Source of the DNA: Nitrospinota bacterium
GTDB lineage: Bacteria > Nitrospinota > Nitrospinia > Nitrospinales > VA-1
NCBI GenBank assembly: GCA_009873635.1
Contig: WAHY01000007.1
Location: 1-35,194, forward strand
Direction: 5' to 3'
Length of the DNA stretch: 35,194 bases
Of the stretch, positions 1 through 35,194 are shown piece after piece. The position numbers and the translations under genes are program-made. The first letter of the stretch is position 1. Every line of letters starts with the position of its first letter. A model generated the notes under the pieces. It saw nothing but the letters and a program-made list of their open reading frames with translations. It made no database searches and was not told the DNA's origin.

Positions 1-720
1 ACTTTTTGCTATCCCGGAGAAAAAAAACCAAGCCTGGATGGAATTGAAATTAAAGTTCCTAAAGGTCATACACTGGGAGTAGTGGGGGTGATCGGTTCAG
101 GAAAAACCACTTTGACTCAAATGCTCTTACGATTATATGAACCATCCTCAGGATCTTTAATAGTAGGAGGCCGCCCTATAAAAGATTTCTCTCTCTCCTC
201 CCTGAGAGAGGCCATAGGCTATGTAAGCCAGGATCCATTTTTATTTTCCACATCCATTCGTAACAATATTGTTTTGGGAAGAAAATCGAATCTTGAGCTT
301 GAAGAAATAATAGGTAGAGCAGGCTTGAGCAAAGATATTTCCCGGTTCCCTGAGGGGTTGGATACTTTGATCGGTGAACGTGGAGTGTCTTTGTCAGGTG
401 GTCAAAAGCAAAGGGTTGCCTTGGCGAGAGCCCTCTTATCGGAACCCGAGGTTCTGATTCTTGATGATGCTTTCTCAAACCTTGACTCTGATACCGAAGA
501 AGAAATTTTAAGGAATGTCCAGGTACATCTTGCTCAAACCACTACCTTTATCATTTCCCACAGGCTATCGGCCGTCCGCAACGCGGACAATATAATTGTG
601 ATGGATGCAGGAAAAATTATTGAGCAGGGAAGTCATATTTCTCTTATGCGTGATGGAGGAGTTTATGCGGGGCTGGTCAACAACCAGTCCCTGGCCAAAG
701 AGCTGGAGGTTTTGCTGTGA
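1..720 (+). CDS. ABC exporter half-transporter, MdlA-like, C-terminal part (5' end outside window)
   Basis: The reading frame is open from base 1, so the membrane domain lies upstream of the window and only the nucleotide-binding domain is visible. An in-frame GTG at 82 is not the start, because the frame before it already encodes the typical A-loop region (FCYPG) of an exporter NBD. Visible motifs are Walker A (GVIGSGKTT), Q-loop (YVSQDPFLF), a perfect signature (LSGGQKQR), Walker B (LILDDAF) and the H-loop (ISHRLS). The residue after the Walker B Asp is Asp rather than the catalytic Glu. This is the hallmark of the degenerate-site subunit in heterodimeric exporters such as MdlA, TM287 or BmrC. 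The gene overlaps its partner by 4 bases (GTGA), which implies coupled translation. The substrate cannot be read from sequence; lipids or drugs are known for the family. Confidence 0.93.
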   Translation, partial: TFCYPGEKKPSLDGIEIKVPKGHTLGVVGVIGSGKTTLTQMLLRLYEPSSGSLIVGGRPIKDFSLSSLREAIGYVSQDPFLFSTSIRNNIVLGRKSNLELEEIIGRAGLSKDISRFPEGLDTLIGERGVSLSGGQKQRVALARALLSEPEVLILDDAFSNLDSDTEEEILRNVQVHLAQTTTFIISHRLSAVRNADNIIVMDAGKIIEQGSHISLMRDGGVYAGLVNNQSLAKELEVLL

Positions 721-2480
721 CCACCAGGTTCAAAATGGAAAATATGAAAGACCGTTATCGTGAATGGGCATTGTTTAAGAGGGTGCTTGTTTATTTGAAG
801 CCATACAGCCAATGGGTGGTGCTTGCAATATTCTTCTTAATGGGGGTCTCTCTGCTAAATCTGGCTGGTCCCTACCTTACCAAAATCGTAATTGATGATT
901 ACATAAAAGTTTCTGACCTTGAAGGTCTTGATCTCATTGCTGGCTTGTATCTGGTCGTGCTGGTTGCTTCCTTTGTGTTTCAGTTTTCCCAGACTTATCT
1001 GATGCAGTATATAGGTCAAAAAGTAATGTTTGACCTGCGTTCGAAAGTGTTTGCACACATCCATAAAATGTCATTTTCGTATTTTGACAAAAACCCGATC
1101 GGTAAAATGATCACCCGGGTGGTTAATGATGTTGAAGTTCTTAATGAAATGCTGACTACAGGCCTTATCCTTATTTTCAATGACCTCTTTACACTTGTAA
1201 GTATTTTTGCTGTCATGGTTTACCTGGATTGGCGACTGACTCTTGTTGTTTGCACGGTTTTCCCCTTGCTGGCATGGGGTACTCGTCTTTACAGGATTCG
1301 GGCGCGTGATGCACTCAGAAAAAACCGGGCTCATGTTTCTGAACTCAACTCCTACCTGGAAGAGAACATCTCGGGAGTAGATACGGTCCAGTGTTTCAAC
1401 CTGGAAAAGGCAAACTACGAAAACTTTACAGATATTAACCGGGATAGAATTAATGAAGACCTGAGAACGGTTCGCTACAATGCTGTATTTATGCCTTCCA
1501 TAGATTTTTTTAGCTCCCTGGCTATCGGGTTAATCTTCTGGTATGGGGGAGGCAGGTTTGTTCAGAATGAGATTCAGTTGGGTGTCCTGGTCGCATTTAT
1601 TCAGTATTTGCAGAAATTTTTCGATCCGGTCAGAGACCTTGCGGAAAAATTCAATATCATTCAGACAGCCATGGCCTCTTCAGAGCGAATTTTTGAATTA
1701 CTGGATACTCCTGAGCAGTTACCCGACCATAATCCATCTCACCCTGGCTTCAAAATAAAAGGAGAGGTGGAGTTCAAGAATGTCTGGTTTGCATATAATG
1801 ACAACAACTTTATTTTGAAAAATATCAACTTCAGCCTACAGGAAGGCGAAAGCCTTGCTATTGTCGGCACTACCGGATCAGGGAAATCCACGTTGATAAA
1901 TGCCCTGTGCCGTTTTTATGATATCCAGAAAGGGGACATCCTGTTTGATGGTAAATCGATAAAGGATATCAACAAATATGATTTGCGCCGCCAGATAGCA
2001 CTGGTTCAGCAAGATGTGTTTTTATTTTCAGGCAATATTTCAGATAATATTCGACTGGGCAACGAAAGCATGGAGCAGGAAGAAGTTGAGTCCATCGCGC
2101 AAGCCGTAAGCTCACATAACTTTATCAACAGCCTGCCTTTTAAATATGAACAGGACTTGAAAGAGGGCGGAGCGGGTATTTCCTCTGGCCAGCGTCAATT
2201 ATTATCTTTTGCCCGTGCTTTGGCCAGTAACCCCAAAATACTGGTGCTTGATGAAGCGACATCCAGCATCGACCCTGATACCGAGAGGCAAATCCAGAGC
2301 GGAATCATGGAATTGACGCGTGGAAGAACCAGTATTATAATCGCACATCGGATTTCTACCCTTATGCATGCAGATAAAATTCTTGTATTAAAAAATGGCG
2401 AAATTCTTGAGTTTGGATTAAGAAATGAACTCTTGCGGCAAAAGGGTGTTTTCTACAAACTTTGCCATTCACAACTGTAA
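717..2480 (+). CDS. ABC exporter half-transporter, MdlB-like
   Basis: A 587-residue full-length half-transporter with an N-terminal six-helix membrane domain (about residues 25-320) and a C-terminal ATPase domain (about 345-585). Motifs are Walker A (GTTGSGKST), Q-loop (LVQQDVFLF), signature (ISSGQRQ), Walker B with catalytic Glu (LVLDEAT) and H-loop (AHRIS). The signature is degenerate (ISSGQ instead of LSGGQ), while the Walker B Glu is intact. The upstream partner shows the opposite pattern, so the two should form one consensus and one degenerate ATP site, as in TM287/288 and MdlAB. The start is GTG at 717, overlapping the previous stop; an ATG at 735 is an alternative. The transported substrate is unknown. 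Confidence 0.93.
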   Translation: MTTRFKMENMKDRYREWALFKRVLVYLKPYSQWVVLAIFFLMGVSLLNLAGPYLTKIVIDDYIKVSDLEGLDLIAGLYLVVLVASFVFQFSQTYLMQYIGQKVMFDLRSKVFAHIHKMSFSYFDKNPIGKMITRVVNDVEVLNEMLTTGLILIFNDLFTLVSIFAVMVYLDWRLTLVVCTVFPLLAWGTRLYRIRARDALRKNRAHVSELNSYLEENISGVDTVQCFNLEKANYENFTDINRDRINEDLRTVRYNAVFMPSIDFFSSLAIGLIFWYGGGRFVQNEIQLGVLVAFIQYLQKFFDPVRDLAEKFNIIQTAMASSERIFELLDTPEQLPDHNPSHPGFKIKGEVEFKNVWFAYNDNNFILKNINFSLQEGESLAIVGTTGSGKSTLINALCRFYDIQKGDILFDGKSIKDINKYDLRRQIALVQQDVFLFSGNISDNIRLGNESMEQEEVESIAQAVSSHNFINSLPFKYEQDLKEGGAGISSGQRQLLSFARALASNPKILVLDEATSSIDPDTERQIQSGIMELTRGRTSIIIAHRISTLMHADKILVLKNGEILEFGLRNELLRQKGVFYKLCHSQL

Positions 2481-2486
2481 TAGAAA

Positions 2487-2509
2487 AATCTGCCAGGCCG
2501 CGGCAGATT
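2487..2509. terminator. 8-bp hairpin downstream of the ABC pair
   Basis: AATCTGCC (2487-2494) and GGCAGATT (2502-2509) form a perfect 8-bp stem with a 7-base loop just after the MdlB-like stop. On the minus strand the stem is followed by a run of five Ts, so it looks more like an intrinsic terminator for leftward transcription. On the plus strand no T-tract follows. It could serve as a weak bidirectional terminator. Confidence 0.35.
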
Positions 2510-2702
2510 ATCAAACAGAGTTCGACAAAATCCTCAAATCCGGCAAGAACATGAAAGATGTTTTTTCGGGTATCAACGACACAATCGACGGCTTGATCCG
2601 GTAACTCCTCACGTTTACTTTCTACACGGTTTGTAAGGAGTCGGCATCTAAAAAGACTATAATAAAGACTGAGATAATAATAACCCTGTAAAGGTGAGAG
2701 CG

Positions 2703-3083
2703 ATGAGAAAATCAGTGTTTCTTTTGATGGCATTCCTTTTCATGTTTTTATCCATCCCGGTGTTTGCTGACGAATCTCCTTTGAGTTTTCCCATGCGTGA
2801 AGGCTCCAATGCAGAAGCCCATAAACATAATGAGGAAGGGATTTCTCATTACAATCAGGGGCATTATGATGTTGCCTTGAAACATTTTCAGATGGCATCC
2901 AGCATTGACTCGTCAGCAGGGGAGGTGCATTTCAACGAGGCTTTGTGTTTGGACAAACTGGGACGGCATGGTGACGCGACCAACCATTTTTACGCAGCTA
3001 GAAAATATGCACATGGCAACCCTGCGATTCTGGAGTCTGGAATTCTTAATGCCCATGCGCCTATGAAGAGAGAGGGCTCCTGA
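2703..3083 (+). CDS. Small exported tetratricopeptide-repeat protein
   Basis: About 126 residues. The ATG at 2703 is chosen because AAGGTGAG (2691-2698) sits at good ribosome-binding distance; a GTG at 2694 lies within that site. The N-terminus is a signal peptide (MRKSVFLLMAF, a hydrophobic run, then VFADE with an AxA-like cleavage site), so the mature protein is periplasmic. Residues of about 35-105 resemble two TPR units (HNEEGISHYNQGHYDVALKHF and EVHFNEALCLDKLGRH), the second followed by a third helix pair. TPRs mediate protein contacts; no partner can be named. It is transcribed convergently with the ferredoxin gene, with only 2 bases between the stop codons. Confidence 0.8.
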   Translation: MRKSVFLLMAFLFMFLSIPVFADESPLSFPMREGSNAEAHKHNEEGISHYNQGHYDVALKHFQMASSIDSSAGEVHFNEALCLDKLGRHGDATNHFYAARKYAHGNPAILESGILNAHAPMKREGS

Positions 3084-3091
3084 GGTCAGGA
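3078..3091. repeat. Palindrome spanning two convergent stop codons
   Basis: TCCTGA-GG-TCAGGA is a perfect inverted repeat that contains the TGA stop of the TPR gene (plus) and the TGA stop of the ferredoxin gene (minus). Both genes end in the codons TCC TGA. A similar arrangement occurs at 31285-31303. The loop is too short and no T-run follows, so terminator function is doubtful. Confidence 0.4.
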
Positions 3092-3412
3092 TTTAGACTT
3101 AAAGGGAATGATTAGCCGGTCAACAGGCCGATTGTTTTGGATATGTTCTGTGATTATTTCTTCCATATCTTCTTTTGATCTTGGTGCATACCATACATCA
3201 TCAGGGTAAACCACCATGGATGGACCTTGTGCGCAAGCATCCAGGCACCCTGCCTTGTTGACCCGTACTTTGCCTTTCATCCCCATTTCGTGGACACGGC
3301 CTTTCATATAGTCGAGCAGTTCTGTCGAGCCTCGAGAGTGGCAACAGCCCCGTGCGTCATCAGCTTTTCTTTCATTGATGCAGATGAAAATATGTTTTTC
3401 AAATGGTGGCAT
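3086..3412 (-). CDS. Thioredoxin-like [2Fe-2S] ferredoxin
   Basis: A 108-residue protein of the (2Fe-2S) thioredoxin-like ferredoxin family, cytoplasmic electron carriers. It starts FEKHIFICINER, and the first Cys (C11) is followed by C23/C24 (RGCCHSRGS) and by C56 and C60 (AGCLDACAQGP), the expected ligand layout. VVYPDDVWYAP is also typical of the family. It is the last gene of the cysK-thrC-sulfur carrier-MoeB-CysM operon, 33 bases after the CysM-like stop. The context suggests it may deliver electrons for sulfur reduction or transfer, but that is inference; such ferredoxins are often simply encoded near cysteine genes. Confidence 0.85.
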   Translation of the reverse strand: MPPFEKHIFICINERKADDARGCCHSRGSTELLDYMKGRVHEMGMKGKVRVNKAGCLDACAQGPSMVVYPDDVWYAPRSKEDMEEIITEHIQNNRPVDRLIIPFKSKS

Positions 3413-3445
3413 GTTTTATTCGAGGTGTTTCTTAGAGGTTTCCGG

Positions 3446-4453
3446 CTAGTCGGATTTTGGGAGTTTGGTGGAATGGGTTTTATAATACTGCTTAAACTGG
3501 CCAAAGTTGACGTAACACCTTTCACAACTGTCGGGGAATACGGTGACTATCACGCCACTTTTGATTTGAGCAGCAAGTTTCAGGGCTCCAACCATTGCTG
3601 CGGCAGAGGAATGACCTACCAGTATGCCTTCCTGCTTTTCCAGATCTTCAACCATGTCGTAGGCTTCATCAGTCGGAACGCTTAGTTTTCCATCCAGTTC
3701 TTCTTCTTTATAAATCCCGGGGACGATAGAAGACTCCATGTGTTTGAGACCTTCCAGTCCGTGCAGGGATTCAGCGGGTTCGACCGCATAGCATTTAATA
3801 TCGGGGTTCAGTTGGCGCAGTCCCCGGCTTGTGCCCATAACAGTACCTCCGGTTCCGATACCCGCCAGAAAATGGGTGATTCGGTGATTGGTCTGGTTCC
3901 AGATTTCCTGTGCTGTGGTTTCCTGATGGGCCTGCCAGTTGGAATCGTTATTATACTGGTCGGGCATGAAATACATATCCGGGTTTTCTTCATATATTTT
4001 TTTTGCAAGAAGAATGGCTCCATCAGACCCTTCAAAGGGGCTGGAGGTCACTATTTCGGCACCGTAGAAATCTGCCATCAAGCCTTTGCGTTCATTGCAG
4101 ACATTTGCTGGCATAACAAGTTTGACTTTATAACCTTTTACTTTGCCGATTAGTGCGTAGGCGATACCTGTGTTGCCGGATGTGGAGTCGAGAATAGTTT
4201 TTTCCTTAGTGAGCCTGCCTGATTTTTCACCGTCCTCAATCATTTTCAGGGCAGGTCGGGATTTTACCGAGCCGCCGGCATTTTTCCATTCTGCTTTGGC
4301 ATATATGTCGACATCCTTGAATTCTTTTCCGAGATTATGGATGCGGATCAAGGGTGTGTTTCCGATTGCCTTCAAAACCGATTGGTCGGTGATTACGGGG
4401 CAGGTCGGAGCCTGGACTTCAAATGGAATGGGGAAATTCATCGATTTTGTCAT
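3446..4453 (-). CDS. cysM: PLP-dependent cysteine synthase, CysM-like (possibly sulfur-carrier dependent)
   Basis: A 335-residue fold-type II PLP enzyme. The PLP lysine is K64 in GGSVKSRPA, the substrate-binding loop is TSGNTG (91-96), and the phosphate-binding loop is GTGGT (about 200-204). GNTPLIRI near residue 31 and the SVKSRPALKMIE stretch resemble CysM-type synthases such as the mycobacterial enzyme. That enzyme uses O-phosphoserine and a thiocarboxylated carrier (CysO) rather than free sulfide. The neighbouring carrier and ThiF/MoeB-like genes support this reading. A C-terminal CxxC-like pair (SCERCYVNF) is unusual and could be redox active. The start ATG at 4453 has a weak ribosome site. 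The window also encodes a canonical CysK, so this is likely a specialised second route. Cystathionine synthase or another beta-replacement activity cannot be excluded. Confidence 0.82.
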   Translation of the reverse strand: MTKSMNFPIPFEVQAPTCPVITDQSVLKAIGNTPLIRIHNLGKEFKDVDIYAKAEWKNAGGSVKSRPALKMIEDGEKSGRLTKEKTILDSTSGNTGIAYALIGKVKGYKVKLVMPANVCNERKGLMADFYGAEIVTSSPFEGSDGAILLAKKIYEENPDMYFMPDQYNNDSNWQAHQETTAQEIWNQTNHRITHFLAGIGTGGTVMGTSRGLRQLNPDIKCYAVEPAESLHGLEGLKHMESSIVPGIYKEEELDGKLSVPTDEAYDMVEDLEKQEGILVGHSSAAAMVGALKLAAQIKSGVIVTVFPDSCERCYVNFGQFKQYYKTHSTKLPKSD

Positions 4454-4529
4454 TTCAGCTATTAGATATCTTTTAAACCTGTAACGTTGCTAAAAAAATG
4501 CATGAAATCGTCAATTTTTAATTTTCACG

Positions 4530-5336
4530 TTAGCGTGACAACCCGCAGAACTCTTCATAGTCGATCAATTCTGTGATTGTGGGTTGATCACTGCATACCG
4601 GGCAATTCGGGTCCTTTTTTAATTTCAGTTTCCTGAACTCGGTGTTCAATGCGTCATAAAGGAGTAAAGAGCCGACCAGGGTATCCCCTTTTTCTAAAAT
4701 TAACTTGAGGGTTTCAACCACCTGCAGGTTTCCAATCACACCTGCAAGCACTCCTAAAACACCACCTTCCTGGCAATTGGGAACCAGCCCGGGTGGGGGC
4801 GGCTCAGGATACAGGCAGCGATAACAAGGGCCATCGCCAGGCTTGAAAACAGTCACTTGCCCTTCGAATCGGAAGATGCTGCCATGAATATTGGTTTTGC
4901 CCGTCATCACACACGCGTCATTGATGAGATAACGAGTCGCAAAGTTGTCGGTACCGTCCAAAATATAGTCATACCCTTCAAAGAGTCTCATGATATTTTC
5001 TGAACTCAGTCTTTCGTTAAAGACGGTAACCTTGACATCTGGGTTGAGCTTTGAAATAGTTTCTTTTGCGGATTCGGTTTTAAGCATACCGATGCGATCA
5101 GTATTATGAATGATTTGCCGTTGCAAGTTGCTGAGGTCAACCACATCGAAGTCGATGATTCCCAAATTGCCGATACCTGCGGCGGCCAGATAAAACGCAG
5201 CAGGAGAACCCAGCCCTCCTGCACCTACCAAAAGAACTTTTGATTCTAAAAGTCGGCTTTGTCCCTCACCGCCTACTTCCGGCAGGATGATATGACGGCT
5301 GTAACGCTCTATCTGCTCATCGGTAAAATCAATCAT
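4530..5336 (-). CDS. ThiF/MoeB-family sulfur-carrier adenylyltransferase
   Basis: A 268-residue E1-like enzyme that adenylates the C-terminal glycine of a ubiquitin-like sulfur carrier. It has the nucleotide loop GAGGLGS (38-44), the catalytic Asp region DGTDNF (D130), and two zinc-binding Cys pairs, C171/C174 (CYRC) and C245/C248 (CPVC). The crossover-loop Cys is C188 (PNCQEGG). The length matches MoeB without a C-terminal rhodanese domain, so the sulfur must come from another protein. The start ATG shares one base with the stop of the preceding carrier gene (TGATG), so the two are translationally coupled and almost certainly act together. Confidence 0.92.
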   Translation of the reverse strand: MIDFTDEQIERYSRHIILPEVGGEGQSRLLESKVLLVGAGGLGSPAAFYLAAAGIGNLGIIDFDVVDLSNLQRQIIHNTDRIGMLKTESAKETISKLNPDVKVTVFNERLSSENIMRLFEGYDYILDGTDNFATRYLINDACVMTGKTNIHGSIFRFEGQVTVFKPGDGPCYRCLYPEPPPPGLVPNCQEGGVLGVLAGVIGNLQVVETLKLILEKGDTLVGSLLLYDALNTEFRKLKLKKDPNCPVCSDQPTITELIDYEEFCGLSR

Positions 5337-5617
5337 CAGCGGACACCACCTGCTATAGCCGGTATGATGGATATTTCATCTCCATCTTTAACCGCTGTAC
5401 CTTCTCCGTCAAGAAATCGAATGTCTTCTTCATTCAAATAAATATTGATGAAACGCCTGGGGGTACCATTTTCTTCGCAGATTCGTTCTTTAATTCCAGC
5501 AAACTGGCTTTCCAGATTATTGAGAATTTCGCTGATGGTGGCACCTTCTGCCTCAACTTCACTCTTGTTGTCAGTCAACTTCATCAGCGGTGTAGGTACT
5601 CTTACTTTTACTGCCAT
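5336..5617 (-). CDS. MoaD/ThiS/CysO-like sulfur-carrier protein with residues after the Gly-Gly
   Basis: A 93-residue beta-grasp protein of the ubiquitin-like sulfur-carrier family. It has the typical GDEISIIPAIAGG C-terminal region and KVRVPTPLMKLTD N-terminus, close in style to CysO. In CysO the protein ends at Gly-Gly, which is converted to a thiocarboxylate. Here two more codons (Val-Arg) follow before the TGA stop. Carriers with such tails (QbsE, Wolinella HcyS) are known to need a JAMM/MPN protease to expose Gly-Gly, and no such gene is in the window. An AAGGAG site lies 7 bases before the ATG. It is flanked by threonine synthase (12-base gap) and by the ThiF/MoeB-like gene (1-base overlap), in an operon with two cysteine synthases. 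Confidence 0.9.
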   Translation of the reverse strand: MAVKVRVPTPLMKLTDNKSEVEAEGATISEILNNLESQFAGIKERICEENGTPRRFINIYLNEEDIRFLDGEGTAVKDGDEISIIPAIAGGVR

Positions 5618-5629
5618 GCTTTACTCCTT

Positions 5630-6868
5630 TTAAACTGTTAAACCGTTGGCAAAAATTTCTTCAAAACTATCTATGTTGGGTTCGATCACCTGGGGCGCGG
5701 GAAAACTTTTTTCCAGCGCTTCCTGGGTTTTTAATCCGTTGCCTGTGACGCAAATGACAGTCACTTCGTCCGGTTTGATTCGTCCTTGTTTCACCAGTTT
5801 TTGTGTGACACCTACCGTAACCCCACCTGCCGTTTCCGTGAATATGCCTTCGGTTTCGGCCAGTAGCTTCATTGCTTTGACGATTTCTTCATCGGAGATG
5901 TCTTCTCCATAACCGCCACTGGTATTTGCGGTTTTGATACCATAGTATCCATCAGCGGGGTTGCCGATAGCGATAGACTTTGCGATTGTATTTGGTTTTA
6001 CAGGAATAATATTGTCAGAACCATTTTTTATAGCCGTTGTCACGGGGGAACAACCTGTTGCTTGAGCTGCAAAAATCTTGGTTCGCACTTTGTCGACCAA
6101 TCCCAGCATTTCAAACTCATGGAAAGCTTTCCAGATTTTTGTTATCAGCGAACTACCCGCAACCGGCACGATAACATTATCCGGAGTTTTCCACCCCAAC
6201 TGCTCGGCAATTTCATAACCATAAGACTTGGAACCATCGCCATAATAAGGCCGAATATTAATATTTACGAAAGCCCATTTATGGGTATTACCAATTTCAC
6301 TGCAAAGCCGGTTTATATCATCATAACTGCCTTTGATTGAAATCAGTTTGGCTCCATATACCAATGTCCCAAGAATTTTGCCAGCCTCCAGATTATCGGG
6401 AATGAAAATAACACTTTTCATTCCAGCTTCAGCAGCATGGGCAGCCACAGAGTTTGCCAGATTTCCCGTAGAGGGGCAGGCGACGGTGTCAAACCCGAAC
6501 TCTATGGATTTGGATACCGCTACTGAGACAACTCTATCTTTAAAAGAAAAGGTAGGGTGATTGACAGAATCATTTTTGACGTAAAGGTTGTTTAAACCCA
6601 ACGCCTTGCCCAGATTTTTTGCCCTGACTAAAGGGGTAAATCCGGTATTCAGCCCAACTTTAGGAGCCTCGTCCAATGGCAGGAGAGTCTCATAGCGCCA
6701 CATGGAATGTGGGCCGGACTCAATAGATTCCTTGGTCGTGACCTTTTTTATAGTTTCATAGTCGTAATTGACTTCCAGTGGTCCGAAACAGAATTCGCAA
6801 ACATGAACCGGTTCCTTGGGGAACTCCCTTTTGCATTCTTTACAAATTAATCCTTTTACATAACCCAT
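5630..6868 (-). CDS. thrC: Threonine synthase
   Basis: A 412-residue PLP enzyme that converts O-phosphohomoserine to threonine. The N-terminus has a zinc-ribbon-like Cys set (C9, C12, C24, C27), as found in the long bacterial/archaeal class of threonine synthases. The PLP lysine is K110 in TFSFKDR, followed by the STGN loop (CPSTGNLANS). The C-terminal glycine-rich region is typical (VTGNGLKT). It sits between cysK and the sulfur-carrier gene. The grouping of threonine synthase with a carrier, MoeB-like and CysM-like genes recurs in several phyla and may reflect use of related phosphorylated hydroxy-amino-acid substrates; that link is inference. Confidence 0.93.
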   Translation of the reverse strand: MGYVKGLICKECKREFPKEPVHVCEFCFGPLEVNYDYETIKKVTTKESIESGPHSMWRYETLLPLDEAPKVGLNTGFTPLVRAKNLGKALGLNNLYVKNDSVNHPTFSFKDRVVSVAVSKSIEFGFDTVACPSTGNLANSVAAHAAEAGMKSVIFIPDNLEAGKILGTLVYGAKLISIKGSYDDINRLCSEIGNTHKWAFVNINIRPYYGDGSKSYGYEIAEQLGWKTPDNVIVPVAGSSLITKIWKAFHEFEMLGLVDKVRTKIFAAQATGCSPVTTAIKNGSDNIIPVKPNTIAKSIAIGNPADGYYGIKTANTSGGYGEDISDEEIVKAMKLLAETEGIFTETAGGVTVGVTQKLVKQGRIKPDEVTVICVTGNGLKTQEALEKSFPAPQVIEPNIDSFEEIFANGLTV

Positions 6869-6920
6869 TCCAACTATTCCTTAGTTTTTTAAGTAAAATT
6901 ATTCGCTTTATTTTTGCCTG

Positions 6921-7832
6921 TTATTTCTCAAATATTGCTCGTCGGCATGGCAAAATAACAACGACATTTTTTCCAGTGCCTAAATCCTTGGCAACCTTAT
7001 TTGCCGCAAAACACGCTGCGCCAGAGGAGCTACCAACTATGAGGCCTTCTTCTTTCCCAAGTCTCTTAGCAAATAAAAAAGCATCCTCATCTGAAACGGG
7101 TAGAATACTATCTAACAGGTCAAGATTCAGAACATTTGGTTTAAAACCTGCTCCAATTCCCTGAATTTTATGTGGGCCCGGCGGTTTCCCTGACAAAACT
7201 GCTGATGTTGCCGGCTCCACACCTACTATTTTAGTTTGATTATAATGATTCTTTAGAACTTCCCCAGTACCTGTTATTGTTCCACCCGTGCCGATCCCAG
7301 CAACAAATGCATCAACAGGCTCATCATTCATGGCAGCAATGATTTCGGGGCCAGTTGTTTTCCGATGTGCTTCCGGATTGGCTGGGTTGTTAAATTGTTG
7401 GGGCATGAAATAATCTGGATTTTCAGCCAGCATCTCTTCTGCTCTCTGGATAGTGCCCTCCATGCCAAATTCTGCCCGGCTCAGCTCTGTTTTTGCGCCA
7501 AAACTTTCCAGAATCATTCTCCGTTCGGTGCTCATGTTTTCGGACATAACCAGTATGACGTTGTAGCCCTTGATAGCACCTACCAAAGCAAGCCCTATCC
7601 CGGTATTGCCACTAGTTGGCTCAATGATCGTGGACCCAGGCTTCAACAATCCCTTTTGTTCCGCATCCTCGACCATGGCCAGGGCGATACGGTCTTTGAC
7701 ACTTCCGCCAGGATTGAAGAATTCCAGCTTCGCGAAAATATTGGCACCGTTTGAAGGAATTACGCTATTTAGTTTAACTAATGGGGTGCCACCGATCAAC
7801 TCTAAACTATTAAGAAATCTGGATTTAATCAT
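6921..7832 (-). CDS. cysK: Cysteine synthase A (O-acetylserine sulfhydrylase), apparent 3' frameshift
   Basis: A 303-residue CysK-type enzyme making cysteine from O-acetylserine and sulfide. It has GGTPLVKL at the N-terminus, PLP lysine K46 (GGSVKDR), TSGNTG (73-78) and GTGGTITG. The protein follows CysK closely up to VVVILP, then ends with CRRAIFEK instead of the expected D-x-GERYL-type tail. Reading with one base added near 6947-6950 gives HADEQYLRNNRQK and a stop at 6908-6910, which matches the expected GERYL-type ending. A single-base deletion (real or an assembly error) therefore probably alters the last residues. The active site is unaffected. It is the first gene of the operon, and the ATG is preceded by AGGG. 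Confidence 0.92.
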   Translation of the reverse strand: MIKSRFLNSLELIGGTPLVKLNSVIPSNGANIFAKLEFFNPGGSVKDRIALAMVEDAEQKGLLKPGSTIIEPTSGNTGIGLALVGAIKGYNVILVMSENMSTERRMILESFGAKTELSRAEFGMEGTIQRAEEMLAENPDYFMPQQFNNPANPEAHRKTTGPEIIAAMNDEPVDAFVAGIGTGGTITGTGEVLKNHYNQTKIVGVEPATSAVLSGKPPGPHKIQGIGAGFKPNVLNLDLLDSILPVSDEDAFLFAKRLGKEEGLIVGSSSGAACFAANKVAKDLGTGKNVVVILPCRRAIFEK

Positions 7833-7877
7833 TTCAACCCTGGGAATCTCTGCTCTAATCCGCTTCCGATGGAATGA

Positions 7878-7922
7878 CTTTTCTGCCTGACAGAAAGCTT
7901 ATCTGCAGAAAAGGGGATTATA
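7878..7922 (-). promoter_or_regulatory. Candidate promoter -10 and leader inverted repeat of the cysK operon
   Basis: On the minus strand a perfect TATAAT (7922-7917) lies about 85 bases before the cysK start. No good -35 is evident. Just downstream, at about the expected transcription start, GCAGAAAAG (plus, 7905-7913) and CTTTTCTGC (plus, 7878-7886) form a perfect 9-bp inverted repeat with an 18-base spacer. A competing short hairpin, TTTCTG/CAGAAA (7880-7885/7891-7896), shares one arm. This could be an operator or an attenuator-like leader for the sulfur amino-acid operon. Confidence 0.4.
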
Positions 7923-7942
7923 GAATAAAAGAACAACTACTA

Positions 7943-7970
7943 TGCTTGAGATTGGCCTTAATTTCAAGCA
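7943..7970. repeat. 7-bp inverted repeat after gspD
   Basis: TGCTTGA (7943-7949) and TCAAGCA (7964-7970) form a perfect 7-bp stem with a 14-base loop, 29 bases beyond the gspD stop. On the minus strand only a T-rich (TAGTAGTTGTTCTTTT) stretch follows, so at best it is a weak terminator separating the gsp and cysK units. Confidence 0.25.
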
Positions 7971-7998
7971 CTTTATGGGATTTTTGGTTTGGGTTTGG

Positions 7999-10506
7999 TT
8001 AGCTTCCCAGGTGGGAGATATTTTTAAGATTGCTCAGGCGTTTTTTGAATTCGTGGGTGACAAACTCAGAATCTCCAGTGTTTGAAATCACGTGCGGGGT
8101 GATAAAAATCATCAGTTCTGTTTTTTTAAGGCTGGTTGATTCGGATCCAAACAGCTTTCCTATGTATGGGAGGTCTTTTAGTACAGGAACGCCAGAGACT
8201 GTATCAATTGTATCTGTGCGCATCAACCCGCCCATGACCAACACCTGGTTATCTTTTAGTACAACTTCGGTATTTACCTGTCGTGTGTTAAACGAAGGTT
8301 GGTCACCCACATCCGTCCCACGGCTCGATATTTCCTGATTGATTTTCAAGTTTATAAATTTTTCCGAATTGATCTTAGGCGTAATGTCCAGTTTTACACC
8401 AACACTACGATATTCGACCGTAGCACTGACAACTGCTGAGCCTCCTGAAGGGACAGATGCTTCTTGAACAATGGGAATCTCATCTGTGATTGAAATGTTT
8501 GCCGCCTTATTGTCTGAGGTCACGAGAATGGGGTTGGCCAGAACATTGGTCTTGGAGTCGGAAGCAAAAATCTGCAGTTGGGCAATGATTTTATCCGGCT
8601 GACCAACGAAAAAACTACCTCCTCTTAAGAATGAGGACGCAGCCGTTGACAGGGAAGACCCCAGGGAAGACGCATTATCTGTACTGGAACTGATACCCCC
8701 GGCTATGGTCCTGCCCTCTGGCCCACCCGGGTCTTGTAGGGCTAATTCCAGTCCTGCGGCAGTTTGTTCATCAACCTGGAGGTCTACAATCAATACTTCT
8801 ATCAATACCTGTTGCGGTAACAGGTCCAGTTTATTTATCAGTGCCAGAATCGCGGGATAATTGCGCGGGTTGGTCCTTATAATCAGGGAGTTCGTATCTG
8901 AATCGGGCAGGATAGTGATATCACCTTCAAAGTTATCGCTGAGGCCGCTTGTTGTCTCAACAACAGGGGCCTTGCTTGAGGATACAGTGGTTTTGGCTCC
9001 TGACACATTTGCTTTTGTTTTTGTTGTATCCTTAGTATTCTTGTTTGTCTTTGAATTGCTGGTTTTATTGGTATTGGTATTCTCCTCATTACCCGGAGAG
9101 GTGAAGATTCCGTTTAATAGTCCGGCCAGAGCGGCCGCATCACCATTTTGTACATAATATACGAAGGTGCTGACTTCTCCTTCCGAAACAGGTTGGTCAA
9201 GCCGGTTGACCCAGAACTCAATGGTGGGCAGGATTTTGTCAAAAGCGTTGACCACAAGAACTGAGTTTAACCGGGTCAATGAGAGGAATGTAAGCGAATC
9301 GCCCAAGGCTTCCTTATACCCCATAGAACTGAAAATTTCTTCCAGTTCCTCTACCATTACTTCAGAGTCTGCATTACGCAGTTTATATAGTTGAATGTCT
9401 GAGGAAGCTAGTTTGTCGATATCCAGAGCCTGTACGACCTTGACAATACGTTTAACGTTATATGCCATTTCAATCATCATCAGATTGCTGGTTTCAGGAA
9501 CCTCAATGAAACTGGCGTTGGTTGTGAGGAGCGGTGTGATGATTTTTCGCATCGATTCTACTGAGATATGCTTGAGCGGAATGATTTGAATGATCATTCG
9601 CTCTTTATCCGGGATGCTCGGATCGTCGGAAAAGTGGATGCTGAGAGGCTTTTTCGCGGCTTCAGGGGCTTCCAGAAAACGATAGAAATTTCCACTCTTA
9701 ACCACTGTTACATTGTTCAGGGCAAGTATTTGTTCCAGGACAGAGTAGAGATCACCCACTGGAATTTTGTTGAAAGTTTGTAAGGTTACCTTGCCAGAAA
9801 CATTTCCTTCAATAACATAATCAATTTTCAATAGTTCACAGAAGGTAGTGATAACATCGTAGAGATCTGTTCCTTCAAAATTCAAGGTTATATGTTTTGC
9901 CTCTTTCAGCTCTTCAGGAAGATCAGGTTCAACTCTGACCACAGTTTGGATTTTATCCAGCGTAGTTTTTTGCCGTTTTTGCAATTCAACTTTTTCAATT
10001 TTATCTGGTGAGTCATCTTGTGATTCGAAACCGATTTCTTTTTGCGTCAGGACAGTTTTTTCTGTAGTAGGAGCTTTTTCCTTGAAGATGAGTGAAGACT
10101 TGCTGGGGACAAAAAACTTTCTTCCTGTTATATCTTCAACGAGATACCATGTTTGTCCATTTCCATAGCCCCTTTCTACACGAACCAATTCGAAAAGATC
10201 GTCTTTTGCTGCTGTTCCTAATTTCTGATATTGAGCGCCTGGGCCTTTGCGTAATGGTGTGTTGTCCTTGGTGATACGGATTTTTCTAAGATTAACAGGT
10301 TTGGGGATCTCTTTAATCTTTTGAGAATCGATTAAATCTCCTGTTTCGGCTTTTTCGCTTTTTCTAGGCGGAGATTTAAAAACCATAGAGTCTATGACAT
10401 CGGATTTATTTTTAAGCCGTTGCATGGTGGATTTTTTAGTTACGCCACATCCGTACCAGGCACTAGACAAGATTAAAATTGCTAATATGATAGAGGCTCT
10501 TTTCAT
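7999..10506 (-). CDS. gspD: Type II secretion outer-membrane secretin GspD with N-terminal SH3-like domain
   Basis: An 835-residue secretin forming the outer-membrane channel of the T2SS. The N-terminus is a signal peptide with a Cys at position 20 (AWYGC); this is a poor lipobox, so lipidation is uncertain. Residues 73-140 look like a bacterial SH3 domain (TPLRKGPGAQYQKLG, QTWYLVEDITGRKFFVP), which is unusual for GspD. N0/N1-type repeats follow from about 205 (LNFEGTDLYDVITTF, KVTLQTFNKIPVGDLY). A low-complexity Asn/Thr/Lys linker spans about 470-515 within the N3 region. The secretin core is at about 575-815, ending VPVLKDLPYIGKLFG and MIFITPHVI. It is the last gene of the operon, overlapping gspM by 4 bases. 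No pilotin is visible; the SH3 domain may anchor to peptidoglycan (inference). Confidence 0.95.
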   Translation of the reverse strand: MKRASIILAILILSSAWYGCGVTKKSTMQRLKNKSDVIDSMVFKSPPRKSEKAETGDLIDSQKIKEIPKPVNLRKIRITKDNTPLRKGPGAQYQKLGTAAKDDLFELVRVERGYGNGQTWYLVEDITGRKFFVPSKSSLIFKEKAPTTEKTVLTQKEIGFESQDDSPDKIEKVELQKRQKTTLDKIQTVVRVEPDLPEELKEAKHITLNFEGTDLYDVITTFCELLKIDYVIEGNVSGKVTLQTFNKIPVGDLYSVLEQILALNNVTVVKSGNFYRFLEAPEAAKKPLSIHFSDDPSIPDKERMIIQIIPLKHISVESMRKIITPLLTTNASFIEVPETSNLMMIEMAYNVKRIVKVVQALDIDKLASSDIQLYKLRNADSEVMVEELEEIFSSMGYKEALGDSLTFLSLTRLNSVLVVNAFDKILPTIEFWVNRLDQPVSEGEVSTFVYYVQNGDAAALAGLLNGIFTSPGNEENTNTNKTSNSKTNKNTKDTTKTKANVSGAKTTVSSSKAPVVETTSGLSDNFEGDITILPDSDTNSLIIRTNPRNYPAILALINKLDLLPQQVLIEVLIVDLQVDEQTAAGLELALQDPGGPEGRTIAGGISSSTDNASSLGSSLSTAASSFLRGGSFFVGQPDKIIAQLQIFASDSKTNVLANPILVTSDNKAANISITDEIPIVQEASVPSGGSAVVSATVEYRSVGVKLDITPKINSEKFINLKINQEISSRGTDVGDQPSFNTRQVNTEVVLKDNQVLVMGGLMRTDTIDTVSGVPVLKDLPYIGKLFGSESTSLKKTELMIFITPHVISNTGDSEFVTHEFKKRLSNLKNISHLGS

Positions 10507-11075
10507 ATTTTTTTCCCGCCTTGAGTTTCTAGCTCCTGAATGAAGCCCGTTATTACGAGTCGTGTTTGGATTTCTTCCGGATCAACTTTGTTGATTCTGC
10601 GTGATTGCAGCTCTTCAATGATTAGAAACTTTTCGTTATTTTCTATGCGCATTAAAAACATAGATAGGTTTTTAAGGTTTGACCGAATCGATATTTCAAT
10701 GGGTACCGCTAAAATACCTTCCATGTACTTTGGTTTTTCAATCTTAGTCCGCTCAATTGTAACTGCTCCCATCGAGAAACTTTCGATGAGTTTTTGTAGG
10801 CTGGCCGCGGCGAGTCCAGTTTGTTTTTCTATGAAAAACCTTCGGTTCAGTTTCGTATGGGTTGTTTGATTTGCTTTTTCTTTTTTCTGATAATAGGGTT
10901 TTTGGTTTAGGATTTCATAATATTTTTGGATGAATTGTATTTTATTTCTAATGCTGTCATTTGCTTTTTCCTGTTTTTTGTATATGGGTTCCGCGACAAA
11001 AAAATATAATGTATAGCAGGCAACAAAAATGACACCTGCTAATAAAACATTCTTATCTCTTTGGGTGATATCCAT
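10503..11075 (-). CDS. gspM: Type II secretion inner-membrane protein GspM (PilO-like)
   Basis: A 190-residue bitopic protein with a short cytoplasmic N-terminus (MDITQRDKNV), one transmembrane helix (about 9-30), a coiled-coil-prone stretch (about 31-75) and a periplasmic ferredoxin-like domain (about 80-180, VPIEISIRSNLKNLSMFLMRIE). This is the GspM/PilO architecture. It starts directly after the gspL stop and overlaps gspD by 4 bases. GspM with GspL forms the inner-membrane assembly platform. Primary sequence identity to GspM families is weak, so the assignment rests on topology and position. Confidence 0.82.
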   Translation of the reverse strand: MDITQRDKNVLLAGVIFVACYTLYFFVAEPIYKKQEKANDSIRNKIQFIQKYYEILNQKPYYQKKEKANQTTHTKLNRRFFIEKQTGLAAASLQKLIESFSMGAVTIERTKIEKPKYMEGILAVPIEISIRSNLKNLSMFLMRIENNEKFLIIEELQSRRINKVDPEEIQTRLVITGFIQELETQGGKKI

Positions 11076-12545
11076 TTACGATGCCTTTTCCAGGTCAGCA
11101 TGAATAGTAAACTTTTCACCAGCTGATTCACTGATAATTGTTCCTACAAAACCTGCGTCCTTGAATGTTTTGGATTTTTCCAAAATAGGTATCAGCTTTG
11201 AGGCGACTGGAGTAAATCCTTTGATCTCAATACCATCTTGTTTGACTTTAAAATGTGTTAACCAGGTATCCCGCGGAAGAGTGCGGCTTAACTCATCTAA
11301 AACTGGAAGCTTGTCGGGATATTGTTTGCTTATTGCACTTAAAATATCTACATACTGCTTTAATGATTCGTATTCCAAGTCTATTTTTTCCAGGCCCGCA
11401 ACCTGACCTTTAATTTCATTCAGCTGTTTGTCCAGGCTGCCTAAAGCTTTATTGCTGTAAATCACCTTGTTGGCAAACCAGCCAGCCAAAAGGAGAACTA
11501 CAGTGGCGGCAAGGGCCAAAGTCACTTTGGGATTTGATCTTTTTCTTTTTGATTGGAGCTCTTCTGGCAAAAGATTGGTTTCAATTTTTTGTTTTTTCAG
11601 CTCTCTCATACCAAGTCCGAGAGAGGTCAGGGAAGCAGAAAAAGACCCGGGAACGCTGACGGAGTCAGGAGCTTTAAGAGGAATGGTTGAGACTTCAGTT
11701 TCTTTTTCCAATTGTTGTGTTATCTGAGAAGTTAGAGCGCCTGCACCTGTTAAAAGAATATGCCCCACTTGTTCGTTATCCTCAATGTTCCTGCAAGATG
11801 AAAGAGCCTGTGTAAGTTCTTTGATAAGGGATTTGGTGATTTCAGTTGATAAATGTTTTAACTGCTCTGAATCATTTAATTTTCCTGAGTTGGCGTCTCT
11901 AATTGCAGGTTGGTTCCAAATCAGATTTCTGGAAAACACTATTGTATCGTTTTTTATCAGAGCTATGTCCAGAGCTTCCGGACTTATGTCTGCGAGTGCC
12001 CAGATAGACATTTCGCTTTCAATGCCTTGTGCGAGCCCAAGGTTGACGTTTGCGAATGTGGAGACATCTAGTATTGTCGGGTTCAGGTTAAGTTTGCGGA
12101 TCAGGCCCAGATAATAATTGGCAATTTCTTTTTTTATTGCTGCAGAGGTGACATGGTAATTGTTTTCGGCCTTCTGGTTTAGTTGGTATGTGAGATATAA
12201 ATCTTCAAGCCCTGAAGAAAACTGTCGTTCCAGTTCAAACGGTGCCATTGACTGGGCGGACTCCAAGTCAGGGGCGGGCAGTTCAAAAGTTTTGAATGTC
12301 ACATAACCTCTTGGAAGGCTTACAACCACCGATTCCGGCCAGGTATCATGCTCCACTATAAAATGGTTGACCTTGTTGATGAAGTGTTTTTCTGCCTTCT
12401 CGTCTCTACCCGTCAAAGGCTTCAACGTAATGGTTTGACCATCTACAACTTCTACCGAGCTTAATTTTTTGCCGAGAAGTGTAAGAGATACATAATTCTC
12501 ACGGATATCAACGGCTAATGATTTTTCTATGAATATAGATTTCAT
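11076..12545 (-). CDS. gspL: Type II secretion platform protein GspL (PilM-PilN-like)
   Basis: A 489-residue protein with a cytoplasmic actin-like/PilM-type N-terminal domain (about 1-310, with ILLTGAGAL as the phosphate-loop-like motif), one transmembrane helix (about 343-365, TLALAATVVLLLAGW) and a PilN-like periplasmic domain (about 366-489, DELSRTLPRDTWLTHF). GspL links the GspE ATPase to the platform. The gene overlaps gspK by 4 bases (ATGA) and abuts gspM. The DELSRTLPxDTWL signature is characteristic of the PilN-like GspL C-terminus, and the size fits. Confidence 0.92.
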   Translation of the reverse strand: MKSIFIEKSLAVDIRENYVSLTLLGKKLSSVEVVDGQTITLKPLTGRDEKAEKHFINKVNHFIVEHDTWPESVVVSLPRGYVTFKTFELPAPDLESAQSMAPFELERQFSSGLEDLYLTYQLNQKAENNYHVTSAAIKKEIANYYLGLIRKLNLNPTILDVSTFANVNLGLAQGIESEMSIWALADISPEALDIALIKNDTIVFSRNLIWNQPAIRDANSGKLNDSEQLKHLSTEITKSLIKELTQALSSCRNIEDNEQVGHILLTGAGALTSQITQQLEKETEVSTIPLKAPDSVSVPGSFSASLTSLGLGMRELKKQKIETNLLPEELQSKRKRSNPKVTLALAATVVLLLAGWFANKVIYSNKALGSLDKQLNEIKGQVAGLEKIDLEYESLKQYVDILSAISKQYPDKLPVLDELSRTLPRDTWLTHFKVKQDGIEIKGFTPVASKLIPILEKSKTFKDAGFVGTIISESAGEKFTIHADLEKAS

Positions 12546-13507
12546 AAGTCCAGTACGTTATCGTTCCAATAATGAACAACCATGCGCGCGTTGTTTCCTG
12601 ATCCGGTTTTTTCTAATACTGTTTCCAAAGTGTGTTCTGTTCTGCTGCCCTGAACTTTTCCAGTTGAGGTGACCCTGAAAAAATTTGAAATGCTATTCGA
12701 GTGATAACCCTTTGCAGCCCTGTTGTTTAAAATAACTTCTACCTGTTCGGGGGGATAAATGATATTTAACACTTCCTCGGTTGCGGTATTAGGATTCACC
12801 GATGAAAAGTTATAAATAGTTAAAAACTGTACTATTCCTTTAAGTTCCCCATCCTCCTCAGTAGAGCCGTATAAAATTTCTTCGGTCATTCCACGAACCT
12901 TCAATAGTTCTCCAAGAGTTTCAAATTTTCCATTTTTCGCATAATAGGGGGGACGCTGTGAGCGATAATAATCGTCTTCTGCACCATTGATTCGATGATT
13001 TTTGTCTGCGTCAATCCAGTCCAGGATCGAATCCGAAATTGTATCCCTATCAAGTTTCTCTTTCACTCCGGAATATTCCAGCAGTTTATTAAGCACGACT
13101 TTGCTGGCAAAATTTATAGAAATTTTTCCATTTTCATCTCTAATCTTGTAGGTAATAGTTCCATTTTCAAATTCGATGTCTGATCTGTTGACGATGTCAA
13201 ATTCCTGGGCCTCTTCCGCTTCGGCTGAACCTTCAGAATTTGTTGCTGGAATTGTTTTTTCAGCTATCCACCCATATTCATCGTGTATGGAATGAAAACG
13301 GGAGGTTTTTAGCAACTCTGCCAATGCAAGATTAATCCCGGCTTTGGCCAGATGATAGCTTTCGGTATCTTCTTTATAGTTTCGAGTCGTGTTGACCTCC
13401 ATCTTCATAGAAAAAGCAAACTCTGTTGCCAAAGCGATTAATAAGACAAGTACCCATAAAACGATCATCAGGGCAATGCCACTTTGATTGGATTTAAGCT
13501 TTTTCAT
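12542..13507 (-). CDS. gspK: Type II secretion minor pseudopilin GspK
   Basis: A 321-residue minor pseudopilin at the tip of the pseudopilus. The prepilin-like leader MKKLKSNQSG is followed by a hydrophobic helix (IALMIVLWVLVLLIALATEF) lacking the Glu+5 found in other pseudopilins, which is normal for GspK. The large soluble insert contains the typical SYHLAKAGINLALAEL, DSILDWIDADKNHR and FLTIYNFSSVNPNTATEEVLN (helix-hairpin-helix-like) segments. Start and stop overlap gspJ (14 bases) and gspL (4 bases), so it sits in a tightly coupled operon. Confidence 0.95.
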   Translation of the reverse strand: MKKLKSNQSGIALMIVLWVLVLLIALATEFAFSMKMEVNTTRNYKEDTESYHLAKAGINLALAELLKTSRFHSIHDEYGWIAEKTIPATNSEGSAEAEEAQEFDIVNRSDIEFENGTITYKIRDENGKISINFASKVVLNKLLEYSGVKEKLDRDTISDSILDWIDADKNHRINGAEDDYYRSQRPPYYAKNGKFETLGELLKVRGMTEEILYGSTEEDGELKGIVQFLTIYNFSSVNPNTATEEVLNIIYPPEQVEVILNNRAAKGYHSNSISNFFRVTSTGKVQGSRTEHTLETVLEKTGSGNNARMVVHYWNDNVLDL

Positions 13508-14405
13508 TGTCAGTCTCTTTTTCTATTACAGGTAATGCAAATTCCATTCCAGAGTTGAGCAAAACGAGGATCGAGGGTGAAAAAACAGGTTCCAGTTCTT
13601 CGTCACCTTCCTCTTCTCCCGGCTTAGGCTGAGGCGTGACACCGATGGTGATCTCCACAGCGCGCGGAAGCGATATTTTATTAGCTTTTTCAAAGTCCAA
13701 AACAGAGTTGTTCTGGTTGGAGCCGGTCTGGCTGGTTTGGTTTTGTTCAAAAGATTCCATAAAAACCCGATCTACCCACTGACCGGAATATTGCTGGGCA
13801 TTTTTATCTGTCCCTTCTACCTCCTGGGGCGGCAATTTTTTCACTTTATAGTACCGAAACTTCATTTGGGCAACGTTTTCTGCCAGAACCAGGTATTTAA
13901 TTGAGTCAGAACGTGGGTCGATGCGGGAAAAAACATCACCGCCAGAGATATCTCGCTCCATTAAAATGACCCCTCTCTGTCCAGTCTCAGGATGTTCTCC
14001 AACATAAAATTTAACCTCATGTGTCAAGCTTGATGAATCGGTTGCTGTCATGGGAGTTGCAAATGAGACGAAACGTATGGAGTTAGTTTCTCCTTCAAAA
14101 GCCAGAATTCTTTTTGAAGAAACAGGAACTGTGACTCCCGGTATCCCATCAACTTGATTGACAAAAACAGGATAGGTGGATTGAAGTTTTTGCTTGAGTT
14201 GTTCACTGATCATTCGCAAACGCTGATAGACGTCTACCTTTTGTTCACCTACATCACGTGCTGATATGCCAAGACGAACACCTCCAAGACCCAAAGCAAC
14301 TATGATGGCAACAATGGACATTGCAAGTATCAGTTCGAGCAAGGTGAACCCTGCGGGGTTTTTAAGCGGGTATCTTGCTGATTTGACAAAGTTTTTTATA
14401 TTCAT
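13494..14405 (-). CDS. gspJ: Type II secretion minor pseudopilin GspJ
   Basis: A 303-residue minor pseudopilin. The leader MNIKNFVKSARYPLKNPAG is cleaved at G|FTLLELILA, with Glu+5 present, followed by the N-terminal helix. The length is above the usual GspJ (about 200) because of an extended C-terminal region with an acidic segment (PGEEEGDEELEP) before the hydrophobic-patterned end. The order between gspI and gspK and the ATGA overlap with gspI support the assignment. It should form the tip complex with GspI and GspK. Confidence 0.9.
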   Translation of the reverse strand: MNIKNFVKSARYPLKNPAGFTLLELILAMSIVAIIVALGLGGVRLGISARDVGEQKVDVYQRLRMISEQLKQKLQSTYPVFVNQVDGIPGVTVPVSSKRILAFEGETNSIRFVSFATPMTATDSSSLTHEVKFYVGEHPETGQRGVILMERDISGGDVFSRIDPRSDSIKYLVLAENVAQMKFRYYKVKKLPPQEVEGTDKNAQQYSGQWVDRVFMESFEQNQTSQTGSNQNNSVLDFEKANKISLPRAVEITIGVTPQPKPGEEEGDEELEPVFSPSILVLLNSGMEFALPVIEKETDNEKA

Positions 14406-15079
14406 GGGTTAACGCATCCGGCTCCAAAAATAAATACTTGTCCAGAAGAGCAAGAAACGGATGGGGATTCAAAACTAGTGGTTGCACCGCTAACGTTGCT
14501 CGAACTTGGGCTGCTTGAATTTGAGCCGCTAGAACTTGAGCTGCTCGACTCTGAACTGGAAGTTTCTGAAGCTTCTTCTCCACCACTACCTGGCGATGAG
14601 GCTCCTCCTGAAAACAATTTTTCCAAACTAGAGTCTGACTTAGGATAAGTCTGGCCTTCCAAATGAAGGGTGGCTAATTCTATGTTGCGTGTTTGACCTT
14701 GGTCTTCCCATGCGACTCTTAAAAGAACTTTTTGTAGTTGAATGCCGGACTCAGGATCGTTTAACAGGGAATCGTGAGGCTCAATATCAACCTCCCAGCG
14801 ATAATTTTCGTCATTTTTAAATTTGCCTGAATTTTCACTGGGCTGGAAATTCAACATTTCCAACTCGTTTATTTTTGAGTTTGCCAGTGCGACAGCTTTC
14901 ATATATTGACCAGAAAAGTCAACGGAAAGGACACTGCCGGAGAACAGGTTGAGTACCGTTAAAAAACCTCCAGCAAGAATGGTAAGCGCAACCACAACCT
15001 CCAGCAGGGAGAAGCCATGCTCATTCTTCCAGTTGATTGATTTTGGGTTTTCCAGTAATGGGGTCGATGATGACCTCAT
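14402..15079 (-). CDS. gspI: Type II secretion minor pseudopilin GspI with Ser-rich C-terminal tail
   Basis: A minor pseudopilin with leader cleaved at G|FSLLEVVVALTILAGG. Two upstream ATGs (15100, 15094) overlap gspH more deeply. ATG 15079 is preferred because GAGGAAA lies 6 bases upstream and it gives a 22-residue leader. The pseudopilin part ends near residue 145 (TRNIELATLHLE). It is followed by about 75 extra residues that are extremely Ser-rich (about 145-205), then a tail with two Cys (SCSSGQVFIFGAGC). Typical GspI proteins are about 120-130 residues and lack such a tail. The gene overlaps gspH by 59 bases and gspJ by 4. Confidence 0.9.
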   Translation of the reverse strand: MRSSSTPLLENPKSINWKNEHGFSLLEVVVALTILAGGFLTVLNLFSGSVLSVDFSGQYMKAVALANSKINELEMLNFQPSENSGKFKNDENYRWEVDIEPHDSLLNDPESGIQLQKVLLRVAWEDQGQTRNIELATLHLEGQTYPKSDSSLEKLFSGGASSPGSGGEEASETSSSESSSSSSSGSNSSSPSSSNVSGATTSFESPSVSCSSGQVFIFGAGCVNP

Positions 15080-15515
15080 AAATATTTTCCTCATCTTCAT
15101 CGTTGATTGATTTAAACCTCAGGGATCCTCCGCTGGAATTACCTCGAGGATAAAATAGAATCTTGAAGGCCCCCTCGGTCAGGGTTTCTTCCGCATTTTT
15201 GTAGTCCATGATTCGGACTGTTTCATCAATTGGCTTTGATTGGGTGACTTCATTCTGTTTAGGTATTGCCAACCAGTATTTATTTTCATCGATATTAATA
15301 TTGAAAGTGAACAAGGCTTTTTTCGATATGGCTTCACTACGAGTAAACTGAATAGCTGAAGCAATTTGGCGAACTTCAGATTGCAGTTTAAGACGATCCA
15401 GAGAGGAGGCCACGAATGGGAGCGTCAGCCCGGCAATCAATCCCATTAGAAGTAAAACAAGGACCAATTCGAGAAGCGTAAATCCTTCAATATTCCTGTT
15501 AAGGGTTTTATTCAA
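15021..15515 (-). CDS. gspH: Type II secretion minor pseudopilin GspH
   Basis: A pseudopilin with cleavage site G|FTLLELVLVLLLMG, including Glu+5. A longer frame starts at ATG 15578, but it overlaps gspG by 71 bases and makes a 31-residue leader. The TTG at 15515 gives a compact leader (MNKTLNRNIEG) and an 8-base overlap with gspG, so it is chosen here. The soluble domain has the GspH-type pattern (RQIASAIQFTRSEAI, a beta-rich region with YPRGNSSGGSL). The position between gspG and gspI fits the canonical T2SS order. Confidence 0.88.
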   Translation of the reverse strand: MNKTLNRNIEGFTLLELVLVLLLMGLIAGLTLPFVASSLDRLKLQSEVRQIASAIQFTRSEAISKKALFTFNINIDENKYWLAIPKQNEVTQSKPIDETVRIMDYKNAEETLTEGAFKILFYPRGNSSGGSLRFKSINDEDEENIYEVIIDPITGKPKINQLEE

Positions 15516-15930
15516 AGTTTTTCCAGCTAACGATGTCCAAATCGTTTTCTTCTCCTCCTTCAGCGTTGTCTGCGCCATAAGAAATCAGGTCATAACCTCT
15601 TCCTTCTTTACCGGGTGATTCGTAAATATATTTGTTACCCCACGGATCAAGAGGAAGACTCTTTTTCAGATATGGGGCTATAGCTTCGAGCCCCTCATCG
15701 GTTGAGGGGTATTTATGTTTTTCCAAACGATAAAGATCGAGGGCTTGGCCTAGAAGTTCAATCTGGGCCTGGGCATCCTGTTGCCGAGCCTTATCAACAC
15801 GACCAAAAATCTTGGGTGCGACCGTGGCCGCTAATAAACCTATAATAACCATCACCACCATAAGCTCGATCAGAGTAAAACCTTTTGAGTTAAGGCGGAT
15901 GAATTTGAAAGATTTTGTTTGGCCCTTCAT
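15508..15930 (-). CDS. gspG: Type II secretion major pseudopilin GspG
   Basis: A 140-residue major pseudopilin. The leader MKGQTKSFKFIRLNSKG is cleaved before FTLIELMVVMVIIGLLA (Glu+5 present). The globular part matches GspG closely: QAQIELLGQALDLYRL, YPSTDEGLEAI, LPLDPWGNKYIY and YDLISYGADN with the calcium-site region. AAGGA lies about 7 bases before the ATG. This is the main subunit of the pseudopilus that pushes substrates through the secretin. Confidence 0.98.
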   Translation of the reverse strand: MKGQTKSFKFIRLNSKGFTLIELMVVMVIIGLLAATVAPKIFGRVDKARQQDAQAQIELLGQALDLYRLEKHKYPSTDEGLEAIAPYLKKSLPLDPWGNKYIYESPGKEGRGYDLISYGADNAEGGEENDLDIVSWKNFE

Positions 15931-15958
15931 TTTTTTTCCTTGTCTAAATTATGGGTGA

Positions 15959-17185
15959 TTAAAAAACAATGTCGTTTGCACCTATGATAGCAAGTAGCAT
16001 TGATACCACGATGAAACCTATGACTAGTGCTATAAATAGGATCATAACAGGCTCAATCATGGATATAAGTTGTTTGATAGCCTGCTCAACTTCCTTATCG
16101 TATGTTTGGGAGACTCGAGTGAGCATATTATCCAGGGAACCAGAAGTCTCACCTACTGTGATCATTTGAACTGCCATGGGAGGAAAAACTTCTGCCTCCT
16201 GAAGCGGTCCCGATAATCCTTTGCCTCTCTTCAAAGACTGTCTAAGGACCCCGACGGCGTCGGAAATGACGCGGTTGATCAAAATGGACTGAACAATCCC
16301 CATGGCCTGTAAGACGGGCACTCCACTTTTCAAGAGTGTTGCCATAGTCAGGCTGAAACGGGAAACCTCTACCTTGCGGATAAGAGAGCCAATCAAAGGA
16401 GTTTTTAAAAGGAGTTTGTCCCACCAAAGCCGCCCTTTATCAGTATTTGTATAAAACTTAAAAGCTCCTGCAGATACAAACATTGCCAGAATTAATGCTG
16501 GCCAATAGTTTATGATGAGAGAACTGATGCCCATCAAAATCTGGGTCGGAAGAGGCAGTGCCGCTCCCATATCTTCAAAAAGTTTTGCAAATTGAGGAAC
16601 AACAAAAGTAATCAGTACAACTACTGCGGTTGCTCCAACCATAAAAAGGATTGCGGGATAAATCATGGCAGAGCGGATATTACTTTTGAGCTCAACAGAT
16701 TTTTCCAGGAACTCTCCCAGGCGGGTTAATGCTTCACCAATCAAGCCTCCCGCTTCTCCGGCACGGACCATGTTGATATATAGTTTTGAAAAAACATCAG
16801 GGTGTTCTGCCAGGGCATCGGCAAAAGATGTTCCCGCATGAACCCTTTTGCGAACATCCGCAAGTATCGATCGAATCTTTTCAGTTTCTGCAAGTTTTAC
16901 AAGAGTGGAAAGGCCATCGTCCAGGGTGAGCCCTGATTCTATCAGGGTTGCCAGTTGCTGGGTAATCGTCATCAAGTCTTTTGTAGACACCGCGGAACCA
17001 AAACTCGGTAATGCGAGCTTTAGCCCGGAAGAAAGGATTGAAACACTTTTTCCTTCTGCAACCTTTACCGGAAAATAATTGAGCTGGCGTATTTGCTCGA
17101 TCGCAGATTGGTAATTTGGAGCGTCGATATCGCCTTCAATAAACTTTCCGCTTTTATCCGTGGCTTTGTAGGAATAAACCGTCAT
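15959..17185 (-). CDS. gspF: Type II secretion inner-membrane platform protein GspF
   Basis: A 408-residue polytopic protein with two repeated GspF/PilC domains (about 70-195 and 270-395) and three transmembrane helices (about 170-195, 220-245 and near the C-terminus). It starts MTVYSYKATDKSGKFIEG and contains the conserved GEAGGLIGEALTRLGEFLE and VGETSGSLDNMLTRVSQ repeats, with ISMIEPVMILFIALVIGF at the end. It connects GspE rotation or motion to pseudopilus assembly. Confidence 0.98.
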   Translation of the reverse strand: MTVYSYKATDKSGKFIEGDIDAPNYQSAIEQIRQLNYFPVKVAEGKSVSILSSGLKLALPSFGSAVSTKDLMTITQQLATLIESGLTLDDGLSTLVKLAETEKIRSILADVRKRVHAGTSFADALAEHPDVFSKLYINMVRAGEAGGLIGEALTRLGEFLEKSVELKSNIRSAMIYPAILFMVGATAVVVLITFVVPQFAKLFEDMGAALPLPTQILMGISSLIINYWPALILAMFVSAGAFKFYTNTDKGRLWWDKLLLKTPLIGSLIRKVEVSRFSLTMATLLKSGVPVLQAMGIVQSILINRVISDAVGVLRQSLKRGKGLSGPLQEAEVFPPMAVQMITVGETSGSLDNMLTRVSQTYDKEVEQAIKQLISMIEPVMILFIALVIGFIVVSMLLAIIGANDIVF

Positions 17186-17217
17186 GGTTTACAGGTTTAC
17201 CTCTTGGTAAGGAATGG

Positions 17218-18927
17218 TTAGTTTCTATCACTCAGTGTAACGCGCAGAATTTCTTCAACAGTTGTGATGCCCTTTACAACTTTGTCCCAACCGTCTTCAC
17301 GAAGGGTGCGCATTCCTTTTTCTCTTGCTTGATCACAAATCATTTGTGCAGTCGCTTTTTTCAGAATAAGTTCACGAATAGAATCATCTATGACCAGTAG
17401 TTCATAAATGCCGCATCGACCTCTAAATCCCGTATGGCTGCAGGCATTGCAACCTTTTCCATGATAAACTTTTACGTTTTCTTTTTCCAGAATCCCCATT
17501 TCCAGTTTTAGAGTTGGTGTCAGAGGTGCTTCTTCCTTGCAGTTCGGGCAGATAACCCGGACCAGCCTTTGGGCAAGTACGCCAAGTAGAGCTGAAGAAA
17601 GAAGGAAATTTTCGATCCCCATATCCAAAAGCCTGGTTACGGCACCTGCTGCATCATTAGTATGAACAGTACTGAAAACGAGATGTCCTGTTAGAGCGGC
17701 CTGAATGGAAATTTCGGCAGTTTCCGGATCGCGGATCTCACCAACCATGATGACATCTGGATCCTGACGAACGATGGAGCGTAACCCATCTGCAAAGTTC
17801 AGCCCTATTTGTGATTTGACATGAATCTGGTTTATGCCCCGCATCTGATATTCTACGGGGTCTTCAATGGTAATAATTTTTTTGTCAGGTGTGTTGATTT
17901 TGCTTAAGGCAGCGTAGAGAGTGGTGGTTTTACCACTACCGGTCGGGCCTGTAACAAGAAACTTTCCATAAGGTTTTTTGATCAATGATTGAATCTGTTG
18001 GAGTTCTTTTTCAGGAAATCCCATCTGGCTCAAGTCTAGAACCAGGTTACCCCGGTCAAGAATTCTCATAACCACGCTTTCACCATACAATGTTGGGAGG
18101 GTGGACACACGCATGTCGATATCTTTGCCTAGAATTTTGAGTTTTATGCGCCCATCTTGCGGCAACCTTCGTTCCGAGATGTCCAGCTTGGACATGATTT
18201 TTATACGAGTGGTGATGGCTGAACTCAAACGTTTCGGAGGAGGTTCCAACTCGTGCAGGATTCCGTCAATACGATAGCGAAGAAGCAAGTCGTCTGCGAA
18301 AGGCTCCAGATGAATATCACTGGCTCGCGATTCGATGGCCTGACTGATGATATGGTTCACCAGTTTGATGACGGGAGCCTCAGAGGCCATGTCCCGAATG
18401 TGCTCGGTGCTTTCATCCAGTGAATCCAGCCCATGCATGTCGTCGTCCTGAATTTCACTGACCATGCGGTCCATTGTTGATCCGCCTTCTTCTCCATAAT
18501 AGGTTTCGATAGATTCCAGGATGTCCTGCTCACTGCTTAAAACAACGCGTATGTTTTTTCCAAGTGAGACTTTTAAATCTTCTATGGTGTAAAGATCAAA
18601 GGGGTCGTAAACAGCCAGGATAAGAGTATCGTCTTTATCTTGAAGTGGGAAAATGACTTTTTCCCTTAAAAAAGTTTCAGTTATGGTCAAGCCTTGAACG
18701 GGTAGACCAGACTTGGGGTATTGTTCTTTTTTGATATAGGGCAGGCGCAGTTCTGTGCTCAGTGTTTCAAGCAGAGCCTGGGTGTGAATATATCCATGAT
18801 CGGCCAAAGTTTTGCCAAGAAAACCTCCTGCATGCAGGTTGTTGGCCTTAACTTCGCTCAGGGCTTTTTCAGTAATTTTATTATGCCTGAGAAGTATGCT
18901 TTCTACTGGGTCCGTTTTTTTCAACAT
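17218..18927 (-). CDS. gspE: Type II secretion ATPase GspE
   Basis: A 569-residue cytoplasmic hexameric ATPase. An N-terminal GspE/MshEN-type domain (about 1-150) is followed by the N2E region (ASDIHLEPF, LRYRIDGILHEL, ERRLPQDGR). Walker A is at about 327-334 (GPTGSGKTT), followed by the Asp box (IITIEDPVEYQ), Walker B (VIMVGEIRDPETAEI) and the His box (LTGHLVFSTVHTNDA). A zinc-binding tetracysteine module is present (CPNC, then CNACSHTGFRGRC), as in true GspE. It starts at ATG 18927 with AGGA upstream, 6 bases after gspC. Confidence 0.98.
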   Translation of the reverse strand: MLKKTDPVESILLRHNKITEKALSEVKANNLHAGGFLGKTLADHGYIHTQALLETLSTELRLPYIKKEQYPKSGLPVQGLTITETFLREKVIFPLQDKDDTLILAVYDPFDLYTIEDLKVSLGKNIRVVLSSEQDILESIETYYGEEGGSTMDRMVSEIQDDDMHGLDSLDESTEHIRDMASEAPVIKLVNHIISQAIESRASDIHLEPFADDLLLRYRIDGILHELEPPPKRLSSAITTRIKIMSKLDISERRLPQDGRIKLKILGKDIDMRVSTLPTLYGESVVMRILDRGNLVLDLSQMGFPEKELQQIQSLIKKPYGKFLVTGPTGSGKTTTLYAALSKINTPDKKIITIEDPVEYQMRGINQIHVKSQIGLNFADGLRSIVRQDPDVIMVGEIRDPETAEISIQAALTGHLVFSTVHTNDAAGAVTRLLDMGIENFLLSSALLGVLAQRLVRVICPNCKEEAPLTPTLKLEMGILEKENVKVYHGKGCNACSHTGFRGRCGIYELLVIDDSIRELILKKATAQMICDQAREKGMRTLREDGWDKVVKGITTVEEILRVTLSDRN

Positions 18928-18933
18928 AATATT

Positions 18934-19692
18934 TTATCGTCCTGAAATATGAACTCGAGCCGGTGGCGGACTGCTCGCGCCTGATACTCTGAAAACAGGG
19001 GCCGGTGCTGGGGCCGGTGCGGTTTTCTTTTTTACCTTTTTCACTTTTGGCCTGATAGGTTTGCGCACGGTACTAGCCTGCCTGATTTTTTTTGGATCAA
19101 ATTTTTTGTTTTTCTGAAAGAAAGAAGTTCCCTCTCGATGAATCACTTTATCTGCCGGACGTTTTGATAACCGCAATCGAATTTTTCGACCTTTCTTGTC
19201 ATCCAGAATAACCCAGGTTTTTTCGATTTCTATTAGTTCAAAATCACCCACAATTTGCCCTAAAGAATACCCTTTTTTCTTCACATCTTTTTTCGTGACT
19301 TTTCCACCCTGACGGGTGGAATATTTTCCCTCTAAAATAGCAATTTTTGTGCCTCCAAGCATTAAGACACCTTTCAGGACCAGATTTGGGGGAGGCAATG
19401 CCGGTTTAGGTGTCGCCTGACGCACCGCTTGTGGCGGTGTCGGCGGGATGTATTGGCTGCGCTCCTTACGAAACACGTTGGCCTGTACTATCCTGGACAC
19501 GGCTCCCGCTTTATAAGGCGGTTTGCTAACCTCTAATTTTTTCAGGTCTTTCGGCGATCCCACCAGTGAGGAACCATCCACCCTGTATGGAAAAGAGGGC
19601 TGGATCCAGGTTTTGACCGACAATGTAACTAGGAGAGCAATAGTGAGGACAAAAACCAGATTGACCGCCGGGAAAAATTTATTCACAGGCAC
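18934..19692 (-). CDS. gspC: Type II secretion GspC-like protein lacking a PDZ domain
   Basis: A 252-residue protein with one N-terminal transmembrane helix (about 10-28) and a periplasmic region. The homology-region (HR) domain at about 100-185 (LVLKGVLMLGGTKIAILE, KKGYSLGQIVGDFELIEI, TWVILDDKKGRKIRL) matches the GspC/PilP HR fold that contacts GspD N0. No PDZ domain follows; the C-terminus is Lys/Pro/Ala-rich and low-complexity. The start is GTG at 19692, preceded by GAGGGA at good distance. It is the first gene of the Gsp operon. Loss of PDZ is seen in several T2SS lineages. Confidence 0.88.
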   Translation of the reverse strand: MPVNKFFPAVNLVFVLTIALLVTLSVKTWIQPSFPYRVDGSSLVGSPKDLKKLEVSKPPYKAGAVSRIVQANVFRKERSQYIPPTPPQAVRQATPKPALPPPNLVLKGVLMLGGTKIAILEGKYSTRQGGKVTKKDVKKKGYSLGQIVGDFELIEIEKTWVILDDKKGRKIRLRLSKRPADKVIHREGTSFFQKNKKFDPKKIRQASTVRKPIRPKVKKVKKKTAPAPAPAPVFRVSGASSPPPARVHISGR

Positions 19693-20018
19693 AAATTTCC
19701 CTCATGAGTTCTCTCCCTAACTTAATGAAATTATTGACGTTTGTCAAGTTAATACAAAATTTTGACGCAATGATCTCATGCTTGATCTCTTTGCAGTCAA
19801 TTTAAGCCCGAATCAGGCTGGAAACAACATGAAATGACAGGCGCTTTATTCTTGGCAGGCCTGTTATTATTTTCGGAGAAATCGGGAAAGACCTTTAAAC
19901 ATTTATGCTTGTGCCAAAAAGAATTATGGTTTTTCATATTTTTTCAGCAAACTAAACACGCTTTTTGATAACTTCAGATATACTGGATACTTTCAGAAAT
20001 AACTAATTTTGAAAGGGA
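19693..20018. other. Divergent intergenic region between gspC and the 20019 gene
   Basis: An AT-rich gap of 326 bases with no coding pattern on either strand. It must hold promoters for the gsp operon (see 19719-19747) and for the rightward gene. On the plus strand a TATACT lies near 19979 but no good -35 at standard spacing was found. A CAGGCCTG palindrome near 19857 is short and may be chance. Confidence 0.5.
19719..19747 (-). promoter_or_regulatory. Candidate promoter of the gsp operon
   Basis: On the minus strand a perfect TTGACA (19747-19742) is followed after 17 bases by TAAGTT (19724-19719), a weak -10. It lies about 27-55 bases upstream of the gspC GTG. Only the -35 is convincing. 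Confidence 0.35.
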
Positions 20019-20405
20019 ATGATTTTGAGTGCTCAGTCTTTGTTGAATGAACTTTTAGAATGTCTTCCCATACGCGCGTATGGACGTGGAGCCGTGTTGA
20101 CTCTGTTACGTGAAATGGGATTCCAGGTGAAAAATAAAACACCGCTTGAGGTGATCGATGTCTATCGTGATGACAACTCAGGGGAACTGGTTTGCAAATT
20201 GAGTCCGGATGGAAAAGGCGAATTCACCGCCGCGCTGACAAATTTGAAGTTAGATATCACCCACCCGCTTTACCGTAAAGTCAAAAACTATCAAGTCGAA
20301 GTATCCGAAGCTTTAGGGAAGCTTGATGTCGAAGACACCCGCCAGTCGAGTATTGACCAGGAAGATCGTGGCGATTTCCGTGTAGGGAGTCTTTATAAAA
20401 AATAA
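20019..20405 (+). CDS. Conserved-looking hypothetical protein, divergent from gspC
   Basis: Up to 128 residues, soluble, no signal peptide and no transmembrane segment. I do not recognise the family. The ATG at 20019 lies immediately after AAAGGGA, too close for use, so TTG at 20025 (7 bases from AGGG) may be the true start. The N-terminal part is helical-looking (SLLNELLECLPIRAYGRGAV, LREMGFQV). The middle looks beta-rich (LEVIDVYRDDNSGELVCKLS), and the C-terminus is charged (QSSIDQEDRGDFRVGSLYKK). The codon pattern looks like a real gene. It is divergent from the gsp operon; no functional link can be shown. Confidence 0.7.
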   Translation: MILSAQSLLNELLECLPIRAYGRGAVLTLLREMGFQVKNKTPLEVIDVYRDDNSGELVCKLSPDGKGEFTAALTNLKLDITHPLYRKVKNYQVEVSEALGKLDVEDTRQSSIDQEDRGDFRVGSLYKK

Positions 20406-20424
20406 GTACCCTGACTTCTTGGTT

Positions 20425-20508
20425 GTCATTGCGAGCATAGCGAAGCAATCCAGGATAATGTGTTATGAAGTCTGGATCGCCGCGCTTCTTGCAGAAGCTC
20501 GCGATGAC
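20425..20508. repeat. 84-bp palindromic REP/MITE-like repeat
   Basis: The ends GTCATTGCGAGC (20425-20436) and GCTCGCGATGAC (20497-20508) are inverted repeats with one mismatch. Inner arms CAATCCAG and CTGGATCG also pair. The core TTGCGAGC-ATAGCGAAGCAATC resembles the widespread intergenic palindromic repeat (TTGCGAGCGNAGCGAAGCAATC) known from many bacterial genomes. Flanks AT-rich gene ends on both sides, and may fold as a long hairpin or act as a transcription terminator for the converging genes. Confidence 0.75.
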
Positions 20509-20523
20509 GTGTGAGGTGTTAAG

Positions 20524-21864
20524 CTATAACTTTTCTGAATTTATAAACTTTTTCAGGAAGGGGAACATGGCGCCACGTTTTTCGATCATCTCTTCACGTG
20601 ATTTTTTAACGACAGACTCATCAATAAGACGGATATCACGCTCGGCGGCATATTTCTCGATTCCTTTCACCACCATGCCACGCGCGAAGGAAGGAATGCG
20701 TTCGAGCCGGGCTTTGGCTTCGGGGGTCCATCTTGTCTGGAACTCTACTTCGAGTCCCAATGTATCTTCGACTTTTAAGGTGATGGCCTTGCCGCCATAT
20801 TTTCCCGGTTCGTAATCGCAGGAAGGGTCGGGGTCCATATAATTCCCGGTTTCGGCAAAGGCACGGGCCCGGCAACCGGAACACAAGGCGGAAAACTCAC
20901 AGTCCCCGCATTTGCCATCCAGCCCTTTGCGATCCCTCAACTCAATCATCAATGGCGCGTTTTCCCACAGGTCCTTAAAAGTTCTCGACTTTAAATTTCC
21001 CACCGACTCTTCGATGAAGGGGCAGGGTGTCAGGTTGCCTTCTGGTGAAATACGGCTGTAGTGCGTGGCCGCCGGACAACCTCCTGAGTAGGTGCGTGTG
21101 TAAACCGAATCAGGATCATTCTCATAAACAACGCGCTTGTATTGCGGCGCGCATTTGGAGTTGATCATCAACTTTCCTTTGTATTTCATCTGTTGCTCAT
21201 AAAGTAGTTTCAAGGCTTCTTCATAAGCGGCGTTGGATATGTCGGTATTGCCTTGCCCACGTCCGGTGCAGACCAGGAAATATAAATTGAACGCAATGGC
21301 GCCAATCTTTTCTGTGAACTCAACCACTTCAGGAATTTCTTTATAGTTCATATCCGAGACAGACATCTGCACGAGAAAATCAACACCTACTTCGTTCAGA
21401 ATGTCGAAAGCTTCCATGGAAAGTTCCCAGGCTTTTTCCACTCCGCGAAACTTGTTGTGCTTGTCCGGATTCATAGAGTCGATGCTGATTCCCACTCCAT
21501 GAGCTCCCGCGGCTTTAATTTTTTCGGCATTGACCCGGTTGATCATGGTTCCGTTGGTGCCCAGCACGACCATGAATTTTTTGTCGGCGGCATAACGAAT
21601 GATTTCATAAATGTCAGGCCGTAGAAGGGGCTCGCCACCAGTGAGAATGAGAAACGCGTTTGGGTTCACTTCCGCAATCTGGTCGATGACGCGAAAACAT
21701 TCTTCGGTGTTAAGTTCGTCAGTCTTGAGTCCGCCTCGAAACTCTGCATCAAGGTAGCAGTGATCGCAATTGAGGTTGCAACGCTTGGTGAGGTTCCAAG
21801 ATATTGAGTAGGCGCGGAAATCCATTTTCTCCGGGCTGAATTCCAATGTTGGGTTTGTTTCCAT
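20524..21864 (-). CDS. Radical SAM/SPASM protein with C-terminal PCP_red domain
   Basis: A 446-residue protein. The radical SAM cluster motif is C29-x3-C33-x2-C36 (CNLNCDHC), followed by LTGGEPL and the SAM-binding region (GISIDSMNPDKHN). The SPASM domain, with Cys ligands for auxiliary iron-sulfur clusters, spans about 270-345 (GCPA, TPCPF, CGDCEFSALCSGCRARAF). The last part (about 385-430, WTPEAKARLERIPSFARGMV, then a long helix with ESVVKKSREEM) matches the PCP_red domain first named from light-independent protochlorophyllide reductase. The NirJ/AhbD heme-modifying enzymes have the same SPASM layout, so a tetrapyrrole or peptide substrate is possible but unproven. An alternative ATG at 21825 has GGAG upstream. 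It neighbours a cytochrome c gene. Confidence 0.88.
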   Translation of the reverse strand: METNPTLEFSPEKMDFRAYSISWNLTKRCNLNCDHCYLDAEFRGGLKTDELNTEECFRVIDQIAEVNPNAFLILTGGEPLLRPDIYEIIRYAADKKFMVVLGTNGTMINRVNAEKIKAAGAHGVGISIDSMNPDKHNKFRGVEKAWELSMEAFDILNEVGVDFLVQMSVSDMNYKEIPEVVEFTEKIGAIAFNLYFLVCTGRGQGNTDISNAAYEEALKLLYEQQMKYKGKLMINSKCAPQYKRVVYENDPDSVYTRTYSGGCPAATHYSRISPEGNLTPCPFIEESVGNLKSRTFKDLWENAPLMIELRDRKGLDGKCGDCEFSALCSGCRARAFAETGNYMDPDPSCDYEPGKYGGKAITLKVEDTLGLEVEFQTRWTPEAKARLERIPSFARGMVVKGIEKYAAERDIRLIDESVVKKSREEMIEKRGAMFPFLKKFINSEKL

Positions 21865-21949
21865 GTTAAATTAATGGCCAGAGGGCCTGTCCCTGATAGT
21901 AAGTGTTCTATTGTTGCATGCTTCTACCTATCATAGAAGGTTTCTTCCA

Positions 21950-22813
21950 ATGAAACAAATATTTTACGGAAAAAGGATGGTGCGGTCGAATCGCTCCATG
22001 TCAAAATATATAATTGGCGGGTTTCTGGTCCTCCTGGCCTTATTTTGTGTTTCTGCCTGCTCATCGGTACCTGAAAAAACAGAAGTAAGGGAACAACAGG
22101 TTTTCAGAATCACTCATGCTGATTCAGCAGGTCGGAACCACTCGGAAATTTGGACCCGGCAAAAGCTGGAATCTCAGGGAGTACGTGAAATCTCCAGTGA
22201 ATATTTTGACCGGGCCATGCATTCAAAGGATTCACGGTTTTCAACCATTTCCTTTTCCCGCTTGTTAAAGAAGTTTGCCTTGAGACGTGGAGAGGACTCA
22301 GTGCTCTTGAATTGCTTTGATGACTATCAAGGAATTTTATCTATTGAAGATATTTACCGATACGATTTGCAGTTGGCCACAAGAATACAGTACTCAGGTG
22401 CAAAACCTTCCTGGTTGAATCCTTTACTCATCCTGGTGCCTGATGGAAAACGACCTCCTTTTCAGGAGCGATTCATGACGGCGAATGTTCGCGAGTTGAA
22501 ATTTGTTCGGCTCAATGATTATTACGCGCCCCTGGATAAAGCAGCAGGGTTTTCCATAATTGCGCGGGAAGGGCTAATGGTTTTCAAAGACAATTGCCTG
22601 TTCTGCCACTCATTGAAAGGCAGGGGCGGTAACAAAGGTGCACGGTTATTGGAAGCTTACAAGTTTGCAAATGAGTCCGACCAAAAAAGGTTTATCATCG
22701 ATTTTAAAAATTTCCATCACAAAGATAATGCAGATAAACAGGATTTAGAACAGTTTGTCACACAACAAAGACTTGATCGGGTTATCGACTTCTTAAAGAA
22801 AATTAAGGAGTAG
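21950..22813 (+). CDS. Monoheme cytochrome c lipoprotein
   Basis: About 287 residues from ATG 21950 (AAGG upstream); a TTG at 21911 would extend it and ATG 21998 would shorten it. The N-terminus carries a hydrophobic signal ending in a lipobox (VSAC, Cys at about residue 37), so the protein is an outer- or inner-membrane-anchored lipoprotein. One heme motif, CLFCH, lies at about residues 216-220. Between them, LLNCFDDYQGILSIEDIYRY and NPLLILVPDGKRPPF resemble the SUOX-type molybdopterin-oxidoreductase fold in diverged form. I see no cofactor-binding Cys there. Electron transfer in the periplasm is likely. A degraded copy of the heme segment lies directly downstream. Confidence 0.82.
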   Translation: MKQIFYGKRMVRSNRSMSKYIIGGFLVLLALFCVSACSSVPEKTEVREQQVFRITHADSAGRNHSEIWTRQKLESQGVREISSEYFDRAMHSKDSRFSTISFSRLLKKFALRRGEDSVLLNCFDDYQGILSIEDIYRYDLQLATRIQYSGAKPSWLNPLLILVPDGKRPPFQERFMTANVRELKFVRLNDYYAPLDKAAGFSIIAREGLMVFKDNCLFCHSLKGRGGNKGARLLEAYKFANESDQKRFIIDFKNFHHKDNADKQDLEQFVTQQRLDRVIDFLKKIKE

Positions 22814-22888
22814 GATCAGGTTGTTGGAGCCGGGATTCCAGATTTTCATCAGAATGACGGAGCGACCAGAAGCTTTAAGAGGTAACGG

Positions 22889-22944
22889 CCTGTTCTGCCA
22901 TTCATTGAAAGAAAGAGGATGCTATATAAGGCGTGCGGTTATTG
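22889..22944 (+). repeat. Decayed duplicate of the cytochrome heme-motif segment
   Basis: Bases 22889-22911 match 22597-22619 of the cytochrome gene at 22 of 23 positions, and the colinear end CGGTTATTG recurs (22643-22651 and 22936-22944). The intervening sequence has diverged and has a 1-base length difference. The copy encodes GLFCHSLK, having lost the first heme Cys, and has no start codon. It looks like a remnant of a partial tandem duplication. Confidence 0.75.
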
Positions 22945-22945
22945 A

Positions 22946-23716
22946 CTAACTTTTTGGAGGTTGAATGCCCTGACTTTGCAAAAAGCCCTTGAAGGTCGGG
23001 TCGTTCAAGATGTTCGGGGAAATTGGCATATTGGCTGGCAATCCTTCAAGGTTGGGGCCGAACATTCTCTTCACGTTTTCAGGAAGTGCGATTCCTTTAG
23101 ACTTGAAAAAGGTCAATACCCCGGGCTCAAATAGAATATGCGGCGGGAGATTTTCAATCCGCATTTTAAAATTGGCTACCGCTTCTGGAGCGGCTGTTGG
23201 TGCAGGAGCCGGAGCTGAACGGAGGCGCGATTGACGTTGAACACTCGCTCTTTTTTGCCGAGGTGCCCGTGCTGTTTGTGCTTCCTCCTCGACATGCCTT
23301 CCACCTGATAAAAGCCAGATCCTGCTGGTTGCCAGATCATCTGTCCAGACTTCTACCCGACTGAATCCTTTTAAAAGTTTGCGTACAGCCGTTTCCCAGT
23401 CATCAGCCTGAATGCGGGCACTGAATGGAACCGTCTCAAGAGAAGGATCAACAGAAAATAAAATACCGGTTTCATCCTGAATATTTTTTAACACGTCCAA
23501 CAAGGTCAGGTCTTCAAACTGGAGGCTGATTCCTTCTGGCTCTGTTTTGGATTTGTAAACGGGATTGGGCGGAATAGTCGGAGCGGGTGTGGGAACAAGT
23601 TCAGGAACAGGCTATTGTTTCTGTTCTTTCAAGTCCAGAAATCGCGCATCGGCAGACACCTGCCATAGCACAAATCCGGCACTGATAACTATCCCTGTCT
23701 GTATAAAACGTTTCAT
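22946..23716 (-). pseudogene. Exported STN-domain protein gene interrupted by in-frame TAG
   Basis: A 257-codon frame from ATG 23716 (GGAGG site just upstream) to a stop at 22946. The start encodes a signal-peptide-like segment (MKRFIQTGIVISAGFVLWQV, then SADA). A TAG stop (23614-23612) occurs at codon 35 after KEQKQ; the same frame then continues without a break as PVPELVPTPAPT and into an STN (secretin/TonB short N-terminal) domain at about residues 60-140 (SLQFEDLTLLDVLKNIQ, DDWETAVRKLLKGF). A Pro/Ala-rich linker and a C-terminal region with two similar segments follow (PHILFEPGVLTFFKSKGIAL and SPNILNDPTFKGFLQSQGIQ). One base change (CAG to TAG) explains it. Readthrough, internal start at TTG 23506/23503 or assembly error are alternatives. 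Confidence 0.75.
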
Positions 23717-24041
23717 CCCGATCCTCCACTATCGAGAAGTTTATCTCAATAAAATTATAGACAAAAATTGATAAAAAAGATAGCAATAGCAGATGTTAGA
23801 AATGAATCATTGCTAAAACAATAGACGGAAAATGCGTTACCAGATCTTTTTATTCCAGTTTGTTATTCGTATTGGACCCGAAAACCTTTCCCTTTACCTA
23901 ATGGATAATTTGCTATATCGAAAGTCGTGAATATGATTTGAAATTTGGGGATAATGCGTTTTTGCTTCCCGAGCGGACAGGTGACGTGCTATGGTGAATA
24001 CTTTTGAATAGATTGTTTAATTTCATAATCAGGAACTTTTA
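23717..24041. other. Divergent intergenic region before the FxsA-family gene
   Basis: A 325-base AT-rich gap with no coding signal. It holds the minus-strand TATAAT above and the AGGA ribosome site of the rightward gene (24031-24034). I see no further structure. Confidence 0.5.
23754..23759 (-). promoter_or_regulatory. -10 box upstream of the STN-domain gene
   Basis: A perfect TATAAT on the minus strand, about 38 bases before the ATG at 23716 and its GGAGG site. No convincing -35 at 16-18 bases was found. Confidence 0.35.
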
Positions 24042-24437
24042 ATGTCTTTACCCGTTACAGCTGTATTTGCCCTGGGCACAGGGATTGAACTTTATGGTTT
24101 GAAATATGTGAGTGATGCGATCAGTATTCTCAACACGGTATCGTTAATCATGTTCACTTTTCTGGTGGGAATCGTTGTCAGCCGCAGTTATGGTGCTGAG
24201 GTCTTTGAAAAAATGCAGAGGCAGTTGAAGTCAAGAGAAATTCCCGGTAACGAGGCTCTGAACGGTGCGGTAATGGGGATTGCCAGCATGCTTCTTATTA
24301 CACCGGGTGTGGTGACAGACGTAATTGGCCTTTTGATCATGACTCCGCTCACTCGCGGTATGTTCATAAAGCTTGCCGCGGATATCACAAGGGATAGAAT
24401 TCAATCGGGTCAACCCTACTTCTTTTTTAAGGATTAA
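24042..24437 (+). CDS. fxsA: FxsA-family membrane protein
   Basis: A 131-residue small membrane protein of the FxsA family. Hydrophobic segments lie at about 5-20, 28-48 and 75-102. The best match is the family core: R-R/S-x-G then FEKMQRQLKSREIPGNEALNGAVMGIASMLLITPGVVTDVIGLLIMTP, corresponding to the conserved GE-P-x-x-E-L…LLLTPGFxTDxxG pattern. The N-terminal half is more diverged than usual. The family name comes from suppression of F exclusion of phage T7; the molecular role is unknown. AGGA lies 7 bases before the ATG. Confidence 0.85.
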   Translation: MSLPVTAVFALGTGIELYGLKYVSDAISILNTVSLIMFTFLVGIVVSRSYGAEVFEKMQRQLKSREIPGNEALNGAVMGIASMLLITPGVVTDVIGLLIMTPLTRGMFIKLAADITRDRIQSGQPYFFFKD

Positions 24438-24545
24438 GCACTGGGCGTGCGGCCAACCAGCATATTTTTTTAATTTCTTACAAAAAGTTGTCTCGGCTTT
24501 AGAAGCTCACTCTTAAACCCTTGCATTTTTCAGGTTCTCCTTAAA

Positions 24546-25262
24546 ATGAGTTCGTTTCTATTTCCTCCACGAAACCTCCGGGATGAGCTGCTGGATCTTG
24601 ATGAAGCCCCCTATGAGGAGGTCCGTGACAGTTTAAAGGATGTTGCTACGGTCAACCGCTATTTGAGCGGTTATCGGGTTCTTCTCCACCATGTAGAACC
24701 ATTCCTGAAATCCCACAAACCTGATCGTCCGTTCAGGGTGTTGGACGCGGCTACAGGTTCTGCCGATCAACCTGTGGCACTGGTGAAGCTGGCGCGCCGT
24801 CTGGGTATTTCCATACATATAACCGCTATTGATATCAATGCCAAAATGCTGAGATTCGCGAAAGAAGAAGTGGCCTTGTATCCTGAAATTAAACTGGTGC
24901 AATGCGACATTCTTTCGCTACCATTTCAGGATGAGAGTTTTGACCTGACGGTTAATTCTTTATCTCTCCATCATTTTAGCTGGGAGAAGGCGGTGAAGAT
25001 TTTACGGTCGATTTATAAAGCCGCGAGACTGGGCATGGTCGTGAACGATTTACACAGGAGCCGTATAGCACATGCGGCAATATATTTGTTGACGAGGATT
25101 TTTACCCGCAACAGGTTGACTCGATATGATGCGCCAGTTTCGGTGATGAATGCGTTTACCCCAAAAGAATTTCAAGAATTGTCTCAACAGGCAGGAGTAG
25201 AACCTTATGAGATCCACCGTCATTTTCCTTACCGCATTGCTTTGATTGGGCGAAAAAGATGA
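24546..25262 (+). CDS. Class I SAM-dependent methyltransferase
   Basis: A 238-residue soluble methyltransferase with motif I VLDAATGSADQPVAL, the acidic loop ITAIDINAKML, motif post-I VQCDILSLPFQDESFDLTVNS and HHF. The glycine-rich loop has Ala (DAATGSAD) where GxGxG is usual, which is tolerated in this subgroup. The stop overlaps the start of the FAD oxidoreductase by 4 bases (ATGA), so the two are coupled. Such methyltransferase/FAD-oxidoreductase pairs are often found beside type III polyketide synthases or isoprenoid/quinone genes; none is in this window, so the substrate is unknown. Confidence 0.88.
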   Translation: MSSFLFPPRNLRDELLDLDEAPYEEVRDSLKDVATVNRYLSGYRVLLHHVEPFLKSHKPDRPFRVLDAATGSADQPVALVKLARRLGISIHITAIDINAKMLRFAKEEVALYPEIKLVQCDILSLPFQDESFDLTVNSLSLHHFSWEKAVKILRSIYKAARLGMVVNDLHRSRIAHAAIYLLTRIFTRNRLTRYDAPVSVMNAFTPKEFQELSQQAGVEPYEIHRHFPYRIALIGRKR

Positions 25263-26530
25263 ATTCCTTTGATGTTGTTGTCATAGGCGGTGGTCCTGCG
25301 GGGTGCGCCATGGCGTTAGACCTCAACCGCCGTGGTTATAGTGTTGCTCTTTGTGATCAGGCAAAATTTCCACGTGACAAGGTATGTGGTGAGTTTATAA
25401 GTCCGGGTGCCGACCCCATTCTTTCTGAACTGGGTGTTCTTGATGCCATTGAGGCATTGATGCCGAAACGCCTGAAAGGTGTGGCGATCTCTTCTTATGA
25501 AAGTGAAGAATTGGGAATCGAATATCCTGCTGTTGCGGAAACTGGTTTGAGGCCGACCAGTTTGTCAGTGCCTAGATATCGATTGGATGATTTGTTTTTA
25601 AGGCAGGTTCAGAAATCGGGTGTGAAAGTATTTGAGCAACATAAGGTGACAGGGTTTTTGTTCGCTGAAGGTTGTGTTGCGGGAGTTGAAGGATGGGATG
25701 AAACTAAAACATCGTTTTCAATAAACTGTAAATTGGTGGTAGATGCGGGAGGGCGTAATGCAGTTTCTCTTCGCAAATTCGGTTTGAAACGCGAACCTAG
25801 TGGTAGTACTAAACTTGCTTTTTCTGCGCACTGGCAGGGAGTGTGTTTGCCTGATGATTATTGCTATATGCATGTCAGTCACCCTGGCTATACGGGTATA
25901 TCTGCTGTGGGAAACGGCTGTTCCAATGTGGTGCTTGTGGTGGATAGCTCAGCGATTGGAGACGAAAACCCTGAACCTTTTTATCATCGCATATTAAAGA
26001 AAAATGCACGGCGTTTTGAAATGCTTTCAAAGGGTGAAAGGATTGAGCCTGTGCGCTCTGTTGAGTCTTTGGCGTTTGCAGTCAAGCCAGTACCTTGTGG
26101 GGGGCTGGTTCTGATTGGAGATGCGACAGGTTTTATTGATCCATTTACGGGCGAAGGTATTTATTTGTCATTGAGAAGTGCTCAGCTTGCGGGAGAGGCG
26201 ATTCATAATGGATTTAAACGTTCGGATTTTTCCAGAAACCTTCTTTCGTTTTATGACAGACGACGGCAAATGGAGTTCGGGGATAAGTTTCTATTGAGCC
26301 GTATTCTTCAGATGTTGATATATAATCGTTTTTTTTGCGACCGGGTTTTTGGAGTGCTTGCTTTAGACCATGCGCTTGCTGAAACTCTGGTAGGGGTTAT
26401 TGGAGACATTCTTCCTGCCAGAAAAGTGGTTGGTTTGAGGTTTTTATCTCAGCTGCTGGCTGGCACCTTGAAAAGAAAACCAAAGTTAATAGAGTTAGTT
26501 ACCTCTAGGGATAGCTTGGGCGGCATCTAG
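25259..26530 (+). CDS. FAD-dependent oxidoreductase, geranylgeranyl-reductase-like
   Basis: A 423-residue flavoprotein. The N-terminal dinucleotide fold is VVVIGGGPAGCAMALDLNRRG, then KFPRDKVCGEF, a signature of the geranylgeranyl reductase/halogenase-like group. The second FAD motif is LIGDATGFIDPFTGEGI. No signal peptide or membrane helix is evident. It probably reduces or hydroxylates a lipid, quinone or polyketide product after or before the methyltransferase encoded upstream. The 3' end overlaps the convergent HDOD gene by 36 bases. Confidence 0.9.
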   Translation: MNSFDVVVIGGGPAGCAMALDLNRRGYSVALCDQAKFPRDKVCGEFISPGADPILSELGVLDAIEALMPKRLKGVAISSYESEELGIEYPAVAETGLRPTSLSVPRYRLDDLFLRQVQKSGVKVFEQHKVTGFLFAEGCVAGVEGWDETKTSFSINCKLVVDAGGRNAVSLRKFGLKREPSGSTKLAFSAHWQGVCLPDDYCYMHVSHPGYTGISAVGNGCSNVVLVVDSSAIGDENPEPFYHRILKKNARRFEMLSKGERIEPVRSVESLAFAVKPVPCGGLVLIGDATGFIDPFTGEGIYLSLRSAQLAGEAIHNGFKRSDFSRNLLSFYDRRRQMEFGDKFLLSRILQMLIYNRFFCDRVFGVLALDHALAETLVGVIGDILPARKVVGLRFLSQLLAGTLKRKPKLIELVTSRDSLGGI

Positions 26531-27355
26531 TCCTTCTTTAGTATTTTCGATGAGGATTTCCAACTCATCGGAACCCAACTCCAGCTTATCGAGAACACCG
26601 TATTCGAGGAGTGCCGTGTCTTCAGGGACAATACCATTGGCAAATCCATTCTGATTAGCAAGCAGGTTGGCAGTAGTGAGAAGGTTGGCAACATTTTTTA
26701 CATTTGCATTGCTGTCAGGTTTGTCGTGATGTATGCGAATGCCTTCAACCAGACCGGGTGAAACCGGCCACCATTTTTCGATAAACCGTGCTCCAAGTTC
26801 GGCATGAGTGATTCCGAAAGTCCCCTCTTCATTTTCTGCAAGGGTTAATTTGGAAGATTCTATTTGTTCGAGAAACTGGTTATATTTTTCCGGAATCAGA
26901 TGGTCAAAGACAACAATTCCAACATCGTGCATCAAGCCGCAGAGGTAAGCGAATTCGATTTCTTCATGGGATACCTTAACCATATGTGCCAGTGAACGGG
27001 TGAGGTAGGCGACTCCCAACGAATGAGTCCAGAAGTCGAACTGATTGAAACTTTTCGATTTGTTGAATAACCCCGGCAGTTTTACGGTGTATGCCATGTC
27101 CAGAACCATTTTCACACCCAGCCTCATGACCGCGTCATTCATGTCTTCTACATCTTCACGTCCTCCTCCAAACAGGACGCTGTTTGCAAGTGTGATCAGT
27201 CGACCAGACAATACGGGTTCTGATTCGATAATGCCAGAGACCTCCAGGATATCGCATTCAGGGTCATTGATCTTCCTTCCCAGATTCTTCAGGATTTCGG
27301 GAAGAGGGGGAAGGTCACCCTTTCCTTCAATCAGATCGATCAGCTTTTCTCTCAT
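26495..27355 (-). CDS. HDOD-domain signalling protein
   Basis: A 286-residue protein that is essentially one HDOD domain (about 10-210). It begins with the typical LPPLPEILKNLGRKINDPE, then SGRLITLANSVLFGG, an HDVG motif (CGLMHDVGIVVFDHL), and ITHAELGARFIEKWW with EGIRIHHD. HDOD domains lack phosphodiesterase activity and act in regulation of motility, secretion or stress; no output domain is attached. Its gene follows the YdcH-like gene on the minus strand (33-base gap). Confidence 0.9.
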   Translation of the reverse strand: MREKLIDLIEGKGDLPPLPEILKNLGRKINDPECDILEVSGIIESEPVLSGRLITLANSVLFGGGREDVEDMNDAVMRLGVKMVLDMAYTVKLPGLFNKSKSFNQFDFWTHSLGVAYLTRSLAHMVKVSHEEIEFAYLCGLMHDVGIVVFDHLIPEKYNQFLEQIESSKLTLAENEEGTFGITHAELGARFIEKWWPVSPGLVEGIRIHHDKPDSNANVKNVANLLTTANLLANQNGFANGIVPEDTALLEYGVLDKLELGSDELEILIENTKEGLDAAQAIPRGN

Positions 27356-27388
27356 GAGGTTATCGCAAATATTTAGAGTGACAAATGA

Positions 27389-27625
27389 TTAGCCTTTTGA
27401 TTCCTCATAGAGACTTAAAATCTTTTCCATACGATCCTTGAGGTTTAATTTTTGCTTCTGGTGTTTTTTCTTTTCAACCTCTTGTTCTGGGGTGATGATC
27501 TTCGCTTTATTAAGAGCATCAACTTTAATTTTTAGAAGGGTGTGTTCTTCATAAAGCTCGCGAAATTCTGGATTTTCCTGTTTGAGTTTTTCAAGCAAAG
27601 CTGGATTAATGTCCATGCTTGACAA
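27389..27625 (-). CDS. YdcH/DUF465-family small coiled-coil protein
   Basis: A 78-residue, highly charged, helical protein. The pattern LLEKLKQENPEFRELYEEHTLL, then KKHQKQKLNLKDRMEKIL fits the DUF465 (YdcH) family, whose end is usually LKKxKLxLKDEI. The function is unknown. Seven bases separate it from the TsaB stop upstream, and the HDOD gene follows, so the three likely form one leftward operon. The ribosome site (AGGAGG) lies 8 bases before the ATG at 27616, or nearer to the start at 27625. Confidence 0.85.
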   Translation of the reverse strand: MSSMDINPALLEKLKQENPEFRELYEEHTLLKIKVDALNKAKIITPEQEVEKKKHQKQKLNLKDRMEKILSLYEESKG

Positions 27626-27632
27626 CCTCCTG

Positions 27633-28313
27633 TTAAAAAAAGTTTCGGTTTAATTCTGCTTCTGATTTTCTGACGTAATGAATGGTCAATGCATCTAGGT
27701 CAAAGCAGGGCTTATTGTTGGATTGGTTGAACGCAATTTGAGCCGCACTTGCGGCGATAGACTGGTTTTTGACCTGAGTTTTATTTAGAAACTTGTCGCC
27801 CAATTGACAAGAAAGGATCTCTTTATAAGTTTCCAGTCCTCCGCCTAAAAAAATAGTTGGTTCTTTAATTGTGGAGCATAATTCCTCTGCAGAGACAGCC
27901 CGGTCTGGGGTTTCTCTGGATAAGTATCCTTCTGTATATTTGAAGCCTGCTGTATATACTTCTTTCTTTCTGGCATCCAGAATCGGGCAGATCGGATGGG
28001 AAGCAGGTTCGACCATATTCGCATATGCTTCCAAAGTATTAATTCCCCAAAAAGGCTTTTCTGTAGCTAAAACCATACCTTTTATCAAGCTGACTCCAAC
28101 TCGAAGACCTGTGAATGAACCGGGACCGGTTGTGACGCAGAAGGCGTCCACTTTTTCCAACCCGCCCTCTAACTTTTCCAAAACTTCATCCACCATAATA
28201 AGAAACTGATCTGAGTACATAGAAGAACTCAATGACTCAGAAATAATGCGTTCACCATCAAGAAGAGCTACACTTCCTTTAGGTGTTGAGGCATCAATAC
28301 CCAATATAATCAT
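27633..28313 (-). CDS. tsaB: tRNA threonylcarbamoyladenosine biosynthesis protein TsaB
   Basis: A 226-residue ASKHA-fold protein. It begins MIILGIDASTPKGSVALL and has the TsaB signature TTGPGSFTGLRVGVSLIKG, then INTLEAYA and PILDARKKEVYTAGF. TsaB scaffolds the TsaD-TsaB-TsaE complex that transfers the threonylcarbamoyl group to A37 of tRNAs reading ANN codons. It is the first gene of the leftward tsaB-ydcH-HDOD group. Confidence 0.95.
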   Translation of the reverse strand: MIILGIDASTPKGSVALLDGERIISESLSSSMYSDQFLIMVDEVLEKLEGGLEKVDAFCVTTGPGSFTGLRVGVSLIKGMVLATEKPFWGINTLEAYANMVEPASHPICPILDARKKEVYTAGFKYTEGYLSRETPDRAVSAEELCSTIKEPTIFLGGGLETYKEILSCQLGDKFLNKTQVKNQSIAASAAQIAFNQSNNKPCFDLDALTIHYVRKSEAELNRNFF

Positions 28314-28902
28314 TGCTTCACATTTGGGAAATTATGTTGGAATTGTAAGGAAAGGAGCATTGGACAACTCCAGAAAGTTTAGTGTAAAGATAGGGGATAG
28401 GTTAGGGAAAGTCAATGGTAAAGGGGGTTTTTAAAGCGTCAACATCGATTAGATTTATTCTGGTATTTTCCCTTAAGATTCATAGGGTTGCGGATCTGAC
28501 GAGACTGGGGATCGAACTATAGAGTGTTATCAAGTATTTGAAAAATTTACATTAATTAGCGCTTTACAGATCATGGGTGATAATACATGAGACTCGGATG
28601 GGTAGAGATGGATTGGTTTGAAAAAATCTGTTATGGCAGATGGTTGATAAGAGTTTTTCATTGCAATAACAGTAGCTTGAAAGTAAGGTTTGACAAGCCT
28701 GCATGGTGTAAAACTTATTTTTTGGCTATGGAAGGATATTGATCAGCCTCTTAGATTTAACAATTCTTGACTTTTAAATAATTCCAACCGGATAGCAGTT
28801 ATTAATTCTGAATTTTTTAAAAACCCGTCTGAACAAACATTCAATGCGCCCAGGGCTTGGCTGCCATTAATACGGCATTTCTCCTGTCACCTTACCCGGC
28901 TT
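28314..28902. other. Long non-coding or decayed region upstream of the CDP-alcohol phosphatidyltransferase
   Basis: 589 bases with no clear full gene. It contains a 51-codon frame (28587-28742, GGGTGA six bases before ATG) with an odd, Cys/Trp-rich translation that I do not trust. From 28771 the frame of the downstream enzyme is open and protein-like (RHFSCHLTRLLIRTSITPNQ) but lacks an ATG, GTG or TTG. The region may include a lost 5' end of that gene. Confidence 0.5.
28587..28742 (+). CDS. Possible small ORF of 51 residues (weak)
   Basis: ATG 28587 with GGGTGA (28575-28580) six bases upstream, ending at TGA 28740-28742. The product is basic and Trp/Cys-rich with no recognisable domain or signal. 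Codon pattern is unconvincing, and it lies in a region that may be decaying. Listed only because of the good ribosome site. Confidence 0.15.
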   Translation: MRLGWVEMDWFEKICYGRWLIRVFHCNNSSLKVRFDKPAWCKTYFLAMEGY

Positions 28903-29496
28903 TTGATACGAACATCAATCACGCCTAATCAGGTTACCACATTGTCTTTATTGTTTGGCCTGGCCTCTGGGGCGGCATTATTGGCAGGGACCTATAGCTC
29001 TACCCTTGCAGGCGCATTTTTTTTGTTTATCTGTTATGTGCTCGATAATTGTGACGGAGAAGTTGCCCGCTTAAAAAATATGTGCAGCCATTTTGGTATG
29101 AGATACGACACGTTTGTTGATTGGGCTGTCCACACTGTTTTCTTTATTTGTCTGGGTTGGGGGGCGACAATTGCGATGGGGCAGGAATGGTGGCTGTGGA
29201 CGGGTATTGTGGCGGGTCTGGGGGGCACCATTAATTATGGTTTAGAACTTTATCAGAACAAAACCCAGCCCCATGCCAGCCAGCTGCCCGAAGAAGAAAC
29301 AATGAGAAAAGATGATGATACGGATATGGATAGGTTTGTATTGAATGCACGTGTAGTACGCAGTGACTTTTGTTTCATCGTATTGCTTTTAAGTGTGGGA
29401 GGAGTGCTTTGGTTTCTTCTTCCCCCTGCTGCTGTTGGTGCCCAGGCCTATTGGTGCCTGCAATTCACCCGTAGTGCCCGGCGCTGGCACGTTTAA
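28903..29496 (+). CDS. CDP-alcohol phosphatidyltransferase (5' end uncertain, possibly truncated)
   Basis: An integral membrane transferase of 197 residues from TTG 28903. The catalytic motif is complete: DNCDGEVAR, then G and two further Asp at the standard spacing (HFGMRYDTFVD). Hydrophobic helices surround it. The start TTG has no ribosome site, and the frame is open and family-like for 44 codons upstream (back to 28771) with no normal start. The paralogue at 31298-32548 has a matching leading helix plus an N-terminal domain. So this gene may have lost its first part, or may use an unusual start. It lies 5 bases before the flippase-like gene and near the cytidylyltransferase, suggesting that it transfers a phosphoinositol group. 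Confidence 0.8.
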   Translation: MIRTSITPNQVTTLSLLFGLASGAALLAGTYSSTLAGAFFLFICYVLDNCDGEVARLKNMCSHFGMRYDTFVDWAVHTVFFICLGWGATIAMGQEWWLWTGIVAGLGGTINYGLELYQNKTQPHASQLPEEETMRKDDDTDMDRFVLNARVVRSDFCFIVLLLSVGGVLWFLLPPAAVGAQAYWCLQFTRSARRWHV

Positions 29497-29501
29497 CAGC
29501 C

Positions 29502-30509
29502 ATGAAACCATTAAAGATTTTATATTTGTTGGTAGGTATAGGTCTGCTTGGATTTGTGTTAAGCCATACAGATCTTCCATTGGTTTGGTCTCAGTTAAAT
29601 AAAATTGGGTGGGGCATTCTTGTTGTGTTGGCCGTTTATAAAGCTGCATTTATTGTGGATACATTTGCATGGCAGATTACTTTACCCAGTACACAGTGCA
29701 CTAAAAAATGGTTGTATGATCTCTGGAAAGTACGCATGGTAGGCGCGGCTTTCGGAAAAATGTTGCCTTTCAGTGCTTTTGGGGGAGCGCCAATAAAAGG
29801 TTTTGTTCTTAAACATTATTATGGAATTCAGTACAGGGAAGGCGCTGCATCACTGATTCTTGCGGAATCCACTCATTTGATCTCCATGGTTTTATTTATG
29901 GCCACGGGTGTTTTCCTTATTCTGCTTGATTCTAACCTGCCGGGAAGTTTCCATTATTTCGCAGTCTTTGGTTTAAGTGCGATCGCTATAGGTATTTTTT
30001 TGTTCTTCCTTGTCCAACGTTTCAAGATCACTTCGTTAACGGGAACTTGGCTTAGCCAGAAAAAGTTTGGGCAATGGTTGGATAAGTTCATCCATCATAT
30101 TCACGATATGGATGAGAGGCTGGTTCAGTTTTATACCCGTGATAGAAGTCGTTTTCTTTTGGCAGCATTTTTTAATCTCATCAATTGGTATTTAGGTGCC
30201 TTGGAAATATTTGTCATTTTTTATTTTTTGGGTAACCCTATTACAATTGTTGAGGCAATAATCCTGGAAACACTTGTTGAATTGGTCAGGGCGGGGACAT
30301 TTTTTATACCTGCTACATTGGGCAGTCAGGAAGCGGCTTTTATGGTTGCAACGGAAGCAATAGCGGGGCAGACAGCGTTAGGTGTTGCCGCTGCATTGAT
30401 GAGGCGTGTCCGGGAATTTGTCTGGCTGGGATGGGGATTCATTTTAGGTCTTGAATATTCACAAAAACCCTTTGATCTTGCAGAAGCTGCTCAGAAAGAC
30501 TTGGATTGA
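29502..30509 (+). CDS. Lysylphosphatidylglycerol-synthase-TM-like (UPF0104) flippase-type membrane protein
   Basis: A 335-residue polytopic protein with about seven or eight hydrophobic segments. It fits the family of MprF-like transmembrane domains and HpnL: GAAFGKMLPFSAFGGAPIKGFVLKHYYG and ETLVELVRAGTFFIPATLGSQEAAF are the recognisable conserved stretches. Members are implicated in lipid or polyprenol-linked substrate translocation. Here it sits between a CDP-alcohol phosphatidyltransferase and an inositol-1-phosphate cytidylyltransferase-like gene, so export of an inositol-containing lipid or product is a fair guess. No ribosome site is obvious; it may rely on coupling with the gene 5 bases upstream. 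Confidence 0.85.
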   Translation: MKPLKILYLLVGIGLLGFVLSHTDLPLVWSQLNKIGWGILVVLAVYKAAFIVDTFAWQITLPSTQCTKKWLYDLWKVRMVGAAFGKMLPFSAFGGAPIKGFVLKHYYGIQYREGAASLILAESTHLISMVLFMATGVFLILLDSNLPGSFHYFAVFGLSAIAIGIFLFFLVQRFKITSLTGTWLSQKKFGQWLDKFIHHIHDMDERLVQFYTRDRSRFLLAAFFNLINWYLGALEIFVIFYFLGNPITIVEAIILETLVELVRAGTFFIPATLGSQEAAFMVATEAIAGQTALGVAAALMRRVREFVWLGWGFILGLEYSQKPFDLAEAAQKDLD

Positions 30510-30573
30510 AGATTTTGTATTTTTGATTATGATGGGGAATTATTAATTTGCTTGAACTAAGGTAATTGATTAC

Positions 30574-31290
30574 ATGAAATGTTTATTAATTATAGCTGGA
30601 AAGGGTAGCCGGTTAAAATCTCTTTCGGACAGTAAACCACTGACTTCTATATTGGATGTTCCTCTTGTTGAACGGGTCATTCGTGCAGCTTTAGAATCCG
30701 GGGTGGATGGGTTTTATGCAGTGGTGGGGTATCGTGGTGAGCAGGTCCGATCATTTCTTGAAGGATTGGCTGGTAAAATTAATGTTCCTATAACTGTGAT
30801 AGATAATCCTGAATGGGAGAAGGCCAATGGGCTGTCTGTACTCAAAGCGAAAGAGTTTTTGAGTGAACCTTTTTTACTGTTAATGGGAGATCATCTTTTT
30901 GACCCTGATATTACCCGAAAAATGATTGATCATTCCCTGGCTGGAGATGAGGTTGTCCTTGCTGTTGATCATAATTTAAAAAACCCTATGGTTGATTTGG
31001 ATGATGTGACTCGAGTTATGGAGGATAAAGGGTTGATTCAGAATATTGGGAAGGGAATAGATGGGTATAACTGTTTTGATACTGGAATATTCCTTTGTAC
31101 GCCAGCTTTATTTTCTGCGCTTGAGGAATCTGTGCGAGTCTCCGGTGATGACTCATTATCAGGGGGTATCCGCGTTTTGGCGAAGGATGAAAAGGTTCGT
31201 GTTATGTCGATTGATGGTCTGTTCTGGATAGATATTGATGATCCCGAGCGGTACAGGAAGGCAGAAAACTATTTGAACAATAATTCCTGA
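30574..31290 (+). CDS. Inositol-1-phosphate cytidylyltransferase-like nucleotidyltransferase
   Basis: A 238-residue sugar-nucleotidyltransferase fold. The N-terminal nucleotide loop is AGKGSRLKSLSDSKPLTS, then NPEWEKANGLSVLKAKEF, the metal-binding LLLMGDHLFDPD, and DLDDVTRVMEDKGLIQNIGKG with DTGIFLCTP. These follow the archaeal and bacterial inositol-1-phosphate cytidylyltransferase (IPCT) pattern (MGDH, D-DxATKV, IGKGL, DTGxF) more than LicC or MobA. It would make CDP-inositol from CTP and inositol-1-phosphate. Neighbours supply inositol phosphate (synthase at 32843) and CDP-alcohol transferases. LicC-like choline or other alcohol specificity cannot be excluded. Confidence 0.85.
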   Translation: MKCLLIIAGKGSRLKSLSDSKPLTSILDVPLVERVIRAALESGVDGFYAVVGYRGEQVRSFLEGLAGKINVPITVIDNPEWEKANGLSVLKAKEFLSEPFLLLMGDHLFDPDITRKMIDHSLAGDEVVLAVDHNLKNPMVDLDDVTRVMEDKGLIQNIGKGIDGYNCFDTGIFLCTPALFSALEESVRVSGDDSLSGGIRVLAKDEKVRVMSIDGLFWIDIDDPERYRKAENYLNNNS

Positions 31291-31303
31291 AAATATTTCA
31301 GGA
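31285..31303. terminator. Hairpin spanning convergent stop codons
   Basis: TCCTGAAA (31285-31292), loop ATA, TTTCAGGA (31296-31303): a perfect 8-bp stem containing the TGA stops of both convergent genes (plus 31288-31290, minus 31300-31298). It could terminate both transcripts, though no T-run follows. Confidence 0.45.
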
Positions 31304-32548
31304 GCGCTCGGGACATTTAACCGAATATAGCTCCATGGAGCGAATATAAATCAGATAGGTGGCGAAAATTGTCGCGCCAAACGCGGCGATGGATATAAAT
31401 ATATGTACCAAATCGAAAACTGTTGTGAGCATAAGAAAATGGATGAAATCCCGGTTGGCAAGTTTGTCAGCTAATGAGGGCTGTGATTTTGAAGATGGTT
31501 TAAAATCGCTTGAACTTTTGTTGACAATAGATGATCCCAGAAGAAAAAATGAGGTAAGGCTGGCAAATGCGGCCAATATCCCTAAGTATATATACAATTG
31601 TTCGCCTGTTGCTTTGCTCATTCCCCACCCAATAGCCCCAAACACTAAGAAGTGAACAATGTTGTCGCAAAGAATGTCCAGCTTGCCACCTAATTCGGAC
31701 TCCATGAATTTAAGCCTGGCTATTTCTCCATCTACTCCATCCACCCAGGTCGAAAAGACCAGCAATATACCTCCGTACACATTCGCCTGGTAAGTTCCTT
31801 GAAAAAAGCAAAAGGCTGCTAATAATCCCATCACAAAACTCAATAGCGTAATTTGGTTGGGGCTGATAGGCGTGTTTAAAAAAAATCGGCTGAGTTTTCT
31901 GGACACCGGGCGAGACAAAAGTCTGGTTATTGTGCTGTCATGGTTTTGACCAGAACCTTTAAGCAGTTGTTCGTGTAAAATGTTAAAATCATTATGCTCC
32001 AAAATATGGTCTTTTACAGGGCCGGGTATGGATAAAAATGTTTGTTGGTCTTCTGTGAAATGCTCGTGTTCTGCTTTGGCATTTGTTTGAATTTTGTCGA
32101 CCAATGACTCTAGTTGCTCATGGTTGAGGTCCAAGCTTTCAGGGCTTTTTGAGTTTTTCGTCCCCGTTTTATCTAATACAGAATTTACTTCTTTTTTATC
32201 ATGAAGTGCTGACCCATTAAAAAGAAGAACCCTGCTTTTCAGGTTTTTTAATGTTTCTTTTAATTTTTCGGGATTAGAAACCCAATGAACATTAGAGGTA
32301 ATGCGAAAATCTTGCCCAACAAGAATCTCTAAAGATTTTAGGTCTTGCGTGTCCATATATACGATGATGTCATGCAGTCCGCATCGCTGAAGAGTCAGAA
32401 TGTTTCTTAAAAGAAAGGGGACTCCTGCTATGGTAGATCCATACCACTCTGTAGCTTTCCAGGGGTCTGGTGGGGACGGTAAGCGAAGAACTGCGCACTC
32501 CTTATGATATGGGGTCTTGGTTAATGAAGAGTTTGTGTGTTCGTTCAT
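31298..32548 (-). CDS. Fusion of degenerate nucleotidyltransferase domain and CDP-alcohol phosphatidyltransferase (DIPPS/IPCT-like)
   Basis: A 416-residue protein. Residues about 18-190 look like a nucleotidyltransferase fold without its GxGxR loop or the MGDH metal site (GVPFLLRNILTLQRCGLHDIIVYMD; SRVLLFNGSAL), so catalysis there is unlikely. Residues about 205-410 are a CDP-alcohol phosphatidyltransferase: PISPNQITLLSF, DGVDGEIAR, then GGKLDILCDN, with all catalytic Asp present and about six membrane helices. The layout equals the bifunctional IPCT-DIPPS enzymes, in which CDP-inositol is condensed with inositol-1-phosphate; here the separate 30574 gene would supply the cytidylyltransferase. 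It faces the inositol-phosphate synthase gene across a divergent promoter region. Confidence 0.86.
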   Translation of the reverse strand: MNEHTNSSLTKTPYHKECAVLRLPSPPDPWKATEWYGSTIAGVPFLLRNILTLQRCGLHDIIVYMDTQDLKSLEILVGQDFRITSNVHWVSNPEKLKETLKNLKSRVLLFNGSALHDKKEVNSVLDKTGTKNSKSPESLDLNHEQLESLVDKIQTNAKAEHEHFTEDQQTFLSIPGPVKDHILEHNDFNILHEQLLKGSGQNHDSTITRLLSRPVSRKLSRFFLNTPISPNQITLLSFVMGLLAAFCFFQGTYQANVYGGILLVFSTWVDGVDGEIARLKFMESELGGKLDILCDNIVHFLVFGAIGWGMSKATGEQLYIYLGILAAFASLTSFFLLGSSIVNKSSSDFKPSSKSQPSLADKLANRDFIHFLMLTTVFDLVHIFISIAAFGATIFATYLIYIRSMELYSVKCPERS

Positions 32549-32842
32549 GAGACAGTTGGCGGTTAAAACTTTTTTGAATTAATTATATGCGGTTAATTAT
32601 ATATGGTGATTATCTGATTTAGAAGAGTTTGCTTTAGGCCTTGTATTAAAAGGATATTCAGTTTTTTCTAATAATCCAATATTGGAAAATAAAACTATCC
32701 AATAAGAGTGTAGGATGTTATTCTCACGCAGAATTAGCAAATTTTCCACGATTGTACCTTACTTCTTGCTAGAACGGCTTTCCAATTGAACCTGTTTGCA
32801 ACTACTAGAGTGCGGTCTTAACAAATTTGGAGATAGACTTTA
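32549..32842. other. Divergent promoter region of the inositol genes
   Basis: A 294-base AT-rich gap between the fused transferase gene and the inositol-phosphate synthase. It has a direct repeat TTAATTATAT (32579-32588 and 32593-32602, 14-base phase) and a CCAATATTGG palindrome near 32676. These are candidate binding sites but could be AT-rich chance. Confidence 0.4.
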
Positions 32843-34195
32843 ATGAATGAGGCTGGTGATTCATATAGCGGCATGGCGAAAGAAATCGCGCCTTCAAAAG
32901 GCAAGCTGGGTGTTTTGTTGCCAGGAATGGGAGCGGTTAGTTCGACTCTTATAGCGGGAGTCTTCCTGGTAAATTCGGGGCATGCTAAACCCATTGGATC
33001 GGTAACACAAATGTCGCGAATACGTTTGGGTAAAAGGGATAACCCACGGTATCCCTTGATTAAGGATTTTGTCCCTCTTGCAGACCTGGAAGATATTGAA
33101 TTTGGGGGATGGGATATTTATGACGATAACTGCTATCAGGCGGCCCTGGCTTGTGGGGTGATTGAAAAGCAGGAACTTGATCTGGTAAAGGAACAGCTTG
33201 AGGCTATCAAACCTTGGGCTGCTGTGTTTGACCCCACTTTTGTGAAAAACCTGACCGGAACAAATATAAAGAGTGCTCCTAATAAAATGGAGCTGGCCAA
33301 ACTTTTGATGCAGGATATTGAAACCTTTAAAAAGGAAAAAAGTTTGGAGCGACTGGTGATGTGCTGGTGTGGTTCGACAGAAGCTTATCAGGACTGTATG
33401 GATCATGAAGCGTTTCAAACTTTGGAATCGTTTGAGTCGGCATTGGAAAATGATCTTGATTTGATTCCGCCTTCAATGATTTATGCTTATGCGGCTCTGA
33501 AAATGGGAGTTCCCTTTGCCAACGGTTCTCCAAACCTCACTGTAGATGTTCCGGCACTGATCGAATTATCGATCAAAAACAAAACGCCTATAGGAGGCAA
33601 AGATTTTAAAACAGGCCAAACTTTGATGAAGACAATAGTAGCTCCAGGTCTCAAATCCAGGATGCTGGGGCTTGATGGATGGTTTTCCAGTAACATACTA
33701 GGTAACCGCGACGGGGAAGTGCTCGATGACCCTGATTCATTCAGGTCTAAAGAGGTGAGTAAAGGATCGGTTCTGGAAAGTATCTTGCAGGATGATCTTT
33801 ATCCGGACCTTTATGGTGATTACTACCATAAAATTCGTATTGAATACTATCCGCCAAGAGGGGATGCCAAGGAAGGATGGGATAATATAGATATCCAGGG
33901 TTGGTTGGGGCAAAAAATGCAATTGAAAATTAATTTTCTCTGTCGCGATTCAATTTTAGCTGCCCCTGTAGTTCTCGATCTGGTCTTGTTTCTGGATCTG
34001 GCCCAAAGGGCTGGAATGAGAGGCGTCCAGGAATGGCTTTCGTTTTATTTTAAATCTCCTCAGTGCAGGCCGGACCTCAAACCGGTAAACTCGCTATTCG
34101 ACCAGGATGAGAAACTAAGAAATACTTTGCGAATCATCATGGGTGAGAAGGTGATTGACCACTCAGGTTTAGATTATTACGAAAACAAGGGTTGA
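32843..34195 (+). CDS. ino1: myo-Inositol-1-phosphate synthase (inositol-3-phosphate synthase)
   Basis: A 450-residue NAD-dependent enzyme that cyclises glucose-6-phosphate to inositol phosphate. The N-terminal dinucleotide-binding region is GVLLPGMGAVSSTLIAGV. The diagnostic stretches are GGKDFKTGQTLMKTIVAP, LKSRMLGLDGWFSSNILGNRDGEVLDD and SKEVSKGSVLESIL, with the active-site lysines in GGKDFKTG and near DYYHKIRIEYYPPRGD. The length lies between the short (about 360) and eukaryotic (about 510) classes and fits the Bacteroidota/Planctomycetota-type bacterial group. GGAG lies about 10 bases before the ATG. It supplies the substrate for the cytidylyltransferase and transferases encoded nearby. 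Confidence 0.95.
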   Translation: MNEAGDSYSGMAKEIAPSKGKLGVLLPGMGAVSSTLIAGVFLVNSGHAKPIGSVTQMSRIRLGKRDNPRYPLIKDFVPLADLEDIEFGGWDIYDDNCYQAALACGVIEKQELDLVKEQLEAIKPWAAVFDPTFVKNLTGTNIKSAPNKMELAKLLMQDIETFKKEKSLERLVMCWCGSTEAYQDCMDHEAFQTLESFESALENDLDLIPPSMIYAYAALKMGVPFANGSPNLTVDVPALIELSIKNKTPIGGKDFKTGQTLMKTIVAPGLKSRMLGLDGWFSSNILGNRDGEVLDDPDSFRSKEVSKGSVLESILQDDLYPDLYGDYYHKIRIEYYPPRGDAKEGWDNIDIQGWLGQKMQLKINFLCRDSILAAPVVLDLVLFLDLAQRAGMRGVQEWLSFYFKSPQCRPDLKPVNSLFDQDEKLRNTLRIIMGEKVIDHSGLDYYENKG

Positions 34196-34504
34196 GCTGG
34201 TTTAATTGGCTTGTCAATATTGGCTCTTCTTGCTTTCAGCTTGGCAAATTATCTCAAAGCCAGGGAACTAACAATCCTTCAATAGCTTAGTGGCTTTTAT
34301 CAAAAAAACTGCTATTTGGTAGTAATCGTGCTTTCTCTGTCCTTGTTTTTTCGGAGTATTCTTAATTTTTCCTTCAAAAAACTCTTATCAAATTTAATTT
34401 TTATCAAAGATATTTTGTGTTTATTTCCACTAAGTCTAAAGAGTAAATCTGAAGGGCATTAGGGGGAATTTTATTTAGCCATTGAAAAAATTAGCTTTAT
34501 TTTC

Positions 34505-34533
34505 TTGACATCGTTTGCGGTTAGCCTTATGGT
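34505..34533 (+). promoter_or_regulatory. Sigma-70-type promoter of the 63-residue gene
   Basis: TTGACA (34505-34510), 17-base spacer, TATGGT (34528-34533). A perfect -35 at ideal spacing with a 4-of-6 -10 match. The start of transcription is expected near 34540, giving a leader of about 100 bases. Confidence 0.6.
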
Positions 34534-34555
34534 GAATGTTAGTTGCAGGGTAAAT

Positions 34556-34602
34556 CTTATTTTTTGGTTTATCATTTAGGAGAAAAGCTGCCAAAAAATA
34601 AG
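34556..34602 (+). promoter_or_regulatory. 12-bp inverted repeat in the leader
   Basis: CTTATTTTTTGG (34556-34567) and CCAAAAAATAAG (34591-34602) pair perfectly over 12 bases with a 23-base loop that contains an AGGAGA sequence. The real ribosome site (GGAGG, 34622-34626) lies outside it. The hairpin could protect or regulate the mRNA, or be a protein binding site. Confidence 0.55.
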
Positions 34603-34637
34603 GCATCAATGACTTTTTTTTGGAGGCAGGGCGCGTT

Positions 34638-34829
34638 ATGTTCTACGAAGTCAGGATTTTCGACGCCAAAGGAGAACTGAAAAAAGTTTTATCCCCTAAA
34701 AAGTTAAGCAACCGATTTTGGAAAAACGGTGACCAGAATTTAATCGACTTTGGTGATAAGGACAATTCATCCTCAGATTGGGACAGCAAAAAGATTGTCA
34801 AGGATGAATATCAACTTGAAGATCGTTGA
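34638..34829 (+). CDS. Small hypothetical protein of 63 residues
   Basis: Starts at ATG 34638 with GGAGG 11 bases upstream; a TTG at 34620 would overlap that site. The product is soluble, charged and acidic at the C-terminus: MFYEVRIFDAKGELKKVLS, then KKLSNRFWKNGDQNLIDFGD. The first part looks like a short beta-strand pair followed by a helix. I do not recognise the family. It has its own promoter, structured leader and strong terminator, so it is likely a well-expressed single-gene unit. Confidence 0.75.
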   Translation: MFYEVRIFDAKGELKKVLSPKKLSNRFWKNGDQNLIDFGDKDNSSSDWDSKKIVKDEYQLEDR

Positions 34830-34863
34830 TTAAAAATGTTTTAGAAGATTAATAAAAAGATTT

Positions 34864-34896
34864 ATGGCATGGAGCTTATGCTCTATGCCATTTTTT
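34864..34896 (+). terminator. Rho-independent terminator
   Basis: A 12-bp stem (ATGGCATGGAGC with GCTCTATGCCAT, one G-U pair) with a TTAT loop (34864-34891) is followed by six Ts (34891-34896). It lies 34 bases after the stop of the small gene. The upstream A-rich tract (AATAAAAAGA) also makes it a potential bidirectional signal. Confidence 0.9.
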
Positions 34897-34995
34897 ATGC
34901 CTTAAAAGAGAGCTTTCCTGTATTATTTTTTTATTTCCCGTATTTTCTCTGATCTAGGGTTATGAGGGGTTGAATCTCGATATAAGAGTTGATTT

Positions 34996-35194
34996 ATGTA
35001 TATTACGTCTGCAGACCAGTTGAATGAATTTTGCAAAAATATTGGGTCTGCTGAAGTCGTGGCAGTAGACACTGAATTTGTGCGGGAAAGAACCTATTTC
35101 CACCGTGTCGGGCTGATTCAAGTGGGCGCGGGAAAACATTTCGCGGCCATTGATCCAATAATGCTTTCTGATTTATCGCCATTATTGGATTTGC
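34996..35194 (+). CDS. rnd: Ribonuclease D-like 3'-5' exonuclease, N-terminal part (3' end outside window)
   Basis: An ATG at 34996 opens a frame that runs to the window edge (66 codons). The translation has the DEDD exonuclease motif I as VVAVDTEFVRERTYFHRVGL, then IQVGAG and FAAIDPI, the conventional N-terminus of RNase D, which trims tRNA 3' ends. TAAGAG upstream is a weak ribosome site. The HRDC domain and motifs II and III lie outside the window. Confidence 0.88.
   Translation, partial: MYITSADQLNEFCKNIGSAEVVAVDTEFVRERTYFHRVGLIQVGAGKHFAAIDPIMLSDLSPLLDL

Follow-up and report, generated by a model that had tools for sequence, protein, structure and literature searches.

A compact single-gene unit encoding a small protein of the Nitrospinales, with a conserved promoter box and a leader hairpin

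In structured 5′ leaders (viz. ribosomal protein leaders, riboswitches, and RNA thermometers) a folded RNA controls the downstream gene, and in paired operators of the GalR or LacI type repression is brought about by looping. The locus described here has features of both. Like the structured leaders, it contains a covarying hairpin just 5′ of a Shine-Dalgarno sequence and a predicted alternative fold that could hide this sequence; however, its leader has no Rfam match near threshold and its alternative fold is without covariation. Like the paired operators, it has two copies of one short element, the first before the promoter and the second just past the start, at a distance of about ten helical turns from each other, but the copies are direct rather than palindromic and their spacing of 107–108 bp is found in two genera only. 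The encoded protein resembles the members of other taxon-restricted small-protein families, which are likewise short, present as several paralogues per genome and confined to one order, and differs from them in the link of one member to a promoter box that is single-copy and conserved order-wide. No description of the small-protein family, the box or the leader was found in the literature (searched by titles) or in the family libraries searched. Within the scope of these searches, what is new is the combination, together with a box that is single-copy and order-wide; the individual pieces are of known kinds.

The stretch of DNA that was analysed (the window, 35,194 nucleotides) is one contig of a 2.6-Mb genome from the order Nitrospinales of the phylum Nitrospinota, whose own copy of the locus is labelled L001 and which is itself labelled G000. 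An earlier note on this DNA had described a promoter, a 12-bp inverted repeat with AGGAGA in its loop, a gene of 63 codons and a terminator, and each of these features was found where that note had placed it (Table 1); its view that they form a self-contained single-gene unit is likewise supported. The terminator stem consists of 12 pairs, 11 of them Watson-Crick, closed by a 4-nt loop. Taken alone, neither the consensus promoter matches (2 found, 2.9 expected) nor the terminator matches (1 found, 1.1 expected) exceed chance, and the promoter and terminator rise above it because they are conserved in relatives. Dinucleotide shuffling of the 106-nt leader gave a perfect stem of at least 12 pairs with a loop of at most 50 nt once in 1000 trials, and shuffling of the 800-nt intergenic region gave one in 3 of 200.

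Table 1. Positions in the window of the features of the small-gene unit and its surroundings
Feature	Position	Strand	Remarks
Upstream (U) GTAAAYC element AGAGTAAATCT	34440-34450	+	direct repeat; 107 bp from D copy
Promoter box ATTGA-N4-ATT...CTTGACA	34481-34510	+	3′ end is the −35; pattern search and orthologue comparison
−35 TTGACA	34505-34510	+	17-nt spacer to −10; 10/12 matches for the whole promoter
−10 TATGGT	34528-34533	+	part of the TTGACA-17-TATGGT promoter
Downstream (D) GTAAAYC element	34547-34557	+	about +8 from the inferred transcription start
Leader stem, 5′ arm CTTATTTTTTGG	34556-34567	+	100% complementary to 3′ arm
AGGAGA within leader hairpin loop	34578-34583	+	sequence
Leader stem, 3′ arm CCAAAAAATAAG	34591-34602	+	23-nt loop between arms
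U8 tract and Shine-Dalgarno	34614-34626	+	alternative-fold pairing with 3′ arm possible (folding)
GGAGG Shine-Dalgarno	34622-34626	+	sequence
63-codon ORF	34638-34829	+	ATG 34638, stop 34827-34829; Nitrospinales-specific small-protein family
Intrinsic terminator	34864-34896	+	stem 34864-34891, then T run
rnd (RNase D, 3′-5′ exonuclease)	34996-35194	+	PF01612, E 2.5e-9; truncated by window end

Sequence comparison assigns the product of the ORF to a family of small proteins that is undescribed and peculiar to the order Nitrospinales. Profile searches found the family in 63 of 64 Nitrospinales genomes, the single miss being a genome that is 74% complete, and in none of the 13 Nitrospinota genomes from other orders, and a search with the 63-residue protein as single sequence was positive for 54 of 60 related genomes. 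The 63 positive genomes carry between 1 and 13 copies each, the window's own genome seven. In an alignment of 59 family proteins (A2, from which L073, L114 and identical proteins were left out, and of which alignment A4 holds 46 rows), residues M1, F2, E4, V5, and W28 are invariant and K15, L23, and S24 are nearly so. Substitutions at codon positions 1, 2, and 3 number 268, 208, and 537, respectively (28 pairs of 8 sequences), and this excess at third positions is what a real protein would show. That the protein belongs to no recognised family, as had been stated in the earlier note, is borne out by the homologue searches, in which Pfam, NCBIfam, PHROGs, and the PDB returned nothing beyond weak, chance-level matches (in the PDB, by sequence, one match at E 0.95). 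In a scan of named genomes from 84,980 species, 60 of 66 stretches were confirmed and none represented a homologue outside the phylum: the confirmed titles all read Nitrospinota, Nitrospinae, Nitrospinaceae or Nitrospina, bar three labelled Nitrospirae or Nitrospirota, and these correspond to genomes of the order (G024 for the SZUA-350 contigs, G053 for L088). A phage origin was rejected, none of 20 viral pattern stretches being confirmed, as was a plasmid origin, for which there was no match.

Structure prediction with AlphaFold places a beta-beta-alpha module at residues 1–30 (mean pLDDT in the module model 84 for residues 1–10 and 88 for residues 11–20) and leaves the tail beyond it unstructured; the product is probably a basic module of 30 residues followed by an acidic and probably disordered tail. 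The net charge of the tail is negative in all 48 rnd-linked proteins (mean −4.9), and in 33 other paralogues it averages +2.5, with a range from −5 to +9. AT-hook-like stretches (KGRP, KGRGRP or RGRKP) occur in the tails of a few paralogues only (L036, L041, L047), where their sequence suggests DNA binding. The weakest paralogue of the window's own genome (L121, G000:C13:45709; E 2.3e-4) is longer, with 105 aa, and its C-terminal end is a cysteine/histidine-rich, zinc-finger-like CVVCGRQFHPRHPQSKYCSHEC. The predicted module shares its strand-strand-helix order with the half motif of the CBS domain (which we take to be PF00571), and CBS proteins occupied the first five ranks when Foldseek was run with the module model. 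Foldseek gave no significant fold match (best E 0.79 for the module and 1.2 for the whole protein), Pfam found no CBS domain up to E 0.5 in the 59 family members, and in contrast to the CBS domain the family module spans about 30 residues and has one motif only.

Comparison of upstream sequences indicates that the most deeply conserved layer of the unit is its promoter DNA, which is conserved order-wide and is specific for this gene. The orthologue promoters of several families, when anchored at the −35, have in common ATTGA-N4-ATTGA-N-CTTATTTNCTTGAC, and TTGAC[AT] stands at the expected place in all 47 anchored promoters (L018, where the 5′ end of the gene is rearranged and no promoter is present, had been removed beforehand from the promoter set and from alignment A3). 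Duplicates with identical 100-base upstream sequence had also been removed before counting. A 29-bp consensus box overlapping the −35, allowing at most 3 mismatches, has a single site per genome in 32 of the 64 genomes of the order; all 32 sites lie 115–144 bp 5′ of the small-gene orthologue and on its strand, none lies elsewhere, and the reversed pattern has no match in any of the 64 genomes. At this threshold the consensus box is absent from the other 32 genomes, including the window's own. A looser pattern, also with at most 3 mismatches, has the window site as its only forward match in the latter genome; the reversed control matched there once on each strand. A regulon around the box was rejected, no second target being found. 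The box could also represent an unusually conserved UP element that functions without a dedicated regulator.

Around this promoter, in the genera g1 and g6, one GTAAAYC element is located 62–63 bp before the −35 and a second copy 45 bp after the start of the −35. Exact-motif pairs that are 107 or 108 bp apart are present in 13 of 21 leaders, and the best upstream match to the D copy falls at exactly this distance in 16 of 22 leaders from the two genera, although these counts are not independent because the sequences are related. The agreement between the U and D copies reaches 15 of 17 bases in L007. In L001, L002, and L011 another place scores at least as high as the match at 107/108 bp, which still ranks first or second among offsets 75–199 (in L001 second of 125 offsets), and L012, L019, and L053 are without a good U copy at this distance. 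D-like elements are also present in genera g2 and g8, and two copies at fixed spacing around the promoter were found in g1 and g6 only. A search of the window's own genome for a GTAAAYC regulon (13 bases, at most 2 mismatches) gave 102 matches, compared with 60 for the reversed control, and was uninformative.

The earlier note had staked its proposal of RNA-level control partly on the conservation of the leader stem, and the stem has indeed been kept, with covariation, in all 21 aligned leaders of g1 and g6 (at least 9 of 12 pairs in each, and 94.4% of cells paired) as well as in a held-out 22nd. Its covariation score is 0.271, compared with 0.185 for shuffles (reached by 0 of 500) and 0.029–0.178 for six slid controls, and two of five covariation measures are within the range of the shuffles (86/500 and 109/500). 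The fourth pair of the stem is A-U in 12 of the 21 leaders and G-C in 8, with L012 carrying a G-U intermediate; this clearest of the compensatory changes is probably a single event inherited by the 8 sequences. The upper stem changes, by eye, from AGUG/CACU to AGGC/GCCU in g6, where the pairing of L016 is shifted by one base. A covariance model of the leader has strong matches in 18 of 56 genomes, one in each and all at E 2.0e-14 or better, which belong to either g1 (14 of 16 genomes) or g6 (4 of 4); one of the 18 is the 22nd leader (G011), unused in model building, at E 1.2e-27, and elsewhere the model gave three weak matches (E 0.003–0.02). One g1 genome (L018 and L153; G012:C16) has an orthologue that has lost its start, promoter and leader and has other residues at its N-terminus, which suggests rearrangement or decay.

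A decoy Shine-Dalgarno sequence in the loop of the leader hairpin, which had also been suggested, does not hold for the group, as AGGAGA is present in 2 of 21 loops (L001 and L002) and the loops vary in length and sequence. The CsrA/RsmA motif is a GGA in a hairpin loop, and a leader of this type was rejected, since GGA-containing loops are not conserved. A leader peptide was also rejected, because 1-nt insertions disrupt the reading frame that crosses the conserved 5′ block (L003, L010, L011) and a TTG start is not kept. The folding energy of the leader is ordinary (z −0.50 for L001, and −2.11 to +0.30 among the 12 of 21 leaders that were folded), and no match at gathering score was obtained from Rfam, where the best candidate was SR1 (17.6 bits, with 45 needed).

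In the neighbourhood of the unit, rnd is the constant gene on the downstream side, and an inositol-phosphate synthase gene is present upstream in 5 of 30 loci, the flanks of the 30 being short. In the window, positions 28903-34195 contain a CDP-alcohol phosphatidyltransferase gene (31298-32548), a candidate second gene of this kind (28903-29496), and genes for a nucleotidyltransferase, an LPG-synthase-like membrane protein, and an inositol-phosphate synthase; this region is likely a cluster for inositol lipids or inositol phosphodiesters. No tRNA or tmRNA was found in 10 loci. L023 has, about 60 bp past the stop of the small gene and before rnd, another ATTGATTAAATTGATCTATTT that is similar to the promoter box.

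One type of paralogue (L031, which is G000:C10, and L034–L036, L038, L044, L045, L048, L050, L100, and L101) has a conserved element in its 3′ UTR, CCTAATCCTCCACCAA...AGTTGG, with a terminator-like hairpin behind it; in part of this set a long conserved leader precedes the gene. Exact copies of the element number 36, spread over 33 of the 64 genomes, its reversed pattern has none, and Rfam gave no match near threshold for 10 loci that carry it. C-rich small RNAs are known to pair with Shine-Dalgarno sequences, and by analogy the CCUCC of this element could do the same.

The sequence of the unit admits several other readings. It might be an attenuator leader of the downstream rnd, which lies on the same strand in all 30 loci examined, and a strict scan of 48 loci places a terminator between the two genes in 22; of the 22 loci that come from g1 and g6 it finds one in 17, and the other five have imperfect terminators by eye. 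We consider this very unlikely, as the same scan leaves 26 of the 48 loci without such a terminator and several loci have, by eye, −10-like sequences directly before rnd. The strong promoter, the hairpin, the terminator, and the compact size would also suit an abundant, stable RNA as the actual product, with an incidental ORF; however, it is the protein that is conserved across the order and not the leader, and third codon positions change most, which makes this reading exceedingly improbable.

Two further readings concern the hairpin itself. The leader could be a bistable translational switch, in which a 2:3 hairpin frees the Shine-Dalgarno sequence and an alternative fold (1:2, together with pairing of the 3′ arm to U8-GG) hides it, the state being picked by temperature, a ligand or a protein. 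With ViennaRNA the hiding fold is predicted to be dominant in 5 of 21 leaders (L001, L002, L005, L010, and L016), the 2:3 hairpin in 11, and the remaining 5 are mixed or show neither, and pairing of the 3′ arm to U8-GG is possible in 91% of cells. However, covariation of the 3:4 helix is not above that of shuffles (227/500), its pairing potential existing because an A-rich sequence faces a U-rich one, and the 1:2 helix scores below shuffles (490 of 500 are at least as high) and is missing from most of g6; a switch of this kind is accordingly rather unlikely. The hairpin might instead be a plain 5′ stabiliser or spacer, with all real control exerted at the promoter DNA, and this agrees with a box that is order-wide, a stem that is limited to two genera, and a loop that is variable in sequence and length. 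It too appears unlikely to be the whole account, in that the sequence of the stem and its position between D and the Shine-Dalgarno sequence have been preserved, with compensatory change, to a degree that a generic stabiliser would not appear to require.

The explanation that we favour, with a probability of roughly 45%, is that the locus is an independent protein-coding unit under dedicated, gene-specific control, in which a leader hairpin would favour translation or stability of the message for a small protein found only in the Nitrospinales. We take the control to be transcriptional and exerted at the promoter, with an RNA layer presumably added in g1 and g6. A dedicated regulator would bind the box together with U and D and set transcription by activation and/or looping repression. 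Since the box has a single target per genome, this regulator may possibly be the small protein itself or a paralogue, acting by feedback. The leader hairpin would fix the 5′ UTR by holding its A-rich 3′ arm off the U8-Shine-Dalgarno region, and the fixed 5′ UTR may favour translation or mRNA stability; against this, ViennaRNA prefers the alternative fold for the window's own leader (L001) extended by 30 coding bases. Because the tails of the paralogues are basic on average, the acidic-tailed protein may act as a partner or competitor of paralogues that bind nucleic acid. In a more far-reaching version, which we regard as quite unlikely, the protein itself or one of its near paralogues would found a regulator family confined to the Nitrospinales, bind its own single-copy promoter and loop U and D so as to close that promoter, the acidic rnd-linked member would antagonise the basic-tailed paralogues, and the hairpin would switch translation. 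If true, feedback would operate at two layers, in a loop restricted to a single bacterial order.

To our knowledge, gene regulation in the Nitrospinota is hardly known. The single-copy, order-wide box described here marks a candidate dedicated control circuit, and it may serve as bait for the regulator of that circuit. Two studies describe the Nitrospinota as major marine nitrite oxidisers (PMC3578206, PMC8026999). A function for this order-wide, multi-copy family would explain genes that are present in nearly every Nitrospinales genome.
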